Positions 1-64,000 of a stretch of 64,000 nucleotides of DNA are shown here, piece after piece; the stretch's first letter is position 1; every line of letters begins with the position of its first letter. The notes beneath the pieces are model-generated. The model was not told the origin of the DNA and did not search any database. It saw only the letters and a program-made list of their open reading frames with translations. The stretch is from Microbacteriaceae bacterium (GTDB taxonomy: Bacteria > Actinomycetota > Actinomycetes > Actinomycetales > Microbacteriaceae). The position numbers were made by a program, and so were the translations under genes. The stretch lies in NCBI GenBank assembly GCA_031177985.1, contig JAPSJW010000004.1, positions 1 through 64,000 of the forward strand. Reading direction: 5' to 3'.

Positions 1-1
1 C

Positions 2-478
2 TACCGCACGCTGAAGGGCGTGCAGGACGTGGTGAGCGGGTACACGGGAGGCGCGACTGCGAACCCCAGCTACGAGGCGGTGTGCACCGGCATGACGGGG
101 CACGCCGAGGCGGTGGCGGTCACCTTCGACGAGACGGTCATCCCGGCCGACGTGATCCTCGACGTGTTCTTCACGCTGCACGACCCGCGCCAGCTGAACC
201 GCCAGGGCAACGACATCGGCACGCAGTACCGCAGCGCGATGTTCTACGACGGCGAGGAGCAGAAGCAGCTGTTCGAGGCGGCGCTCGAGCGCGCGTCGGA
301 GATCTGGGACGGCGGGATCGTGACGACCCTTGAGCCGCTCGGCGAGTACTACCGCGCGGAGGAGTACCACCAGGACTTCTTCGCCAAGAACCCGACTCAG
401 GGCTACTGCCTCGCAGTGGCGCTGCCGAAGGTGAACAAGGTGCGCAAGAGCTACGCGGAGTACGTGCTCGCCTCCTGA
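2..478 (+). CDS. msrA: Peptide-methionine (S)-S-oxide reductase MsrA, 5'-truncated by the window edge
   Basis: Repairs oxidised methionine in proteins by reducing methionine-S-sulfoxide. The reading frame is open from base 2, so the N-terminus, including the GCFWG active-site cysteine, lies outside the window. Visible family motifs are GYTGG, GHAEAV, the FF.LHDP segment, then GTQYRS and YHQDF, followed by a basic tail. About 158 residues are present, consistent with most of a family member. The gene ends about 90 nt before the next small gene. The family call is firm; nothing can be said of its promoter. Confidence 0.93.
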   Translation, partial: YRTLKGVQDVVSGYTGGATANPSYEAVCTGMTGHAEAVAVTFDETVIPADVILDVFFTLHDPRQLNRQGNDIGTQYRSAMFYDGEEQKQLFEAALERASEIWDGGIVTTLEPLGEYYRAEEYHQDFFAKNPTQGYCLAVALPKVNKVRKSYAEYVLAS

Positions 479-569
479 GTGAGCGCTCCGACACGGTGTC
501 AACGGCTCGCCTGCCCGACCGGGGAGGCGTAGCGTCGACATCGCACCGAGAAAGCGAAGGAGCTCATCG

Positions 570-782
570 ATGACGAACAGAACACTGACCGGACAGACCT
601 GGGTCGCATTCGGACCGGCGGGTGCCGTCGGCTCGATCCACCGGGTCGAGGACGGTTTCACGTTCAAGCTGGTGTCCGACGCGGACTTCCGCTCGGTCTA
701 CCCGAGCCTCGAAGTGGCCAAGAGCGCGCTCCACGCTGCTCTGCTGCCAGGCTCGGAGTGGCCCGAGTTCCGCGAGCACTGA
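570..782 (+). CDS. Small conserved hypothetical protein (70 aa)
   Basis: Function not recognised. It is a short soluble protein with no signal peptide or membrane segment. The middle reads VGSIHRVEDGFTFKLV and the end YPSLEVAKSALHAALLPGS, a pattern I associate with small proteins conserved in Microbacteriaceae (from memory). The start is supported by GAAAGCGAAGGAG a few bases upstream. It is followed immediately by a strong terminator hairpin that overlaps its stop, so it looks like a monocistronic, genuinely transcribed gene. Confidence 0.72.
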   Translation: MTNRTLTGQTWVAFGPAGAVGSIHRVEDGFTFKLVSDADFRSVYPSLEVAKSALHAALLPGSEWPEFREH

Positions 783-820
783 CAATCCCGCCGGCCGCCT
801 TCGGGCGGCCGGCGGTTGTC
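781..820 (+). terminator. Strong intrinsic terminator hairpin
   Basis: The stem CCGCCGGCCGCC pairs with GGCGGCCGGCGG around a TTCG tetraloop, extended by GACAA/TTGTC outer pairs. It starts at the stop codon of the 70-aa gene. There is no long U tract, as usual for high-GC actinobacteria. Confidence 0.85.
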
Positions 821-992
821 GTCTCTCCTCCTCCACAGCAGCCGCTCCTCCCCGGATCGCCCAGTTCCCCGTTGCGGCCGTTCCCTGCCGCACAGACTGC
901 TGTGCACGGACCGGGAGCGGCATCCCGGCACGAGCGTCGCTCCCGGTCCTGCATCCGACGCAGAGACGCTGCGTGGATCGACAGGAGGAGCC

Positions 993-1487
993 ATGACCGA
1001 CACCATCAGCCTCGTCGGGTTCGTCGCTACGAACCCGCGTCACATCACCACGAGCCAGGGACTGCACATCACCTCGTTCCGGCTCGCGTCGAGCCAGCGA
1101 CGCTACGACCGCCAACAGCAGACCTGGGTCGACGGCGAGACCAACTGGTACACCGTCACCGGCTTCCGCGGCCTCGCCATCAACGTCGCAGCCTCGGTCA
1201 CGAAGGGTGATCGGGTGATCGTCAGCGGCCGCGTGAAGGTGCGCGACTGGGAGACCGGCGACCGCACCGGCACGACCGTCGAGATCGAGGCGGATGCCCT
1301 CGGTCACGACCTCGGCTGGGGCACGTCGAGCTTCACCCGCACGATCACGTCCAAGTCGGTCTCGAACGACGAGGAGCCGGCGCCCGAGCAGGACGTCGCG
1401 CCCGAGGAGGCGGACTCCGACGAGAGCCCCCGTGAGCCCGGGTCCGACCCCTTGCTCGCCGGCGCAGGCGTGACGACCCCGTTCTGA
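993..1487 (+). CDS. ssb: Single-stranded DNA-binding protein (SSB family)
   Basis: An OB-fold protein that binds ssDNA in replication, recombination and repair. About 164 residues. The N-terminal 110 residues have the SSB pattern: LVGFVATNPR, FRLAS.RR, W.DGETNWYTVTGFRGLA, V.KGDRVIVSGRVKVRDW. The start is set by AGGAGGAG at 983-990 just before ATG. The tail is Glu/Asp/Pro-rich but ends VTTPF, so only the PF of the classical acidic DDDIPF partner-docking tip remains. It sits alone with no rpsF or rpsR neighbours, which suggests a second SSB paralogue rather than the housekeeping copy; this is inference. Confidence 0.9.
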   Translation: MTDTISLVGFVATNPRHITTSQGLHITSFRLASSQRRYDRQQQTWVDGETNWYTVTGFRGLAINVAASVTKGDRVIVSGRVKVRDWETGDRTGTTVEIEADALGHDLGWGTSSFTRTITSKSVSNDEEPAPEQDVAPEEADSDESPREPGSDPLLAGAGVTTPF

Positions 1488-1584
1488 GCGCGATCTGCAC
1501 GGCGCGGGCCCGCGTGGCCGGCGTTCGGGTCGAGTGCCGCGTGAGCATCTAGACTGCCCCGGGGACTCGGGGAGTCAGGAAAGG

Positions 1585-2067
1585 ATGCTCACGATGCGCA
1601 TGCGCACACGCACCCTCGCCGGGGTGGCGCTCGCTCTGACGCTGGCCGCGGTGCTCGCCGGCTGCGTGCAGGAGCCGGAGCCCGAGCCGTCCCGCTCGCC
1701 GAGTGCGACGGCCACCCCGACGCCGACCGATGCTCCGCCGCCGACGCTGATCCCCGACGGCAGCGCGCGCGACAATCTCCCGTACTTCGACCACGTGAAC
1801 CAGAACCTGCTCGCGGCCAACGGGCAGCCGGGCGGGCGGGACGTCATCGACAACCTCGTCGCGGCAGGCTTCGCCAAGAGCGAGATGGAGGTGACCCCCG
1901 ACAGCACCGCGATCGGCGGCACCGCCGACTCCGTGCTGTTCTCGGTGAAGGTCGCGGGGGAGTGCCTCATCGGCCAGGTCGGAGGCACCGGGTACCAGAG
2001 CACGGTGCAGCCGCTGCTCTCGACCGGCAAGTGCCTGGTCGGGCAGACGCGGCCGATCGACTGGTGA
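1585..2067 (+). CDS. Secreted lipoprotein of unknown function (resembles DUF6993)
   Basis: Predicted exported lipoprotein. Positively charged N-terminus, hydrophobic core ALALTLAAVLAG and lipobox cysteine (LAGC) near residue 26, then a Pro/Glu/Thr-rich linker of about 35 residues. The mature domain contains NLPYFDHVNQNLLAANG, VTPDST and a conserved-looking C-terminus C.IGQ...C.VGQTRPIDW with two cysteines that could form a disulfide. From memory this resembles actinobacterial DUF6993. ATG at 1594 is an equally plausible start, with AGGAAAGG 9 nt upstream. A TAGACT -10 box lies at about 1551. Confidence 0.78.
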   Translation: MLTMRMRTRTLAGVALALTLAAVLAGCVQEPEPEPSRSPSATATPTPTDAPPPTLIPDGSARDNLPYFDHVNQNLLAANGQPGGRDVIDNLVAAGFAKSEMEVTPDSTAIGGTADSVLFSVKVAGECLIGQVGGTGYQSTVQPLLSTGKCLVGQTRPIDW

Positions 2068-2146
2068 CCGGCCGGCGCTGAGCGGGCGAGTCTGATCGGG
2101 CGGCGCTGACCGCCCTCGGCGGCCGGAGCGCCGCGTCCGGCCTCAA

Positions 2147-2152
2147 TAGACT
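2147..2152 (+). promoter_or_regulatory. -10 box TAGACT of ettA, predicted leaderless
   Basis: TAGACT is separated from the ettA ATG by 7 nt, so transcription would start at or beside the start codon. No Shine-Dalgarno sequence precedes the gene, consistent with a leaderless mRNA. Confidence 0.6.
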
Positions 2153-2159
2153 GGACCCC

Positions 2160-3842
<1,683 letters not shown>

Positions 3843-3843
3843 C

Positions 3844-4317
3844 GTGCGGCTGCACGTCAGCATCCCGCTGCGCTGGTCGGACTTCGACGCCTACGCGCAC
3901 GTCAACAACGCCGAGATGCTGCGCCTGCTCGAGGAGGCGCGCATCCAGGCGTTCTGGCGCCCGGACGACGGCGGCACCAACGAGGCCGGCACGGCGGTGC
4001 TCGACGCGCGGCCGGGTGCCGAGCAGATCAGCCTGATCGCGCGCCAGGAGATCGAGTACCTCGCGCCCATCCCGTACATGCGGGCGCCGATCGACATCGA
4101 GCTCTGGGTCGGCCGTCTCGGCGGCGCGAGCCTCGAGGTCTGCTACGAGGTGTACTCCCCGGTCGGCGTCACGCCGCGGGTGCTCTACACGAAGGCGGCG
4201 ACGACGATCGTCATGGTGTCCGCGGCGACCGGGCGCCCCCAGCGCATCGGCGACGAGCTCCGCGCGGCCTGGGCGCCCTACGTCGAGGAGCCGGTCTCCT
4301 TCACCAAGCGAGGCTGA
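3844..4317 (+). CDS. Hotdog-fold acyl-CoA thioesterase (4-hydroxybenzoyl-CoA thioesterase-like)
   Basis: Predicted to hydrolyse acyl-CoA thioesters. 157 residues with the single-hotdog pattern: PLRWSDFDAYAHVNNAEMLRLLEEAR near residues 6-31, where Asp and the HVNN segment form the family active-site region, then beta strands with VGRLGGASLEV. GTG start 1 nt after the ettA stop, with no separate promoter, so translational coupling to ettA is likely. The substrate cannot be inferred. It converges with the tesB-like gene 3 nt downstream. Confidence 0.86.
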   Translation: MRLHVSIPLRWSDFDAYAHVNNAEMLRLLEEARIQAFWRPDDGGTNEAGTAVLDARPGAEQISLIARQEIEYLAPIPYMRAPIDIELWVGRLGGASLEVCYEVYSPVGVTPRVLYTKAATTIVMVSAATGRPQRIGDELRAAWAPYVEEPVSFTKRG

Positions 4318-4320
4318 CGC

Positions 4321-5187
4321 TCACCGCTGGACGCGGAGCATCCCCTCCTGGGCGACGCTCGCGACGAGCGCGCCGTCCGGGGTGAAAATGCGCCCGAGCG
4401 CGAGGCCGCGTCCGCCGATGGCGTTCGGCGACTCCTGCACGTAGAGCAGCCAGTCGTCGACGCGGGCGTCGCGGTGCCACCACATCGCGTGGTCGAGGCT
4501 CGCCGCCTTGAGCCCCGGTGTCGCCCAGCTCACGCCGTGGCGCCTCATGATCGACTCGAGGATCGAGTAGTCGCTCGCGTAGGCGAGGGCGGCCCGGTGC
4601 AGATTCGGGTCGTCGGGAAGGGTGCCGATCGCCCTCAGCCAGACGGCCTGATGCGCGACGTGCTCGCCCTCGACGGTGAAGTAGATGGGCGACGGCACAT
4701 GGCGCATGTCGAAGGCGCGGTCGGTGGCCCAGAACCTGGCGACCGGGTGGTCGGTGCCGGCCAGCGACTCCGCTGCGCTCGGCAGCGAGTCGGGGCCCGG
4801 GATGTCCGTCGGCATGACGACCTGGTGCTCGAGGCCCTCGTCGACATCCTGGAACGAGGCGATCATCGACAGGATCGGCTGCCCGTCCTGGTAGGCCTGC
4901 ACGCGCCGGGTCGAGAAGCTGCGGCCGTCGTGGATGCGGTCGACCGCGAAGGTGATCGGCTTGCTCGCGTCCCCGGGCCGCAGGAAGTATCCGTGCATCG
5001 AATGCACGAAGCGGTCGTCGGAGATCGTGCGCTGCGCCGCCACGAGGGACTGCGCGAGCACCTGGCCTCCGAAGATGCGCCCGTGCGGCACCCACAGGCT
5101 CGGGCCGGTGAAGATGTCCTCGCGGGTGCGTGCTCCCGTATCGGCCAGGTCCAGCGCGGACAGCAGGCCGCTGAGGGGATCGCCCAT
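4321..5187 (-). CDS. tesB: Acyl-CoA thioesterase II (TesB family)
   Basis: Double-hotdog thioesterase that hydrolyses medium to long acyl-CoAs in the cytoplasm. 288 residues, typical length. Motifs: GGQVLAQSL near residue 42, VHSMHGYFLRPGD, ID.IHDGRSFSTRRV, then in the second hotdog ASDYSILE, SLDHAMWWH (Asp of the catalytic triad) and ESPNAIGGRGLALGRIF. The start was chosen at 5187 because family homology begins there and a TAAACT -10 box lies 7 nt upstream. The frame remains open further upstream only as an antisense shadow of the next gene. Confidence 0.92.
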   Translation of the reverse strand: MGDPLSGLLSALDLADTGARTREDIFTGPSLWVPHGRIFGGQVLAQSLVAAQRTISDDRFVHSMHGYFLRPGDASKPITFAVDRIHDGRSFSTRRVQAYQDGQPILSMIASFQDVDEGLEHQVVMPTDIPGPDSLPSAAESLAGTDHPVARFWATDRAFDMRHVPSPIYFTVEGEHVAHQAVWLRAIGTLPDDPNLHRAALAYASDYSILESIMRRHGVSWATPGLKAASLDHAMWWHRDARVDDWLLYVQESPNAIGGRGLALGRIFTPDGALVASVAQEGMLRVQR

Positions 5188-5193
5188 AGCGGG

Positions 5194-5200
5194 TAGTTTA
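5194..5200. promoter_or_regulatory. Overlapping divergent -10 boxes (TAGTTTA) between tesB and its neighbour
   Basis: Only 21 nt separate the two divergent start codons (5187 minus, 5209 plus). The plus strand reads TAGTTT (5194-5199), 9 nt before ATG; the minus strand reads TAAACT (5195-5200), 7 nt before ATG. The two hexamers overlap by five bases. Confidence 0.55.
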
Positions 5201-5208
5201 GAGGTGAG

Positions 5209-5889
5209 ATGAGCCGCACATTCACCCTTCAGGACTCCTTCTCGCTGGGTGATCTCCGGGTCTTCCTCAGCCGGGCGGGGCGCGTCGAGAACGGTTCCGT
5301 GCGCCTGATCGCCGACTCGGGCATCCTGGCGGTCTACGTCGCGATCTTCTATCCGGCGGGTCTGCTCGACGAGAGCCCGACGGTGCTCGGTCTTCGCACC
5401 TTCGCTCTCGCGCACCGCGAGGAGACCTTCGACGCCGTCGTTCCGGTGCGCTCGCTCATCGATCGGCTCGAGCGCCTCTCCGACTCCGCATCCGACGACG
5501 GAGCTCCGGTGGAGGTCCGCCTCCCGATGGAGGTCAACACCGTCACCTGGGCCGCGATCTCGCCTCCGCGGGGCGGCTGGATCCGACTGCCGCAGACCGA
5601 GTCGGCGCTGCTCGACGCGACGGCACGGGCGGGCATCAACGAGGTCGCCGCCGCCGTGCCCGACGCGGCGGGGGAGCAGATCGTGCATCGGGTCCGCTCC
5701 GAGGTCTGGGGGAGGCCGATCCCCGAGCTCGAGCACGTGCCGGCGGGCGCCGCGTTCGCGGCCTTCAGCCTCGGCTTCCTCGGTGACGACGAGCCCGTCT
5801 CGATCTACGAGACCGGACCGTGGACGAGGCTGACCACCAAGCGCGGGCACGTGCTGGTCAAGCGGAGGGCGTGGACGCTCGCGCGCTGA
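5209..5889 (+). CDS. Conserved hypothetical protein (226 aa)
   Basis: Function not recognised. Soluble protein without signal peptide or membrane helix. It has an internal alpha/beta layout with stretches VRLIADSGILAVYVAIFYPAG, VEVRLPMEVNTVTWAAISPP and a C-terminal basic strand. The middle Trp/Pro-rich VTWAAISPPRGGW is its most distinctive part. It is divergent from tesB, sharing a 21-bp intergenic promoter, and its last 32 bases overlap the convergent XRE-cupin regulator gene. Similar sequences are common in Microbacteriaceae as far as I recall, always uncharacterised. Confidence 0.75.
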   Translation: MSRTFTLQDSFSLGDLRVFLSRAGRVENGSVRLIADSGILAVYVAIFYPAGLLDESPTVLGLRTFALAHREETFDAVVPVRSLIDRLERLSDSASDDGAPVEVRLPMEVNTVTWAAISPPRGGWIRLPQTESALLDATARAGINEVAAAVPDAAGEQIVHRVRSEVWGRPIPELEHVPAGAAFAAFSLGFLGDDEPVSIYETGPWTRLTTKRGHVLVKRRAWTLAR

Positions 5890-6436
5890 CCCGGTTGCGG
5901 GTGCGCACGTGGATGCGCCGGCCCTCCGGGCCGAAGATGCTCAGCAGCTGCACCTCGTCGTCGTCGGCGCACCCGAACCAGTGCGGCAGTCGGGTGTCGA
6001 ACTCCGCGGCCTCACCGGGAGCGAGCACAGCCTCCTGGTCGGCGATCCGCAGCCTCAGCCGCCCCGCGAGCACGTAGAGCCACTCCGTGCCGCCGTGCAC
6101 GTTCAGCTTCGGCTTGTCGCTCGAGGGTCGGATCGTCACCCGCAGCACCTCGAGCGGACCGGCGTGAGCCAGCGGCTCGTACACACGGCCGTGCGCCGTG
6201 AAGGTGCGTGCGACCGGGCGGCGGTCGTCGGCCACAAGATCGTCGAGGCTCACGTCGAGCTCCCGCACGACCGGCACGAGCAGGGTGAGGTCGGGACGCC
6301 GCAGTCCGTTCTCTAATCGGGAGAGGGTGCTGACCGAGATGCCGGTGCGAGCGGCCAGCTCGGGAAGGGTGAGGCGCTGACGCTCTCGTTCGGCTCTCAG
6401 CGCCGAGCCGATGCGAGTCGACAGGGTGTTTGCCAT
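5858..6436 (-). CDS. XRE-family transcriptional regulator with C-terminal cupin sensor domain
   Basis: Predicted repressor or activator. 192 residues. N-terminal helix-turn-helix about residues 8-62 (LTLPELAARTGISVSTLSRLENG), C-terminal cupin about 105-180 (GGTEWLYVLAGRLRLRI, APGEAAEFDTRLPHWFGC). This architecture usually senses a small ligand, but the ligand is not evident. TAGATT lies 6 nt before the ATG, so the mRNA should be leaderless. It is divergent, 51 nt away, from a flavoprotein gene pair, its most likely target. Its 3' end overlaps the preceding convergent gene by 32 nt. Confidence 0.9.
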   Translation of the reverse strand: MANTLSTRIGSALRAERERQRLTLPELAARTGISVSTLSRLENGLRRPDLTLLVPVVRELDVSLDDLVADDRRPVARTFTAHGRVYEPLAHAGPLEVLRVTIRPSSDKPKLNVHGGTEWLYVLAGRLRLRIADQEAVLAPGEAAEFDTRLPHWFGCADDDEVQLLSIFGPEGRRIHVRTRNRVSARASTPSA

Positions 6437-6487
6437 TCCGGCAATCTACGCGGGTGCGCCGGGTTCGCGCCTGGAACGCTGGGCGGC

Positions 6488-7417
6488 ATGAACGTGAACA
6501 GGATGGATGTCGGCATCGTGGGCGGCGGAGCCGCCGGACTCAGCGCGGCGGTGACGCTCGGCCGCGCGCGGCGCTCGGTGCTGCTCGTCGACGGCGAACG
6601 CCCGCGCAACCGCTTCGCTCCCCACATGCACGGGCTGCTCAGCCGCGACGGCATGCCGCCGCTCGAGCTGCTCGAGCGGGGACGGGCCGAGGCTCGCGGC
6701 TACGGCGTGGAGATCGTGCAGGGGGAGGTCGACCGGGTCGAGCGTGTCGACGGCGGCTTCCTCGTCGTGGGAGCGGGACGCGAGGTCGTCGTCCGCCGCC
6801 TGATCGTCGCGACCGGGTTGGTCGACGAGCTGCCGCCCGTGCCGGGCGTCGATGCTTTGTGGGGCACGGGTGCGGTCGCGTGCCCGTACTGCGACGGCTG
6901 GGAGGTGAGGGACCTCCCGCTCGGGGTGCTCGCCACGTCGCCGATGAGCGTTCACCAGGGACAGCTGCTGCGGCAGTGGACCGCGGATCTGACCGTCTTC
7001 GGCGCGGTCGAGGCCGGGGTGTCGGCGGAGGGTCTGCGTGCGTTCGCCGCCCGCGGCATCCGTCTCGCCCCGCCGGCGCTCGAGGTCGCCGGCTCGTTCG
7101 GGAACGTCACGGTGCGCACCGAGGAGGGCGAGCACCGGGTCGCCCGGGTCTTCGTCGGGGCGCGACCGCGGCCGGCGGATGCGCTGCTCACCTCGCTCGG
7201 CTGCGCGTCCACCGAGAACCCGCACATGGGATCGATGGTCGTGACCGACCCGACGGGCCTCACGAGTGTGGACGGGGTCTGGGCGATCGGGAACGTCGCC
7301 GACCCCTCCGCTCTGGTTCCCGTCGCGCTCGGCGCCGGGGTGCGCGCGGCCACGACGATCAACATGTCGCTCGTCGAGGAGGAGGTGGCGAGCGCGCTCG
7401 CAGCATCCGCGGCCTGA
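6488..7417 (+). CDS. Thioredoxin-reductase-like FAD oxidoreductase, paralogue 1
   Basis: Class II flavoprotein oxidoreductase. 309 residues: FAD-binding GGGAAGLSAA near residue 10, ATGLVDELP, a CPYCDGWE motif with Cys132/Cys135, then a second Rossmann region and an FAD motif GVWAIGNVADPS near the end. In thioredoxin reductase the redox pair is CATC; CPYCDGWE marks a distinct subfamily of unknown electron acceptor. The second dinucleotide motif reads GVLATSPMSVH and lacks the expected GxGxxG/A, so NAD(P)H binding is questionable. Followed after 48 nt by a paralogue; divergent from an XRE-cupin regulator. Confidence 0.88.
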   Translation: MNVNRMDVGIVGGGAAGLSAAVTLGRARRSVLLVDGERPRNRFAPHMHGLLSRDGMPPLELLERGRAEARGYGVEIVQGEVDRVERVDGGFLVVGAGREVVVRRLIVATGLVDELPPVPGVDALWGTGAVACPYCDGWEVRDLPLGVLATSPMSVHQGQLLRQWTADLTVFGAVEAGVSAEGLRAFAARGIRLAPPALEVAGSFGNVTVRTEEGEHRVARVFVGARPRPADALLTSLGCASTENPHMGSMVVTDPTGLTSVDGVWAIGNVADPSALVPVALGAGVRAATTINMSLVEEEVASALAASAA

Positions 7418-7465
7418 CCTGTCGAGGGGTGGCGGGGTCCCCGCATCCGCCGCAGGGTGGGAAGC

Positions 7466-8398
7466 ATGACGGATTCGGTCGACGTGGTCATCGTGGGCGC
7501 CGGCGCCGCTGGGCTCAGCGCCGCTCTCACTCTCGGGCGTGCCCGCCGCGAGGTGGTGGTGGTCGACGGGGGCGAGCCGCGCAACGGCGTGGCCGCGCAC
7601 TCGCACGGCGTGCTCACGCGCGACGGCACCCCGCCGCTCGAGTTCCTGCGGCTCGCGCGCGAGGAGGTCGAGCGCTACGGCGTGCGCATCGTTCCCGCAA
7701 GGGCGGTCGCCGCCCGCGCGGCGGACGGGTTCGAGGTGGAGCTCGACGACGGCGGCACGCTGCGATCCCGGCAGCTCCTCATCGCGACCGGTCTCGTCGA
7801 CGAGCTGCCCGACACCCCCGGCGTCGCCGAGCTGTGGGGTTCGGGCACCGTCGTCTGCCCCTACTGCGACGGCTGGGAGGTGCGCGACCAGCCGATCGCC
7901 GTGCTGGGCACCGGCCACGGCTCGGTGCATCACGCGCATATGGCCCGGCAGTGGTCACCCGAGGTGACCCTCCTCACCGACGACGGGGCGATGACGATCG
8001 ACGACTTCGAGGCCGAGGAGTTCCGGCTGCGCGGCATCCTCGTCGAGTCCGCTGCGGTCGAGCGGATCGACGGGGACGGGGACAGTGTCGAGGTGTCGTT
8101 CCGGGACGGGCGCAGGCAGCCCTTCCGCAAGCTGTTCGTCCTCCCTCGATACCGCCAGCAGGACGGGCTGCTGCGCTCGCTCGGCGCGGAGGTCGAGCAG
8201 GCCAAGGTGGGTGAGCGGGTCAAGACCGGCACGACCGGCGGCACGACGGTGCTCGGCCTCTGGGCGGCGGGCAACGTCGTCGATCCCGGCGCGCTGGTCC
8301 CGGTCGCGATGGGCGCGGGCGCGGCAGCGGCGGTCGCGATCAACGCCCACCTCGTCGGGCGCGACCTCGAGCGCGCGGTCGCCGACGCGCACCGCTGA
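7466..8398 (+). CDS. Thioredoxin-reductase-like FAD oxidoreductase, paralogue 2
   Basis: 310-residue relative of the preceding gene. FAD motif GAGAAGLSAA near residue 10, ATGLVDELPDTPG, CPYCDGWEVRD with Cys131/Cys134, and AAGNVVDPGALVPVAMGAG near the end. Unlike paralogue 1 its second Rossmann motif is VLGTGHGS, retaining two glycines. The start at 7466 is preferred over the in-frame GTG at 7457 because GGGTGGGAAG serves as ribosome-binding site. Probably in one operon with paralogue 1. An 80-bp inverted-repeat element begins 4 nt after its stop. Confidence 0.88.
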   Translation: MTDSVDVVIVGAGAAGLSAALTLGRARREVVVVDGGEPRNGVAAHSHGVLTRDGTPPLEFLRLAREEVERYGVRIVPARAVAARAADGFEVELDDGGTLRSRQLLIATGLVDELPDTPGVAELWGSGTVVCPYCDGWEVRDQPIAVLGTGHGSVHHAHMARQWSPEVTLLTDDGAMTIDDFEAEEFRLRGILVESAAVERIDGDGDSVEVSFRDGRRQPFRKLFVLPRYRQQDGLLRSLGAEVEQAKVGERVKTGTTGGTTVLGLWAAGNVVDPGALVPVAMGAGAAAAVAINAHLVGRDLERAVADAHR

Positions 8399-8401
8399 CT
8401 A

Positions 8402-8481
8402 CCGTCGGAAACTCAGGAGATCCACCCGTGTCGCGTACGGTCGATGACGCCAGCGGCGAGGATCTCCTGAGTTTCCGACAC
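8402..8481. repeat. 80-bp element with 18-bp terminal inverted repeats, copy 1
   Basis: Left arm TCGGAAACTCAGGAGATC (8405-8422) is perfectly complementary to GATCTCCTGAGTTTCCGA (8461-8478). Aligned with the two copies near 36 kb, the full unit is 80 bp and ends in CGACAC on the right; the outermost left GTG has decayed to CCG here. The interior (about 38 bp) is unrelated to the other copies. It fills the gap between the convergent flavoprotein and globin genes. Confidence 0.85.
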
Positions 8482-8520
8482 AGCGAGGAAGCGTGAGGGC
8501 CTGGCTGGGGGAGACGCGGG

Positions 8521-8949
8521 TCAGGCGTCGAAGGTGTTGACCATGGCGTGGGCCGCGCGCTCGAGATACGCCCAGAGGGTCGCGTCGTGCAGCGGCGGCA
8601 GCGCGAGGTCGTCGACCGCCGCACGCATGTGCTTCAGCCACCGGTCGCGCGCCTCGGGGTTCACCTTGAACGGCATGTGCCGCATCCGCAGCCGCGGATG
8701 CCCGCGTTCGTCGGAGTAGGTCGTCGGACCGCCCCAGTACTGCTCCAGGAAGCCGGTGAGACGCTGGATCGCGCCCTCGAGGTCGTCCTCGGGGTACATC
8801 GGCCAGAGCACGTCGTCGGCGCGCACGCCCTCGTAGAACCGGCGGACGAGTCGCTCGAAGGTCGGCCTGCCGCCGAGCTGCTCCCAGAACGACGGGCCGA
8901 GCGGTTCGTCGGCCTCGCTGCGCTTGAGCGGTAGGGGCGGATCGGTCAC
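8521..8949 (-). CDS. glbO: Group II truncated haemoglobin (GlbO-like)
   Basis: Haem protein of the 2-on-2 globin fold, thought to bind oxygen or protect from oxidative and nitrosative stress. 142 residues: FWEQLGGRPTFERLVRRFYEGV, GPTTYSDERGHPRLRMRHMPF with the proximal histidine in RMRHMPF, and the group II tryptophan in RDRWLKHM. GTG start at 8949 overlaps the mscS stop as GTGA, so translation is probably coupled to the upstream channel gene. The reading frame extends upstream only as an out-of-frame shadow of mscS. Confidence 0.92.
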   Translation of the reverse strand: MTDPPLPLKRSEADEPLGPSFWEQLGGRPTFERLVRRFYEGVRADDVLWPMYPEDDLEGAIQRLTGFLEQYWGGPTTYSDERGHPRLRMRHMPFKVNPEARDRWLKHMRAAVDDLALPPLHDATLWAYLERAAHAMVNTFDA

Positions 8950-9977
8950 GGGGTGCCTCGGGGCTTGCGGGGTCGGGGCGGCTTCTGGGTCGCGGGAGGC
9001 TGCGCCGGAACCGATCCCGTCCTGGGCATCTTCGCACCGGCGACGCTCATCACGCTGTCGTAGCCGGTGGCGACGACGCTCTGCAGGCTCGGGAGCTTGA
9101 TGCCGAGCTCGTCGGTCACGGCCTTCAGGCGCGCCCGCAGCTCCCGGCCCACGGTGTCCCGCTCGCTCGTGCGCGTCTTCATCACGATCCGCACGACGAC
9201 GGCGTCGGCCGAGATCGACTGGAGGCCCCAGAGCTCCGGCTTGTCGAGGATGCGGCCCCGCCACTTCGAGTCGGTGGCCAGCTCGGTGGCGGCAGCAAGC
9301 ATGCGCGACTGCACCTCGTCGACGTCCGCGTCGTACGGCACCGCGAGGTCGACGATGATCCGCGACCAGCCCTGCGACATGTTGCCCACCCGCAGGATCT
9401 CGCCGTTGCGCACGTACCAGAGGGTGCCGTTGACGTCGCGCACCTGGGTGATGCGGATGCCCACCGTCTCGACGACGCCGGTCGCCGGCCCGAGGTCGAC
9501 GACGTCGCCGACGCCGAGCTGGTCCTCGGCGACCATGAAGAGACCGTTGAGCACGTCCTTGACGATGTTCTGGGCGCCGAAGCCGAGACCGGCGCCCAGC
9601 GCGCCGGTGATGAGGGCGAAGGCGCCCGTCGCGTTCGGAACGAAGACGGAGAACAGCAGGATGATGGCCACGAGCACGATCGCGGCGGTCACGATGTTGC
9701 CGAGCACGCTGCCGAGCGTGCGGGTGCGCTGCACGATGCGCACCGCCGCGAGCGGGCTCGCCTGCAGCGCCGCGGTGTCGTCGACGCTCTGCCGCTTCTT
9801 CACCCCGTGAACGACCCGATCGACGACCCTGCGGATGACGAACAGCAGAACCGACCGCAGGATGACTGCGCCGAGGATGACGCCGGCGAGGAAGAAGAGG
9901 TGGAAGGTGTCCTCGAACCGGGCGAGGTTCTCCCAGAACGCCTCCCAGTCGAAGGGCATCGTCGTGTCAGCGCTCAT
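8946..9977 (-). CDS. mscS: Small-conductance mechanosensitive channel (MscS family)
   Basis: Membrane channel that opens on osmotic downshift. 343 residues. A hydrophobic helix near 26-48, a second near 88-108 and the pore-lining TM3 about 115-140 (ITGALGAGLGFGAQNIVKDVLNGLFMV) match the family, followed by the beta domain with VGDVVDLG, GTLWYVRNGEI and NMSQGWSRI. The C-terminal 30 residues are Pro/Lys/Arg-rich. Upstream on the minus strand there is TAAACT and GGGAGG just before the ATG. Its stop overlaps the start of the globin gene (GTGA). Confidence 0.93.
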   Translation of the reverse strand: MSADTTMPFDWEAFWENLARFEDTFHLFFLAGVILGAVILRSVLLFVIRRVVDRVVHGVKKRQSVDDTAALQASPLAAVRIVQRTRTLGSVLGNIVTAAIVLVAIILLFSVFVPNATGAFALITGALGAGLGFGAQNIVKDVLNGLFMVAEDQLGVGDVVDLGPATGVVETVGIRITQVRDVNGTLWYVRNGEILRVGNMSQGWSRIIVDLAVPYDADVDEVQSRMLAAATELATDSKWRGRILDKPELWGLQSISADAVVVRIVMKTRTSERDTVGRELRARLKAVTDELGIKLPSLQSVVATGYDSVMSVAGAKMPRTGSVPAQPPATQKPPRPRKPRGTP

Positions 9978-10081
9978 CGCCTCCCGAGTTTAGGCGGCCG
10001 CACCCGCGCATCCTGTGGCGCCGCTCTCAGGGCTCCTGGCTAGGCTCGCCGAGAACCCCTCGCGACCCGTAAGGACGACCC

Positions 10082-11044
10082 ATGACCTCGGACCGCCTCG
10101 TTCTCGAGACGACCTACGATCACGCGCTCTCGTCCGTACACGGCTGGTGGCGCGGCGTCCTCGCGATCGTCGTGCTGGTGGTCGCCACCCTCGCCGCCGC
10201 ACTGCTGCTCGGCGGTGCCGCGGCGACGATCGACATCCTCACAGGTGCCGTGACGCCGGAGCAGATCGACTCGGGCGCGATCCCGATCACGCCGCTCACT
10301 CTGCTCGCCACGAATCTGTCGCTCGCGATCCTCATCCCGGTCTCGATGGGCCTGCAGCGCTGGTTCTTCGGTGTCCGCGGACGCCACCTGCTGTCGGTCG
10401 AGGGGCGTTTCCGCTGGCGCTGGTTCGGTCGGCTCGCCCTCGTCATCGTGCCCGTCTGGGCGCTCTACGTGCTCGGAGCCCTCCTGCTCGCCCCCGGCAC
10501 CATCAGACTCGACGGAACGGCGATCGCGCTCCTCGCCATCGTGCTGCTGACGACTCCGCTGCAGGCGGCGGGCGAGGAGTTCGGATTCCGGGGGATCGCG
10601 CAGCGGTCGGCGGGCAGCTGGCTCCGCTCGCCGGGCGCGGCTTTCGCGGTCTCGACGGTCGTCTCGGCCGCGGTCTTCGGCGCGTTCCATTTCGCGACCG
10701 ACCCGTGGCTCATCGCCTACTACTTCCTGTTCGGCGTGGCGATGTCGATCGCGGCGCGCGGCTCGGGCGGGCTCGAGGCGGCGGTGCTGGTGCACACGAC
10801 GAACAACGTCCTGCTGCTCATCCCCGCAGCCCTGACCGGTGCCCTCGACGAGGGCATCGACCGCAGCGAGGGTGCCGGCGGACCGATCATGCTCGTGCCG
10901 ATGATCGTCGTTCTGCTCGCCGGCGTCTTCGCGGGCTGGTACGCGAAGCGCAGGGGAGTGCGCCGCACCGCCCCGCCGCCTGTCACCGTGGCGCAGGAGC
11001 GCGCGGCGGCCCGGCCGGCTCCGGTCACCGAGACCGCGGGCTGA
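10082..11044 (+). CDS. CPBP-family intramembrane metalloprotease (CAAX protease/Abi type)
   Basis: Predicted polytopic membrane protease. 320 residues with about seven or eight hydrophobic helices. Family motifs are EEFGFRG near residue 163 (the conserved EExxxR), FGAFHF near 200 and HTTNN near 240. The C-terminus is cytoplasmic, basic and Ala/Pro-rich. The start is supported by TAAGGACGA upstream, and TAGGCT at 10041 may be its -10 box. Family members in actinobacteria are uncharacterised for substrate; some Abi proteins protect against self-produced peptides, but no peptide gene is visible nearby. Confidence 0.88.
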   Translation: MTSDRLVLETTYDHALSSVHGWWRGVLAIVVLVVATLAAALLLGGAAATIDILTGAVTPEQIDSGAIPITPLTLLATNLSLAILIPVSMGLQRWFFGVRGRHLLSVEGRFRWRWFGRLALVIVPVWALYVLGALLLAPGTIRLDGTAIALLAIVLLTTPLQAAGEEFGFRGIAQRSAGSWLRSPGAAFAVSTVVSAAVFGAFHFATDPWLIAYYFLFGVAMSIAARGSGGLEAAVLVHTTNNVLLLIPAALTGALDEGIDRSEGAGGPIMLVPMIVVLLAGVFAGWYAKRRGVRRTAPPPVTVAQERAAARPAPVTETAG

Positions 11045-11053
11045 CCGGGCCGA

Positions 11054-11860
11054 TCAGGCGTCCGCGACGACGATCTCGACCCCTGCAGCTCGGATCGCCT
11101 CGAGCTCGGCGGCGTCCGCCGTGGAGTCGGTGACCAGCATGTCCACCTGGTCGACGGTCGCGACCTGCGCGAAGGCCAGGCGGCCGATCTTCGAACCATC
11201 GGCGACGACGACGACCCGCTGCGCGTGGGTGACCATCGCGTTGTTGGAGCGCGCCTCGGTCTCGTCGTGGGTCGTGACTCCGCCGATCGCGCTGAACCCG
11301 TCGGTGCCGAGGATCGCCGTGGCGACGTTGATGGCGTTGAACGCCTTCTCGGCGAGCACCCCGACGAGCTCGAGCGACTCGGGCCTCAGCATGCCGCCCG
11401 TCATGATGATCTTGAGCTGGGGGTAGCTCGTCACGAGCTGGGCGGTGGTCAGCGAGTTCGTCACGATGGTCAGCTCATCGTGACCGACGAGGGCCCGTGC
11501 GACGCTCGCCGCGGTCGTCCCGCCGCTCAGGGCGACGGCGTACCGCTGGCGGGGGATGAGCTCGGCAACAGCTGCGGCGATCGCCCGCTTGGCCTCCTGG
11601 AAACGGGTGTCGCGCAGGCTCACCGGCAGCTCGCCGCGAGAGTCGAGCAGCCGCGCGCCACCGTGGGTGCGCACGAGCAGCCGCTGCTCCGCGAGATCGG
11701 CGAGGTCGCGACGTGCGGTCGCGGCCGAGATACCGAGGGTGTCCGAGAGCTCGCCGAGCGAGACCGAGCCGCGTTGTGCGAGCAGGTCGAGGATGGCGAT
11801 CATCCTGCGCGACCGCTTGCCGGAGGCGGCATGCATGGTGCGGTCGTTCGTCGTGGTCAT
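11054..11860 (-). CDS. DeoR/GlpR-family sugar-responsive transcriptional regulator
   Basis: Predicted repressor of the divergent sugar operon. 268 residues. N-terminal winged helix (RMIAILDLLAQRGSVSLGELSDTLGISAATARRDL, family signature, split here by commas for reading: RMIAILDLL, GSVSLGEL, ISAATARRDL) about residues 18-75, then the DeoRC sensor domain with ALSGGTTA, IVTNSL, ILGTDGF and VADGSK. The effector is usually a phosphorylated sugar. It is divergent from the GH4 glycosidase gene. Similar 20-bp motifs occur in its promoter gap and before the ABC transporter genes, so both are likely targets. Confidence 0.9.
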   Translation of the reverse strand: MTTTNDRTMHAASGKRSRRMIAILDLLAQRGSVSLGELSDTLGISAATARRDLADLAEQRLLVRTHGGARLLDSRGELPVSLRDTRFQEAKRAIAAAVAELIPRQRYAVALSGGTTAASVARALVGHDELTIVTNSLTTAQLVTSYPQLKIIMTGGMLRPESLELVGVLAEKAFNAINVATAILGTDGFSAIGGVTTHDETEARSNNAMVTHAQRVVVVADGSKIGRLAFAQVATVDQVDMLVTDSTADAAELEAIRAAGVEIVVADA

Positions 11861-11897
11861 GCGGCTCTCCCCGCCGCGCGGAGCATCCGCGCACTTG

Positions 11898-11917
11898 AAG
11901 TGATCATTTTAGACAGT
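11898..11917. promoter_or_regulatory. Candidate DeoR-type operator, site 1
   Basis: AAGTGATCATTTTAGACAGT shares 14 of 20 positions with a motif at 13325-13344 (consensus AANTGATCNNTTNNGNCAGT). It lies in the unusually AT-rich divergent gap between the regulator and the GH4 gene. An adjacent palindrome CACTTGAAGTG (11892-11902) overlaps it. CATAAT at 11925-11930 may be the -10 box of the GH4 gene. Confidence 0.45.
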
Positions 11918-11967
11918 GCACGCTCATAATGTTGCGCGTTTCACGCACTTCTCTCGATGATCGTCCC

Positions 11968-13290
11968 ATGACCCGCATCGTGTTCCTCGGCGCCGGCAGC
12001 GTCGTCTTCACCAGGCAGCTGCTGACCGACCTTCTCCGCTTCCCCGATCTCCCGCAACTCGACCTGGTGCTGCACGACATCGACGCGCAGCGCCTGGATG
12101 TCGCGCGAGGGACCGCCGAGCACGTGGCGCGCCGGCTCGGGCGTCCGCTGAAGGTCACGGCATCGGCGGATCGCCGCGCAGCCCTCGACGGAGCCGACGT
12201 CGTGGTGAACATGATCCAGGTCGGCGGCATAGCGGCCACCCGGGTGGATCTCGAGCTGCCGGCGAGCTTCGGGCTCCGCCAGACGATCGGCGACACCACC
12301 GGTGTCGGAGGAGTCTTCAGGGGGCTGCGCACCTTCCCCGTGCTCTCGCAGATCGCGCGCGACATGCTCGAGCTCTGCCAGGACGCCTGGTTCCTCAACT
12401 ACACGAACCCGATGGCGATGAACGTCTGGTGGATGTCGCTGGTCGCTCCTCAGATCAAGACCGTCGGGCTCTGCCACAGCGTCCACTGGACGGTCCACGA
12501 CCTCTGCGAGCTCGTCGGCGTGCCGATGGAGGAGACCCACTACCGCGCGGCGGGCGTGAATCACCAGTCCTGGCTCTATGAGTGGACGCACGACGGGCAG
12601 GATCTCTACCCCCGGCTGCGCGAGCGGATCGAAGCGGATGCGGAGCTTCAGCGCCGAGTGCGGGTCGAGATCTTCCGACGCGTCGGCTTCTATCCGACGG
12701 AGACGAGCGAGCACTCGTCGGAGTACCTGTCCTGGTTCCTGCGCTCCGACGAGCAGATCGCGCGTTTCCGACTGAGTCCGCTCGAGTACCTCGGCATCAG
12801 CGAGGACAACGTCACCCAGTTCGAGCAGGCGCGCTCGGCGCTCGCCGAGGGGCGGGACCTCGAGCTGCACGACGGGGGCGACGCGGCGGAGTACGCGCCG
12901 CAGATCATCCATTCGCTCCTCACCGGCACGGAGCGGGAGATCCACGTTAACGTGCCCAATCGGGGGCTCATCGAGAACCTTCCCGAGGGAGCGGCGGTCG
13001 AGGTGCCCGCCGCCATCGGCGCAGGAGGCGTCGCTCCGATCGTCGTCGGGCGGATCCCGCTGCAGGGGGCGGCGCACAATCGCACCTACCTCTCGGTCGC
13101 CGAGCTGGCGTTGGACGCGGCCCGCACGGGGAGGCGCGACCTGGTGCGCCAGGCCCTGCTGGTCGACCCGAACGCCTCGTCGACGCTGACCCCCGACCGA
13201 CTATGGGAGCTCGCCGACCGGCTCTTCGAGGCCCATGAGGCCCTCCTTCCCGACACGCTCGGCGGGTCCGTCGAACTCGTCCTGCGGTGA
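11968..13290 (+). CDS. Family 4 glycoside hydrolase, alpha-galactosidase type (MelA-like)
   Basis: NAD- and metal-dependent glycosidase that cleaves sugars by an oxidation/elimination mechanism in the cytoplasm. 440 residues. N-terminal Rossmann GAGSVVFT (7-14), NYTNPM with the catalytic region, and CHSV at 169-172, the variant associated with alpha-galactosidases rather than the CN.P form of 6-phosphoglucosidases; HQSW and NVPNRG follow. The start at 11968 (MTRIVFLGAG) begins right before the nucleotide-binding strand. The first gene of a sugar-utilisation island; followed after 143 nt by the importer genes. Confidence 0.9.
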   Translation: MTRIVFLGAGSVVFTRQLLTDLLRFPDLPQLDLVLHDIDAQRLDVARGTAEHVARRLGRPLKVTASADRRAALDGADVVVNMIQVGGIAATRVDLELPASFGLRQTIGDTTGVGGVFRGLRTFPVLSQIARDMLELCQDAWFLNYTNPMAMNVWWMSLVAPQIKTVGLCHSVHWTVHDLCELVGVPMEETHYRAAGVNHQSWLYEWTHDGQDLYPRLRERIEADAELQRRVRVEIFRRVGFYPTETSEHSSEYLSWFLRSDEQIARFRLSPLEYLGISEDNVTQFEQARSALAEGRDLELHDGGDAAEYAPQIIHSLLTGTEREIHVNVPNRGLIENLPEGAAVEVPAAIGAGGVAPIVVGRIPLQGAAHNRTYLSVAELALDAARTGRRDLVRQALLVDPNASSTLTPDRLWELADRLFEAHEALLPDTLGGSVELVLR

Positions 13291-13324
13291 CCGACGAAAC
13301 CTGTCTGTAACCAACGAGCAGTCG

Positions 13325-13344
13325 AACTGATCGGTTCGGTCAGT
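13325..13344. promoter_or_regulatory. Candidate DeoR-type operator, site 2
   Basis: AACTGATCGGTTCGGTCAGT, with arms AACTGA and TCAGTT, lies about 90-110 nt before the substrate-binding protein gene. It matches the motif in the regulator's own promoter at 14 of 20 positions. Confidence 0.45.
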
Positions 13345-13433
13345 TTTCTTGTCATCCGATCAGTCCGCCGCCAGCATGGGCACACCAGCCTCGCGGCAGC
13401 GCCCGCTGAAGCGCACTGCACTAAGGAGCTCAC

Positions 13434-14756
13434 ATGAACAGCAGCCGCCCCTCCGCCCGCCGACGCATCGCCACCGGTGCTGGTCTCGCCCTCAGCGCGA
13501 CTGTGCTGCTCGCCGGCTGCGGCGGCTCTCCCCAGGGCGCCACGACGCTCGACGAGGACGCGGAGGTGACCATCGAGTTCTGGACCGGCCAGTCGGACGC
13601 CGCCCACGACCTGCTCGCAGGCCTCGCCGAGGAGTTCGAGGAGGAGCACCCCAACGTCACGATCGAGGTGGCCGAGGGTGCCTCGAGCACCGAGGAGCTG
13701 CTGCAGAAGCTCTCCGCGGGCTTCGCGAGCGGCAACTATCCGGACATGTCCTACGCCTTCGGCTCGTGGGCCAGCCAGCTCGAGGAGTCGGGCCGAACCC
13801 TCGACATCACGGAGAAGACCGAGGACCCCGAGGTGGCGTGGGAGGAGTTCAGCGAGGCGGCTCGCGCGACCGTGCAGCCGACGGGTGAGAAGACGATCGG
13901 ATTCCCGGCCCTCGTCGACAACATCTCGCTGATCTACAACAAGACCGTCTTCGACGCCGCGGGAGTCGACTACCCGACCGAGGAGTGGGAGTGGGAGGAC
14001 TTCCGTGACGCAGCGGCGGCCCTGACCGATCCCTCGACCGACACCTACGGTTACGCCTACTCGGTCTCGGGCTCCGAGGAGACGACGTGGCAGTTCTGGC
14101 CGCACCTCTGGCAGCGCGGCGGCGAGATCCTGAGCGAGGACGGCAGCACGGCCGCCTTCGACTCGGAGGCCGGTGTCGAGGCCCTCGAGTTCCTGCGCAG
14201 CATGGCAGTCGATGACGGCAGTGTCTACCTCGACCAGACCGACACGAAGTTCGCGCAGCTGTTCGCCGCGGACCGCATCGGAATGATGACCTCCGGCCCC
14301 TGGCAGCTCTACGACCTCGGGGTCGCGGGCACCGACTACGGCGTGACGGTGCTTCCCGGCACCGACGGTGACCACCAGACGGTGTCCGGACCCGACATCT
14401 GGGCTCTGTTCGACCACCAGGACGCGAACCGCGAGCACTGGGTGACCGAGTTCGCCGCGTGGCTCACGGCTGCCGAACAGGACGAGCGGTGGAACGTCGC
14501 CTACGGCAACCTGCCGCTGCGCTCGAGCGAGATCGAGTCGGATGCCTTCCAGGAGCAGGTGGAGGCGCTGCCCGGGCTCGACATCATGGCCGCCAATGCG
14601 GAGAACGCTCAGCAGGCCCGCCCGACCGTGCCCGGCTACGTGGGGCTCTCGGAGGCGATCGCGAACGCGATCGCCGAGGTGCTGCAGGGCCAGGGCGAGC
14701 CGCAGGAGGCGCTCGAGGTTGCTGCGGCCGAAGCGGACGAGGCGCTCGCAGACTGA
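13434..14756 (+). CDS. ABC sugar transporter substrate-binding lipoprotein
   Basis: Extracellular sugar-binding protein anchored by lipid. 440 residues. Arg-rich signal peptide with hydrophobic LALSATVLLAG and lipobox LAGC around residue 27. The mature region follows the family-1 extracellular solute-binding fold: VTIEFWTGQSD, AEEFEEEHPNV, LLQKLSAGFASGNYPDM, IPA-like FPALVDNISLIYNK, and MMTSGPWQL. A good AAGGAG ribosome-binding site precedes the ATG. It heads an operon with two permeases and a kinase. Confidence 0.93.
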   Translation: MNSSRPSARRRIATGAGLALSATVLLAGCGGSPQGATTLDEDAEVTIEFWTGQSDAAHDLLAGLAEEFEEEHPNVTIEVAEGASSTEELLQKLSAGFASGNYPDMSYAFGSWASQLEESGRTLDITEKTEDPEVAWEEFSEAARATVQPTGEKTIGFPALVDNISLIYNKTVFDAAGVDYPTEEWEWEDFRDAAAALTDPSTDTYGYAYSVSGSEETTWQFWPHLWQRGGEILSEDGSTAAFDSEAGVEALEFLRSMAVDDGSVYLDQTDTKFAQLFAADRIGMMTSGPWQLYDLGVAGTDYGVTVLPGTDGDHQTVSGPDIWALFDHQDANREHWVTEFAAWLTAAEQDERWNVAYGNLPLRSSEIESDAFQEQVEALPGLDIMAANAENAQQARPTVPGYVGLSEAIANAIAEVLQGQGEPQEALEVAAAEADEALAD

Positions 14757-14806
14757 CCAGCCCGGCAGAGGCACCCGACGAGGACGACGAGGAGCGGCAG
14801 ACGAGG

Positions 14807-15757
14807 ATGAGCAGCATGACGATCCGGGAGCGGCGGCGGAACGCGCCTGCGGGAACCCGCAGCACGAGGCCCGGCTCCCGGATCGCTCGCCTCAAGGACG
14901 ATCTGGGCGGGTGGCTGTTCGTCGCACCGGCGACGATCCTCGTGCTCGGACTGTCGGTGTTCCCTGCCGTGTGGGCATTCCTGCTGAGCCTCCAGGAGTG
15001 GGACGGCTTCAGCGAGCCCGAATTCATCGGCGGCGGCAACTACTCGGAGCTCCTCACCGACGAAGACTTCTTCGCCGCTGCCCAGCACACCGGCCTCTAC
15101 ACCGCCCTGTTCGTGCCGATGTCGGTGCTCGCCGGCCTGTTCCTCGCCGTCGCGCTCAACCGCAAGATCCGCTTCATCGGCCTCTACCGCACCGCGATCT
15201 TCGTGCCGTTCGTCGCGTCGGCCGCCGCCACCGGCATCCTGAGCACGTATCTGTTCAGCCCGCAGTACGGGCTCGTGAACAACGTGCTGCGCTCGCTCGG
15301 ACTGCCGACGCAGGGCTGGCTGGAGGACCAGGCGCAGGCGATGCTCGTCATCGCGATCATGTCGCTCTGGGGCCAGGCCGCCTTCACGACGGTGCTCTAC
15401 CTCGCCGCGCTGCAGGACGTGCCCGCAGAACTGATGGAGGCCGCGACCCTCGACGGGGCGTCGCGGTGGCAGCGGTTCTGGCAGGTGGTCTGGCCGCAGC
15501 TGGCACCCGTCACCGTGTTCACCGCGATCTGGCAGACCATCGGCGCGATCCAGCTGTTCGATCTGGTCTACACGACCACCAGGGGCGGACCGCTCGATGC
15601 GACCAAGACGATCGTCTACTACCTGTGGGAGAAGGCGTTCCGCAGCCTCGAATTCGGCTACGGCTCCGCGGTCGCCTACGTGCTCTTCGGACTGACCCTG
15701 CTCGTGACGATCGGCGTCGTCGTGTACTCGCGCCGCCGCGGGACGGAGGCCTTCTGA
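14807..15757 (+). CDS. ABC sugar transporter permease (MalF/UgpA type)
   Basis: First membrane subunit of the carbohydrate importer. 316 residues with an N-terminal cytoplasmic arm and about six helices (LFVAPATILVLGLSVF near 42). The EAA coupling motif reads EAATLDGASRWQRFWQVVWP near residue 210. ATG at 14816 is an alternative start with ACGAGG at 9 nt. The gene overlaps the next permease by one base (TGATG), indicating coupled translation. Confidence 0.92.
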   Translation: MSSMTIRERRRNAPAGTRSTRPGSRIARLKDDLGGWLFVAPATILVLGLSVFPAVWAFLLSLQEWDGFSEPEFIGGGNYSELLTDEDFFAAAQHTGLYTALFVPMSVLAGLFLAVALNRKIRFIGLYRTAIFVPFVASAAATGILSTYLFSPQYGLVNNVLRSLGLPTQGWLEDQAQAMLVIAIMSLWGQAAFTTVLYLAALQDVPAELMEAATLDGASRWQRFWQVVWPQLAPVTVFTAIWQTIGAIQLFDLVYTTTRGGPLDATKTIVYYLWEKAFRSLEFGYGSAVAYVLFGLTLLVTIGVVVYSRRRGTEAF

Positions 15758-16641
15758 TGACCACCCTCGTCGAGAACGCGACCGATGCGGCGGAAGCAGC
15801 CGTGCGACCTCTGGATCGACGCCGCAAGGGACGTCGGCCCTCAGGCTGGCACCTGGTGCTCGCTCCCATCGCGCTGCTGTTCGCGATCCCGTTCGCTCAG
15901 ATGTTCCTCGCCGCGCTTTCTCCGGCGGCGGAGCTCATCCAGTACCCGCCTCCGTTCATCCCCTCGCGGCTGGACCTCGGCGGCTTCACCGGCCTGTTCG
16001 GCGAGACCGACGTGCTGCGGTGGATGGTCAACACGATGCTCGTCTCGGCGTCGGCGATCGTCAGCCACCTCGTGCTGTGCTCGCTCGCCGGCTACGGTTT
16101 CGCGCGGCTGCGGTTCCGTGGTCGCACGTTCGGGATCTTCGCGATCATCGGGACGATCATGATCCCGACGCAGCTGTTGATGATCCCGACCTACATCCTG
16201 TTCTCGCGCCTCGGGCTGGTCGACGGGCTCGGCGCCGCGATCGTGCCGTGGCTCGCGAGCGCGTTCGGCATCTTCCTCATGCGGCAGTTCTTCCTCTCGA
16301 TCCCCGGTGAGCTCGAGGAGGCGGGCCGAATCGACGGCGCGAACCGGTGGCAGGTGTTCTGGCATGTCGTGCTGCCGCTCGCGAAGCCGGCGCTCGCGAC
16401 CCTCGCCATCTTCACGCTGCTGAGCTCGTGGAACGATCTCGTGTGGCCGCTGATCGCGATCAACGACGAGGACGCCTTCACCCTGCAGCTGGGGCTCGCG
16501 AACTTCCAGAGCACGCGGCGCACCCAATGGGAGCTGCTCATGGCGGGCAACGTCGTCGCGACCCTTCCGCTCATCCTCTTCTTCCTGTTCGCGCAGAAAC
16601 AGTTCGTGGCGACCATGACCCTCAGCGGGATGAAGGGATGA
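15757..16641 (+). CDS. ABC sugar transporter permease (MalG/UgpE type)
   Basis: Second membrane subunit. 294 residues, about six helices, starting with LVLAPIALLFAIPFAQMFLAA. The EAA loop reads EEAGRIDGANRWQVFWHVVLP near residue 188. Start overlaps the preceding stop (TGATG) and its own stop overlaps the next start (ATGA). No ATP-binding subunit is encoded in the island; in actinobacteria such importers commonly share a single MsiK-type ATPase encoded elsewhere (established for Streptomyces; inferred here). Confidence 0.92.
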   Translation: MTTLVENATDAAEAAVRPLDRRRKGRRPSGWHLVLAPIALLFAIPFAQMFLAALSPAAELIQYPPPFIPSRLDLGGFTGLFGETDVLRWMVNTMLVSASAIVSHLVLCSLAGYGFARLRFRGRTFGIFAIIGTIMIPTQLLMIPTYILFSRLGLVDGLGAAIVPWLASAFGIFLMRQFFLSIPGELEEAGRIDGANRWQVFWHVVLPLAKPALATLAIFTLLSSWNDLVWPLIAINDEDAFTLQLGLANFQSTRRTQWELLMAGNVVATLPLILFFLFAQKQFVATMTLSGMKG

Positions 16642-17522
16642 CGCCGCACCCCGTGCTCGTCGTCGGCGACCTCAACGTGGACCTCGTGGTGCGCGGCGAC
16701 GTCGTTCCGCGGTTCGGCCAGGCGGAGCAGCTGCTCGACGCCGCCGAGCTCGTGCTGGGTGGCAGCGCCGCGATCGTCGCCTGCGGGCTGGCTCGCCTCG
16801 GCGTGCCCACCCGCCTCGCTGCGGTCGTCGGCGACGACGAGTTCGGACGCGCGGCGCTCGCGGCGCTCGCCGCTGCGGGGGTCGAGACGGATGCGGTGCG
16901 CGTCGATCCGAGCGCACCGACGGGCATCTCGGTGATCCTGTCCGGGGGAGGGGACCGGGCGATCCTCACTCTGCCCGGCACCATCCCTGCGCTCACCACC
17001 CAGGATGTTCAGCGCGCCCTCGAGCGAGACCCGGCCTGGGTGCACGTGGCCTCACCGTTCCTGATGCCCGCACTGACAGCGGCGCTCCCTCCGCTGCTGG
17101 CGGATCGGCACGTGAGCCTCGACACGAATTGGGATCCCGCGGAGGAGTGGATCGCGGTCGTCCCTCTGCTCGAGCAGGTGGACGTGCTGCTGCCGAACCG
17201 GGCCGAGCTCAAGGCGCTCGGCGGCGTCGCCGATCTGGCCGCTCTCGGTGTGCACGTGGTCGTCAAGGACGGCGCGGCGGGCGGCTGGTCGCTCGCGCCC
17301 GACGGAACCCGCTCACAGGCTCCCGGCCTCCGTGTGGTCGTGGTGGACACCACGGGGGCCGGGGACAGTTTCGACGCCGGCTATCTGGCCGCCATCGCCC
17401 ACGGCGTGGAGGACGAAGCCGCCCGGTTGCGCTGGGCGACGGTCGCCGGCTCGCTGTCCACCCGGGGCGCCGGAGGCACAGCGGAGCAGGCGACGCTCCA
17501 CGAGCTGCGCGCCCACCTCTGA
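16638..17522 (+). CDS. PfkB-family carbohydrate kinase (ribokinase-like)
   Basis: Predicted to phosphorylate a sugar released after import. 294 residues. N-terminal strand VLVVGDLNVDLVV, GGSAAIVACGLARLGV, and the C-terminal PfkB signature DTTGAGDSFDAGYL near 235-248 with the catalytic Asp. Start fixed by ATGA overlap with the permease gene. The sugar is not identifiable; the GH4 neighbour suggests a product of alpha-galactoside breakdown. Last gene of the operon. Confidence 0.9.
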   Translation: MTPHPVLVVGDLNVDLVVRGDVVPRFGQAEQLLDAAELVLGGSAAIVACGLARLGVPTRLAAVVGDDEFGRAALAALAAAGVETDAVRVDPSAPTGISVILSGGGDRAILTLPGTIPALTTQDVQRALERDPAWVHVASPFLMPALTAALPPLLADRHVSLDTNWDPAEEWIAVVPLLEQVDVLLPNRAELKALGGVADLAALGVHVVVKDGAAGGWSLAPDGTRSQAPGLRVVVVDTTGAGDSFDAGYLAAIAHGVEDEAARLRWATVAGSLSTRGAGGTAEQATLHELRAHL

Positions 17523-17529
17523 GCGCGCA

Positions 17530-17546
17530 GCCCGCCGACCGCGGGC
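17530..17546. terminator. Small hairpin between convergent pfkB and pepN
   Basis: GCCCGC (17530-17535) pairs with GCGGGC (17541-17546) around CGACC. Only six base pairs, directly before the pepN stop codon, so a weak bidirectional terminator at best. Confidence 0.3.
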
Positions 17547-17547
17547 G

Positions 17548-20088
17548 TCAGGTCCGGTCGGCCTCCTGCGCCTGCAGCGCGCGCTCGACGCTTGCGAGGC
17601 TCTCGCCGACGAGGCGGCGGAGCGCAGGGATCTCGGGGCTGCCGTCGAGCCAGGCGCGCGTGCGCTCCAGCAGCTCCTGCGACGCGAGGGGGGCCGGGTA
17701 GAAGCCCTGCACGAAGTACTCCGCGATCTTGTAGCTGCGGCTCTCCCAGATCCCGGTGAGGGCGTCGAAGTACGGCTCGACGAGCTCGGCGAGCGTCGAG
17801 GGGTCGTTGGTGTGCTGGTAACCCATGGACGTGTTGCGCACGATCGCGTTCGGCAGCTCGTCGCTGTCGGCGATCGAGGCGAACGCGGCGCGCTTGCCCT
17901 CCGCGGTGGGGATCGTCGCGCGGGCGCGGGCCGCCGCCTGCTGGCCGTTCGCGGTGTTGTCGCGCTCGAGCTCGGCGGCGATCTCCGCCTCGCCCGCGCG
18001 TCCGGTGAGCACGAGACCCTCGAGCAGCTCCCAGCGCAGGTCGGTGTCGATCTCCAGCCCGTCGAGCGAGGCGGAGCCGTCGAGCAGTGCCTGCAGAGCG
18101 TCGGCGTGCGCATCGGTCGAGGCCAGGTGCGCGAAGAACTTCACGAACTGGAACTGGGAGTCGGAGGCGGGTGCCGCCTCCTGAGCCAGCCGCCACAGCG
18201 CGTCACCGGTGCTGACGAGGGTCTCGTCGCGTTTCGCCGGGTCGACGTACTGCTTCACCACGAGCGCGAGCTGGGTGAGCGTCGTGCGGATCGTCGTCGA
18301 CTCGGTCTCGGTCGCGATGTTGTTCAGCACGAGACGCACGTAGTCGCTCGGCCGCATCTCGGCATCGCGAGTCGCATCCCAGACAGCGCCCCAGACGAGC
18401 GACCGGGCGAGCGGGTCCTCGATCGCCGCGAGCCGGTCGATCGCGATCCGCAGCGACTCCTCGTCGAGGCGGATCTTGGCGTACGCGAGGTCCTCGTCGT
18501 TGACCAGCACGAGGGCCGGCTTGCGGTGACCCACGAGCTCCGGCACCTCGGTGCGCTCACCGTCGACGTCGAGCTCCACGCTGTGCACGCGGCGCAGGGC
18601 ATCGCCCTCGAGGTCGTAGAGGCCGACAGCCAGGCGGTGCGGGCGGATGGTGGGGTAGTCGGGGTGCGCCGTCTGGATCAGGGCGAACGCGGTGATGGTG
18701 CCGTCGGCATCCGTTTCGATCTCGGGGCGCAGCGTGTTGACGCCTGCCGTCTCGAGCCACTTCTCGCTCCACGACGTGAGCTCACGACCGCTCGTGACCT
18801 CGAGCTCGGCGAGCAGGTCGGCGAGCTCGGTGTTGGAGTACTCGTGCTTCTTGAAGTACGCGGCGACGCCGGCCATGAACTGCTCGAGGCCCACCCAGGC
18901 GACGAGCTGCTTGAGCACCGACCCGCCCTTGGCGTAGGTGATGCCGTCGAAGTTGACCTGCACGTCCTCGAGGTCGTTGATCGTCGCGACGACGGGGTGG
19001 GTCGAGGGCAGCTGGTCCTGGCGGTACGCCCAGCTCTTCTCCATCGCCTGGAAGGTCGTCCAGGCCTCCTTCCACTCCGTCGCCTCGGCCGTGGCGAGGG
19101 TCGACGCCCACTCGGCGAAGCTCTCGTTCAGCCAGAGGTCGTTCCACCACTTCATGGTCACCAGGTCGCCGAACCACATGTGGGCGAGCTCGTGGAGGAT
19201 CGTGACGACCCGGCGCTCCTTGATCGCGTCGGTGACCTTCGACCGGAACACGTAGGTCTCGGTGAATGTGATCGCGCCGGCGTTCTCCATCGCGCCCGCG
19301 TTGAACTCGGGCACGAAGAGCTGGTCGTACTTCTCGAAGGGGTAGGCGTAGTCGAACTGCTCCTCGTAGAACGCGAAGCCCTGCCGCGTCTTCTCGAAGA
19401 TGTAGTCGGCGTCGAGGAACTGCGAGAGCGACTGCCGAGCGAAGATGCCGAGGGGGATCGTGCGGCCGTCGCGGCTCGTGAGCTCGGAGCGGACGACCGA
19501 GTAGGGCCCGGCGATGAGCGCCGTGACGTAGCTCGAGAGCACGGGGGTGGGGGCGAAGCGCCAGGTGCCGGTCTCGCCGTCGACCTCAGGGTCGGGGGTC
19601 GGGGAGTTGGAGACGACCTGCCAGCGGGCGGGGGCCGTCACCGTGAACCGGAAGGTCGCCTTCAGGTCGGGCTGCTCGAACACCGCGAAGACGCGGCGGC
19701 TGTCGGGCACCTCGAACTGCGTGTAGAGGTACACCTCCCCGTCGACCGGGTCGACGAAGCGGTGGAGGCCCTCGCCGGTGTTGGTGTACTCCGCGTCGGC
19801 GACGACGGTGAGCTCGTTCCGATCCTCGAGGCCGTCGAGCTGGATGCGCACGTTGTCGCTGACCGCCGCCGGGTCGAGCTCGCGCCCGTTGAGGGTCACC
19901 GAGTGCACCGTGCGGGTGATCGCATCGATGAAGGTCGAGGCGCCCTGCGTCGCGGTGAACCGCACCGTCGTCGTGCTGCGGAAGACCTCGTCGCCCGTGG
20001 TCAGGTCGAGGGCGATGTCGTAGCTCTGCACGCTCAGCAGCGCCTTGCGCTCCTGGGCTTCGACGCGGGTGAGGTTCTCTCCTGGCAC
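17548..20088 (-). CDS. pepN: Aminopeptidase N (M1 family)
   Basis: Zinc aminopeptidase removing N-terminal residues from peptides in the cytoplasm. 846 residues, the actinobacterial length. Exopeptidase motif GAMENAG near 260, zinc site HELAHMWFGDL (HExxH at 299-303 with the downstream Glu in NESFAEW), N-terminal beta domain and a C-terminal ERAP1-like helical domain with LARSLVWGAVWDA. GTG start with AAGGAG upstream. Monocistronic; a large opposite-strand frame across it is a high-GC shadow. Confidence 0.95.
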   Translation of the reverse strand: MPGENLTRVEAQERKALLSVQSYDIALDLTTGDEVFRSTTTVRFTATQGASTFIDAITRTVHSVTLNGRELDPAAVSDNVRIQLDGLEDRNELTVVADAEYTNTGEGLHRFVDPVDGEVYLYTQFEVPDSRRVFAVFEQPDLKATFRFTVTAPARWQVVSNSPTPDPEVDGETGTWRFAPTPVLSSYVTALIAGPYSVVRSELTSRDGRTIPLGIFARQSLSQFLDADYIFEKTRQGFAFYEEQFDYAYPFEKYDQLFVPEFNAGAMENAGAITFTETYVFRSKVTDAIKERRVVTILHELAHMWFGDLVTMKWWNDLWLNESFAEWASTLATAEATEWKEAWTTFQAMEKSWAYRQDQLPSTHPVVATINDLEDVQVNFDGITYAKGGSVLKQLVAWVGLEQFMAGVAAYFKKHEYSNTELADLLAELEVTSGRELTSWSEKWLETAGVNTLRPEIETDADGTITAFALIQTAHPDYPTIRPHRLAVGLYDLEGDALRRVHSVELDVDGERTEVPELVGHRKPALVLVNDEDLAYAKIRLDEESLRIAIDRLAAIEDPLARSLVWGAVWDATRDAEMRPSDYVRLVLNNIATETESTTIRTTLTQLALVVKQYVDPAKRDETLVSTGDALWRLAQEAAPASDSQFQFVKFFAHLASTDAHADALQALLDGSASLDGLEIDTDLRWELLEGLVLTGRAGEAEIAAELERDNTANGQQAAARARATIPTAEGKRAAFASIADSDELPNAIVRNTSMGYQHTNDPSTLAELVEPYFDALTGIWESRSYKIAEYFVQGFYPAPLASQELLERTRAWLDGSPEIPALRRLVGESLASVERALQAQEADRT

Positions 20089-20180
20089 GGGGGCGCTCCT
20101 TGGTCGGATCGGCTGGACCCGCCGCGACAGCGCGAGACCGCCCGCGGCGCGCGAACCAGCCTAGTCCGCGGGCGCCGACG

Positions 20181-20858
20181 TCAGGCGTGTGTGAGCGACC
20201 CGCTCGGCACCGTCTCCGTCACCGGCGCCACGAAGCGCTCGGATTCCTCCACTGCATCGGTCAGCAGCCTCGCGAGGCGATCGTCGACATCGTCGACGCA
20301 GGCCTCCGCGATCCCCAGGATCGCGGTGCGCACGAGCGCCTCGCTCGACCGGGTGTCGGGAAGACGGATGCGGCCCATCCGCGAGTCCCGCAGGTAGCGG
20401 TCGGCCCAGCGCTCCGCATCCGGTGCCTGGTCGAACGCCGCGCGGGCGAGCTGCGCCGATCGCTCGTCGACCTGACCGTCGAGGTCGCCGAGCGCCTCGA
20501 GCAGCGACAGCACGCCGACTCCGAGCGCGCGCTGCCGTTCGAGGCTCGCGACGGGGATCGCGGCGACGGCCGCCCGGAGGGCGATCGCGATCGTGAGGCG
20601 GGGATCGGTCGAGGTCAGCCCGATCACGCGGGGGATGAGCGGCACGAGGCGTCCGCGGGCTTCGTCGCTCGTGCAGTCGTTCACGCCTCGCGCGAGAGCG
20701 GCCAGCAGCGGATGCGTGCAGCTGGGGTGGTCGCTCCAGCGCTCGCCGGCCAGGTACGACGCGAACTCCATGAAGCAGGCGCCCGACCGGGGATTCCTAT
20801 GGCGGCCTGGCGCGAGCACGGGGAGCAGTTCGGGAGCCAGCGTGTCTGCGGTGCGCAT
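20181..20858 (-). CDS. Conserved hypothetical protein (225 aa)
   Basis: Not recognised as a named family. Soluble, helix-rich. A recognisable N-terminal block has SGACFMEFASYLAGE, WSDHPSCTHPLLAALARGVND with Cys and His residues, then TSDEARGRLVPLIPRVIGL; I recall this block from many actinobacterial proteins of unknown function. The start at 20858 is set by GGAGG five bases upstream on the minus strand; the in-frame codon at 20870 lies before it. Its promoter gap of 116 nt is shared with the divergent isomerase gene. Confidence 0.75.
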   Translation of the reverse strand: MRTADTLAPELLPVLAPGRHRNPRSGACFMEFASYLAGERWSDHPSCTHPLLAALARGVNDCTSDEARGRLVPLIPRVIGLTSTDPRLTIAIALRAAVAAIPVASLERQRALGVGVLSLLEALGDLDGQVDERSAQLARAAFDQAPDAERWADRYLRDSRMGRIRLPDTRSSEALVRTAILGIAEACVDDVDDRLARLLTDAVEESERFVAPVTETVPSGSLTHA

Positions 20859-20974
20859 GACGACCTCCAAGGGGGAGAAGCCTGTCTCATCGATTGTCCT
20901 CCTCGCCCGCGCCGTTGGAAAGGGGCTTGAAGAACGCGGCAGGAGGAGGGCGTCCGGCGTGGTGAGATGGTTCC

Positions 20975-21460
20975 ATGCGCATCCACATCGCGACCGATCA
21001 CGCGGGCCTGGAGTTCAGCCGCGACCTCCAGCAGCACCTCGCCGAACAGGGTCACGAGGTCGTCGACCACGGTCCGGCCGAGTACGACGCCCAGGACGAC
21101 TACCCGAGCTTCTGCATCAACGCGGCCCGTGCCACGGTGCGCGACCAGCGCGCGGGCGTCGAGGCTCTCGGCGTCGTCTTCGGCGGCTCAGGCAACGGCG
21201 AGCAGATCGCGGCAAACAAGGTCGAGGGGGTGCGCGCCGCGCTCGTCTGGAACCTCTCGACCGCTCGGCTCGCCCGGGAGCACAACGACGCCAACGTCAT
21301 CTCGATCGGAGCGCGTCAGCACGGCTTCGACGAGGTCGTGCAGCTGATCGACGCCTTCGTGTCGACGCCGTTCAGCGGCGAGGAGCGGCACGCGCGCCGC
21401 ATCGCGCAGCTCGCGGAGTACGAGACGACCGGCGCGATCGCGGGCCACGAGATCGTCTGA
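20975..21460 (+). CDS. rpiB: Ribose-5-phosphate isomerase B family protein
   Basis: Interconverts ribose-5-phosphate and ribulose-5-phosphate in the pentose phosphate pathway. 161 residues. Motifs IATDHAGLEFS near the N-terminus, VVDHGP, the phosphate and substrate loop VFGGSGNGEQIAANKV, and HNDANVISIGAR. Many RpiB proteins have a catalytic Cys in the GTGIG-type loop; here the loop reads GGSGNG, the actinobacterial form. The stop overlaps the start of the glycosylase gene (TGATG), so the two are co-translated. Confidence 0.92.
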   Translation: MRIHIATDHAGLEFSRDLQQHLAEQGHEVVDHGPAEYDAQDDYPSFCINAARATVRDQRAGVEALGVVFGGSGNGEQIAANKVEGVRAALVWNLSTARLAREHNDANVISIGARQHGFDEVVQLIDAFVSTPFSGEERHARRIAQLAEYETTGAIAGHEIV

Positions 21461-22431
21461 TGCCCGAGGGTCACTCCGTCCACCGCATCGCGCGGCAGTT
21501 CCGGCGGCACTTCGTCGGGCACCGCGTCGCGGCGTCGAGCCCCCAGGGCCGGTTCGCGGCGGGTGCGGCCCTTCTCGACGGCGCGACGATGACCGACGCG
21601 CACGCCGTCGGCAAGCAGATGTTCCTCGAGTTCGAGGGCGGCCGCTTCCTGCGCGTGCATCTCGGCATGTACGGCGCGTGGGACTTCGCGGGCGACATCG
21701 ACTTCGACGCCACGGCACTGTCGTCGAGGGGGCGGATGGGCCAGACGAATCAGAAGGGCACCGTCGTCGGCGAGAACGAGGACTCGCTGTCGAGCATCGG
21801 CGCCCCGCGCCGCACGAGGCTGCGGATGTCGGAGGCCGAGCACGTGCAGGACGCGTTCGAGACCTTCCCGCCCGAGCCCGTCGGGGCAGTGCGGGTGCGG
21901 CTGCTCACCGAGGATGCCGTCGCCGACCTCCGCGGCCCGACCGCCTGCGAGGTCATCGACGCGGCCCAGGTCGACGCGGTGCTCGCGAAGCTCGGGCCCG
22001 ACCCGCTGGTCGACGACCTGACGGAGGGCGAGGAGCGCTTCGTGCGCGCCGTGCGCTCGAAGGCGACGCCGATCGGTCTGCTCCTCATGGACCAGTCGGT
22101 CGTCAGCGGCATCGGCAACGTCTACCGCGCCGAGCTGCTCTTCCGAGCCCGCCTGAACCCGCACACGCCGGGCAAGCAGGTGCCCGAGGAGATCGTGCGG
22201 GCGCTCTGGCACGACTGGGTGAAGCTGCTCGGCATCGGCGTCGAGACCGGCCAGATGATGACGATGGACGACCTCAGCGAGGAGGACTACGTCAAGGCCC
22301 TCGCGAGCCGCGACGACCGGCACTGGGTCTACAAGCGGCACGGCCTGCCGTGCCGGATCTGCGGCACCCATATCCTCATGGAACCCGCGGCCGGGCGGAA
22401 GCTGTACTGGTGCCCGACCTGCCAAGCCTGA
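21460..22431 (+). CDS. nei: Fpg/Nei-family DNA glycosylase (endonuclease VIII type)
   Basis: Base-excision repair enzyme that removes oxidised bases and nicks by beta,delta-elimination. 323 residues. Mature N-terminus PEGH with catalytic Pro2 and Glu3 (MPEGHSVHRIARQF), a helix-two-turn-helix around QSVVSGIGNVYRAELLF, and a C-terminal zinc finger with CRIC and CPTC pairs. The PEGH start and TKS-like loop point to Nei rather than MutM (PELPEV). One-base overlap with the RpiB gene. An actinobacterial Nei2-like annotation is likely. Confidence 0.92.
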   Translation: MPEGHSVHRIARQFRRHFVGHRVAASSPQGRFAAGAALLDGATMTDAHAVGKQMFLEFEGGRFLRVHLGMYGAWDFAGDIDFDATALSSRGRMGQTNQKGTVVGENEDSLSSIGAPRRTRLRMSEAEHVQDAFETFPPEPVGAVRVRLLTEDAVADLRGPTACEVIDAAQVDAVLAKLGPDPLVDDLTEGEERFVRAVRSKATPIGLLLMDQSVVSGIGNVYRAELLFRARLNPHTPGKQVPEEIVRALWHDWVKLLGIGVETGQMMTMDDLSEEDYVKALASRDDRHWVYKRHGLPCRICGTHILMEPAAGRKLYWCPTCQA

Positions 22432-22444
22432 ACGGAGGCCGCCC

Positions 22445-23068
22445 GTGCGCCACACCCCGCAGTACCTCCTGACCGACGTCGAGGAGGTCAAGCGACTCAT
22501 CCGCGAGAACCCCTGGGCGACGATCGTGTCGTCGACCTCCACCGGGATCGTCGCGTCGCACTACCCGGTGGTCCTCGAGGAGGACGCGGAGGGGATCAGC
22601 ATCGTCTCGCACGTCGGCCGCCCCGACGAGCGTCTGCACGAGCTCGGGCAGCACGAGGTGCTCGTCATCATCCAGGGGCCGCACGGCTACATCTCGCCCG
22701 GCTGGTACGAGAACGACGACTTCGTGCCTACCTGGAATCACGTCACCGCGCACCTCTACGGCGTGCCCGAGCTGCTGTCGGACCAGGAGAACTTCAGGGT
22801 GCTCAGCGAGCTCACCGACCACTTCGAGCGGCGGATGCCGCAGCCCAAGAGCCTCACGATCGACGAGACCGCGGCGCAGCGGCTCGCCAAGGGGACCGTG
22901 GGCCTGCGGCTGAGGGTCACGCGGTTCGACGCCCGCCTGAAGCTCAGCCAGAACAAGACGCCCGAGGTCGCGGACCGGATCATCGGGGCGCTCGAGGGCG
23001 ACGGCGCCTACTCCTCACCCGAGCTCGCGGCCGAGATGCGGAGGGTGCACGTCCGTGCTGCTGATTGA
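22445..23068 (+). CDS. PaiB-like FMN-binding negative transcriptional regulator family protein
   Basis: 207 residues. Flavin-reductase-like split barrel: MRHTPQYLLTDVEEVKRLI, THYP-type segment ASHYPVVLEE, GPHGYISPGWY, VPTWNHVTAHLYG and KLSQNKTPE, all characteristic of PaiB/Protease synthase regulator proteins. The family name comes from Bacillus PaiB; biochemical role is unclear. GTG start after AACGGAGG. Its last 14 bases overlap the amidohydrolase gene, suggesting one transcript running from rpiB. Confidence 0.9.
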   Translation: MRHTPQYLLTDVEEVKRLIRENPWATIVSSTSTGIVASHYPVVLEEDAEGISIVSHVGRPDERLHELGQHEVLVIIQGPHGYISPGWYENDDFVPTWNHVTAHLYGVPELLSDQENFRVLSELTDHFERRMPQPKSLTIDETAAQRLAKGTVGLRLRVTRFDARLKLSQNKTPEVADRIIGALEGDGAYSSPELAAEMRRVHVRAAD

Positions 23069-24512
23069 CGCGCGCGTCGGCGGGCGGCTCGTCGACATCG
23101 CGGTCGACGGCGGACGGATCGCCTCCGTCGTGCCCGCAGGCACCGATCGATCGGGGGAGACACTCGCCCTGGGCGGGCGCGTCGTGATTCCCGGGCTGTG
23201 GGACGAGCACGTGCACCTCGGCCAATGGGCCTCGGGGCGGCAGCGGATCGACGTGTCGACGGCGACGTCGGCGGCCGAGGCAGCGGACCGCATCCGCGCC
23301 GCCGTCGCCGGGACGACGGAGCTGCCGCTCGTCGTCGGCTACGGCTTCCGCGACGGACTCTGGCCCGACGCGCCGACCGCGGAGCTGCTCGACGACGCCG
23401 CCGGATCGGTGCCGACGGTGCTGATCAGCGCCGACATCCACGCCGTCTGGCTGAACAGCGCGGCGCTCCGCCGCTTCGACCACTCCGACCACCCGACGGG
23501 GCTGCTGCGGGAGGACCCGGCGTTCGCCGTCACGCGCGCGCTCGGTGCCGTCGGCGATGACGTGCTCGACGGCTGGGTGCTCGAGGCGGCCGCGGCTGCC
23601 GCATCCCGCGGCGTCGTCGGCGTCGTCGACCTCGAGATGGACTGGAACGCGGGCGCCTGGCGGCGCCGCCGGCACGCCGGGTTCGACTCGCTGCGGGTCG
23701 AGTTCGGCGTGTACCGGCAGCACCTCGACCGGGCCATCGACGAGCGGATGCGCAGCGGCGACGCCCTGGACGAGCTGGTCACCGTCGGGCCGTTCAAGAT
23801 CCTGACCGACGGCTCCCTCAACACCCGCACCGCCTACTGCTACGACCCGTATCCCGGAGTCGACGGGCCAGACGCCCACGGCCTCCTGACGGTGCCGCCC
23901 GAGGAGCTGCTGCCGCTGCTGGTGAAGGCGACGAATGCCGGCTTCGCGCCGGCGGTGCACGCGATCGGCGACCGCGCGAACGCGCTCGCGCTCGACGCGC
24001 TGGCCCAGGCCGGGCCGCTCGACCGGTTCGGGGTGCACGCCCGGATGGAGCACGCGCAGCTGCTGGCAGTCGAGGATCTGCCCCGCTTCGCCGAGCTCGG
24101 CCTCGTCGCGAGCGTGCAGCCCGATCACGCGATGGACGACCGCGACGTCGCCGAGCACCACTGGGCGGGGCGCACCGACCGGGCCTTCGCCCTCCGCAGC
24201 CTGCTGGACGCCGGCGCCAGGCTCACCTTCGGGTCCGACGCCCCGGTCTCACCGCTCGACCCGTGGAACACCATGGCGGCCGCGGTGGGCCGGTCGCGCG
24301 ACGGGAGGGAGCCGTGGCACCCCGAGCAGCGGGTCACCGTCGACGAGGCGCTCGCCGCCTCCACGCGCACGACGATCGCGCCGGGTCAGCCCGCCGATCT
24401 CGTGGTGCTCGACGGCGACCCGTGGGCCGCCTCAGTCGAGGAGCTCAGGAGGATGCCGGTCGCCGCCACGATGCTCGCGGGGCGGTTCACCTACAAGGCG
24501 CTCGCCGACTAG
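23055..24512 (+). CDS. Amidohydrolase (YtcJ-like, metal-dependent)
   Basis: Cytoplasmic metal-dependent hydrolase of unknown substrate. 485 residues. Motifs: DEHVHLGQW (HxH metal site) near residue 54, FKILTDGSLN, HAIGDRA, HARMEHAQL, and GSDAPVSPLDPW near the end. GTG start lies within the end of the PaiB-like gene. The protein begins directly with the beta-sandwich LLIDARVGGRLVDIAVDGGRI. Converges with dps, 15 nt away. Confidence 0.9.
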   Translation: MLLIDARVGGRLVDIAVDGGRIASVVPAGTDRSGETLALGGRVVIPGLWDEHVHLGQWASGRQRIDVSTATSAAEAADRIRAAVAGTTELPLVVGYGFRDGLWPDAPTAELLDDAAGSVPTVLISADIHAVWLNSAALRRFDHSDHPTGLLREDPAFAVTRALGAVGDDVLDGWVLEAAAAAASRGVVGVVDLEMDWNAGAWRRRRHAGFDSLRVEFGVYRQHLDRAIDERMRSGDALDELVTVGPFKILTDGSLNTRTAYCYDPYPGVDGPDAHGLLTVPPEELLPLLVKATNAGFAPAVHAIGDRANALALDALAQAGPLDRFGVHARMEHAQLLAVEDLPRFAELGLVASVQPDHAMDDRDVAEHHWAGRTDRAFALRSLLDAGARLTFGSDAPVSPLDPWNTMAAAVGRSRDGREPWHPEQRVTVDEALAASTRTTIAPGQPADLVVLDGDPWAASVEELRRMPVAATMLAGRFTYKALAD

Positions 24513-24527
24513 CAGCGAGGACGGCGG

Positions 24528-25013
24528 CTACTTCGTCGCGAGGTGCGCGAAGAGGAACCAGCGGTCCTTCTCGAGCCCGCGGGCGATCTCGATCGCGACG
24601 TCCTGGCTGGCGGCGTCGAGATCGCCGAGCTCGTCGATCGCCGTGCGCACCGACCGCAGGGTCGCGTCGATCGAGGCGATGATCTGCGCGATCACGGCAT
24701 CCGACTGCTGGAAGCCTTCGGCCAGCGGCGGCGTGGTCGCCTTGGCGCCGACGGTCTGGATGCGCGCATCGATCGGCAGACCCAGAGCGACGACGCGCTC
24801 CGCGGCGGTGTCGGCGTAGGCGTGAGCGTGCTCGACGATCTCGTCGAGCAGCTCGTGGATCGCCTGGAAGTTCGGTCCTCGCACGTGCCAATGCGCCTGC
24901 TTGCCGTCGACGGCGAGAGCCGTCAGATCGACGACGACGGGCGCCAGGAACTGGGCGACGCCTGCGGTGACGTCCGGGTCGAGGGAGCTCTGAGGGATGG
25001 TGATGGTCGACAT
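24528..25013 (-). CDS. dps: DNA starvation/stationary phase protection protein Dps (ferritin-like)
   Basis: Dodecameric iron-storage mini-ferritin that protects DNA from oxidative damage. 161 residues. The ferroxidase region reads QAHWHVRGPNFQAIHELLDEIVEHAHAYADTAAERV (shown as QAHWHVRGPNF and HELLDEIVEHAHAYADTAAE), followed by ALGLPIDARI. Ribosome-binding site AGGAAAGGA before ATG at 25013. A plausible promoter on the minus strand is TTGCTT and CAATAG with an 18-nt spacer; the dyad TTGCGAAAGCAA lies over the -35 region and could be an operator. Confidence 0.93.
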   Translation of the reverse strand: MSTITIPQSSLDPDVTAGVAQFLAPVVVDLTALAVDGKQAHWHVRGPNFQAIHELLDEIVEHAHAYADTAAERVVALGLPIDARIQTVGAKATTPPLAEGFQQSDAVIAQIIASIDATLRSVRTAIDELGDLDAASQDVAIEIARGLEKDRWFLFAHLATK

Positions 25014-25171
25014 GGGTGCGTCCTTTCCTCGTGCTGCTGGTGCAACGCTATTGAGCCCCGCGATATTGCGAAAGCAAGCGAAGGCTCGGCTAACCGCCGG
25101 GGGATAACCCCCTGCGGCATCCGGTCGGCCGCCCGATACCGGGCCGGACGACGCTCGGCGACCGTGGAGAC

Positions 25172-26695
25172 ATGCCCAGAACGCTGCCTCTCCGCCGCCC
25201 TCGAGCGACGCTCGGGGTGCTCGCGTCCCTCGCCGCCGCATCCGTCGTCGCCGCCGTCGGTCTGACCGGATGCGGCACCGCCGGCGTCACGACCATCGGC
25301 TCCGTCGAGTTCTCGCGCCCGCTCGCGATCCCGCCCCTCGCCGAGTCGACCGTCGTCGACGGCGTGCGCACCTTCTCGCTCACGGCGCAGGAGGGCGTCT
25401 CGTCCTTCCGGGACGGAGCGGGCACTCCGACGTGGGGATTCGACGGCGCCTATCTCGGCCCGACCCTCGTCGCCGAGCGAGGCGAGCGAGTCGCGGTGGA
25501 GGTGCAGAACGCGCTGCCCGAGCCGACGACCGTGCACTGGCACGGGATGCACCTGCCCGCCGAGATGGACGGCGGACCGCACCAGGTCGTCGAGCCCGGA
25601 GCGACTTGGACGCCCAGCTGGACGATCGACCAGCCCGCCGCCACCCTCTGGTACCACCCGCACCTGCACGGCGAGACCGAGGAGCACGTCGCCAACGGAC
25701 TCGCGGGGATGTTCCTCCTGCGCGACACCGAGGAGACCGCACTCGATCTGCCTCGCGACTACGGGGTGGACGACATCCCCGTGATCGTGCAGGACGTGCG
25801 GTTCGAGGACGACGGACGCTTCGACCGCGGTCCGCAGTCCTTCGTCGGCACCCTCGGCGATGAGCTGCTCGTCAACGGCACGCTAGCGCCCTACCTGGAC
25901 GTGACGACGGAGGCGGTGCGCCTGCGACTGCTCAACGCGAGCAGCGCCCGCATCTACGACTTCCGCTTCGATGACGAGCGGGAGTTCGCGGTCGTCGGCA
26001 GCGACGGCGGACTCCTCGCCGCCCCCGCATCCGTCGACTCGCTGCTGCTGTCACCGGGGGAGCGCGCCGAGATCGTCGTGCGGATGTCGCCGGGCGAGCG
26101 CGTCGTGCTGCAGTCGACCCCGCCCGACCTCGGCGGACTGCCTGTCATCTCGCAGGGCAACGGCGGGGAGGACTCGTTCGACGTGCTCCAGCTGCGCGCC
26201 GCGGAGGCGCTCGCGCCGCGACCGGAGCTGCCCGCGGCGCTCGCCGCCCTGCCGGAGCCCGAGGTCTCCGATGTGTCGCAGGAGCGGTTCTTCTCGCTCA
26301 ACGGCACCGACATCAACGACCGCTCGATGGACATGACCCGCATCGACGAGGTCGTCGAGCTGGGCGCGACCGAGCTCTGGACGGTGCGCAACCAGATGGC
26401 GTTCCCGCACAACTTCCACGTGCACGACGTGCAGTTCCGCATCCTCGACATCGGCGGCTCACCGCCGCCCCCGCACCTCGCGGGCTGGAAGGACACCGTG
26501 TACCTGCACCCCAACACCGACTACCGGCTGCTGCTGACCTTCGAGGACTACAGCGACCCCGACACCCCGTACATGTACCACTGCCACCTGCTGAGTCACG
26601 AGGACGACGGCATGATGGGCCAGTTCGTCGTCGTCGCCCCGGGCGAGCGGGCGCCCGCCACAATGGAGCCCGAAGGAAGCGACCATGAGCACTGA
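25172..26695 (+). CDS. Multicopper oxidase, lipid-anchored
   Basis: Extracellular copper enzyme coupling substrate oxidation to reduction of oxygen to water. 507 residues. Arg-rich signal peptide and lipobox LTGC near residue 33. All four copper clusters are visible: HWHGM near 121, WYHPHLHGE near 162, HNFHVHDVQF near 411 and MYHCHLLSHEDDGMMG near 468 with the type 1 Cys and flanking His. Cuprous or metal oxidase or detoxification roles are possible. The histidine kinase gene begins inside its last 11 bases, linking it to the two-component system. Confidence 0.93.
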   Translation: MPRTLPLRRPRATLGVLASLAAASVVAAVGLTGCGTAGVTTIGSVEFSRPLAIPPLAESTVVDGVRTFSLTAQEGVSSFRDGAGTPTWGFDGAYLGPTLVAERGERVAVEVQNALPEPTTVHWHGMHLPAEMDGGPHQVVEPGATWTPSWTIDQPAATLWYHPHLHGETEEHVANGLAGMFLLRDTEETALDLPRDYGVDDIPVIVQDVRFEDDGRFDRGPQSFVGTLGDELLVNGTLAPYLDVTTEAVRLRLLNASSARIYDFRFDDEREFAVVGSDGGLLAAPASVDSLLLSPGERAEIVVRMSPGERVVLQSTPPDLGGLPVISQGNGGEDSFDVLQLRAAEALAPRPELPAALAALPEPEVSDVSQERFFSLNGTDINDRSMDMTRIDEVVELGATELWTVRNQMAFPHNFHVHDVQFRILDIGGSPPPPHLAGWKDTVYLHPNTDYRLLLTFEDYSDPDTPYMYHCHLLSHEDDGMMGQFVVVAPGERAPATMEPEGSDHEH

Positions 26696-28064
26696 GACCG
26701 TTCCGGTACAGCCCCGCCCCCTCTATGCGCGGCTGTGGGCAGGCGTGCCGCGGGAGCTCGGCTTCCTGCTGCCGGGGCTGCCTCTCGGGATCGTCGCGCT
26801 CGCGCTGCTGAGCGCGCTGTTCTCGGCGGGGATGGGGACCCTCGTTCTCGTGATCGGCGTATTCCTCGTCGTCGGCGCGCTCTACGTCGCGCGGGGCTTC
26901 GCCATGACGGAGCGCGCTCGGCTCCGCCTGGCCGGGGCGCCGGCCGGTCCCGAGCCGGACTGGCGCGCCCCAGCGCGCGGGAACGGCTTCTGGGCCCGGC
27001 TCCTCGGGCCGGTCGTCAACATCCACTACTGGCTGGCTCTGCTGCACGGGATCGTCGTGAACTTCGCCCTCGTCACGATCACCTGGTCGATCACCGTCGC
27101 CTGGGTGGCCGTCGCGCTCGGCGGGACGCTCTGGTGGCTCGCCGCGGGCTTCATCCCCGACGGCGATCGCGACTGGAACCTCCTCGAGGTGATCGTCGGT
27201 GCCATCGTGCCCGGCTCCGACCCCGACCTCGGCATCGAGAACGAGCTCGGCGACATCGTCGTCCTCGTCGTGGCGGGTCTCATCGCCCTCGTCACCCTTC
27301 CGTTCGTGACGCACGGTCTGACGCTTGCCCACCAGGGCCTCGCGCGCCTGATGCTCTCCTCGCTGCGCAGCGAGCGGCTCGAGCAGCAGGTGGCGGGGCT
27401 CTCCGCCTCCCGCACGGCAGCCGTCGCAGCGGAGGGTACGGCGCTCAGACGGCTTGAGCGCGACATCCACGACGGCCCTCAGCAGCGACTGGTGCGGCTG
27501 CAGATGGACCTCGCGGCGGCGGACCGTCAGCTCGAGGACGATCCGCAGCGGGCGCGGAAGCTGCTCGCCGAGGCGATGCAGCAGTCGCGCGACGCGCTTG
27601 AGGAGCTGAGAGCTCTGTCGCGGGGCTTCGCACCGCCGATCCTGCTCGACCGCGGCCTCGTGGCGGCGCTGGAGTCGGCGGCCGATCGCTCGCCGATCCC
27701 GGTGCGGATCCTCGACGAGCTCCCGGAGGGTGTCGAGCTGCCCCAGGAGCTCGAGCGCAACCTCTACTTCGTCGCGGCCGAGCTGCTCACCAACGCGGCC
27801 AAGCACTCGGGTGCCTCGGACATCGAGCTCGCCCTGCGCATGCTGCGCGTGCCCGATGGCGACGACACCTGGGTCGAGTTGAGGGTGACGGATGACGGGC
27901 GCGGCGGAGCGGCGCTCCGAGCGGGTCACGGACTGGCGGGCCTCGAGGAGCGTCTGTGGGGTCTCGGCGGTTCGCTCGTCGTGCAGAGCCCCCGCGGCGG
28001 ACCGACGACGGTGACCGCGGTCACCCCGTTGACCTCGACACTCGGTCCTAGTCTGAGATCGTGA
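26685..28064 (+). CDS. Sensor histidine kinase (NarL/DesK type, HisKA_3)
   Basis: Membrane-bound sensor kinase. 459 residues. Paired N-terminal helices about 27-70 and further helices about 110-150 and 185-210 resemble the actinobacterial putative-sensor domain. Dimerisation box ERDIHDGPQQRLVRLQ with phospho-acceptor His262; ATPase domain with LLTNAAKHSGA, VTDDGRGGA and GHGLAGLEERL. Starts inside the multicopper oxidase gene and ends overlapping the response regulator (GTGA), so all three form an operon. The sensed signal is unknown; copper or envelope redox state is a guess from context. Confidence 0.92.
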   Translation: MSTETVPVQPRPLYARLWAGVPRELGFLLPGLPLGIVALALLSALFSAGMGTLVLVIGVFLVVGALYVARGFAMTERARLRLAGAPAGPEPDWRAPARGNGFWARLLGPVVNIHYWLALLHGIVVNFALVTITWSITVAWVAVALGGTLWWLAAGFIPDGDRDWNLLEVIVGAIVPGSDPDLGIENELGDIVVLVVAGLIALVTLPFVTHGLTLAHQGLARLMLSSLRSERLEQQVAGLSASRTAAVAAEGTALRRLERDIHDGPQQRLVRLQMDLAAADRQLEDDPQRARKLLAEAMQQSRDALEELRALSRGFAPPILLDRGLVAALESAADRSPIPVRILDELPEGVELPQELERNLYFVAAELLTNAAKHSGASDIELALRMLRVPDGDDTWVELRVTDDGRGGAALRAGHGLAGLEERLWGLGGSLVVQSPRGGPTTVTAVTPLTSTLGPSLRS

Positions 28065-28711
28065 GCGGGCCCCTTCGCGTCGTCGTCGCCGACGACTCCG
28101 TCCTCCTGCGCGAGGGTCTCGTGCGGGTGCTCGAGGAGGCAGGCGTCGTCGTGGCCGGCTCCTACGGGGACGCCGATGCCCTGCTCGCGTCGGTGGAGCA
28201 GGATCGCCCCGCGGTCGCGGTGCTCGACGTGCGGATGCCGCCGACCTTCCGCGACGAGGGCGTGCGGGCCGCGATCGAACTGCGCAGGCGGCATCCGTCG
28301 CTCGGCATCCTGCTGCTCTCGCAGTACGTGGAGGTCGCCTATGCGCGCGAGCTGCTCGCGTCGAGCTCGGGCGGGGTCGGCTACCTGCTGAAGGACCGCG
28401 TCGCCTCGCTCGAGGAGCTGCGGGACGCCGTCACGCGGGTCGCCGGCGGCGGCACCGTGCTCGACCCGGAGGTGGTGACCCGGCTGCTCGGGCGGCGGGC
28501 GGACCCCCTCGCCCAGCTCACCCCGCGCGAGCGGGAGGTCCTGGCGCTCATGGCAGAGGGCCGCACCAATGCGGCGATCGCCTCGGCGCTGTTCATCGGC
28601 ACCGGCGCGGTCGAGAAGAACGTGACGTCGATCTTCCAGAAGCTCGGCCTCGAGGACTCCGGCACGGATCACCGTCGCGTCCTCGCCGTGCTGACCTGGC
28701 TGCAGCGCTGA
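28061..28711 (+). CDS. LuxR/NarL-family response regulator
   Basis: Partner of the preceding kinase. 216 residues. Receiver domain with VVADDSVLLREGL, phospho-acceptor Asp in VAVLDVRMPP near residue 55, and KDRV lysine; C-terminal helix-turn-helix LTPREREVLALMAEGRTNAA, then VEKNVTSIFQKLGL. GTG start overlaps the kinase stop. TAGTCT (28049-28054) lies 6 nt before the GTG, so a second, leaderless internal promoter is possible. Confidence 0.93.
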   Translation: MSGPLRVVVADDSVLLREGLVRVLEEAGVVVAGSYGDADALLASVEQDRPAVAVLDVRMPPTFRDEGVRAAIELRRRHPSLGILLLSQYVEVAYARELLASSSGGVGYLLKDRVASLEELRDAVTRVAGGGTVLDPEVVTRLLGRRADPLAQLTPREREVLALMAEGRTNAAIASALFIGTGAVEKNVTSIFQKLGLEDSGTDHRRVLAVLTWLQR

Positions 28712-28718
28712 CTCGGGT

Positions 28719-28724
28719 TAGGAT
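28719..28724 (+). promoter_or_regulatory. -10 box TAGGAT of a small membrane-protein gene, predicted leaderless
   Basis: TAGGAT is followed by exactly 6 nt and a GTG start. No Shine-Dalgarno sequence is present. Confidence 0.5.
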
Positions 28725-28730
28725 CCGAGG

Positions 28731-28904
28731 GTGAAGATTTTCGGATTCGCCGTCTCGCTCGTGCTGTTCCTCGCCGGGTTCTACCTGATGGCGACCGCGT
28801 TCTCGATCTCCGAGTTCCAGCTGCCCGTGTTCTTCGCCGGCATCATCTCCTCGTCGCTCGGGCTGTTCATCCCCGTGCACGTCATGAAGCGCGTCGACGG
28901 CTAG
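28731..28904 (+). CDS. Small two-helix membrane protein (57 aa)
   Basis: Function unknown. The frame GTG AAG ATT TTC... runs 58 codons to TAG at 28902. The protein has two hydrophobic segments (FGFAVSLVLFLAGFYLMATAF and LPVFFAGIISSSLGLFIPV, given here as residue spans 4-24 and 33-51) and a short basic tail KRVDG. Start chosen because of the TAGGAT box 6 nt upstream. It lies 19 nt after the response regulator and may be read through from that operon. Too short to be picked up by length cut-offs. Confidence 0.65.
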   Translation: MKIFGFAVSLVLFLAGFYLMATAFSISEFQLPVFFAGIISSSLGLFIPVHVMKRVDG

Positions 28905-28918
28905 GCCCTTACCCGATC

Positions 28919-28949
28919 GGCACTCCCCGTGTCAACGGCGCGGGGTGCC
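28919..28949 (+). terminator. Hairpin after the small membrane protein
   Basis: GGCACTCCCCG can pair with CGGGGTGCC with one bulged base around GTGTCAACGGCG. Position fits a terminator for the oxidase-kinase-regulator operon; no U tract. Confidence 0.4.
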
Positions 28950-29024
28950 CCGTCACGCATCCTCCGGTGAGCGGTCCTCCTTTGTGGGGACAGTTCCGTC
29001 CCCCATGGGATCTCTGGAGCATCG

Positions 29025-29828
29025 ATGCGATCACTCTTCATGGCGACGGCCGTCGTCGCCTTCTCGGTACTCGGGGTAGCCGGTCCGGCAACAGCCGCGC
29101 CGCCGTCCGGCGACAACCCTCCCGGCAACAGCGGCGAGCACCGGCAGGACGGCGAGAACCGTCCGCCGCACTCGGGCGGACCGGGCACTCCGGCGACGCC
29201 GCCGGTCGACCCGCCGCGACCTGAGCATGCAGGCCCGCCCGCGGCGCCTCCCGGCAACGCGAACGGCCACGACAACGCCCCAGGGGCGCCCGGTCCCGGC
29301 GGCCCCGGTCCCTCCGACCCCGGGCCCTCCGACCCCGGGCAGGGCGCGCCCGACGACAAGCCCGGCAACCCGACGCCGGGGGAGCTCTATCCGCTCTGTC
29401 ACGCCACGGGATCCGAGTCGCACCCCTATGAGTTCATCGAGATCGCGCTTCCGGGCATCATCAACGGCCACGACGGACACGGCGACGACATCATCCCGCC
29501 GGTGCCCGGCCACTTCGAGGGACTCAATTGGGATGAGGCCGGCCAGGCCATCTTCGATGCCGGCTGCGTCGTAGCGGAAACCGGGCCCACCGATCCCACC
29601 GAGCCCGACACTGCGGAACCGGGTCTGCCGACCTCCCCGCTCCCTGAGGACACGACCCCGCCCGCGTCGTCCTCTGACGAGGAGCCCGCCCTCGTCCTGC
29701 CGATCGGCGCTGGACTCGCTCTGACCGGGGCGCAGCTGTCCACGGTGACGATCGCCGTGATCGTGCTGCTCCTGCTCGGCGGCATCGCCGCCGTCCTCTG
29801 GGCGCGCCGCAGGGCTCAGCAGTCCTGA
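29025..29828 (+). CDS. Exported surface protein with CHATGS domain and LALTG sortase-type tail
   Basis: Predicted cell-wall-anchored protein, 267 residues. Signal peptide with cleavage after PATAA near residue 25; then about 100 residues rich in Pro, Gly, Asn and Asp; then the motif LCHATGSESHPYEF...INGHDGHGDDIIP around 126-165, a Cys/His domain I recall from many actinobacterial surface proteins. The end has LALTG (231-235), a hydrophobic helix and ARRRAQQS, the layout of a class E sortase substrate. No sortase gene is nearby. Followed by a strong terminator, so monocistronic. Confidence 0.82.
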   Translation: MRSLFMATAVVAFSVLGVAGPATAAPPSGDNPPGNSGEHRQDGENRPPHSGGPGTPATPPVDPPRPEHAGPPAAPPGNANGHDNAPGAPGPGGPGPSDPGPSDPGQGAPDDKPGNPTPGELYPLCHATGSESHPYEFIEIALPGIINGHDGHGDDIIPPVPGHFEGLNWDEAGQAIFDAGCVVAETGPTDPTEPDTAEPGLPTSPLPEDTTPPASSSDEEPALVLPIGAGLALTGAQLSTVTIAVIVLLLLGGIAAVLWARRRAQQS

Positions 29829-29833
29829 GCGGA

Positions 29834-29869
29834 GGCGGTCCCCGTGCTGGGGACGGGGACCGCCTTTCC
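29834..29869 (+). terminator. Intrinsic terminator of the surface-protein gene
   Basis: GGCGGTCCCCG (29834-29844) pairs perfectly with CGGGGACCGCC (29854-29864), followed by TTTCCT. Confidence 0.85.
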
Positions 29870-29988
29870 TCGGGCAACGGTGCGTGCGGGCCACTGCCCC
29901 AGCCGCCGACTCGTGGCAAGCGCTGCGACGGTGCCTGAAGCGCTGGTGCGGCAGCACGCTCGGGAAGGGTGAGACATCCGCCGCCGGA

Positions 29989-30837
29989 TCACCGCGGCGA
30001 GGCAGGCCCCGACCAGAAGGCGACGATCGCCGCCGCGAGCTCCTCCGGCACCTCGACGGGCAGCACCGTGCGGCTTCCCGGGATCACGAGCGTCGACGCG
30101 TTGGGGATCCTCCGCGCAGCTGCCTCCATCAGCTCGGGCGTCCACTCGGGTCGATCGTCGCCCGTCACGAGCAGAGTCGGCACGGCGATCCGCGGCAGAT
30201 GGGCACTCGCGTCCGTGCGCCCGAGGATGAACGATCGCACCGTCATCGCGAGGCTGCGACGCGGGACCCGCGCCATCGCCTCCGTGATCAGTGCGGCCTT
30301 GCGCAGGTCGCGCTGGTTCCGGTCGGTCAGCTGGTTCTGGAGCACCGCCGACTCGACCGCATCGACGGGCCCGAAGACCCGCAGCACCTGGTTGAGGAGC
30401 CGAACCTTCCTGCGGAGCTCGCGGTCGATCGGCTGCACGGGGGAGCTCACCAGCACGAGGCTGCTGACGAGGTCCGGATGGTTGGCTGCGAGGCTCATTC
30501 CGGCGTGACCTCCCCAGGCGTTGCCGACCCAGTCGACGGGTCCGTGCGGGGAGACGGCTCGGATCAGCTCCGCTGCCGCCTCGGCCGACTCGTCGATCGT
30601 GGTCGGCCTGGTCAGAGGATCGCTCGCGCCGTAGCCAGGGCCATCCACCACGATGATCGTGCGGTGGCGCGAGAGCGCGGGCAGAAGCGCATTCCAGCTC
30701 GAGCCGTCGGCGAACATGCTGTGCCACAGCACGGCGACCGGGCCCGAACCCACGCGGCGGTAGGCGATCGACCCGAGCCGGGTCGGAACGCGGGAGACGG
30801 TGGTGCGTGAAGCGGGGAAGGGGTCGAGGGTTGTCAT
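29989..30837 (-). CDS. Alpha/beta-hydrolase-fold protein lacking the catalytic Ser and His
   Basis: 282 residues of clear alpha/beta-hydrolase fold: VAVLWHSMFADGSSW (oxyanion region), IIVVDGPGYGASD, the nucleophile elbow and a TLLVTGDD acid strand. The elbow reads GNAWGGHAG, with Ala107 (codon GCC) in place of Ser, and the usual GxGH near the end reads PGSRTVLP, with Arg256/Thr257 in place of His. Family knowledge says this should abolish hydrolase chemistry; a ligand-binding or regulatory role is inference. ATG at 30837 chosen because homology begins there. Divergent from a SARP regulator gene, 113 nt away. The 120 nt downstream (29870-29988) hold nothing I recognise. Confidence 0.85.
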   Translation of the reverse strand: MTTLDPFPASRTTVSRVPTRLGSIAYRRVGSGPVAVLWHSMFADGSSWNALLPALSRHRTIIVVDGPGYGASDPLTRPTTIDESAEAAAELIRAVSPHGPVDWVGNAWGGHAGMSLAANHPDLVSSLVLVSSPVQPIDRELRRKVRLLNQVLRVFGPVDAVESAVLQNQLTDRNQRDLRKAALITEAMARVPRRSLAMTVRSFILGRTDASAHLPRIAVPTLLVTGDDRPEWTPELMEAAARRIPNASTLVIPGSRTVLPVEVPEELAAAIVAFWSGPASPR

Positions 30838-30938
30838 GAGCCCATGCTCGTGCCGCCCGCGCCGCCAGGGGCGGCCGGCTGAGCGACGCAACGTTGCCGC
30901 AACGTATTCGGGCGCACAGGCCAGGACGCCCCTCGCGC

Positions 30939-30944
30939 TACCCT
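30939..30944 (+). promoter_or_regulatory. -10 box TACCCT of the SARP gene, predicted leaderless
   Basis: TACCCT is followed by 6 nt and ATG at 30951. No Shine-Dalgarno sequence precedes the gene. Confidence 0.5.
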
Positions 30945-30950
30945 GTCGCC

Positions 30951-33770
30951 ATGCCAGGCTCGGCGGAGATCCAGCTGTTGGGCTCCTTCAGGCTCACCCT
31001 CGACGGCGCATCGGTGCGGATCGCCGCACCGATGCACCGCGCCATCATCGCCCGACTGGCTCTCGCGGCGGGTGAGACCGTGAGCACGGACCAGCTGATC
31101 GCGGATCTCTGGGAGGCGCCGCCCACCAGCGCCGCCGGGTCGCTTCGCGTCCATCTGTCCCGGCTCCGTGCCAGCCCCGTCGGGCCCTTCCTGCACGGCG
31201 GGCGCGGGGGGTACCGGCTCGAGGATGTCACGGTCGACGCGGTCGCCTTCCGGCGTCTCCTCGGACCCGAGCGCTCAGGGGTCAAGGTTCTGGCGGAGGC
31301 CGCAGCCCTGTGGGTGGGCCCGCCACTGGACGGACTGCCTCTCGTCCCGTTCGTGCGTCGGGTCCGCGAGGAGCTCGAGACCGAGCGTGCCCGGCTCCTG
31401 CACAGACTGGGGAAGGGCCACCTCGAGGGCGGTGACCTCGCCGGCGCCATCGACGTGCTGGGCGAGCTGCTGCTCTCGCACCCGGAGGACGAGGAAGCCG
31501 TCGAACTGCTCGCGACAGCGCAGTCCCGCGCCGGCCGCACCGCGGCGGCCCTCGCCTCGATCGACGCGTTCGAGGCACGGATGCGCAGCGAGGCCGGCCT
31601 CGACGCCTCACCCCGATTGAGATCACTGCGCCAGGCGGTGCTGCGCCACGAGAGCTCCGTCGCGCCGCCGCCCCCGCCCTCCTCCGTCACCAGATACCGG
31701 ATGCCGCTCCCGCTCACGCCCTTCATCGGCAGGGCCCGCCAGCTGGCACGGCTCGAGGAGGCGCTGACCCGGGCGAGGCTGACCACCGTCGTGGGTCCGG
31801 GAGGCGTCGGCAAGACGCGATTGGCCGTGGAGGTCGCGAGGCGCAGCACACGGCTGCCGGACGAGGAGCAGTGGATGCTCGACCTGCAGGCGGTGCGGAA
31901 CCGAGCGGGCCTGCTCGCGGCAGCAGCATCCGTCTTCGGCTCGGCCGAACCGTCGCTGGAGTCGATAGCGACGCGCCTTGACGGACGCAACGCCCTCGTG
32001 CTCATCGACAACGCTGAGCATCTGCTTTCCGAGGTCGGGGAGCTGTGTTCGTCACTGCTGCAGTCCAGCCGCGGCATCGTGCTGCTCGTGACCTCCCGCG
32101 AGCCGCTCGGCGTCCCGGGCGAGCGACTGCTGAGCCTCGAGCCGATGCTGGGAGAGGATCTCGCCGATGCGGTAGACCTCTTCTCCGCACGCGCGGCCGA
32201 CGCGCTGCTCGGATTCGAGGCGGAGGGTGCGGCCATCGGAACGATCGAGCGGCTCGCGACCTCGCTCGACGGACTGCCGCTCGGCCTGGAGCTCGCGGCG
32301 GCGCAGCTGCGCACGATGAGTCTGGAGGAGCTCGAGGCCTCGGTCCGATCGGGGGAGCCCGTCGGGCGACGCTCCGACGGAAGTGCGCGCCATGCCAGCA
32401 CCGCCGACGCCGTCCGCTGGAGCGTGCAGCTGCTGACGCCCGACCAACGAGCGATGCTGACTCAGCTCGCCGCCTTCGAGGGCGGGTTCGCTCGCGACGC
32501 CGTCGAGGGGATCTGCCAGGCGGGGGAGCGGCCGCCGGGCTTCCTCCTCGACGAGCTCGCCCAGAAGTCGCTGGTCGCCGTCGCCCGATCCGAGGAGGGA
32601 CGGGTCAGCTTCCGCATCCTCGAGTCGGTGAAGCACTTCGCCCGCTCGCTCGGCGGCGTGCCGGACGGCTGGCGGGAGCGGCACCGTGCATGGTTCGTCG
32701 GCTTCGCCCGCCAGGCAGGATCGAAGCTGCGGACCTCCGAGGAATCGGCAGCAGCGGCGGAGATCACCCTCTACCGGGCAGACCTCATCGCGGCCCTGGA
32801 GGACGCGATCCGATCGGCTGGTCGATCGGCCGCCCTCGGGATCGTCGGCGGAATGCACTGGTACTGGTTCCGCCGGAGCGCGCTCGTCGAGGCGATGTCC
32901 TGGATCGATGCTGCCCTCGCGGTGCAGGACGGGCCGGGATCGGCCGGTGGCCCCGACGAGCACGCCGACGCGGAGTTGGAGAGCGAGGTGTGGATCGCGC
33001 GCGGGCTCACGCTCTACCAGCTCGCCGATCTCCCGGAGGCCGAGCGGTCGATGCAGGAGGCGATCCGGCACGCGGCCGTCGCCCGGCGGCCGGACCTGGA
33101 GTCGACCGCCCTCTCGGCGCTCGGGTACCTCGCGACCCTTCGAGGTGCCGAGCCGGAGGTCATCGAGCAGCGTCTGGTCGCGGCGACTGCCGCTGCAGCG
33201 CGGGCATCCGGCGCCGCCAGCGACTTCGTCGCGCTGACCGAGGCGCAGATGCTCAGGTCGCTCGGCCGGTACCCGGAAGCGCAGGAGGCGGTGCGCACCG
33301 GAGGCCGCCGAGCGCGTGCCGCCGGAAACGCCTGGGCGGTGATCATGGCCGACACGCTTGCCGCCAAGCTCCTCCTGGATCTCCGTCGCGGGGCGGACGC
33401 GCTTGCCATCCTCCTGCCGGCGCTGCGCAGGAGCCGCGCCGACACCGACCCCGTCACCACCTTGATCGGGCTGTACCTCGCGGCAGCGGCAGCGGCGACG
33501 CTGGACCGCAACGAGGCGGGGGCGCAGCTCATCGGAGCGGTCGAAGCGCTCGGCCGCAGGTACTCCTTCGACCCGGTCGCCAATGAGCCTGCCGACTTCG
33601 AGCTGTACCGCAGGCGGGTGCGCGAAGGACTGACGAGCGCCGAGTGGGAGCGGATGCGAGCTGCCGGAACCTCGTTGTCGTTCGACGACGCCGTGCGGCT
33701 CGTCGAGGAGCTCGCGGCGAAACTGAGCAGCACCCGCCGAGTGAGGCATCACGACTCAATCCCTCGATGA
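30951..33770 (+). CDS. AfsR/SARP-family transcriptional regulator with BTAD and STAND ATPase domains
   Basis: Large regulator of 939 residues. N-terminal OmpR-like winged helix (about 1-90, IQLLGSFRLTLDGASV, HLSRLRA), bacterial transcriptional activation domain about 95-235 (GDLAGAIDVLGELL, EDEEAVELLATAQ), a STAND/NB-ARC-like ATPase from about 250 with FIGRARQL, Walker A GPGGVGKT (282-289) and Walker B ALVLIDNAEHLL, then a TPR-like helical C-terminus with several Ala-rich repeats. Such proteins switch on secondary metabolism or stress genes on ATP and ligand binding. Its probable target or partner is the divergent hydrolase-like gene. The last 15 bases overlap the convergent HIT gene. Confidence 0.92.
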   Translation: MPGSAEIQLLGSFRLTLDGASVRIAAPMHRAIIARLALAAGETVSTDQLIADLWEAPPTSAAGSLRVHLSRLRASPVGPFLHGGRGGYRLEDVTVDAVAFRRLLGPERSGVKVLAEAAALWVGPPLDGLPLVPFVRRVREELETERARLLHRLGKGHLEGGDLAGAIDVLGELLLSHPEDEEAVELLATAQSRAGRTAAALASIDAFEARMRSEAGLDASPRLRSLRQAVLRHESSVAPPPPPSSVTRYRMPLPLTPFIGRARQLARLEEALTRARLTTVVGPGGVGKTRLAVEVARRSTRLPDEEQWMLDLQAVRNRAGLLAAAASVFGSAEPSLESIATRLDGRNALVLIDNAEHLLSEVGELCSSLLQSSRGIVLLVTSREPLGVPGERLLSLEPMLGEDLADAVDLFSARAADALLGFEAEGAAIGTIERLATSLDGLPLGLELAAAQLRTMSLEELEASVRSGEPVGRRSDGSARHASTADAVRWSVQLLTPDQRAMLTQLAAFEGGFARDAVEGICQAGERPPGFLLDELAQKSLVAVARSEEGRVSFRILESVKHFARSLGGVPDGWRERHRAWFVGFARQAGSKLRTSEESAAAAEITLYRADLIAALEDAIRSAGRSAALGIVGGMHWYWFRRSALVEAMSWIDAALAVQDGPGSAGGPDEHADAELESEVWIARGLTLYQLADLPEAERSMQEAIRHAAVARRPDLESTALSALGYLATLRGAEPEVIEQRLVAATAAAARASGAASDFVALTEAQMLRSLGRYPEAQEAVRTGGRRARAAGNAWAVIMADTLAAKLLLDLRRGADALAILLPALRRSRADTDPVTTLIGLYLAAAAAATLDRNEAGAQLIGAVEALGRRYSFDPVANEPADFELYRRRVREGLTSAEWERMRAAGTSLSFDDAVRLVEELAAKLSSTRRVRHHDSIPR

Positions 33771-34205
33771 GACGGCGTTTCTGATTGTTTGAGCGTCTCC
33801 GTCGAGGAGTGATCTCTCCCGTTCCGCCGAGTCTGCCTTGAGGGTCCACCCGTCTCCCGCGAAGCGGGGGATGACGTGAAGGTGGAAATGGAACACCGTC
33901 TGGAAGGCGGCCTCGCCGTCACAGACGAGGATGTTGATCCCCTCGCAGCGAATGCCCGAGCGGCGTAACGCTCGTGCCAGGTCGTGGCCGACTGACCAGA
34001 CGTGTGCGCCAGCGGCTCTATCGAGTTCTTCGAGGCCCACCGCGTGCTGGCGTGGAACGACGAGAAGGTGGCCAGGTGCGACGGGGTTCAGATCCATGAA
34101 GGCGACGACTTTTTCGTCCTCGAACACCACACTGGCCTCGGCCCGTCGAGCCACGATGGCGCAGAAGATGCACGAGGGGTCCACCGCGGTTACGTTCTGT
34201 GCCAT
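33756..34205 (-). CDS. HIT-family nucleotide hydrolase
   Basis: 149 residues of the histidine triad superfamily, which hydrolyse or transfer nucleotides from phosphoester and phosphoramidate substrates. N-terminal CIFCAIVARRAEASVVFED, VVPRQHAVGLEEL, and the signature HFHLHVIPR near residue 100. ATG at 34205 is used; an in-frame TTG lies 12 codons upstream. GC content is near 60% in the lines I counted, against about 70% around it, and rarer codons are used, which suggests acquisition from elsewhere. It sits between a SARP gene and a tRNA gene. Confidence 0.9.
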   Translation of the reverse strand: MAQNVTAVDPSCIFCAIVARRAEASVVFEDEKVVAFMDLNPVAPGHLLVVPRQHAVGLEELDRAAGAHVWSVGHDLARALRRSGIRCEGINILVCDGEAAFQTVFHFHLHVIPRFAGDGWTLKADSAERERSLLDGDAQTIRNAVSSRD

Positions 34206-34284
34206 CGGCGCAATAGTTGCAGTGGGTCTGGCCCCGTGCAACTCGCTGATCCCTGCTAGTCAGAAGGTGCCGACAGTGATTCGG

Positions 34285-34355
34285 AGGGGATGACGGGAAT
34301 CGAACCCGCACCATCAGTTTGGAAGACTGAGGCTCTACCATTGAGCTACATCCCC
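34285..34355 (-). tRNA. tRNA-Gly (anticodon TCC)
   Basis: Acceptor stem GGGGATG/CATCCCC, D-arm GCTC..GAGC, anticodon stem CAGT/ACTG around loop CTTCCAA, T-arm GCGGG-TTCGATT-CCCGT. CCA is not encoded (TCCG follows). Confidence 0.95.
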
Positions 34356-34390
34356 GGGTCGATGCGGCCGGAGCCGATCGCGCGGGAGCA

Positions 34391-34447
34391 AGCCTAATAC
34401 ATGCGGCGGGCGTCGCCCCCGAGCCGCACGGCTGATGCGGCTAGACT
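34391..34447. promoter_or_regulatory. Divergent -10 boxes for the two tRNA genes
   Basis: On the minus strand TAGGCT (34391-34396) lies 35 nt before tRNA-Gly. On the plus strand TAGACT (34442-34447) lies 57 nt before tRNA-Pro. Clear -35 boxes are not seen. Confidence 0.4.
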
Positions 34448-34504
34448 TGCCGAGGCCGTTTTCGCGGTTGCCGCACACCGGCATCCGTTCTCGGTCACCG
34501 GGAG

Positions 34505-34581
34505 CGGGGCGTAGCTCAGCTTGGTAGAGCGCCCGCTTTGGGAGCGGGAAGTCGCAGGTTCAAATCCTGTCGCCCCGACCA
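34505..34581 (+). tRNA. tRNA-Pro (anticodon TGG)
   Basis: Acceptor stem CGGGGCG/CGCCCCG, D-arm GCTC..GAGC, anticodon stem CCCGC/GCGGG around loop TTTGGGA, T-arm GCAGG-TTCAAAT-CCTGT. Discriminator A followed by CCA in the genome. It ends 28 nt before tig and may be co-transcribed with it. Confidence 0.95.
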
Positions 34582-34609
34582 TCCCTCCATCGACCCCCAG
34601 GAGAATCAC

Positions 34610-35992
34610 TTGAAGACCACGGTTGAGAAGCTCAGCCCCACGCGCGTGAAGATCGACATCGCCGTCAGCCCCGAGGAGCTGAAGCCGAGCATCGACCACG
34701 CTTACGAGCACATCGGCTCGCAGGTCAACGTGCCCGGATTCCGCAAGGGCAAGGTGCCGCCGCCCCTGATCGACCAGCGCGTCGGCCGCGAAGAGGTGCT
34801 CAACCACGCAGTCAGCGACGGGCTCGACAAGTTCTACCGCGAAGCCGTCACCGCCGAGAAGCTGCGTCCGCTCGGACGCCCGCAGGCCGACATCACCGAG
34901 TGGCCCGACGTCAAGACCTTCACCGGCGACCTGATCGTCACCGTCGAGGTCGACGTGCGCCCCGAGTTCGAACTGCCCGCCTACGAGGACCTCACCCTCG
35001 AGGTCGACAGCATCGAGGTGACGGATGAGGAGGTCGAGACGGAGCTCTCGAACCTCCGCGCGCGCTTCGGCACGCTCGTCACCGTCGACCGCCCCGTGAA
35101 GACCGGCGACTTCGCCCAGATCGACCTCGTCGCCAAGATCGGCGACGAGGAGGTCGACACCGCGAAGGCCGTCTCCTACGAGGTAGGCTCCGGCGAGCTC
35201 ATCGAGGGCATCGACGAGGCGCTCGACTCGCTCACCGCGGGGGAGACCACCACCTTCGAGGCGCCGCTGCTCGGCGGCGACCGCGAGGGCGAGACCGCGG
35301 AGATCACCGTGACGCTCCTCGCCGTCAAGGAGCGCGAGCTTCCCGAGGCCGACGACGACTTCGCTCAGATCTCCAGCCAGTTCGACACGATCGACGAGCT
35401 GAAGGCCGACCTCAGGGAGCAGCTCGCGAAGTCGAAGGGCTTCAACCAGGGTGTGCAGGCTCGCGACCAGATCGTCGACAAGCTGCTCGAGAAGGTCGAG
35501 ATCCCGGTTCCGCAGGCGCTCATCGACGACGAGGTGCACCGTCACCTCGAGAACGAGAACCGCCTCGAGGACGACGCTCACCGCGCCGAGGTCGCCGAGT
35601 CGAGCGAGAAGACGTTCCGCTCGCAGATCCTCCTCGACTCGGTCGCCGAGAAGGAGGGCGTGAAGGTCAGCCAGAACGAGCTCACCCAGTACCTCGTGCA
35701 GGGCGCGGCCCAGTACGGCATGGAGCCGGGCGAGTTCATCAAGGTGCTCGACCAGAACGGCCAGATCCCGGGCATGATCGGCGAGGTCGCGCGTCAGAAG
35801 GCGCTCGCGATCGTGCTCGACAAGGCGAAGGTCGTCGACACCGAGGGCAACTCGGTCGACGTCTCCGGCTTCACCGCGGCGATCAACCAGCCGGTCGGCG
35901 ACGACGAGGAGTCGTTCGACGTCTCCGAGACGAGCGGCATGCTCGCCGAGGCGAACGACCACGACCACGACCACGCGGGCCACAGCCACTAG
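34610..35992 (+). CDS. tig: Trigger factor, ribosome-associated peptidyl-prolyl isomerase and chaperone
   Basis: First chaperone met by nascent chains at the ribosome exit. 460 residues. Ribosome-binding signature [14 protein letters not shown] near residue 43-55, FKBP-type PPIase domain about 155-240 ([32 protein letters not shown]), and the C-terminal arm domain with helices such as [24 protein letters not shown] start at 34610 with AGGAGA upstream. The tail [12 protein letters not shown] is His-rich, a metal-binding feature seen in some trigger factors. Classic neighbour of clpP genes, here separated by two inverted-repeat elements and a TPR gene. Confidence 0.95.
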
Positions 35993-36003
35993 GTTCCGCC
36001 TCT

Positions 36004-36040
36004 CGAAGCGCCCCGTCCGGTCCGCCGGCGGGGCGCTTCG
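36004..36040 (+). terminator. Intrinsic terminator of tig
   Basis: CGAAGCGCCCCG (36004-36015) pairs perfectly with CGGGGCGCTTCG (36029-36040), followed by TCGTTCC. Begins 12 nt after the tig stop. Confidence 0.88.
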
Positions 36041-36058
36041 TCGTTCCGAGGGGCTCCG

Positions 36059-36138
36059 GTGTCGGAAACTCAGGAGATCGCGGCGTGCAGCGTCGCTCTC
36101 GGCGGCATCCGCGCCGGTTCCTCCTGAGTTTCCAACAC
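36059..36138. repeat. 80-bp element with 18-bp terminal inverted repeats, copy 2
   Basis: Left arm GTGTCGGAAACTCAGGAG (36059-36076); right arm CTCCTGAGTTTCCAACAC (36121-36138), complementary except for one A. Interior of 44 bp differs from the other copies. Same 80-bp total as copy 3. The stretch between copies 2 and 3 (36139-36246) holds no feature I recognise. Confidence 0.85.
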
Positions 36139-36246
36139 GGGCGGGTCGGGAGCCGGGTCTCGGTCACCGAGTGGCAGGAAGCGGTCGCCTCAGAGGCAGG
36201 GACGCGACTTCCCCGCCGGTCGGCATAGGCGCACCCAGCCGCCGCA

Positions 36247-36326
36247 GTGTCGGAACTTCAGGAGTTCCGGGCCGCGACGCGATCGAAGCGCGCCGCCCGG
36301 GTCGCATTCTCCTGAGTTTCCGACAC
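36247..36326. repeat. 80-bp element with 18-bp terminal inverted repeats, copy 3
   Basis: Left arm GTGTCGGAACTTCAGGAG (36247-36264), with two changes from consensus; right arm CTCCTGAGTTTCCGACAC (36309-36326) is intact. 188 bp from copy 2, 28 bp before the 3' end of the convergent TPR gene. Confidence 0.85.
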
Positions 36327-36354
36327 GCGCCACCCGCGGTACGGCGGGAGCGGG

Positions 36355-36873
36355 CTACTCCGGAGACCGCAGCTCGCCCGCGTAGTACCGCACCGCGCGC
36401 CCGTACTCGGGCAGCAGCCCCGCGAGCGTCTCGAGCGCGAGCGCCGCGCCCTCGACCGGTCGATCCGCGCTGACGAGGGCGAGCGCGCGGAAGGCGTGGG
36501 CGATGGACGCGCGTTCGTGGGTCGAGTCCGGCGGGTACTCGCCCTCGAGCAGCTCGATCGCCTCGTCATGCCGGCCCAGGTTGCGAAGGGTGCTCGCGAG
36601 CTGGATGACCGCCCGCGAGCGGCGGTCGTCGTCGAGGCCCGCCGCGAGCGCGGCCTCGTACAGGGGTGCCGCCTCGGCCTCCCTGCCCGCGAAGTCGAGC
36701 ACCCCGGCCCGCTCGAAGAGCACCTTGGGCTCGTCGCCGGCCCGCTCGGCGATCAGCGCCTCCACCTCGGCGATCACCTCCCGCTCCTCGCGGTCGGATG
36801 CGGATGCCCACACCGCGTCGACGCGGGCGTCCCAGTCGTGGGACTCGAGATCGGAGCTTCGGTCGGAGGTCAT
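36355..36873 (-). CDS. Tetratricopeptide-repeat protein (TPR_5-like)
   Basis: 172 residues, cytoplasmic, all helical. Repeats of the form ERAGVLDFAGREAEAAPLYEAALAAGLD and QLASTLRNLGRHDEAIELLEGE fit TPR units with conserved Gly/Ala/Tyr positions, about residues 45-150. TPR proteins mediate protein contacts; no partner is evident. TACCGT lies 6 nt before the ATG on the minus strand, so it is probably leaderless. Divergent from clpP1 (97 nt). Confidence 0.82.
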   Translation of the reverse strand: MTSDRSSDLESHDWDARVDAVWASASDREEREVIAEVEALIAERAGDEPKVLFERAGVLDFAGREAEAAPLYEAALAAGLDDDRRSRAVIQLASTLRNLGRHDEAIELLEGEYPPDSTHERASIAHAFRALALVSADRPVEGAALALETLAGLLPEYGRAVRYYAGELRSPE

Positions 36874-36970
36874 CCGGACACGGTATCTGCCCAGGGCGAA
36901 CAGGCCCGAGCCGGTCAGTTGTCTTCGATAGATTCGATCAGCAAGCACAAGTGAATGGAGCGCACCACAC

Positions 36971-37555
36971 ATGGCCGAACCGGTTATGCAACCCAGTGTC
37001 TTCGACCGTCTCCTTCGGGACCGCATCATCTGGCTCGGGTCCGAGGTCCGCGACGACAACGCGAATGAGATCGCGGCGAAGCTCCTCCTCCTCGCGGCCG
37101 AGGACAGCGAGAAGGACATCTACCTCTACATCAACTCGCCCGGTGGCTCGATCACCGCGGGCATGGCGATCTACGACACGATGCAGTTCGTGCCGAACGA
37201 CATCGTCACCGTCGGCATCGGCATGGCCGCCTCGATGGGTCAGCTCCTGCTCACCGCGGGCACCAAGGGCAAGCGGTACATCACCCCCAACGCCCGCGTG
37301 CTGCTGCACCAGCCGCACGGCGGTTTCGGCGGAACCTCGAGCGACATCCAGACCCAGGCGCAGCTCATCCTCGACATGAAGAAGCGCCTCGCCGAGATCA
37401 CCGCGGCGCAGACCGGCAAGACCGTCGAGCAGATCAACCTCGACGGCGACCGCGACCGCTGGTTCTCCGCCCAGGAGGCGCTCGAGTACGGCTTCGTGGA
37501 CCACATCCGCGAGTCGGCCTCCGACGTCACCGGCGGCGGCGGAACCGAGCAGTAG
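36971..37555 (+). CDS. clpP1: ATP-dependent Clp protease proteolytic subunit 1
   Basis: Serine protease barrel subunit of the Clp machine. 194 residues. Signature region [22 protein letters not shown], catalytic Ser88 in GMAASMGQ, His113 in VLLHQPHGG, and Asp in the DRDRW segment. Actinobacteria form a mixed ClpP1P2 tetradecamer (established for Mycobacterium). 28 nt before clpP2, so one operon. TAGATT at 36929-36934 is a candidate -10 box. Confidence 0.95.
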
Positions 37556-37583
37556 CAGCTCTCGAGACTAAGGACCAACGAAC

Positions 37584-38243
37584 ATGGAACTCCCCACCTT
37601 CACGGCGGCAGGCAACCTGCCCGAGAGCCGTTACATCCTGCCCTCGTTCGAGGAGCGCACGGCCTACGGCTACAAGCGCCAGGACCCCTACGCGAAGCTC
37701 TTCGAGGACCGCATCATCTTCCTCGGAGTGCAGGTCGACGACGCGTCGGCAGACGACGTCATGGCCCAGCTCCTCGTGCTCGAGAGCCAGGACCCCGACC
37801 GCGACATCGTGATGTACATCAACTCGCCCGGCGGCTCCTTTACGGCCATGACGGCGATCTACGACACGATGCAGTACATCCGCCCGCAGATCCAGACGGT
37901 CGTGCTCGGCCAGGCGGCGTCGGCCGCCGCGGTGCTGCTCGCGGCGGGCACCCCCGGCAAGCGCCTCGCGCTGCCGAACGCCCGCGTGCTGATCCACCAG
38001 CCCGCCACCGGCGACGCCGGCCGCGGTCAGGCCTCGGACATCGAAATCCAGGCCCGCGAGATCATGCGTCTGCGCACCTGGCTCGAGGAGACGCTGTCGC
38101 GTCACTCCGGCCACAAGACGCCCGAGGAGGTCAACCGCGACATCGAGCGCGACACGATCCTCTCGGCAGCCGAGGCGCTCGAGTACGGTCTCATCGACCA
38201 GGTGCTCACGAGCCGCAAGACGCTTCCCGCGCTCGTCAAGTAA
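37584..38243 (+). CDS. clpP2: ATP-dependent Clp protease proteolytic subunit 2
   Basis: Partner ClpP subunit. 219 residues with a longer N-terminal propeptide-like region ([22 protein letters not shown]). [22 protein letters not shown], Ser113 in [11 protein letters not shown], His138 in VLIHQPATG. Terminator follows 14 nt after the stop, so clpX is transcribed separately. Confidence 0.95.
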
Positions 38244-38257
38244 CGACAGCGAACAGA

Positions 38258-38289
38258 CGGATGCCCCGGGTCACCGCCCGGGGCATCCG
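38258..38289. terminator. Bidirectional intrinsic terminator after clpP2
   Basis: CGGATGCCCCGGG (38258-38270) pairs perfectly with CCCGGGGCATCCG (38277-38289) around TCACCG. It separates clpP2 from the convergent copC operon. Confidence 0.88.
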
Positions 38290-38301
38290 TCGTTCGAGGG
38301 G

Positions 38302-38898
38302 TCAGGACTCCTCGGGAGCCGACCGTCGTCCCAGGATGACGAGGGTGACGACGATCGCCGCGGCGACCAGGAGGATGGCTCCGCCGATCCAGAGGATCGT
38401 GGAGAGCGTCTCGTCCTGAGCTCCGGCGCTCGCATCCGCCTCGGGTGCCGCGCTCTCGGAGACCGCAGCCTCACCGCAGGTGGGGGCGGACGTCGTGCCC
38501 TCCGCGGTCGCCTCTCCGGCCCACTCGAAGGTGAACTCGTCGGAGATGGTGTGACCGTCGGCCGAGACGACCTGCCAGGCGAGGGTGTACTCGCCCGGTC
38601 CGCCGATCGCGGCGGGGGTGTAGACGGACGCGCCCTCCACCTCGACGCAGCCATCGCCGTAGTAGAGGCCCTCGGCGTCGATCACCTGCAGCGCGAAGCC
38701 GCTGCCGGTTCCGCTGAGGTCGAGGAGTGCGTCGTTCGTGGTGATGGCGAACTCCTCCGGGAGTTCGGTGAGCGTCTCGTTCTCGGCGGGGGTCGAGGAC
38801 ACGAGGTAGTTGTGCGCGGAGGCGGGCGCCGCGGCGCCGAGCACGAGGCCCAGCGCCGCGACGACCACGAGTCCGCCGCCGAGACGGGTGCGCATCAT
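38302..38898 (-). CDS. copC: CopC-like copper-binding protein, membrane-anchored
   Basis: Extracytoplasmic copper-handling protein. 198 residues. Signal peptide ending PASAHN, so His29 becomes the mature N-terminus and probable copper ligand, then LVSSTPAENETL, the conserved copper-resistance-domain pattern, and WQVVSADGHTISDEFTF with a further His. An acidic linker leads to a C-terminal helix (LWIGGAILLVAAAIVVTLVIL, residues about 168-188) and a short basic end. Start overlaps the ycnI stop (ATGA). Confidence 0.9.
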   Translation of the reverse strand: MMRTRLGGGLVVVAALGLVLGAAAPASAHNYLVSSTPAENETLTELPEEFAITTNDALLDLSGTGSGFALQVIDAEGLYYGDGCVEVEGASVYTPAAIGGPGEYTLAWQVVSADGHTISDEFTFEWAGEATAEGTTSAPTCGEAAVSESAAPEADASAGAQDETLSTILWIGGAILLVAAAIVVTLVILGRRSAPEES

Positions 38899-39617
38899 GC
38901 GCCCTTCGGCCGGCGGCGAGCGGTGATGCCGAACACGATGCCGATCGCGCCGATCACGAGGCCCAGCACGCCGAGCACGCGCGCGAGCACGTCGGTGCCG
39001 CCCGTGGCGTTCGCGGAGCCGGCGTCGGTCGTCGTCGAGGCGGTGTCCGTGCCGGTGTGAGTGCCGCCGCCGTGTCCGTCGCCCGACGCGCCGGTCACGA
39101 CGAAGCTCGGAGCCGGGGCCTCGGCCTCGGGGTCCTCGTCGGCCCAGTCCGTCTCACCCTCGACGCAGCTCTGCAGCGCCGGGAAGCGCAGAGTGTCGCC
39201 CTCGGCCTCGGCAGGCACCTGCAGCGACAGGTCGAAGGTGACCCGGTAGCCGTCGGGGAACGGCTCGTCGGCGGTGTAGAGGATCGTTCCGACCCGCTCG
39301 GTCGCCTCTTCGCCGTGCGAGCTCTCGGTGGGCTCGTCGAGCGGCACCATGACCTTCTCGACCTCCCAGCCGGGCACGACCTCAGGGGTCACGCTGAGGA
39401 TCGGCTCGGGGATCTCGATCGCGACGCTGGTGGTGGGGGAGCCCTCGCATCCGTGGCCCATCGCGAAGGTGAGCACGGTGTAGGAGCCGGCGCCGGTCGT
39501 CGAGGGGTCCACGCTGACGTGGGCGTTGGCGGCAATCGGGACCGCGAGGGCGAGCGCTGCTCCGACGCCGAGGGCGGCGGTGGCACGCAGGGTGAAGTGC
39601 TTCAAGGGGTTCTCCAT
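38895..39617 (-). CDS. ycnI: YcnI-family copper-associated protein (DUF1775)
   Basis: Exported copper-binding protein; in Bacillus YcnI acts as a copper metallochaperone. 240 residues. Signal peptide ends ANAHVSV, giving an N-terminal His as in the family's monohistidine brace. GSYTVLTFAMGHGCEGSPTTSVAIEIPE and VPGWEVEKV are family-typical. The linker contains GDGHGGGTHTG. C-terminal helix about 212-232 followed by ARRRPKGA. Coupled to copC downstream. Confidence 0.9.
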   Translation of the reverse strand: MENPLKHFTLRATAALGVGAALALAVPIAANAHVSVDPSTTGAGSYTVLTFAMGHGCEGSPTTSVAIEIPEPILSVTPEVVPGWEVEKVMVPLDEPTESSHGEEATERVGTILYTADEPFPDGYRVTFDLSLQVPAEAEGDTLRFPALQSCVEGETDWADEDPEAEAPAPSFVVTGASGDGHGGGTHTGTDTASTTTDAGSANATGGTDVLARVLGVLGLVIGAIGIVFGITARRRPKGA

Positions 39618-39677
39618 CGTCTCTGATGGACGCGCGGGTGCGCGTCCGTTGGTGAGGTCGTGCGGTGTCGTGGGCGT

Positions 39678-40268
39678 CTAGGACGCGAAGGACACCGGGG
39701 GACCCCGATGGAGGACGGTGCCCGCGAACATCCGCGAGAGGAGCGGGCGGTGCATGGGGGCTGGGACTGCGGGGACCGGCGGAAGCGGCTGGGGAAGCGC
39801 GGTGTCGACGAGCCGCACGGCGCGGCGAAGCACGACGGATGCGGAGCGTGCGACGGCGACGAGCGCCCGGTGGCCCAGGGAGAGCAGCAGGGCGCTGACG
39901 AGGCCGGCGGCGACGTGGTGCAGCACCATCGGGTCGGCGGGGGACGCCTCGGCGAGGACGGTCAGCTCGTGGGCGTGGTGGGAGCCTGCGACGGCGGCCT
40001 CGTGGCCGAGGAGGGTGAAGAGGGCGTGCAGCGCGACCTGGTCGACGATCACGGCTCCGAGGAGCGAGGCGAGTCGCACCCGGCGGCCCACGACGAGCAT
40101 CGCGAGGAACCCGGAGCCGCACAGCCCGAGGGCGAGGGCGGCGAGACTCGGCGCACCGCCGCCTGCCGTGAGGTGCGCGACGGCGGCGACGAGGGTCGTG
40201 ACGGAGGCGACGGTCCACGCGGAGGCGACCCGGGTCATCCGGGTGGCGCGCTGGCCGCTCCTGCTCAC
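39678..40268 (-). CDS. Multi-helix membrane protein of the copper cluster, unknown function
   Basis: 196 residues with about four hydrophobic helices (VASVTTLVAAVAHL, LAALALGLCGSGFLAMLVV, LGAVIVDQVALHALFTLLG, VLHHVAAGLVSALLLSL). Several His lie near the membrane faces (HHAHE, VLHHVA), suggesting metal contact, but no named domain is recognised. The C-terminal 50 residues are Pro- and Arg-rich. GTG start with AGGAGGA upstream. 60 nt before ycnI, so probably first gene of the ycnI-copC operon. Confidence 0.72.
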   Translation of the reverse strand: MSRSGQRATRMTRVASAWTVASVTTLVAAVAHLTAGGGAPSLAALALGLCGSGFLAMLVVGRRVRLASLLGAVIVDQVALHALFTLLGHEAAVAGSHHAHELTVLAEASPADPMVLHHVAAGLVSALLLSLGHRALVAVARSASVVLRRAVRLVDTALPQPLPPVPAVPAPMHRPLLSRMFAGTVLHRGPPVSFAS

Positions 40269-40431
40269 GTGATCCTCCTGTCCCCTCTAACGTAATCGTC
40301 CTTGCCCTGCTGGTTCGGTGCGGACAGCCCCCCGGTTTGGCCTCGCCGTGTTGCGCGCCTGCACGCGCGGCGCCGGTGGAAGAGGTTAGGCTTCCAGCAA
40401 GCGACAGAAGTTCGTCGAGAGGGGCCTGGGC

Positions 40432-41709
<1,278 letters not shown>

Positions 41710-41762
41710 CGGACCCCCGTTCGATCTGATCCCTGCCGCGGAGTGCGGCAGAACGGGAGTCC

Positions 41763-42917
41763 GTCATCCTTCAGCCGATCTCCGCGGGACTCGTCGCCGC
41801 GATCACCGGATTCGCCAGCTCGTTCGCGCTCGTCATCGCCGGTCTGCAGGCGGTCGGCGCGACGGAGCAGCAGGCGGCGTCGGGTCTGCTGGCCCTGTGC
41901 CTGACCCTGGGGGTCGCGGCGATGGCGCTCTCCTGGCGCTACCGCATCCCCATCTCGATCGCCTGGTCGACGCCCGGAGCCGCGCTGCTCATCGCTGCCG
42001 GCGACGCGAACGACGACTTCGGCGCCGTGGTCGGCGCGTTCCTGCTCTGCGGTCTGCTGCTGGTCGTGACGGGACTGGTTGCCCCGCTCGCCCGCGCCAT
42101 GACGCGCATCCCCAAGCCGATCGCGAGCGCGATGCTCGCCGGCATCCTCTTCCCGATCTGCGTCGCCCCCGTCACGGCGAGCGTCGAGCTGCCGCAGCTG
42201 GCGCTGCCCATCGTGCTGACCTGGCTCGTGCTGTTCCGGCTCGCGCCGCGCTGGGCGGTTCCTGCGGCCATGGCCGTCGCGATCGTGGTGGTCGCGCTCA
42301 GCGCCGGCGACGGATGGCTGAACGCCTCCGCGATCGTGCCGCGTCTCGAGTTCGTCGCCCCCGAGCTCGACCCGGTGGTGCTCGTGAGCCTCGGCATCCC
42401 GCTCTACATCGTCACGATGGCGGGGCAGAACGTGCCGGGGTTCGCGGTGCTCACCACCCTGGGCTACGACCGTCCTCCTGCACGCGCAGCCCTCGTGACC
42501 ACGGGGGCACTCTCGGCCGCGGGCGGGCTTTTCGGCGGGCACGTGATCAACCTCGCGGCGATCACCGCCGCCATCATGGCGGGACCCGATGCGCACCCCG
42601 ATCCCCGCCGCCGCTGGGTCGCGGCGTTCGCCGGGGGAGCGGCGTACATTCCGCTCGCGCTGGGCGCAGGGGTGGCGACGGCCGTCGTCTCGGCGGCTCC
42701 GGACATCCTGATCACCGCCGCGGCCGGGCTCGCCCTGCTCGGCGCCCTCGCCGCAGCGGTGACCTCGGCACTCGAGGAGGAGCAGCACAGGATCGCGGCG
42801 ATCGTCACCTTCCTGGTGGTGGCTTCGGACATCGAGATCGCGGGCATCGGCTCGGCGTTCTGGGGGCTCGTGATCGGCGGCGTGCTCATGCTCTGGCTGC
42901 AACGGCGTCGGCGGTGA
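41763..42917 (+). CDS. benE: BenE-like benzoate/H+ symporter family transporter, start uncertain
   Basis: Polytopic membrane transporter with about 11-12 helices. Family features: GLVAAITGFASSFALVIAGL, ISIAWSTPGAALL, IPKPIASAMLAGILF, MAGQNVPGFAVL and GHVINLAAITAAI. The first ATG is at 41922 but the helix-1 sequence clearly extends upstream to about 41763 (VILQPISAGLVAA), in a frame open from 41730 that holds no ATG, GTG or TTG. GTC at 41763 follows GGGAG by 4 nt, where GTG would be expected. Either a non-canonical start (CTG at 41733 is possible), a decayed start or a sequence error. Substrate not proven. Confidence 0.8.
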   Translation, partial: VILQPISAGLVAAITGFASSFALVIAGLQAVGATEQQAASGLLALCLTLGVAAMALSWRYRIPISIAWSTPGAALLIAAGDANDDFGAVVGAFLLCGLLLVVTGLVAPLARAMTRIPKPIASAMLAGILFPICVAPVTASVELPQLALPIVLTWLVLFRLAPRWAVPAAMAVAIVVVALSAGDGWLNASAIVPRLEFVAPELDPVVLVSLGIPLYIVTMAGQNVPGFAVLTTLGYDRPPARAALVTTGALSAAGGLFGGHVINLAAITAAIMAGPDAHPDPRRRWVAAFAGGAAYIPLALGAGVATAVVSAAPDILITAAAGLALLGALAAAVTSALEEEQHRIAAIVTFLVVASDIEIAGIGSAFWGLVIGGVLMLWLQRRRR

Positions 42918-42921
42918 CGCG

Positions 42922-42927
42922 TACCGT
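42922..42927 (+). promoter_or_regulatory. -10 box TACCGT of the epoxide hydrolase gene, predicted leaderless
   Basis: TACCGT is followed by 6 nt and ATG at 42934, only 16 nt after the preceding stop codon. Confidence 0.5.
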
Positions 42928-42933
42928 GGCGGC

Positions 42934-44001
42934 ATGGTCGACGACTTCCGCATTCAGGTCGAGGACGAGACGCTCGAGGACCTGAGGGAGAGGCTGCGCC
43001 GGACGCGTCGCGCGGCTTCCGCAGGCAAGGGCATGGCGCCAGCGGACCTCGCGTCGATCGTCGACCGATGGCTTCGGCACGACTGGCGAGCGAGCGAGGC
43101 AGCGCTCAACCGGTACCCGCAGGTGCTGCTCACCGTGGACGGGCGCACGGTCCACGCGGTGCACCGTCGAAGCCAGACAGCGGACGCCCGGGCGATCGTT
43201 CTCGGGCATGGCTGGCCGCACTCCTTCGTCGAGCTGCTCCCGCTCGCCGACGCGCTGCAAGACTTCCACGTCGTCATCCCTTCGCTGCCCGGTTTTCTCT
43301 TCTCGGCTGCGCCGCCTGCCGACGTGCCGGTCGACGCCCGGTTCCTCGCCGAGAACGCCCACCAGGTGATGACCGAACTCGGGTACGGGCGGTACCTCAC
43401 CTACGGCGAGGACGTCTCGGCGGGCGCCAGCGACGCGCTCGCGGCGCTGCACCCCGAGGCCGTCGAGGGCATCTTCGCGACGCACGCCTACTTCCCGCCC
43501 GCCGCCGAGCGCAGCGGCCTCGGGCAGGCGGAGCGCGACTTCTTCGCCTGGCTCGACGAGGTCTGGGAGGGCGGCACGGCGTACGGGCATCTCCAGGCCA
43601 CCCGGCCGGACACCCTCGCCGCGGGGCTCTCCGACTCGCCGGTCGGGCTCGCGGCGTGGATCCTCGAGAAGTTCCGGGAATGGAGCGACCCGCGCAGCGC
43701 CTGGCGGAACGACCTCGACGCCCAGCTGACGACCATCACCCTCTACTGGGCGACGAACTCGATCGGCACCTCGTTCCGGCCCTATTCCGACAAGGGCGAC
43801 GATTCGCCTCTGCCCCCGATCGAGGTGCCCGCCGGCGTCGCGGTGCAGACGCACGAGGGCCGGTACCCGCGAGAGCTCGCGGAGCGCGGCTACCGAGACC
43901 TGCGCACCTTCGGGTACCTCGACCTCGGTGGCCACTTCGCAGCGGCCGAGAACCCGACGGGGGTCGCTGCAGCACTGCGGGAGTTCGCGGCGACGCTCTG
44001 A
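42934..44001 (+). CDS. Epoxide hydrolase (EHN domain, alpha/beta-hydrolase)
   Basis: 355 residues. N-terminal epoxide-hydrolase lid domain ([30 protein letters not shown]), then the alpha/beta core with [10 protein letters not shown] (HGxP oxyanion motif), PSLPGF, the nucleophile segment [10 protein letters not shown] with Asp, and [10 protein letters not shown] with catalytic His near the C-terminus. Unlike the hydrolase at 30 kb, its catalytic residues appear intact. Adds water to epoxides; natural substrate unknown. Probably co-transcribed with the LLM oxidoreductase gene 38 nt downstream. Confidence 0.9.
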
Positions 44002-44039
44002 TCGGAATGGACGAGGACCCTTCGGAGGTTATGCCTGCG

Positions 44040-45038
44040 ATGGACATCCCGCTCTCCGTGCTCGACCTCGCGTCGGTGCACGGCACCGCATCCCACGCCG
44101 AAGCCCTCGCCGACACGCTGAGCATCGCGCGCACCGCCGACCGCCTCGGCTATCACCGGTTCTGGGTGGCGGAGCACCACGGCATGCCCGGCGTCGCCAG
44201 CTCCGCGCCGGCGGTGCTGATCGGGGCGATCGCGAACGCTACCGAACGCATTCGCGTCGGATCGGGCGGGGTGATGCTGCCCAACCACGCGTCGCTCGTG
44301 ATCGCCGAGCAGTTCGGCACTCTGGTCGCCCTGCACGGCGACCGGATCGACCTCGGGCTGGGTCGTGCTCCGGGCACCGATCCGGTGACCGCGATGGCGC
44401 TGCGCCGGGCCGCGAGCGAGACGGCGGACACCTTCCCGCAGCAGGTGCTCGAGCTGCTCGCCTACTTCGGCACGATCGCGCCGCTCGAGAACGGCATCGG
44501 GTCAGCGGTCGTCGCGATCCCGGGTCTCGGCGACTCGCCCGAACTCTGGCTGCTCGGCTCGAGCGGCTTCAGCGCGCAGCTCGCCGGGATGATGGGTCTT
44601 CCGTTCGCGTTCGCGCACCACTTCGCGGGCGGGGAGGCGACGCTCACGGCGTTCGACCTCTATCGCCGCTCGTTCCAGCCCTCCGTCGTGCTGAACGAAC
44701 CGCACTCCATGGTGGCCGTCGCGGCCCTCGCCGCCGGAACGACCGAGGAGGCCGAGCGGCTGGCGCTGCCCAACAGCCTGTTCTCGGTGCGGCTGCGCTA
44801 CGGGCACCGGCCTTCGCGGCTGCCGACCCTCGAAGAGGCGGAGGCCCATGCGTGGACCGACGCCGAGCGCGTCTTCGTCGACGAGCGCAACGCCCTGCAG
44901 GCGATCGGCTCCGTCGACGAGGTGCGCGACCGACTCCGGCTCCTCCGCGCCGAGACGGGAGCGGACGAGGTCATGGTGGTGCCGCAGGGCCCCGACGCCG
45001 CGACGAAGGTGGCGACGCTCGAGGCCCTGCAGGCCTGA
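44040..45038 (+). CDS. LLM-class flavin-dependent oxidoreductase (luciferase-like)
   Basis: 332 residues. FMN-dependent monooxygenase-like TIM barrel: [52 protein letters not shown]-type [16 protein letters not shown] and LWLLGSS. This subgroup (MsnO8/alkanal monooxygenase-like) is widespread and mostly uncharacterised. Start placed at 44040 (MDIPLS) with GGAGG 11 nt upstream; ATGs at 44007 and 44031 are possible. Confidence 0.9.
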
Positions 45039-45039
45039 G

Positions 45040-47061
45040 TCAGTCGAGCCCTCGCCGCTTCAGCAGAGGCTCGATGCGCGCGTCACGCCCGCGGAAGTCG
45101 CGGTACGCCTCCAGCGGGTCCTTCCGACCCCCGACACCGAGCAGACGTTCGCGGAACCGGTCGCCGTTGGCGCGGGTGAGCCCGCCGTTCTCCTTGAACC
45201 ACTCGACCGTGTCGGCGTCGAGCACCTCGCTCCAGATGTAGGAGTAGTACCCCGCGTCGTAGCCGCCCGAGAAGGTGTGGGCGAAATAGGTGCTGGAGTA
45301 TCGCGTGGGGACGGCGGGGTTGTCGAGTCCGACGGACGCGAGCGCCTCGGCCTCGAACGCAGCGACGTCGGTGATGCCGGCGTCGGGGGCGATCGCGTGC
45401 CACGCCTGGTCGAGGAGGGCGGCAGCGAGGTACTCGCTCGTGGCGAAGCCCTCGTTGAACTGCTCGGACGCGTGGAGCCGGTCGACGATCTCCTGCGGCA
45501 TCCGCTCGCCGGTCTCGTGGTGCACGGCGTAATTCTCGAGCACCTCGGGCCAGAGCATCCACATCTCGTTCACCTGGCTGGGGAACTCGACGAAATCGCG
45601 GTAGACGCTCGTGCCGGTGAACTTCGGGTAACGCACCCGGGCGAAGAGACCGTGCAGCGCGTGACCGAACTCGTGGAAGAGGGTCGTCACCTCGTCGTAG
45701 GTCAGCAGCGTGGGCGATCCGGCCGCAGGCTTCGGCACGTTGAGGTTGTTGACGACGACCACAGGATCTCCGAGGAGGTCGTTCTGGCCGATGAGCTCGT
45801 TCATCCACGCGCCGCCGCGCTTCGAGTCGCGCGTGTACAGGTCGAGCAGGTAGAGGCCGAGCTCCGAGCCGTCCTCGTTGCGCACCTCGAACACCCGGGC
45901 GTCGGGGTGGTAGCCCACGAGATCGGTGCGCTCCTCGAAGGTGATGCCGTAGAGCTTCGTCGCGGAGAAGAACACGCCGTCGCGCAGGACGCGCTCCGCT
46001 TCGAAGTACGGGCGCATCTCCGAGGTGTCCACGTCGTACTTGGCCTTGCGCACCCGCTCGGAGTAGAACGCCCAGTCGTGCGCCTCGATCGGGAAGCCGG
46101 CCTCCTCGTCGAGATCGGCCTGCTCCGCGCGGGCGTTGCGGGCGGCCGCGGGCGCGAGACGTCCGAGCATGTCGGCGACGGCCTGCGGGGTGCGGGCGGT
46201 CTCGTCGGCGGTCACGTACGCCGCGTGCGAGTCGAAGCCGAGCAGGCGCGCGCGCTCGGCCCGCAGACGCGTGATCTCCAGCACGAGCTCGGAGTTGTCG
46301 TAGTCGCCGCCGCGGGATCCGCGCGACCGGGATGCGGCCATCAGTCGCGCGCGGGTGTCCCGGTCGGTCAGCTGGGAGAGGTAGGGATGCGCTGTGGGCA
46401 GCACGAGCGTCAGCAGGTACTTCCCCTCAAGCCCTCGCTCCTTGGCCGCCTCGGCTGCTGCCGAGACCTCTCCCGCTCCGAGACCGTCGAGCTGTGCGAC
46501 GTCGTCGATGACGACCGCGAGCTCGTTGGTGTCGGCGAGCAGGTTCTTCTCGAAGCGGGTGGTGAGGGTCGAGAGGCGCTGGTTGTACTCGCGCAGCGTC
46601 TGCTTGGCCTCGTCGTCGAGCCCGGCCCCGGCGAGCGTGAACTCGCGGTGATAGCGCTCGACCAGGTAGCGGGACTCCGCGTCCAGGTCCTGCTCGTCGA
46701 GCTTCGCGTGCACCGCGGCGATGCGGGCATAGAGCGCCGGGTCGAGACGGATGGCGTCGGCGTGCGCCGCGAGCTTCGGCGCTATGCGCTCCTCGAGCTC
46801 GTTCGTGAAGTCGCTGCTGTCACTCGACGCCTTGTTGAAGAACACCCGCTCCACTCGCAGCAGCGTCTGGCCGCTGCGCTCGAGCGGCACGAGCGTGTTC
46901 TCGAAGGTGGGCTCCTCCTCGGCGGCCGTGATGGCGGCGATCTCGGCGAGCTGCTCCTCCATGCCGCGCTCGAACGCGGGCTCGTAGTGCTCGTCCCGGA
47001 TCTCCGCGAACGGGGGCAGGCCGTACGGCAGCGTGCTGGGCTCGAAGAAGGGGTTCACCAT
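45040..47061 (-). CDS. M3-family zinc metallopeptidase (oligopeptidase/peptidyl-dipeptidase)
   Basis: Cytoplasmic oligopeptide-degrading enzyme. 673 residues, normal length. Zinc site HEFGHALHGLFA (His463, Glu464, His467), preceded by LLTYDEVTTLF, and FSGGYDAGYYSY.WSEVLDAD near the C-terminus, both typical of Dcp/OpdA. TAGGCT lies 7 nt before the ATG on the minus strand and overlaps the opposed promoter of the methyltransferase gene. Converges with the LLM gene 1 nt away. Confidence 0.94.
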   Translation of the reverse strand: MVNPFFEPSTLPYGLPPFAEIRDEHYEPAFERGMEEQLAEIAAITAAEEEPTFENTLVPLERSGQTLLRVERVFFNKASSDSSDFTNELEERIAPKLAAHADAIRLDPALYARIAAVHAKLDEQDLDAESRYLVERYHREFTLAGAGLDDEAKQTLREYNQRLSTLTTRFEKNLLADTNELAVVIDDVAQLDGLGAGEVSAAAEAAKERGLEGKYLLTLVLPTAHPYLSQLTDRDTRARLMAASRSRGSRGGDYDNSELVLEITRLRAERARLLGFDSHAAYVTADETARTPQAVADMLGRLAPAAARNARAEQADLDEEAGFPIEAHDWAFYSERVRKAKYDVDTSEMRPYFEAERVLRDGVFFSATKLYGITFEERTDLVGYHPDARVFEVRNEDGSELGLYLLDLYTRDSKRGGAWMNELIGQNDLLGDPVVVVNNLNVPKPAAGSPTLLTYDEVTTLFHEFGHALHGLFARVRYPKFTGTSVYRDFVEFPSQVNEMWMLWPEVLENYAVHHETGERMPQEIVDRLHASEQFNEGFATSEYLAAALLDQAWHAIAPDAGITDVAAFEAEALASVGLDNPAVPTRYSSTYFAHTFSGGYDAGYYSYIWSEVLDADTVEWFKENGGLTRANGDRFRERLLGVGGRKDPLEAYRDFRGRDARIEPLLKRRGLD

Positions 47062-47068
47062 GCCGTCG

Positions 47069-47078
47069 AGCCTAGTCT
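47069..47078. promoter_or_regulatory. Overlapping divergent -10 boxes between M3 peptidase and methyltransferase genes
   Basis: The sequence AGCCTAGTCT carries TAGTCT on the plus strand (47073-47078, 6 nt before ATG at 47085) and TAGGCT on the minus strand (47069-47074, 7 nt before ATG at 47061). The gap between the start codons is 23 nt. Confidence 0.58.
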
Positions 47079-47084
47079 GGAGCC

Positions 47085-47891
47085 ATGACAGCGCCCGAGG
47101 AACGGTACACGCACGGACACCACGAGAGCGTGCTGCGCTCGCACACCTGGCGGACGATCGAGAACTCCGCCGCCTACCTCGCGCCGCACCTCGAGGAGGG
47201 TCTCTCGCTGCTCGACATCGGGTGCGGCCCGGGCTCCATCACCGTCGAGTTCGCCGAGCGACTCTTCCCGGGCAGGGTGGTGGGCGTCGACAGCGCCGAG
47301 GAGGCCCTCGCCGTGGCGCGTCTGCACGCCGAGGACCGCAACGCCGAAGCGGTGTTCGAGCAGGCGGACGCCTACGCCCTGCCGTACGACGACGGGTCGT
47401 TCGACATCGTGCACGCTCACCAGCTGCTGCAGCATCTCGCACGTCCCGTCGAGGCGCTGCGCGAGTTCCGTCGCGTCGTGCGTCCGGGCGGTGTCGTCGC
47501 CGTGCGCGACGTCGACTACGCCGGCGTGTTCTGGTATCCGCTGCTGCCCGGCCTCGAGCGGTGGCTCGACCTCTACGAGCGGGTGCACCGCGGCAACGGG
47601 GGAGAGCCGGACGCGGGCCGCCGTCTCCTCTCCTGGGCCCGCGAGGCGGGCTTCGAGGACGTCACGGCCACGGCATCCATCTGGGCTTTCACGAACGAGG
47701 ATGACCGCGCCTGGTGGGGCGGGTCCTGGTCGGAGCGTGTTCTGCAGTCGGCCTTCGCTGCGGATGCGGAGCAGGGCGGCCATGCGACGCGCGCAGAACT
47801 GGAGGAGATCAGCGAGGCGTGGCGCGAGTGGGCCGCCACGCCGGACGCCGTGCTCATGATGCCGCACGGCGAGGTCATCGCACGAGGCTGA
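47085..47891 (+). CDS. SAM-dependent methyltransferase (class I)
   Basis: 268 residues. SAM-binding motif I LLDIGCGPGSITVEFA near residue 44-59, acidic motif VVGVDSAEEAL, and YDDGSFDIVHAHQLLQHL, then RVVRPGGVVAVRDVDYAGVFW. Methyltransf_11/25 type, substrate unknown. Leaderless start. It precedes the ArsR-like regulator by 84 nt. Confidence 0.9.
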   Translation: MTAPEERYTHGHHESVLRSHTWRTIENSAAYLAPHLEEGLSLLDIGCGPGSITVEFAERLFPGRVVGVDSAEEALAVARLHAEDRNAEAVFEQADAYALPYDDGSFDIVHAHQLLQHLARPVEALREFRRVVRPGGVVAVRDVDYAGVFWYPLLPGLERWLDLYERVHRGNGGEPDAGRRLLSWAREAGFEDVTATASIWAFTNEDDRAWWGGSWSERVLQSAFAADAEQGGHATRAELEEISEAWREWAATPDAVLMMPHGEVIARG

Positions 47892-47911
47892 CAGCAGGCG
47901 TCGGACATCCG

Positions 47912-47973
47912 TCGCAAAGAAACAATTGCAAAGAACTACTTGCAAAGTTTCCTTTGCAACGGTAGCTTTGCAT
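47912..47973. promoter_or_regulatory. Nested palindromic operator array of TTGCAAAG half-sites
   Basis: Half-sites at 47912 (TCGCAAAG), 47926 and 47940 (TTGCAAAG), then inverted at 47952 (CTTTGCAA) and 47966 (CTTTGCAT). The inner and outer pairs are both symmetric about 47949.5; spacing is 14 nt within each arm. The AT-rich stretch ends 2 nt before the regulator ATG, so it must cover its promoter and start. Confidence 0.7.
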
Positions 47974-47975
47974 GC

Positions 47976-48611
47976 ATGACGGAGACCTCTGGCAGCGCGT
48001 CGACCCCGGTCGATCGCACGCTCGACATGGTGAGCCTCAAGGCACTGGCTCACCCCCTGCGAGTGCAGATCCTCGACACGCTCTCGACCTACGGGCAGTT
48101 CACCGCGAGCGGGTTGGCCGAGCGCCTCGGGGAGTCGAGCGGCGCGACCAGCTATCACCTGCGGCAGCTGGAGCGGCATGGCTTCGTGCGCGAGGTGGCC
48201 GGCAAGGGAAGCGGTCGCGAGCGCTGGTGGGAGCGTATGCCGGGCGGCATCACCCTGAACGCACTCGACATCGAGGACACGCATGCCGCGAGGGAGGCCG
48301 AGCGGCTGGTGATGCGGCAGTGGTCCGACAACCGCTACCGCCTGCTGCGCGACTTCGAGGAGAACGCGACGACCAATGTCGCGGAGCACTGGATCCGGAG
48401 CTCGTCGATCTCCACGATCAATCTGCGTCTCACCGCCGAGCAGCTGAAGGCTCTGGGCCGGGATTTCGAGACGCTCATCGACTCCTATGTCGAGCGATTC
48501 CGGGGTCAGGATGTGCCCGGTTCGCGGCCCGTGCAGGTGCAGTTCAACGCCTTCCCCGTCCTCGACGGGGAGGAGACTCCCGACCCGTCCGATGACGGTG
48601 GTCGGGCCTAG
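47976..48611 (+). CDS. ArsR-like winged-helix transcriptional regulator
   Basis: 211 residues. N-terminal winged helix about 20-95: MVSLKALAHPLRVQILDTLSTYG, LAERLGESSGATSYHLRQLERHGFV and GRERWW, the HTH_20 pattern. The C-terminal half is helical, without recognised ligand domain (WSDNRYRLLRDFEENA, LTAEQLKALGRDFETLIDSYVERF). The TTGCAAAG array at its start predicts autoregulation. It is followed 27 nt later by a small protein gene with its own TAGATT box (48609-48614). Confidence 0.87.
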   Translation: MTETSGSASTPVDRTLDMVSLKALAHPLRVQILDTLSTYGQFTASGLAERLGESSGATSYHLRQLERHGFVREVAGKGSGRERWWERMPGGITLNALDIEDTHAAREAERLVMRQWSDNRYRLLRDFEENATTNVAEHWIRSSSISTINLRLTAEQLKALGRDFETLIDSYVERFRGQDVPGSRPVQVQFNAFPVLDGEETPDPSDDGGRA

Positions 48612-48638
48612 ATTCTCAGACGAGGGAAGGTGACGACG

Positions 48639-48866
48639 ATGACGGTGACGACGTACGGGATGGCGTTCCAGAGCGAGACGCGACGGGTCCGTTCCCGCGG
48701 AATCGACCGGCTGATCGAGCGGACGGGGCTCGCGCTCCAGCTGTGGGCGCGCAGGCGCGCGCGGCACAGCACCCCCTCCCACGACGAGATGCGTCAGCGC
48801 CTCGCGGTGGAGCGCGAGCTCGCCTCGCGCGACGGCCGGCTCGGCCGCTACGGGATCGTCGGCTGA
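48639..48866 (+). CDS. Small basic hypothetical protein (75 aa)
   Basis: Function unknown. Rich in Arg (LWARRRARHS, RQRLAVERELASRDGRLGRYGI); a central helix LIERTGLALQLW is amphipathic. ATG at 48639 chosen with GAGGGAAGG 8 nt upstream; GTG at 48630 is possible. Its position directly after an ArsR-like regulator suggests it may be the regulator's target, or an independent transcript from TAGATT at 48609. The 73 nt to the next gene hold nothing clear. Confidence 0.62.
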   Translation: MTVTTYGMAFQSETRRVRSRGIDRLIERTGLALQLWARRRARHSTPSHDEMRQRLAVERELASRDGRLGRYGIVG

Positions 48867-48939
48867 AGGACCGCCGCCGCAGCGGCCCGACCGCGCGGCG
48901 CGGGTGTGCGGCTCCGGCGTGGAGCGGGGTGCGGGCTTC

Positions 48940-49242
48940 CTAGAGCCCTTCCTCCGCCCGCTCCTCGTCGGTGCCGTCGACACCGGTGCCGTCGACATCG
49001 GTGCCGTCGGCACCATCGTCGTCCATAGTGACCAGCGCACGATCCGCGGTCGCGTCGTACCGGATGGTGTGGCCGGTGTCGAGTTCGCAGACCGGCTTGC
49101 CCTCCAGCCAGGTCAGCGTCCAGCGGGCGTCGCGGTCGGCCTCGGGAAGGCTGGCCTCCACCTCGCGGACGGCCGCGACGACGGTCTCCGGCAGGCGGGC
49201 GGGCGGCGTGTCTCCGACGGTCCAGCGTGTCCCGAGCTGCAT
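48940..49242 (-). CDS. Hypothetical protein with acidic repeat tail (100 aa)
   Basis: Not recognised. Residues 1-70 look folded (LGTRWTVGDTPPARLPETVV, VEASLPEADRDARWTLTWLEGKPVCELD), with a strand-rich pattern; the end is a low-complexity Asp/Gly/Thr run from three 15-nt tandem repeats. ATG overlaps the stop of the GNAT gene (TGATG), so it is the third gene of a valS-GNAT-hypothetical transcript. Similar small proteins occur beside acetyltransferases in Microbacteriaceae, from memory only. Confidence 0.7.
   Translation of the reverse strand: MQLGTRWTVGDTPPARLPETVVAAVREVEASLPEADRDARWTLTWLEGKPVCELDTGHTIRYDATADRALVTMDDDGADGTDVDGTGVDGTDEERAEEGL
48970..49014. repeat. Three 15-bp tandem repeats (GGTGCCGTCGACACC type)
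   Basis: GGTGCCGTCGACACC, GGTGCCGTCGACATC, GGTGCCGTCGGCACC. On the minus strand they encode the Gly/Asp/Thr/Val repeat tail of the 100-aa protein, so the tail length may vary between strains. Confidence 0.8.
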
Positions 49243-49688
49243 CAGCTGACCTCCATGTCGTAGGTCACCCATGACGTGCGGGTGGCGAAGCGGTCGTACA
49301 GGCTCTGGGCTGTGACATTGTCCTCGGCGGTGATCCAGCGCAGAAGGCCGAGACCGCGCTCCTTGGCCAGCGCTCGCAGTGCGCCGAGCAGGGCCGTCGC
49401 TGCGCCCGTGCCGCGCGCCTCCGGCGCGGTGAAGAGATCGTCGAGGTAGAGCCCGCGGCCTCCCGCGAGAGGGCGGGAGAACTCGCGCCAGTGGGCGATG
49501 GCCACCGGGCGGTCGGCGTCGTCGACCGCGACGAGGGCGTTCTGCTCGTGCGCCGGGTCGAGCAGCCAGCCGAAGACCAGGTCCGCCTTCTCCGGTGAGA
49601 GCGGCTGACGGTAGAACTGCCCGTAGCCCGCGTAGAGCTCCTGCCAGCGCTCCCGGTCCTCGGCCCTCAGCGGCCGGACCGCGGTCAC
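49242..49688 (-). CDS. GNAT-family N-acetyltransferase
   Basis: 148 residues with GNAT fold: VRPLRAEDRERWQELYAGY, ALVAVDDADRPVAIAHW, LYLDDLFTAPEARGTGAATALL (acetyl-CoA loop with R/Q-x-x-G-x-G/A) and an ITAEDNVTAQSLYDRFATR end. Substrate unknown. GTG start overlaps the valS stop (GTGA) and the stop overlaps the next start; it is translationally linked to both. Confidence 0.9.
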   Translation of the reverse strand: MTAVRPLRAEDRERWQELYAGYGQFYRQPLSPEKADLVFGWLLDPAHEQNALVAVDDADRPVAIAHWREFSRPLAGGRGLYLDDLFTAPEARGTGAATALLGALRALAKERGLGLLRWITAEDNVTAQSLYDRFATRTSWVTYDMEVS

Positions 49689-52261
49689 GCGGGCTGCTCC
49701 ACGAGCTCGATGCCGGTGACCGCGATCGCGTCGCCGTCCTCGAAGCGCAGCTCCGCGATCCGCCCCACCGCCTTGAGGTCGGCGGCGGCGCTCTCGAGCA
49801 GCGCGCGCCGCTCGGCGGGCGCGGTGATCGTGGCGGTGCGCACCTCGGTCTTCTGCGAGGCCTTCGCATCCGTCTTCGCCCGACGGATGCCGATCAGCGC
49901 CTCGCTGACCGCGGGCAGCACGCCGGTGGGCGCGTCATCCGACGCCTCGGCGGGCTCCGGCCAGGCGGCGACGTGCACCGAGCCGTCGTGCGTCCAGCTC
50001 CACACCTCTTCGGTCGCGAACGGCAGGTAGGGGGCGAAGAGGCGCAGCAGCACGTCGATCGCGGTGCGCAGGGCGGTCACCGCCGAGGCCTGCGCCTCCG
50101 GAGCCGCCGAGCCGTACGCGCGCTCCTTGACGAGCTCGAGGTAGTCGTCGCAGAACGTCCAGAAGAACTGCTCCGCCGCCTCGAGGGCGCGGGCGTGGTC
50201 GAACGCCTCCAGGGCCTCGGTGGCGGTGCGGATGACGACGGCCAGCTCGGCCAGCAGGTCGCGGTCGAGCGGCTCGGTCACCGCGGCCTCGGCGCCCTCG
50301 GGCAGGTCGAAGCCGTAGACGAACTTCGCGGCGTTGAGCACCTTGATGGCGAGCCGGCGGCCGATCTTCATCTGCTTCGGGTTCTGCGGATCGAAGGCGG
50401 CGTCGGTGCCGAGACGGCTGGAGGCCGCCCAGTAGCGCACGGCATCCGATCCGTGGTCCTCGAGCATCGCCGCGGGGGTGACGACGTTGCCCTTCGACTT
50501 CGACATCTTCTTGCGGTCGGGGTCGACGATGAAGCCCGAGATGGCGGCGTGCTTCCACGGCACCGTGCCGTGCTCGAGCTGCGCGCGCAGCGCGGTCGAG
50601 AACAGCCAGGTGCGGATGATGTCCTGGCCCTGCGAGCGCAGCGAGTAGGGGAAGACGAGGTCGAAGAGCTCGTCGTCGTGCCCCCAGCCGCCGGCGATCT
50701 GCGGCGTGAGCGACGAGGTCGCCCAGGTGTCCATGATGTCGAGCTCGCCGACGAAGCCGCCTGGCACGCCCCGCTGCGCCTCGTCGTAGCCGGGCGCGGG
50801 GTCGGAGGCGGGGTCGACCGGCAGCGCCGACTCGTCCGGCACGATGGGCCGCTCGCGCACCGGTTCGCCGGCCTCGTCGAGCGGGTACCAGACGGGGATC
50901 GGCACGCCGAAGAAGCGCTGCCGGGAGATGAGCCAGTCGCCGGTGAGGCCCCCGACCCAGTTCTCGTAGCGCACCCGCATGAAGTCGGGAACGAAGTCGA
51001 TCTCGCGACCGCGTTCGAGCAGGGCGTCTCGCAGCTGCTCGTCTCGGGCGCCGTTGCGGATGTACCACTGGCGGGTCGAGATGATCTCGAGCGGGCGGTC
51101 GCCCTTCTCGAAGAACTTCACCGGGTGGGTGATGGGCCGGGGGTCGCCGATGAGCTCGCCCGATTCGCGCAGCAGCTCGACGACCCGCTGCTTCGCCGAG
51201 AACACCGTCTTGCCGGCGAGCTCCGCGTAGAAGCCGCGGGCCGCATCCGTCTCGATCGCGGCCGGCGGGTCGGGCAGCACCCGGCCGTCGGCGCCGAGGA
51301 TCGTGCGGTTCGGCAGGTCGAGCTCGCGCCACCAGACGACGTCGGTGACGTCGCCGAAGGTGCAGATCATAGCGATGCCGCTGCCCTTGTCCTGCTGGGC
51401 GAGCCGGTGGGCGACGACCGGCACCTCGACGCCGAACAGCGGCGTCGTGACGGTCGTGCCGAAGAGGTGCTGGTAGCGCTCGTCATCGGGATGCGCCACG
51501 AGGGCGACGCAGGCGGGCAGCAGCTCAGGGCGGGTGGTCTCGATCTGCACGTCGGTGCCGTCAGAGCGGTGGAACGCGACGCGGTGGTACGCCGCCGGCT
51601 GGTCCTTGTCCTCGAGCTCGGCCTGCGCGACGGCGGTGCGGAAGGTCACGTCCCAGAGGGTCGGGGCATCGGCCTGGTAGGCCTCGCCGCGCGCCAGGTT
51701 CCGCAGGAACGCCCGCTGCGCGACGCGCTGCGACTCGTCGCCGATCGTGCGGTAGGTCTGGTTCCAGTCGACCGAGAGGCCGAGGGTGCGCCAGAGCTCC
51801 TCGAACTGCTTCTCGTCCTCGACGGTGAGGCGCTCGCAGAGCTCGACGAAGTTGCGGCGGCTGATCGGGATCTGGTCGGCGGCCTTGGAGCTCTTGTTGT
51901 CGCCGCCCTCGAACGGAGGCGTGAAGCCGGGGTCGTAGGGCAGGCTCGGGTCGCAGCGCACCCCGTAGTAGTTCTGCACCCGGCGCTCGGTCGGCAGGCC
52001 GTTGTCGTCCCAGCCCATCGGGTAGAAGATGCTCCGGCCGCGCATGCGGTGGAACCGGGCGGCCAAGTCCATGTGGGTGTAGCTGAACACGTGACCGATG
52101 TGCAGCGAACCCGAGGCGGTCGGCGGGGGAGTGTCGATCGAGAAGACGTTCTCGCGAGTGGCCTTCTCGCGCTCGAACCGGTAGACCCCGCGCTCCTCCC
52201 AGACGGGGCCCCACTTCGCTTCGAGACCTTCGAGGGCGGGGCGATCGGGCACGGCGGTCAT
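49685..52261 (-). CDS. valS: Valine--tRNA ligase
   Basis: Charges tRNA-Val. 858 residues. Class I signatures HIGH at 54-57 (GSLHIGHVFSYTH) and KMSKSKGNVV near 585-589, the editing domain with TTRPELLPACVALVAHPDD, and QDIIRTWLF. This is the shorter type without the long C-terminal coiled coil usual in E. coli ValS, as seen in some actinobacteria. -10 candidate TATACC upstream on the minus strand. Leads a transcript with the GNAT gene. Confidence 0.95.
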   Translation of the reverse strand: MTAVPDRPALEGLEAKWGPVWEERGVYRFEREKATRENVFSIDTPPPTASGSLHIGHVFSYTHMDLAARFHRMRGRSIFYPMGWDDNGLPTERRVQNYYGVRCDPSLPYDPGFTPPFEGGDNKSSKAADQIPISRRNFVELCERLTVEDEKQFEELWRTLGLSVDWNQTYRTIGDESQRVAQRAFLRNLARGEAYQADAPTLWDVTFRTAVAQAELEDKDQPAAYHRVAFHRSDGTDVQIETTRPELLPACVALVAHPDDERYQHLFGTTVTTPLFGVEVPVVAHRLAQQDKGSGIAMICTFGDVTDVVWWRELDLPNRTILGADGRVLPDPPAAIETDAARGFYAELAGKTVFSAKQRVVELLRESGELIGDPRPITHPVKFFEKGDRPLEIISTRQWYIRNGARDEQLRDALLERGREIDFVPDFMRVRYENWVGGLTGDWLISRQRFFGVPIPVWYPLDEAGEPVRERPIVPDESALPVDPASDPAPGYDEAQRGVPGGFVGELDIMDTWATSSLTPQIAGGWGHDDELFDLVFPYSLRSQGQDIIRTWLFSTALRAQLEHGTVPWKHAAISGFIVDPDRKKMSKSKGNVVTPAAMLEDHGSDAVRYWAASSRLGTDAAFDPQNPKQMKIGRRLAIKVLNAAKFVYGFDLPEGAEAAVTEPLDRDLLAELAVVIRTATEALEAFDHARALEAAEQFFWTFCDDYLELVKERAYGSAAPEAQASAVTALRTAIDVLLRLFAPYLPFATEEVWSWTHDGSVHVAAWPEPAEASDDAPTGVLPAVSEALIGIRRAKTDAKASQKTEVRTATITAPAERRALLESAAADLKAVGRIAELRFEDGDAIAVTGIELVEQPA

Positions 52262-52353
52262 GGCACTCCGGTGTCGGTATAGGCGGCACCGCGTGAGGGT
52301 GCCTGAGTGTGGGATTCGCGCGACAGTCTACGCGCGGCCGTTCGGCGCCACCG

Positions 52354-53525
52354 TCAGCGGCACTGCTTCGACGCCTCGATCAGCTCCTGCGACGGCATCC
52401 CGTAGAGCGAGACCCCGTTGCCGTCGGCGGTGTAGCCCATCCCGAGCGCCCAGGCGGTGGCCCACACCTCGTCCTGCTCGCCGAACGTCTCGGAGTAGAG
52501 GTCGTAGCACTTGCTCGTGATGGAGTGCCCGACCTCGTGGGCGACGAGCGCCTGCGTGCGGGGGTCGCTGTACCAGAGCTCGGCGGTGCTGTCGGAGAGG
52601 GTGATCGTCGAGAAGCCGCCGTGTCCGGTGTTCCAGGTCGCCGTGCCGCCGAGGCTGCCGCCCGTGCCGAAGCCGTTGACGATCGGCGCCCAGTCGAAGT
52701 CGAGCAGCACGCCTCCGGCGATCGATCGCGCGAACGCCTCGACGTCCTTGCGCGCCTGGTAGAGCGGACCGGCCTTCTGCGCCTCCTCGTCGGCGTGCGA
52801 CTGGCGCAGTGCCACCGCGCTCGAGGCGAATTGCACGAGGGTCTGCGCCGTGGCCTGATCCCAGACGCCCTGCACGCGCTCGAGTTCCTCGAGATAGAAG
52901 CGGTAGTCGATTCGCGGTCCGTTGGCGGCCGACGGGTTCTCGTCGCTGATCCGCTGGGCGATCGGCGGAGCGGTCGCGAGCAGGGCGATGCCCGCGTCGA
53001 CGGCCGTCTCGGATGCCGCGATCGCCGCATCCGTTGCCTCCTCGAGCTCCTCGGCGCGATCATCGAACGCAGCTGCCTCCTCCTCGAGGGCCGTCGCCTC
53101 GGCTTCGAGTGCGTCGGCTTCGCGGGGCTTGTCGCCCGGCAGGAGCTGCGCAGGCGGGGAGTCGGTGGTCTCAAGCGCGGGCATCACGGCGGCGAGCTCG
53201 TCGCGCGCGGTGATCAGCGCCTCCAGTTCGGCGTCGCCGACGAAACCCTGGAGCTGCCCGTCCGCCGCGATGTCGGTCGCCTCGAGCACGGTCGAGGCCT
53301 CGTCGGCCGCCGTGCGGGTCTCGCTGATCGCGGCGTCGAGTACGGATGCCGTCGCATTCCGCAGGCCTGCGGCGGAGTCGTAGGCGGCGCTCGCCGAGAA
53401 CAGCCGCGCGACACCGGTGACCTGGAGACTGGTGCCGCCCAGACCGACGATCGCGGCGACGACGACCGTCGCCATCGCCCAGACAGGCATGCGCTTGCGG
53501 CGCTGCTGCTGGGGCGGAGGGGTCA

Positions 53526-53526
<1 letters not shown>
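52354..53526 (-). CDS. Membrane-anchored extracellular zinc metallopeptidase-like protein
   Basis: 390 residues. Basic N-terminus, one membrane helix about 14-36 (WAMATVVVAAIVGLGG), then a long Ala/Glu-rich helical stalk with coiled-coil character (about 60-200), and a C-terminal domain with VAHEVGHSI (His330, Glu331, His334) preceded by WNTGHGGFSTITL and followed by EVWATAWALGMG, which may supply the third zinc ligand. The HExxH site and helical stalk look like a surface peptidase; substrate unknown. Start coupled to the preceding gene (TGATG overlap). Confidence 0.78.
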
Positions 53527-54578
<1,052 letters not shown>

Positions 54579-54657
54579 GTCATCCTCGGTGGCCTCGGGA
54601 ACGCTGGGCCCTCACCCAGCCGGATGAACCTTACCCAGGGCCCTGCCCGGACGCCAC

Positions 54658-54699
54658 ATCGGGGAGGGGAGCCGACCGCAGCCGGCGCCCCTCCCCGAT
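54658..54699 (-). terminator. Intrinsic terminator of the MHS transporter gene
   Basis: ATCGGGGAGGGG (54658-54669) pairs perfectly with CCCCTCCCCGAT (54688-54699). It lies just past the transporter stop on the minus strand. Confidence 0.85.
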
Positions 54700-54714
54700 C
54701 AGGATCAGGCCTCG

Positions 54715-56058
54715 TCAGGCGGCGACGAGCTCGTGCGTGTCCTCGCGCTCGACGAGAGCGCCCGACCGCCGGCTCGCGGCGATGGCGCCGACGAGGGTGA
54801 GGGCGGAGAGCGCCACGAGCACGATGCCCGGGTGCCACCACGCGGCATCCGTCGCGGCCGACACGAGCAGCGTGATCGACGGCACGAACGCGGTGAGCGT
54901 CGCCGCGATCGAGTACGACAGCGACAGACCGGAGTAGCCGGTGCGCGACGGGAACAGGTCGTTCATGAGCCCACCGAGCGCCGCCCAGCTGAGGGTCGGC
55001 AGGATGCCGCCGATGATCATCGATCCGACGAGGATCGGGAACGTCGCGCTCTGCAGCAGCCAGTACATCGGGAAGGCGACGAGGAGAGTGCCGACCGCGC
55101 CGATCGCGACGACGCGTGCGGAGCCGATCCGCTGTGCCCAGGCCCCGAACAGCGGGATCGTCACGAGCTGCAGCAGACCGCCGATCGTCGTGGCGACGAG
55201 GAGGTCCTGATAGCTGAACCCGAGCACCGTCGTGCCGTAGTCGATCGTGTACGTGTTCATCAGCGAGTAGGAGCCGATGCCCAGCAGGGCGGCGAGCACG
55301 GCGATGCCGACGGCTCCGGGCTGCTGCCGGATCGCGGCGAGCACGGGGGAGCGCTCGACGCGGTTCTGGCTCGCGAGCGCCTTGAACACCGGCGTCTCGT
55401 CGATCGACCAGCGGAGGTAGAGCGAGACGAGCAGCAGCGGCACCGCCGTGAGGAACGGGATGCGCCACCCCCACTCGACCATCGCCTCGCTGCTGACGAG
55501 AGCCGTCATGAGCAGGAACACCCCGGCCGACAGGATCGAGCCGACGGGGGAGCCGAGCTGGGGCATGGCGGCGTAGAACGGCCTGCGCTTGGGCTCGGCG
55601 TGCTCGGTCGCGAGCAGGATCGCTCCGCCCCACTCACCGCCGAGGCTGAGCCCCTGGACGAGACGCAGCAGGAGCAGCAGCACGACAGCGAACCAGCCGG
55701 CCGTCTCGTAGGTCGGCAGGATGCCGATGAGGCCGGTCGCGACGCCCATCATCGTGATGGTGATGATGAGTGTGCGCCGTCGGCCGATCCGGTCGCCGAG
55801 GTGGCCGAACACCACCGCGCCGACCGGGCGGATGACGAAGGCGACGGCGATCGTGAGGAAGGCCGCGAGCACTCCGCCGGTCGTGCCCAAGGGCTCGAAG
55901 AAGAGCGGGGCGACGAAGAAGGCCGCGAAGTACGCGAACACATAGAAGTCGTAGGACTCGAGAGCGGTCCCGACGAACGATGCCCACACCACCTTGCGGG
56001 TGGTGCGGACCGAGGAAGACGGAGTGGTTGGCACTTTGCCACTGTCTGCGTTGGTCAC
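54715..56058 (-). CDS. MFS transporter, metabolite:H+ symporter (MHS) family
   Basis: 447 residues, 12 helices. MHS signatures: VVWASFVGTALESYDFYVFAYFAA (first helix), RPVGAVVFGHLGDRIGRR and LLLLLRLVQGLSLGGEWGGA, as in proline/betaine, citrate and shikimate transporters. Substrate not resolved. GTG start, with TAGGCT 9 nt upstream. Divergent from the GntR operon across 80 nt. Confidence 0.92.
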   Translation of the reverse strand: MTNADSGKVPTTPSSSVRTTRKVVWASFVGTALESYDFYVFAYFAAFFVAPLFFEPLGTTGGVLAAFLTIAVAFVIRPVGAVVFGHLGDRIGRRRTLIITITMMGVATGLIGILPTYETAGWFAVVLLLLLRLVQGLSLGGEWGGAILLATEHAEPKRRPFYAAMPQLGSPVGSILSAGVFLLMTALVSSEAMVEWGWRIPFLTAVPLLLVSLYLRWSIDETPVFKALASQNRVERSPVLAAIRQQPGAVGIAVLAALLGIGSYSLMNTYTIDYGTTVLGFSYQDLLVATTIGGLLQLVTIPLFGAWAQRIGSARVVAIGAVGTLLVAFPMYWLLQSATFPILVGSMIIGGILPTLSWAALGGLMNDLFPSRTGYSGLSLSYSIAATLTAFVPSITLLVSAATDAAWWHPGIVLVALSALTLVGAIAASRRSGALVEREDTHELVAA

Positions 56059-56103
56059 GGGGAGTAGAGCCTACTCGGAGGTCCGCGCATTCCCGGAAAC
56101 GAC

Positions 56104-56126
56104 TTGTTCTAGTGCAAATAGAACAA
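56104..56126. promoter_or_regulatory. Operator palindrome and promoter of the GntR operon
   Basis: TTGTTCTA (56104-56111) is a perfect inverted copy of TAGAACAA (56119-56126), 7-nt spacer. It fills the -35 (TTGTTC) and the 17-nt spacer of a promoter whose -10 box TAGGAT is at 56127-56132, 6 nt before the GTG at 56139. Bound regulator would block RNA polymerase. Confidence 0.68.
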
Positions 56127-56138
56127 TAGGATCGGCGT

Positions 56139-56492
56139 GTGCTCATGACCGTCGACCCCACCGCCTCCGAGCCGCTGTTCTCCCAGCTCGCCGCATCCGT
56201 TCGCCAGTCGATCGTCAGGGGAACCACCCGCGCCGGCGACCGTCTTCCCGCGGCACGTGACGTGGCCGAGTCGCTCGACGTCAACATCCACACCGTCCTG
56301 CGGGCCTACCAGGAGCTGCGCGACGAGGGTCTCGTCGACATGCGCCGCGGACGAGGCGCGGTCGTCACCGACCTCGCCCGCGGCTACTCGGGGCTCTCCG
56401 ACGCGGTGGGAACCCTCGTGGCCGAAGCCCGCCGGCTCGGCGTCGGCTCCTCCACCCTCACCGCTCTCATCCGACAGGAATACCGCTCATGA
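56139..56492 (+). CDS. GntR-family transcriptional regulator, YtrA type
   Basis: 117 residues: winged helix only (FSQLAASVRQSIVRGTTRAGDRLPAARDVAESLDVNIHTVLRAYQELRDEGLVDMRRGRGAVV), plus a short helical dimerisation tail, as in YtrA regulators; spans about residues 14-78 and 84-117. GTG at 56139 preferred over ATG at 56145 because the -10 box is 6 nt upstream. Ends overlapping the DUF1648 gene (ATGA). Expected to repress its own operon through the adjacent palindrome. Confidence 0.9.
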   Translation: MLMTVDPTASEPLFSQLAASVRQSIVRGTTRAGDRLPAARDVAESLDVNIHTVLRAYQELRDEGLVDMRRGRGAVVTDLARGYSGLSDAVGTLVAEARRLGVGSSTLTALIRQEYRS

Positions 56493-57481
56493 CCGCTCTC
56501 AGCCGCCTCGGCATCCGCACCCTGATCGTCGTCCTCGTGCTGCCGCTCGCCATGGTGGCGACGGGGGTGATCCTCCTGCTGTCCTGGCTGCCGGAGCTGC
56601 CGGAGACCGTCGCCGTGCACTGGGGTCCGAACGGCGCGGACGGCTTCGCGCCCGCCTGGACCGTGCCGACCATGCTGACGGCCGTCGGCGGCGGGATCGC
56701 CGTGCTCTTCACGGCGGTGGTGGCGGGCGCGGCGACACGACGCGGCGAGCGGAACATCCGCCTGCTCGCGACCGTGACCCTGGCCGTCGTCACACTGCTC
56801 ACCGTCGTCCTCACCTGGAGCACCGGGATGCAGCGCGGCATCGAGTTCGGGGATGCGGTGCCCGGCGTCATCGGGCCGCTCCTCGGCGGTCTGGTCGCCG
56901 CGGCGCTCGCCGCGGTGGTGGCCGCGCTCATCCTGCCTCGCACGATCGCCGTCGAGCGCGAGTCCGCTCCCGCCGCGGCACCCGCCGAGCTCCCGGCCAC
57001 GGCCCGCACCGCCTGGATGCGTACGGCCTCCGCGTCGCCGGGGTCGGTGGTCGTCGCCATCGGTGCCTTGCTGCTCGTGACGGTCGCGGTCGTCGCCGCC
57101 ATCTCCGTCGCCACGCCCGTCGTCTGGCCGGTAGCCGTCGTCCCGGCGCTGCTGGTCATCCTGCTGCTCTTCACGCTGCGGATGCGGGTGCGGGTCGACG
57201 AGCGGGGCGTCCAGGTGCGCGGGCTGCTCGGCGTGCCGCGCATCACGGTCCCGCTGGACCGCATCACCTCCGCGGCTGTGGTCGACGTGAGCCCGCTCGC
57301 CGACTTCGGCGGCTGGGGGTTCCGCTACGCCCCCGGCCGCTCCGGTGTCGTGCTGCGCGCTGGTGAGGCGCTCGAGGTGCGACGCGACGACGACAGCGCA
57401 CTGATCGTGACCGTGGACGACGCGGCGAGCGCCGCATCCGTGCTCGCCGCACTGGTCGAGCGGGCTCGCGCCCGCAGGTGA
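56489..57481 (+). CDS. DUF1648 domain membrane protein
   Basis: 330 residues with about seven hydrophobic helices in the first 250 (first at about 13-34), then a C-terminal PH-like domain (RMRVRVDERGVQVRGLLGVPRITVPLDRI). The N-terminal motif LPETVAVHWGPNGADGFAP after helix 1 is the DUF1648 signature. Such proteins pair with YtrA regulators in many Gram-positives and are linked to envelope stress (general knowledge, not shown here). Stop codon lies in a 21-bp motif repeated near the next two-component system. Confidence 0.87.
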   Translation: MTALSRLGIRTLIVVLVLPLAMVATGVILLLSWLPELPETVAVHWGPNGADGFAPAWTVPTMLTAVGGGIAVLFTAVVAGAATRRGERNIRLLATVTLAVVTLLTVVLTWSTGMQRGIEFGDAVPGVIGPLLGGLVAAALAAVVAALILPRTIAVERESAPAAAPAELPATARTAWMRTASASPGSVVVAIGALLLVTVAVVAAISVATPVVWPVAVVPALLVILLLFTLRMRVRVDERGVQVRGLLGVPRITVPLDRITSAAVVDVSPLADFGGWGFRYAPGRSGVVLRAGEALEVRRDDDSALIVTVDDAASAASVLAALVERARARR

Positions 57482-57498
57482 GAGCTCTCTCATCTGCG
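57478..57498 (+). promoter_or_regulatory. 21-bp motif GTGAGA-N5-CTCATCYGC, copy A, before the histidine kinase gene
   Basis: GTGAGA GCTCT CTCATCTGCG. The core TGAGAG-CT-CTCTCA is palindromic. It ends 35 nt before the kinase ATG; CATACT (57522-57527) is 6 nt before the ATG, so the motif overlaps the -35 region, as expected of a response-regulator activation site. Confidence 0.6.
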
Positions 57499-57533
57499 GG
57501 GGAGCGCAGTCCCAGGCTCCGCATACTGGGAGC

Positions 57534-59009
57534 ATGGCCGGCGACCCGCCCCGGCGGCTCGAGGCGCCGCGGTGGTCGGTGCGCATCCGGATCCTCGCGT
57601 CGATCCTGGCCGTCACGGCGATCGGGATGGCGGTCGCCGGAGCCACCACCTACCTCGTCCAACGCGACCGCGTGCTCGCGGGCATCGACGACCGCCTGCT
57701 CGCGCACGTCGAGAGCGCGCGGGTCGTGCTCACCGGCGAGAGCGACGCCGCCGCAGGCGACCTGACGCAGGTCGCGGTGCCTGCGGCGGCGGCCACCACC
57801 ACGGCCGAGGCGGTGCGCGCCGTGCTGTCGCGGGTGATCCCTGGAGCGAACGAGAGCAGCGTCGGTCTCGTCGACGGCACGCCGACCTACATCCCGGGGG
57901 TCGCGATCGACTTCCACCTCGAGGACGATCGCGCCTTCCTGGACCGGATGGTGGCCGAGACAGCCGACGGAACCGTGCGCATGGGCACCGCCGTCTCGCC
58001 GCTCGGACAGCTGCGCTACGTGGCCGCGCCGATCAGCGTCGACGGCGACCCGCAGCAGGGACTGTATGTGACGGCGATCGACGTGGACGAGCAGCTCAGT
58101 GAGCTCACCTCCTCGTTCCTCGCGTACCCGCTCGTCGCCGCCGCATCGCTGCTCGCGGTAGCCCTCGTCGGATGGTTCGTCGCCGGGCGCCTCCTGCGCC
58201 CGATCCGCGAGCTCCGGGCGGCCGCGTCGCGGATCAGCGCCCGGCAGCTCGACGAGCGCATCCCCGTGGTCGGGCACGACGACGTCTCGGACCTCACGTC
58301 GACGGTCAACTCGATGCTCGACCGGATCGACGCGGAGGTGCAGGGTCAGCGTCGACTGCTCGACGACGTGCGGCACGAGCTCAAGACGCCCGTCACGATC
58401 GTGCGAGGGCATCTCGAGCTGCTCGACCCGAGCGACGCGGCCGATGTCGCGGCGACGCGTTCCCTCGCCCTGGAGGAGCTCGATCGGATGACGGCGCTCA
58501 TCGACGGCATCGAATCGCTCGCCGACACGAGCGGGCCGGCGCTCGCGGTCGAGGTGACGGATGTCGCTGCGCTCACGAGAGACGTCTTCAGGAAGGCCTC
58601 GGTCGTCGCCGACCACGAGTGGACCCTGGCGGAGGTGGCCGAGGCGGAGGTGCCGCTCGATCCCGACCGCATCACCCAGGCCTGGCTGCAGCTGGTGGAC
58701 AACGCGGCGAAGTACTCCCGGCCGGGCACCGCGATCGACCTGGGGTCGACGCTGCGGGGGGACGAGGTGGAGCTCTGGGTGCTCGACTCGGGCCCCGGGG
58801 TTCCCGAGGGAGCCGAGCAGCGCATCTTCGAGCGATTCGGCCGTGCTCACCAGGGGCGGGGAGTGTCGGGATCAGGGCTCGGACTGTCGATCGTCAAAGC
58901 CATCGCGACGGGGCACGGCGGCCGGGTGTCGCTCGCCTCATCGCCGCGCGGCAGCCGGTTCGCGATCGTGCTGCCGAGAACGACCGGAACGCCGGAGGAG
59001 ACACCGTGA
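57534..59009 (+). CDS. Sensor histidine kinase (HAMP-HisKA, OmpR-system type)
   Basis: 491 residues. N-terminal helix about 22-42, extracytoplasmic region about 43-195 (VVLTGESDAA, VDGTPTYIPGVAIDF, MGTAVSPLGQLRY), second helix about 200-222, HAMP with RPIRELRAAASRISARQL, H box DDVRHELKTPVTIVRGHLEL with His near 281, N box WLQLVDNAAKYS, VLDSGPGVP and GSGLGLSIVKAI. The stop overlaps the regulator start (GTGA). Leaderless promoter with CATACT. Signal unknown; the exported Pro-rich proteins nearby suggest envelope sensing. Confidence 0.92.
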   Translation: MAGDPPRRLEAPRWSVRIRILASILAVTAIGMAVAGATTYLVQRDRVLAGIDDRLLAHVESARVVLTGESDAAAGDLTQVAVPAAAATTTAEAVRAVLSRVIPGANESSVGLVDGTPTYIPGVAIDFHLEDDRAFLDRMVAETADGTVRMGTAVSPLGQLRYVAAPISVDGDPQQGLYVTAIDVDEQLSELTSSFLAYPLVAAASLLAVALVGWFVAGRLLRPIRELRAAASRISARQLDERIPVVGHDDVSDLTSTVNSMLDRIDAEVQGQRRLLDDVRHELKTPVTIVRGHLELLDPSDAADVAATRSLALEELDRMTALIDGIESLADTSGPALAVEVTDVAALTRDVFRKASVVADHEWTLAEVAEAEVPLDPDRITQAWLQLVDNAAKYSRPGTAIDLGSTLRGDEVELWVLDSGPGVPEGAEQRIFERFGRAHQGRGVSGSGLGLSIVKAIATGHGGRVSLASSPRGSRFAIVLPRTTGTPEETP

Positions 59010-59665
59010 CCAGCATCCTGATCGTGGAGGACGAGGAGCGGATCTCGGGCTTCGTCAGCAAGGGCCTGCGGGCGGCCGGGTACTCGACGACCGTCGTCGC
59101 GGAGGGCGACGAGGGGCTCGCGCAGGCGCTCAGCGGATCGCACGACCTCGTCCTGCTCGACATCGGGCTGCCCGGCATCGACGGATTCGAGGTACTCCGT
59201 CGACTGCGCGCCCGCGATTCGCGGCTCCCCGTGATCCTGCTCACCGCCCGCACGGCGGTCGCGGACACGGTGGCCGGGCTCGACGGCGGTGCCAACGACT
59301 ACATCCCGAAGCCGTTCCGCTTCGACGAGCTGCTCGCGCGGGTGCGGTCCCGCCTGCGGGAGGCCGGTCAGGTCGCGACGCCTGCACTCAGGGCCGGTGA
59401 TCTCTCGCTCGACCTGCGGACCCGTCGAGCCGAGGTGGGCGGAGCGTCCGTCGATCTCTCGGCTCGCGAGTTCGCGCTCGCCGAGGAGTTCCTGCGGCAC
59501 CCGGAGCAGGTGCTGTCGCGAGAGCAGCTGCTCAGCCGGGTGTGGGGCCTCGACTTCGATCCGGGGTCCAACGTCGTCGACGTCTACGTGCGCTACCTGC
59601 GCAACAAGCTCGGCGCCGATCGCATCGAGACGGTCAGGGGCATGGGCTACCGACTGCGGGCATGA
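59006..59665 (+). CDS. OmpR/PhoB-family response regulator
   Basis: 219 residues. Receiver with ILIVEDEERISGFVSKGL, phospho-acceptor Asp near 52 in LVLLDIGLPGIDGFE, switch Thr in LLTARTA, Lys in IPKPF; C-terminal winged helix with LSAREFALAEEFLRHPEQVLSREQLL and VRGMGYRLRA. Likely binds the 21-bp GTGAGA-N5-CTCAT motif found before its own operon. Terminator follows directly. Confidence 0.93.
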   Translation: MTSILIVEDEERISGFVSKGLRAAGYSTTVVAEGDEGLAQALSGSHDLVLLDIGLPGIDGFEVLRRLRARDSRLPVILLTARTAVADTVAGLDGGANDYIPKPFRFDELLARVRSRLREAGQVATPALRAGDLSLDLRTRRAEVGGASVDLSAREFALAEEFLRHPEQVLSREQLLSRVWGLDFDPGSNVVDVYVRYLRNKLGADRIETVRGMGYRLRA

Positions 59666-59669
59666 CGAA

Positions 59670-59696
59670 GCGCCCCGCCAAGAGGAGACGGGGCGC
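59670..59696. terminator. Hairpin terminator between the response regulator and a convergent gene
   Basis: GCGCCCCG (59670-59677) pairs with CGGGGCGC (59689-59696) around CCAAGAGGAGA; serves both convergent genes. Confidence 0.65.
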
Positions 59697-59707
59697 CCGG
59701 GGGGAGG

Positions 59708-60163
59708 TCAGTCGTTCGAGATGGGCGACGCAGGGGAGGCCGCCGACGCCGGCGAGGCGGGCGACTCCGCGACCGGCGCGGGCGCCGGGGCGGGAGCGGG
59801 TGCCGGAGCGCTGGCGACGGAGTCCTGCTGAGCGGGGGCGGGTGCTGAGGCGACCGAGCCCTGCGGCGCAGGGGCCGGCGCGGGCACGGACGGCGCAGCA
59901 GTCGGTGAGCCGGGTGCGGAAGGCGCGGACGGCGCGGACGCGGTGCCCGACGGTGCGGGAGCCTGCGGAGCCGATCCGCCGGAGGTCCCCCCGAGTGCGG
60001 GCCGGTCGTCGGAGACCGAGGTGAGACCCGACACACCGACGGGTGCTCCGTTCGAGTCCTGCAGGGTCATGGTGTGGGCGGTCGCGACAGCGCCGCCGCC
60101 GAGAAGTCCGACGCCGAGCGCGGATGCCGCGCCGATCGTCGTCCACTTGATGCGAGCGTCCAT
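59708..60163 (-). CDS. Exported Ala/Pro/Ser-rich protein (151 aa)
   Basis: Unknown function. N-terminal helix about 9-28 (TTIGAASALGVGLLGGGAVATA) is a signal or anchor; a short conserved-looking core HTMTLQDSNGAPVGVSGLTSV follows (residues about 29-50), then over 90 residues of Ala-Pro and Ser-Pro-Ala low complexity, ending NDD-like ISND. ATG at 60163 with AGGAGAG upstream. Flanked by the two-component system (3' side) and motif copy B (82-102 nt upstream). Reminiscent of PASTA-free cell-wall linker proteins; no family recognised. Confidence 0.72.
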   Translation of the reverse strand: MDARIKWTTIGAASALGVGLLGGGAVATAHTMTLQDSNGAPVGVSGLTSVSDDRPALGGTSGGSAPQAPAPSGTASAPSAPSAPGSPTAAPSVPAPAPAPQGSVASAPAPAQQDSVASAPAPAPAPAPAPVAESPASPASAASPASPISND

Positions 60164-60244
60164 GGTGTCTCTCCTAGTCCTCGAGCCCGTTCGACCCGAT
60201 GACTCCACTCTCGTGAGGGGTCATGAGACCGGAGGGAGCGGGCG

Positions 60245-60265
60245 GTGAGACAGTTCTCATCCGCT
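60245..60265. promoter_or_regulatory. 21-bp motif GTGAGA-N5-CTCATCYGC, copy B
   Basis: GTGAGA CAGTT CTCATCCGCT, with core arms TGAGA and TCTCA. It covers the stop codon of the phosphotransferase gene and lies upstream of the divergent-facing exported-protein gene at 60163, in the opposite orientation to copies A and C relative to that gene. A half-similar TCTCATGACCCCTCACGAG stretch follows on the minus strand (60214-60232). Confidence 0.5.
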
Positions 60266-61436
60266 AGGCGAGCAGGTCATCGGCGAGGCGCAGTGCCGAG
60301 GCGAGGGAGAGGGAGCCCGACAGGGCGTGCCCTAAGAGGTGCGTGGCCGCGATCGCCCGCACGCGCGCTCCGTATCCGGGATCGCTTGGGCGGGTCCAGG
60401 ATCGTTCGAGTCCGTCGAGCAGGATGCCTGCGACCGTCGAACGGTCGTCGCGTCCCTGCATCGTCGCGGCCAGGTGCGCCCAGAGGGCTGCTGCGTCGTC
60501 GGCCGGGTCACCGGCGCCCGCGGTGTCGATGTCGATGAGCCCGGTGATCACGGTCGGACGCTCAGGATCGACGAAGACCTGCGCGAGGTGGAGATCGCCG
60601 TGCACCGTCACCGCAGCGCCAACGCCGGGGCTCGACAGGTCCGCTATCCGCACCCCGAGGCGTTCGACGCGCTGGGCCGAGGAAGGGTCGAGCGCGGCGC
60701 ATCGCCGCACGTACCAGGACACGCGCGTCGCCAGGGAGGCACGGGCGGCAGCGGTGCTCGGCACACGAGCAACGGCTCTGGAGAGCTCGTCGAGGGCGTC
60801 GACCAGGTCGGGCACGTCCGAGGAGTGCAGCCTGCCGAGCGCGGAAGCCGCCTCGACGCCGCGGGCCTCCTCGAGGGCGATGAGCCCTTCGGTCGACCAG
60901 GCGACCACTTGCGGAACGGGGATACCGGATCGGCCCCAGGCACCGTGCTGCTCGACGAGGCGCTCCGTGAGGTGGGGACGCACGATCTTGAGCCAGGTGG
61001 TGCCCTCGTCCGAAGCCATGCGCACCACGGCGCGCCGCGTCGGGCGGTAGCTGGCCACCCGCAGGTCGAGTGCGGCGTGGGAGAGGCCGAGACGCTCCAG
61101 CAGCACGGAGGCGGCGGAGGGGAAGACGGCCGCGGGCAGCGCCGGCAGCTCGGGGTCGCGCGGATAGACCCAGACGTCGAGGGTCCCCACGTCGCTGCTC
61201 AGTCGGAGCACGCCCTCGCGCTCGCCCGATCGAGGGTCGAGGTGGAGGTAGACCGTCTGGTCGTCGACGGCACCGCTCGGAGACCGCCAGCGCACCCGGT
61301 ATCCGACCACCCATCCGTCATCGACAGGCTCGCCTCCGCGGTGCTCGCAGTCCTCCAGCTCCACGCCGAGCGCGGCGGACACGGCCTCGAGCGCGGCGAG
61401 GTCGCCCGGGATCACCCGCTCAGTCGTCGCCGTCAT
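60264..61436 (-). CDS. Aminoglycoside phosphotransferase-like protein with extra N-terminal domain
   Basis: 390 residues. The first 100 residues form a separate region (CEHRGGEPVDDGWVVGYRVRWRSP, YLHLDPRSGEREGVLRL); the kinase-like part follows with YRPTRRAVVRM, LVEQHGAWGRSGIPVPQVVAWS, the catalytic loop VHGDLHLAQVF and LIDIDTAGAGDPADD. In canonical APH kinases the loop is HGDLHxxN; here Gln replaces Asn, while both metal Asp are kept. Substrate unknown. ATG at 61436 lies inside the preceding gene's last 17 bases; GTG at 61445 is an alternative. Confidence 0.82.
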   Translation of the reverse strand: MTATTERVIPGDLAALEAVSAALGVELEDCEHRGGEPVDDGWVVGYRVRWRSPSGAVDDQTVYLHLDPRSGEREGVLRLSSDVGTLDVWVYPRDPELPALPAAVFPSAASVLLERLGLSHAALDLRVASYRPTRRAVVRMASDEGTTWLKIVRPHLTERLVEQHGAWGRSGIPVPQVVAWSTEGLIALEEARGVEAASALGRLHSSDVPDLVDALDELSRAVARVPSTAAARASLATRVSWYVRRCAALDPSSAQRVERLGVRIADLSSPGVGAAVTVHGDLHLAQVFVDPERPTVITGLIDIDTAGAGDPADDAAALWAHLAATMQGRDDRSTVAGILLDGLERSWTRPSDPGYGARVRAIAATHLLGHALSGSLSLASALRLADDLLA

Positions 61437-61746
61437 CGTGCCCACCGTCGTCGCCCCCGTCGTCATCGTCGTCGTCGGGAGGAGGCGCCGGTGGTGCCGG
61501 ATCCACCGGCGGAGCCGGGACCGGGGCAGAGGGCGCAGGGGCCTCGGATCCTGCTGGCGGCGCGGAGGGCGACGGAGTCGCCGGGATCGTCGGCGAGGGA
61601 GTGGGCACCGGCGTGACGACGATGGGGGAGACCCCGCTCGGGGCACGGGAGGAGTCGGACGGGAGGATGACCCCCGCGAGCGCCGCGGACCCGACCGCGA
61701 CCACCGCCACGGCGACGATCGCGGCGGTCGATCCGGCCCGGCGCAT
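61420..61746 (-). CDS. Membrane-anchored Pro-rich protein with poly-Asp tail (108 aa)
   Basis: Unknown function. N-terminal helix about 8-27 (AAIVAVAVVAVGSAALAGV), Pro/Ser/Thr/Ala-rich middle (about 40-85), then an acidic Asp/Gly/His end (DDDDDDGG and GGHDDGDD), which could bind cations such as calcium. ATG at 61746 sits 35 nt after motif copy C with GAGGAT 6 nt before it. Coupled by 17-nt overlap to the phosphotransferase-like gene. Confidence 0.68.
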   Translation of the reverse strand: MRRAGSTAAIVAVAVVAVGSAALAGVILPSDSSRAPSGVSPIVVTPVPTPSPTIPATPSPSAPPAGSEAPAPSAPVPAPPVDPAPPAPPPDDDDDDGGDDGGHDDGDD

Positions 61747-61781
61747 GCTCCCATCCTCGCCGCGAGCAGGGCGGCGGGGGT

Positions 61782-61802
61782 CGCAGATGAGGAGACTCTC
61801 AC
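61782..61802 (-). promoter_or_regulatory. 21-bp motif GTGAGA-N5-CTCATCYGC, copy C
   Basis: On the minus strand GTGAGA GTCTC CTCATCTGCG, ending 35 nt before ATG at 61746, exactly the distance of copy A to the kinase ATG; both then share TGGGAGCATG across the start. Confidence 0.6.
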
Positions 61803-61811
61803 GCAGAACGA

Positions 61812-61842
61812 GGGGCGGTGCGGAAATCGTCCGCACCGCCCC
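61812..61842 (-). terminator. Intrinsic terminator of the rhamnogalacturonan lyase gene
   Basis: GGGGCGGTGCGGA (61812-61824) pairs perfectly with TCCGCACCGCCCC (61830-61842) around AATCG, 10 nt past the lyase stop on the minus strand. Confidence 0.9.
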
Positions 61843-61852
61843 TGTCACGCGA

Positions 61853-64000
61853 TCAGCGCTTCGGACCCTTGCCGGGGTGGAAGTCGTACTCCCACTCCGT
61901 CTCGGCGTCCGCCGGGAAGAACCACCACTCCTCGGGCTCCGCGGTGATGGTCACCGCACGCTTCTCGCCGGGGTAGGTGCCCGGCTCGATCGCCTCGCCA
62001 TTCAGCAGGTACCGCACGCCGTCGACCTCCGGGATGGTGAAGCTGTCCTTCGGCACCCCCGGCTTGTCGGTGAACACCGGCGCCTCGGGCGTGACTTCGG
62101 TCGTCAACAGCGGGACCTGCGACCAGTCCATGTCGCTCGCGAGATAGAAGCCCGGGTAGCTCGGCTGGTTGTAGGTCGTGTTCTGACGGGCCACCTCTGC
62201 GCGGTACTGGATGTCGTGCATGAGCGTGTACAGCTTGCGATCGGTCAGCTCGGTGCTGAAGTAGATGCGCAGCTCCGAGCTGTCGGCGGTGCGCACCAGC
62301 AGCTCCTCGCGCCAGTCGCCGAACACGTCGGCCACCAGACCGGGGTTGCCCTTCGTGCCGTTGCTGGTGCGGGTGTCGGTCGCCGTCAGCAAGCGCCCTC
62401 TGGTCCAGTCGTCGATCGTGACGTTCTGGTTGCCCGAGCCGTTCACCAGCTGGGTCGAGCCGTCGGCCGCCCAGCGGATGCTCTGGTTCGTGCCGGGGAT
62501 GCGCGAGCCGAGGTCGGCGCCCTGCGCCGTCTGCAGCCGCACCGCCCAGGTCTCGAGACCCGGGACATCCGTTCGCACGTCGCCGACCATGCCGCGTCCG
62601 GTGTCCCGGCCGGTGTACCCGCCGTGGATCACCTCGCCGGTCGCCGCGTCGCGCAGAGCGTAGCCGTACGGCGCGTACGCACCGCCTTCGTGCACGGTGA
62701 AGATCTCGAGGCCCGGCCGCGCGGGGTCGATGTCGGTCACGTGCATGGCGTCGCCATGACCCAGTCGCGCCTCGACGCCGGGCGTCGCGCTCTGCGGCGG
62801 CATCGTGTCGAACGAGCTGTAGAGCAGGCTGCCGTCGTCGTCGATGGTCGCCGAGCCGTAGACGATCTCGTGCTTGTCGTCGCCGTCGACATCAGCTGCA
62901 GACAGCGAGTGGAAGCCCTGCGTCGTGATCGTGCCGAACTCCGGGTCGGTGCCGTCTCGACCGTGCGGACCGTCGTTGAAGGGGTTCGTCAGCGGCACGT
63001 GTCCGCTGTCGACGTACCAGCGCTCGGTGAGCTCCTCGCCGTCCCAGTCGTAGGCGACGATGGTCGACCGGGTGTAGTAGCCGCGGGCGAAGATCGCCGA
63101 GGGGTGCTGACCGTCGAGGTAGGCGACGCCCGCGATGAAGCGGTCGTTGCGGTTGCCGGGCTCGATGCGCGACATGGCGTAGTCGCCCCACATCAGGCCG
63201 TCGTCGCCGCGGGCCGGCTTGTAGTGCTCGGTGGCGAGCTCGGCGCCGGTGGCTCCCTCGAACACCGTCAGGTACTCGGGACCGCTCAGCACGAAGCCCT
63301 CCACGTTGCGCAGCACGTTGCGGGAGCTGCGGCTCGGGGCGTAGACGTCGACGAAGTGGTTCGCGAGCTCGGTGGCGGCTTCCGTCGAGAGCGGGTACTC
63401 GTGCGTGACGGGGATGCCCCACGCCTCCTCGAGGGTCGCGGGCCAGTTGCCTGCGACGACCTCGGGGTGCTCGTGCCAGCCCTCGAAGAGGGTGACGAGG
63501 CTGTCGAAGTAGCCCTGCTTGGTGATGCGGTAGTCGTCGGCGTGGGTCACGCCGGCCGCGACATCGTCCTCGGGGAGGGTGATGAACGCGCTCCCGCCAC
63601 CCGCGAGGGTCCGGGTGCCCGGAGCGGTCTTCGCCATGATCTCCGAGCGGCCGTCGCCGTCGAAGTCGAACACCATGAACTGGGTGTAGTGCGCGCCGGC
63701 GCGGATGTTCACGCCCAGGTCGATCCGGTGCAGCAGCGTGCCGTCAGCCTCGTAGGTGTCGAGGTACACGTTGCCCGTGTAGCCGACCTGGGAGTTGTCC
63801 TTCGCGTTCGACGGGTCCCACTTGACGACGTACTCGTAGTCGCCGTCGCCGTCCATGTCGCCGACGCTCATGTCGCCTGCGGAGTAGGTGTAGGTCTCGC
63901 CGGTCGGCGTGACGCCGCCCGCCGGCTTCTGCAGCGGCACCGTGGCGTAGCCGGTCGTGAGCGGCGTGACGCCGGCCGACCGGTCGCCCTCCACGCCGTT
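61853..64000 (-). CDS. Rhamnogalacturonan lyase (polysaccharide lyase family 11), 5'-truncated by the window edge
   Basis: Secreted pectin-degrading enzyme that cleaves rhamnogalacturonan I by beta-elimination. 715 codons are visible and the frame runs off the window. Beta-propeller calcium motifs DMDGDGDYEYVVKWDPSNAKDNS (DxDGDG) and FDFDGDGRSEIMAKTAPGTRT, then ADVDGDDKHEIVYGSA, VTDIDPARPGLEIFTVHEG, IRWAADGS and VFGDWREELLVRT, all PL11 hallmarks. A C-terminal 70 residues form an added beta domain. Suggests plant-matter or plant-associated lifestyle. Confidence 0.93.
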   Translation of the reverse strand, partial: NGVEGDRSAGVTPLTTGYATVPLQKPAGGVTPTGETYTYSAGDMSVGDMDGDGDYEYVVKWDPSNAKDNSQVGYTGNVYLDTYEADGTLLHRIDLGVNIRAGAHYTQFMVFDFDGDGRSEIMAKTAPGTRTLAGGGSAFITLPEDDVAAGVTHADDYRITKQGYFDSLVTLFEGWHEHPEVVAGNWPATLEEAWGIPVTHEYPLSTEAATELANHFVDVYAPSRSSRNVLRNVEGFVLSGPEYLTVFEGATGAELATEHYKPARGDDGLMWGDYAMSRIEPGNRNDRFIAGVAYLDGQHPSAIFARGYYTRSTIVAYDWDGEELTERWYVDSGHVPLTNPFNDGPHGRDGTDPEFGTITTQGFHSLSAADVDGDDKHEIVYGSATIDDDGSLLYSSFDTMPPQSATPGVEARLGHGDAMHVTDIDPARPGLEIFTVHEGGAYAPYGYALRDAATGEVIHGGYTGRDTGRGMVGDVRTDVPGLETWAVRLQTAQGADLGSRIPGTNQSIRWAADGSTQLVNGSGNQNVTIDDWTRGRLLTATDTRTSNGTKGNPGLVADVFGDWREELLVRTADSSELRIYFSTELTDRKLYTLMHDIQYRAEVARQNTTYNQPSYPGFYLASDMDWSQVPLLTTEVTPEAPVFTDKPGVPKDSFTIPEVDGVRYLLNGEAIEPGTYPGEKRAVTITAEPEEWWFFPADAETEWEYDFHPGKGPKR

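Follow-up and report, generated by a model that had tools for sequence, protein, structure and literature searches.

Monomers of AbiEi bind cooperatively to inverted repeats, and they bend the DNA (PMC7319586). The EDxHD homing endonuclease I-Bth0305I dimerises on a target of nearly 60 bp (PMC3943268), and a Vsr-like protein of the DUF559 family, VsrA of Caulobacter, causes DNA damage in vivo (PMC12907096). A search of the open-access literature, with subscription papers outside its scope, gave no link between DUF559/MTES_1575 or AbiEi nucleases and dispersed inverted repeats.

The stretch of DNA analysed here, referred to as the window, comprises bases 1-64000 of contig C6 (228 kb) of a Microbacteriaceae genome (G000) and carries three copies of an 80-bp element with inverted arms. 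On the basis of sequence comparison, we give a probability of about two in three to the reading that these elements are the paired double-stranded DNA target of a nuclease which joins an AbiEi-type winged helix to a Vsr/EDxHD-like domain, and whose own gene is bracketed by such elements.

Results

Copies of the element in the window and its genome

The three elements are each exactly 80 bp long, and their arms match GTGTCGGAAACTCAGGAG with zero to two mismatches (six arms found, compared with 0.05 expected in shuffled sequences). Element 1 (8402-8481) has its arms at 8402-8419 and 8464-8481, around an interior at 8420-8463. Its left arm retains the core GTCGGAAACTCAGGAG (8404-8419, plus strand) with CC in place of the outer GT, and its right arm (minus strand) is perfect. 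It is flanked by the convergent genes 7466-8398 (plus strand) and 8521-8949 (minus strand). Element 2 (36059-36138) lies 3' of the trigger-factor gene tig (34610-35992, plus strand), with a perfect left arm (36059-36076, plus strand) and one mismatch in the right arm (36121-36138, minus strand). Element 3 (36247-36326) shares the gap with element 2 and precedes the gene at 36355-36873 (minus strand), which is convergent with tig; there are two mismatches in its left arm (36247-36264, plus strand) and none in its right arm (36309-36326, minus strand). Apart from ATC..GAT, which extends the arms inwards, the 44-bp interiors are unrelated. The coordinates, the length and the conserved ends with free interiors, which had been described from the letters of the window, were all confirmed.

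With up to three mismatches allowed, a scan of the whole genome identified 13 elements, 79-81 bp in length. C6 carries 12 of these, and the remaining one is at C7:21.5 kb. The same scan found no element on the other 22 contigs, and two more single weak matches look like chance.

The sequence-only reading had proposed a transcription-collision barrier or a hairpin at convergent 3' ends. An RNA element of this sort, acting as a bidirectional terminator, a collision barrier or an mRNA-stabilising hairpin, would suit the position of the window copies, and the arms would pair in RNA from either strand. However, tandem gaps hold 80 of the 144 elements of the named genomes, convergent gaps 22 and divergent gaps 14, with 19 elements within a called gene and nine at a contig edge, which is close to the background by intergenic length (65% tandem, 15% convergent and 20% divergent). 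In the window genome itself, the convergent loci are the window copies and one more, two loci are divergent, and most are tandem. Consistent convergence is a feature of the window only, and with an orientation mix near the background the convergent-end model fails by the criterion that the sequence-only reading had set for it. An Rfam search of the window returned tRNAs only, with no match at the element copies. The arms are conserved as sequence, their spacing is quantised in steps of ~11 bp, and the bracketing of a nuclease gene, described below, would be left unexplained by a role in RNA, which we consider to have very little probability.

Distribution and helical phasing of the arms

Scanning one genome per species recovered 94 stretches with the paired motif. 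All of the named ones belong to Microbacteriaceae (Salinibacterium, Glaciihabitans, Galbitalea, Lacisediminihabitans, Rhodoglobus and Homoserinimonas), and further stretches came from MAGs, one of them labelled merely Actinomycetota. The paired motif was not found on viral contigs. Elements were found in at least 20 Microbacteriaceae genomes besides that of the window. Any match to the strict motif was seen in 6 of 59 relatives, with populations in a few only; the strict motif arms numbered 42 in the complete relative G021 and 10 in G028.

The arms almost always occur in facing pairs (> <), and extra arms extend in the same way (>>><<<); in the named genomes the arms were chosen by pattern, so that their conservation there is partly built in. 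Multi-arm arrays of the form >>><<<, with multiples of ~11 bp between the arms, were noted at G021 C1:1,921,722-1,922,026 and 2,192,726-2,192,985 and at L107:5948-6266. These arrays sit in intergenic gaps of unrelated genes, and the genes adjoining the largest arm arrays showed no common theme.

The start-to-start spacing of facing arms in 169 pairs fell at 58-60 (14 pairs), 68-72 (70), 79-82 (79), 90-91 (3) and 101-103 bp (3), with none between. As the first collection step accepted any spacing from 55 to 85, the search pattern cannot have produced the gaps within that range. The best-fitting period was ~11 bp and none of 2000 random sets was equally periodic, a statistic that is descriptive, the 169 pairs being phylogenetically non-independent. 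A length difference of 11 bp likewise separates orthologous elements (interiors of 56/57 compared with 68 bp), and direct arm-to-arm distances of 33, 44, 55, 66 and 88 follow the same ~11-bp period. The fixed length of 80 bp described for the window copies holds within G000, at 79-81 bp; between genomes, it is quantised and not constant. Such ~11-bp steps are expected of a pair of protein sites on the same face of duplex DNA, and not of a loop of RNA or single-stranded DNA, and they support the earlier suggestion of a putative protein-binding pair with fixed helical phase.

A nuclease gene beside glyS is bracketed by elements

Elements from many genera share one orthologous stretch, which contains genes that we take, from reading their translations, to be lepA, hrcA, dnaJ, era, leuA, recO, uppS, glyS, dusB, dgt and dnaG, and they are densest at glyS. 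Here, two elements about 1.0-1.1 kb apart bracket a single gene. Its product comprises an AbiEi-like winged-helix N-terminus and an MTES_1575/DUF559 (Vsr/EDxHD-like) nuclease C-terminus. Orthologs that are 50-60% identical were present in 14 named genomes, nearly all bracketed and a few with one visible side, and in G021 the glyS-linked nuclease is likewise bracketed. The nuclease reading frame usually runs into the 3' element.

The invariant residues of the nuclease include D222, E232, H239, D246 and K249, and D234 is N in some orthologs. The Pfam family AbiEi_4 was matched by 4 of 14 members (best E 0.0024). The predicted structure was of moderate confidence, with a mean pLDDT of 73 and residues 237-254 below 50. 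Foldseek analysis of this model identified the AbiEi antitoxin 6y8q (E 2.7e-4) as the sole match with an E-value below 0.001; weak matches were the DUF559-like 3hrl and the homing endonuclease I-Bth0305I (3r3p, with a probability of 0.96 but an E-value of 0.19). No relative of the nuclease was found in phages, and one weak relative was found in plasmids.

In the window genome, the cognate gene (L267, C6:176,849-177,705) has glyS and a DsbA-like gene among its neighbours. It is frameshifted and reads as two frames, 176,849-177,262 and 177,211-177,705, so the system may be decaying in this genome. The frameshift is apparently a short deletion near C6:177,260, and all 13 elements are nonetheless uniform. 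The observation that no transposase is seen remains true of the window; a candidate enzyme gene does exist, and sits ~140 kb away at the density peak.

Nine of the 13 elements of G000 lie within 60 kb of the nuclease gene, as do all 15 loci of G059 within 71 kb. G021 has two nuclease copies, 76% alike, with the likeness ending in the 3' arm, and 9 of its 19 elements are within 50 kb of either copy. In G059, a dif-like site, a truncated DnaA-like match and several elements appear twice, on contigs C1 and C3, which suggests duplicated contigs in the assembly.

The hint at a REP-like unit gained support from these findings. A REPIN-like element, moved as a single-stranded hairpin by a RAYT (Y1 HUH transposase), would also present as a dispersed, intergenic, inverted 16-mer doublet with a variable spacer and an enzyme gene flanked by repeats (cf. 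PMC3116915). However, the flanked enzyme is a restriction-fold nuclease and not a Y1 transposase, and the arms can pair, but the ~11-bp spacer steps favour duplex DNA. We consider a RAYT-moved element very unlikely.

Position relative to the replication terminus

The stretch of G021 that is colinear with C6 (G021:1,513-1,701 kb) lies close to the point opposite dnaA. This colinearity raised the idea of a link to the replication terminus, in the form of terminus-organising sites like matS bound by a MatP-like protein. A dif-like site, CTGACATAATGTGCATTATC, was located in all 17 genomes tested, with one copy per genome in nearly all, and is probably the dif site of Microbacteriaceae; it lies at C1:1,769,124-1,769,143 in G021 and at C14:29,117-29,136 in G000. 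The distance from the element peak to dif was 80-145 kb in G021, ~340 kb in G063 and ~500 kb in G059. GC skew was uninformative in G000. The terminus idea was dropped as the peak does not track dif: the elements are not centred on it, their peak follows the glyS-linked nuclease, and a matS-like role is largely refuted.

Distant paralogs carry their own elements

An association of the elements with the nuclease predicts that its distant paralogs also carry elements of their own, and this is what was found. The arm motifs of the paralogs are CCGAAAYGACGGA (L250/L251), CCAAATGAAGGAG (L252/L260), CGAAATGAAGGA (L261), CACGGAAATGCAGGAGC (L256), CAACGGATYTCACGGA (L262), CGCGTGTAGGT (L264), CGAGACCTCCACTTYTG (L265) and TTTTCCCGTCAGTAGATGCCC (L266). 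Longer arms with almost no spacer, forming near-perfect palindromes of ~47 bp, were seen at L319:1773-1820 and 2767-2814 and at L266:628-677 and 1787-1836, in families outside the clade of the window.

DUF559/MTES_1575 nucleases were matched in 106 of 148 Actinomycetes genomes. Giant open frames (L269-L298, mostly 1200-2700 aa) contain the MTES_1575 domain as well, and are apparently distinct from the short self-bracketed nucleases. Since a class-wide PF18741 search gave mostly giant multidomain proteins, the short nucleases were fetched by place.

An automatic bracketing test, which took in 39 loci fetched by place from elsewhere in Actinomycetes, was positive for 22 of 59 nuclease loci, compared with 1 of 170 control genes, the one being the nuclease itself. 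A start-independent test, which replaced an envelope-based version with poor gene starts, was positive for 35 of 64 nuclease loci and for 3 of 379 control genes, the controls having been drawn from two genomes only. Of these three, one was again the nuclease itself and two were single GC-rich words with unequal spacing; at the bracketed nuclease loci, the spacing is nearly always equal on the two sides. Bracketing was not detected by this test at the remaining 29 of the 64 loci, a few of which show visible elements with more mismatches. Arm similarity tracked protein identity (Mantel r = 0.62, p = 0.0002) across 25 loci, with the glyS orthologs entered as one representative, plus the second G021 copy.

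The paralog motifs that were analysed are also dispersed in their own genomes. AAAYGAMGGAG gave 65 matches in G060, 51 in G061 and 27 in G059, all of which hold the corresponding nucleases, compared with 8, 0 and 0 for the reversed control; four matches each were counted in two genomes that yielded no such paralog. Most of the AAAYGAMGGAG matches are facing pairs with a motif-specific spacing. The spacing of paralog pairs was 64 ± 1 for AAATGAAGGAG in G060, and 63-67, also 77 and 87, for AAATGACGGAG. Three same-direction AAATGACGGAG arms at G061 C2:134,773-134,833 are set in exact 25-bp steps, outside the ~11-bp rule. In 400-kb stretches of two genomes from another family (non-Microbacteriaceae), the motifs of L302 and L306 gave one solo pair each, far from the gene and with the exact spacing of the cassette (49 and 45), while the reversed motifs gave no pair in those stretches at equal stringency.

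Duplication, turnover and drift

In young cassettes (L325, L303, L302, L306 and L320), the flanking elements are direct repeats with the interior included, and the likeness stops at the arms. Because the likeness is confined to the element, the element is the unit that is duplicated, with its interior decaying later. A Galbitalea contig carries two elements that share an identical interior and are separated by 193 bp (L105:1533 and 1726), and local tandem duplication thus also makes copies. Local duplicates aside, interiors within genomes are barely above the shuffled level.

Filled and empty orthologous sites were identified in comparisons of L102/L126/L151 with L177/L141, of L098/L099 with L103, and of C6 with G021. 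At large divergence, no target-site duplication was visible at the empty orthologous sites, and no transposition intermediate was seen. At orthologous filled sites, the interior identity was 0.61, compared with 0.58 in shuffled sequences, while the arms persist. Arm identity at these sites is biased by the pattern-based selection; persistence is unbiased, and recognisable elements at orthologous places despite randomised interiors therefore argue for selection on the arms. This suggests that selection on the arms continues, which could point to a function for the host instead of spread alone.

The main alternative is a domesticated host system, in which the AbiEi-nuclease-like protein or another protein would use the paired sites for chromosome architecture or regulation by looping, following an old spread and under host selection. 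The survival of the arms around near-random interiors at orthologous sites would be expected of such a system, and so would the vertical inheritance of the glyS-linked gene and its elements across genera, the multi-arm arrays (> > > < < <) and the clustering of elements in one chromosomal domain. However, the sites turn over between genera, with about three of ~10 common to G000 and G021, and empty sites exist. Motif and element population differ from one paralog to the next, which does not resemble one host-wide network, and self-bracketing of the gene recurs in many unrelated branches of the nuclease family. We regard a domesticated system as unlikely, while giving it more weight than the other alternatives.

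Discussion

Returning to the paired target of a self-bracketing nuclease as the preferred reading, we propose that one nuclease protomer would occupy each 16-18-bp arm through its AbiEi domain, and that the pair would dimerise on one face of the DNA. The spacer sequence would then be free, with the arms kept on the same helical face, so that its length would change in ~11-bp steps. The nuclease gene with an element on each side would constitute a cassette, and diversification of the family over time would have produced many nucleases that differ in arm motif and have separate sets of dispersed solo elements. The nuclease would nick or cut the element, and during recombinational repair elements, and now and then the gene itself, would be copied to new intergenic places, preferentially near the nuclease gene in some lineages. 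Old copies would retain their arms while the interior drifts. Bracketing and the co-variation of motif and protein argue strongly for arm binding by the nuclease; cutting is predicted from the modelled fold, and copying by repair would be the least certain step.

The elements look like a genomic parasite or a domesticated system in actinobacteria, so far undescribed. We lean towards a broader view in which they represent an undescribed and widespread class of actinobacterial element, consisting of nucleases with their own two-arm target on both sides together with dispersed phased sites, and forming a duplex counterpart of REPIN/RAYT that arose independently from a restriction-fold nuclease. 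Actinomycetes very often carry nucleases of the DUF559/MTES_1575 type, most of which have no known role, and for these a self-bracketing element would serve as a readable cognate site. Such cognate sites would make nuclease specificity predictable from sequence, and the protein-motif co-variation would supply a natural set of nucleases whose long target sites are known. The ~11-bp quantisation may in addition report DNA twist in living cells.

With regard to described systems, the N-terminal domain of the nuclease resembles AbiEi (6y8q), the antitoxin of type IV TA systems and a binder of inverted repeats. In contrast to AbiEi, a nuclease domain is fused to it here, the sites flank both gene ends and are dispersed, and no AbiEii toxin partner was noticed. 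VsrA of Caulobacter (DUF559) belongs to the same nuclease family and is reported to damage DNA in vivo; however, VsrA is tied to cytosine methylation and mismatch repair, and paired cognate sites are not described for it. The elements share with MITEs a short length, inverted ends and an intergenic location, but their interiors are near the shuffled level between copies, there is no DDE transposase and no target duplication was seen.

The likeness to the EDxHD homing endonuclease I-Bth0305I would lie in a similar predicted catalytic fold, seen as a weak Foldseek match, and by analogy in a long (~60 bp) target bound by a dimer and a gene that is spread by cutting. The present system differs in its AbiEi-type DNA-binding domain, in a target of two separated arms and in many solo targets within the same genome. 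Insertion of a homing endonuclease gene interrupts the target and renders the carrier immune, whereas here the gene has an intact two-arm element on either side. Because intact targets flank both sides, this is not a standard homing endonuclease gene.

REPIN/RAYT systems show the same inverted pair of ~16-mers, a spacer of set length and free sequence, intergenic dispersal, a flanked dedicated enzyme gene and an enzyme-specific motif (PMC3116915). The enzyme here, however, is an AbiEi-winged-helix and Vsr/EDxHD-like nuclease, as judged from Pfam and fold searches, and not a Y1 HUH transposase. The spacing is helically quantised, which implies duplex DNA, and there are arrays of extra arms and, in some genomes, clustering in cis. 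As the enzyme is unrelated and the substrate is apparently duplex DNA, the elements are not members of the REPIN/RAYT group. Provided that the system spreads or has been domesticated, the way of life seen in REPIN/RAYT would have been arrived at a second time, independently.
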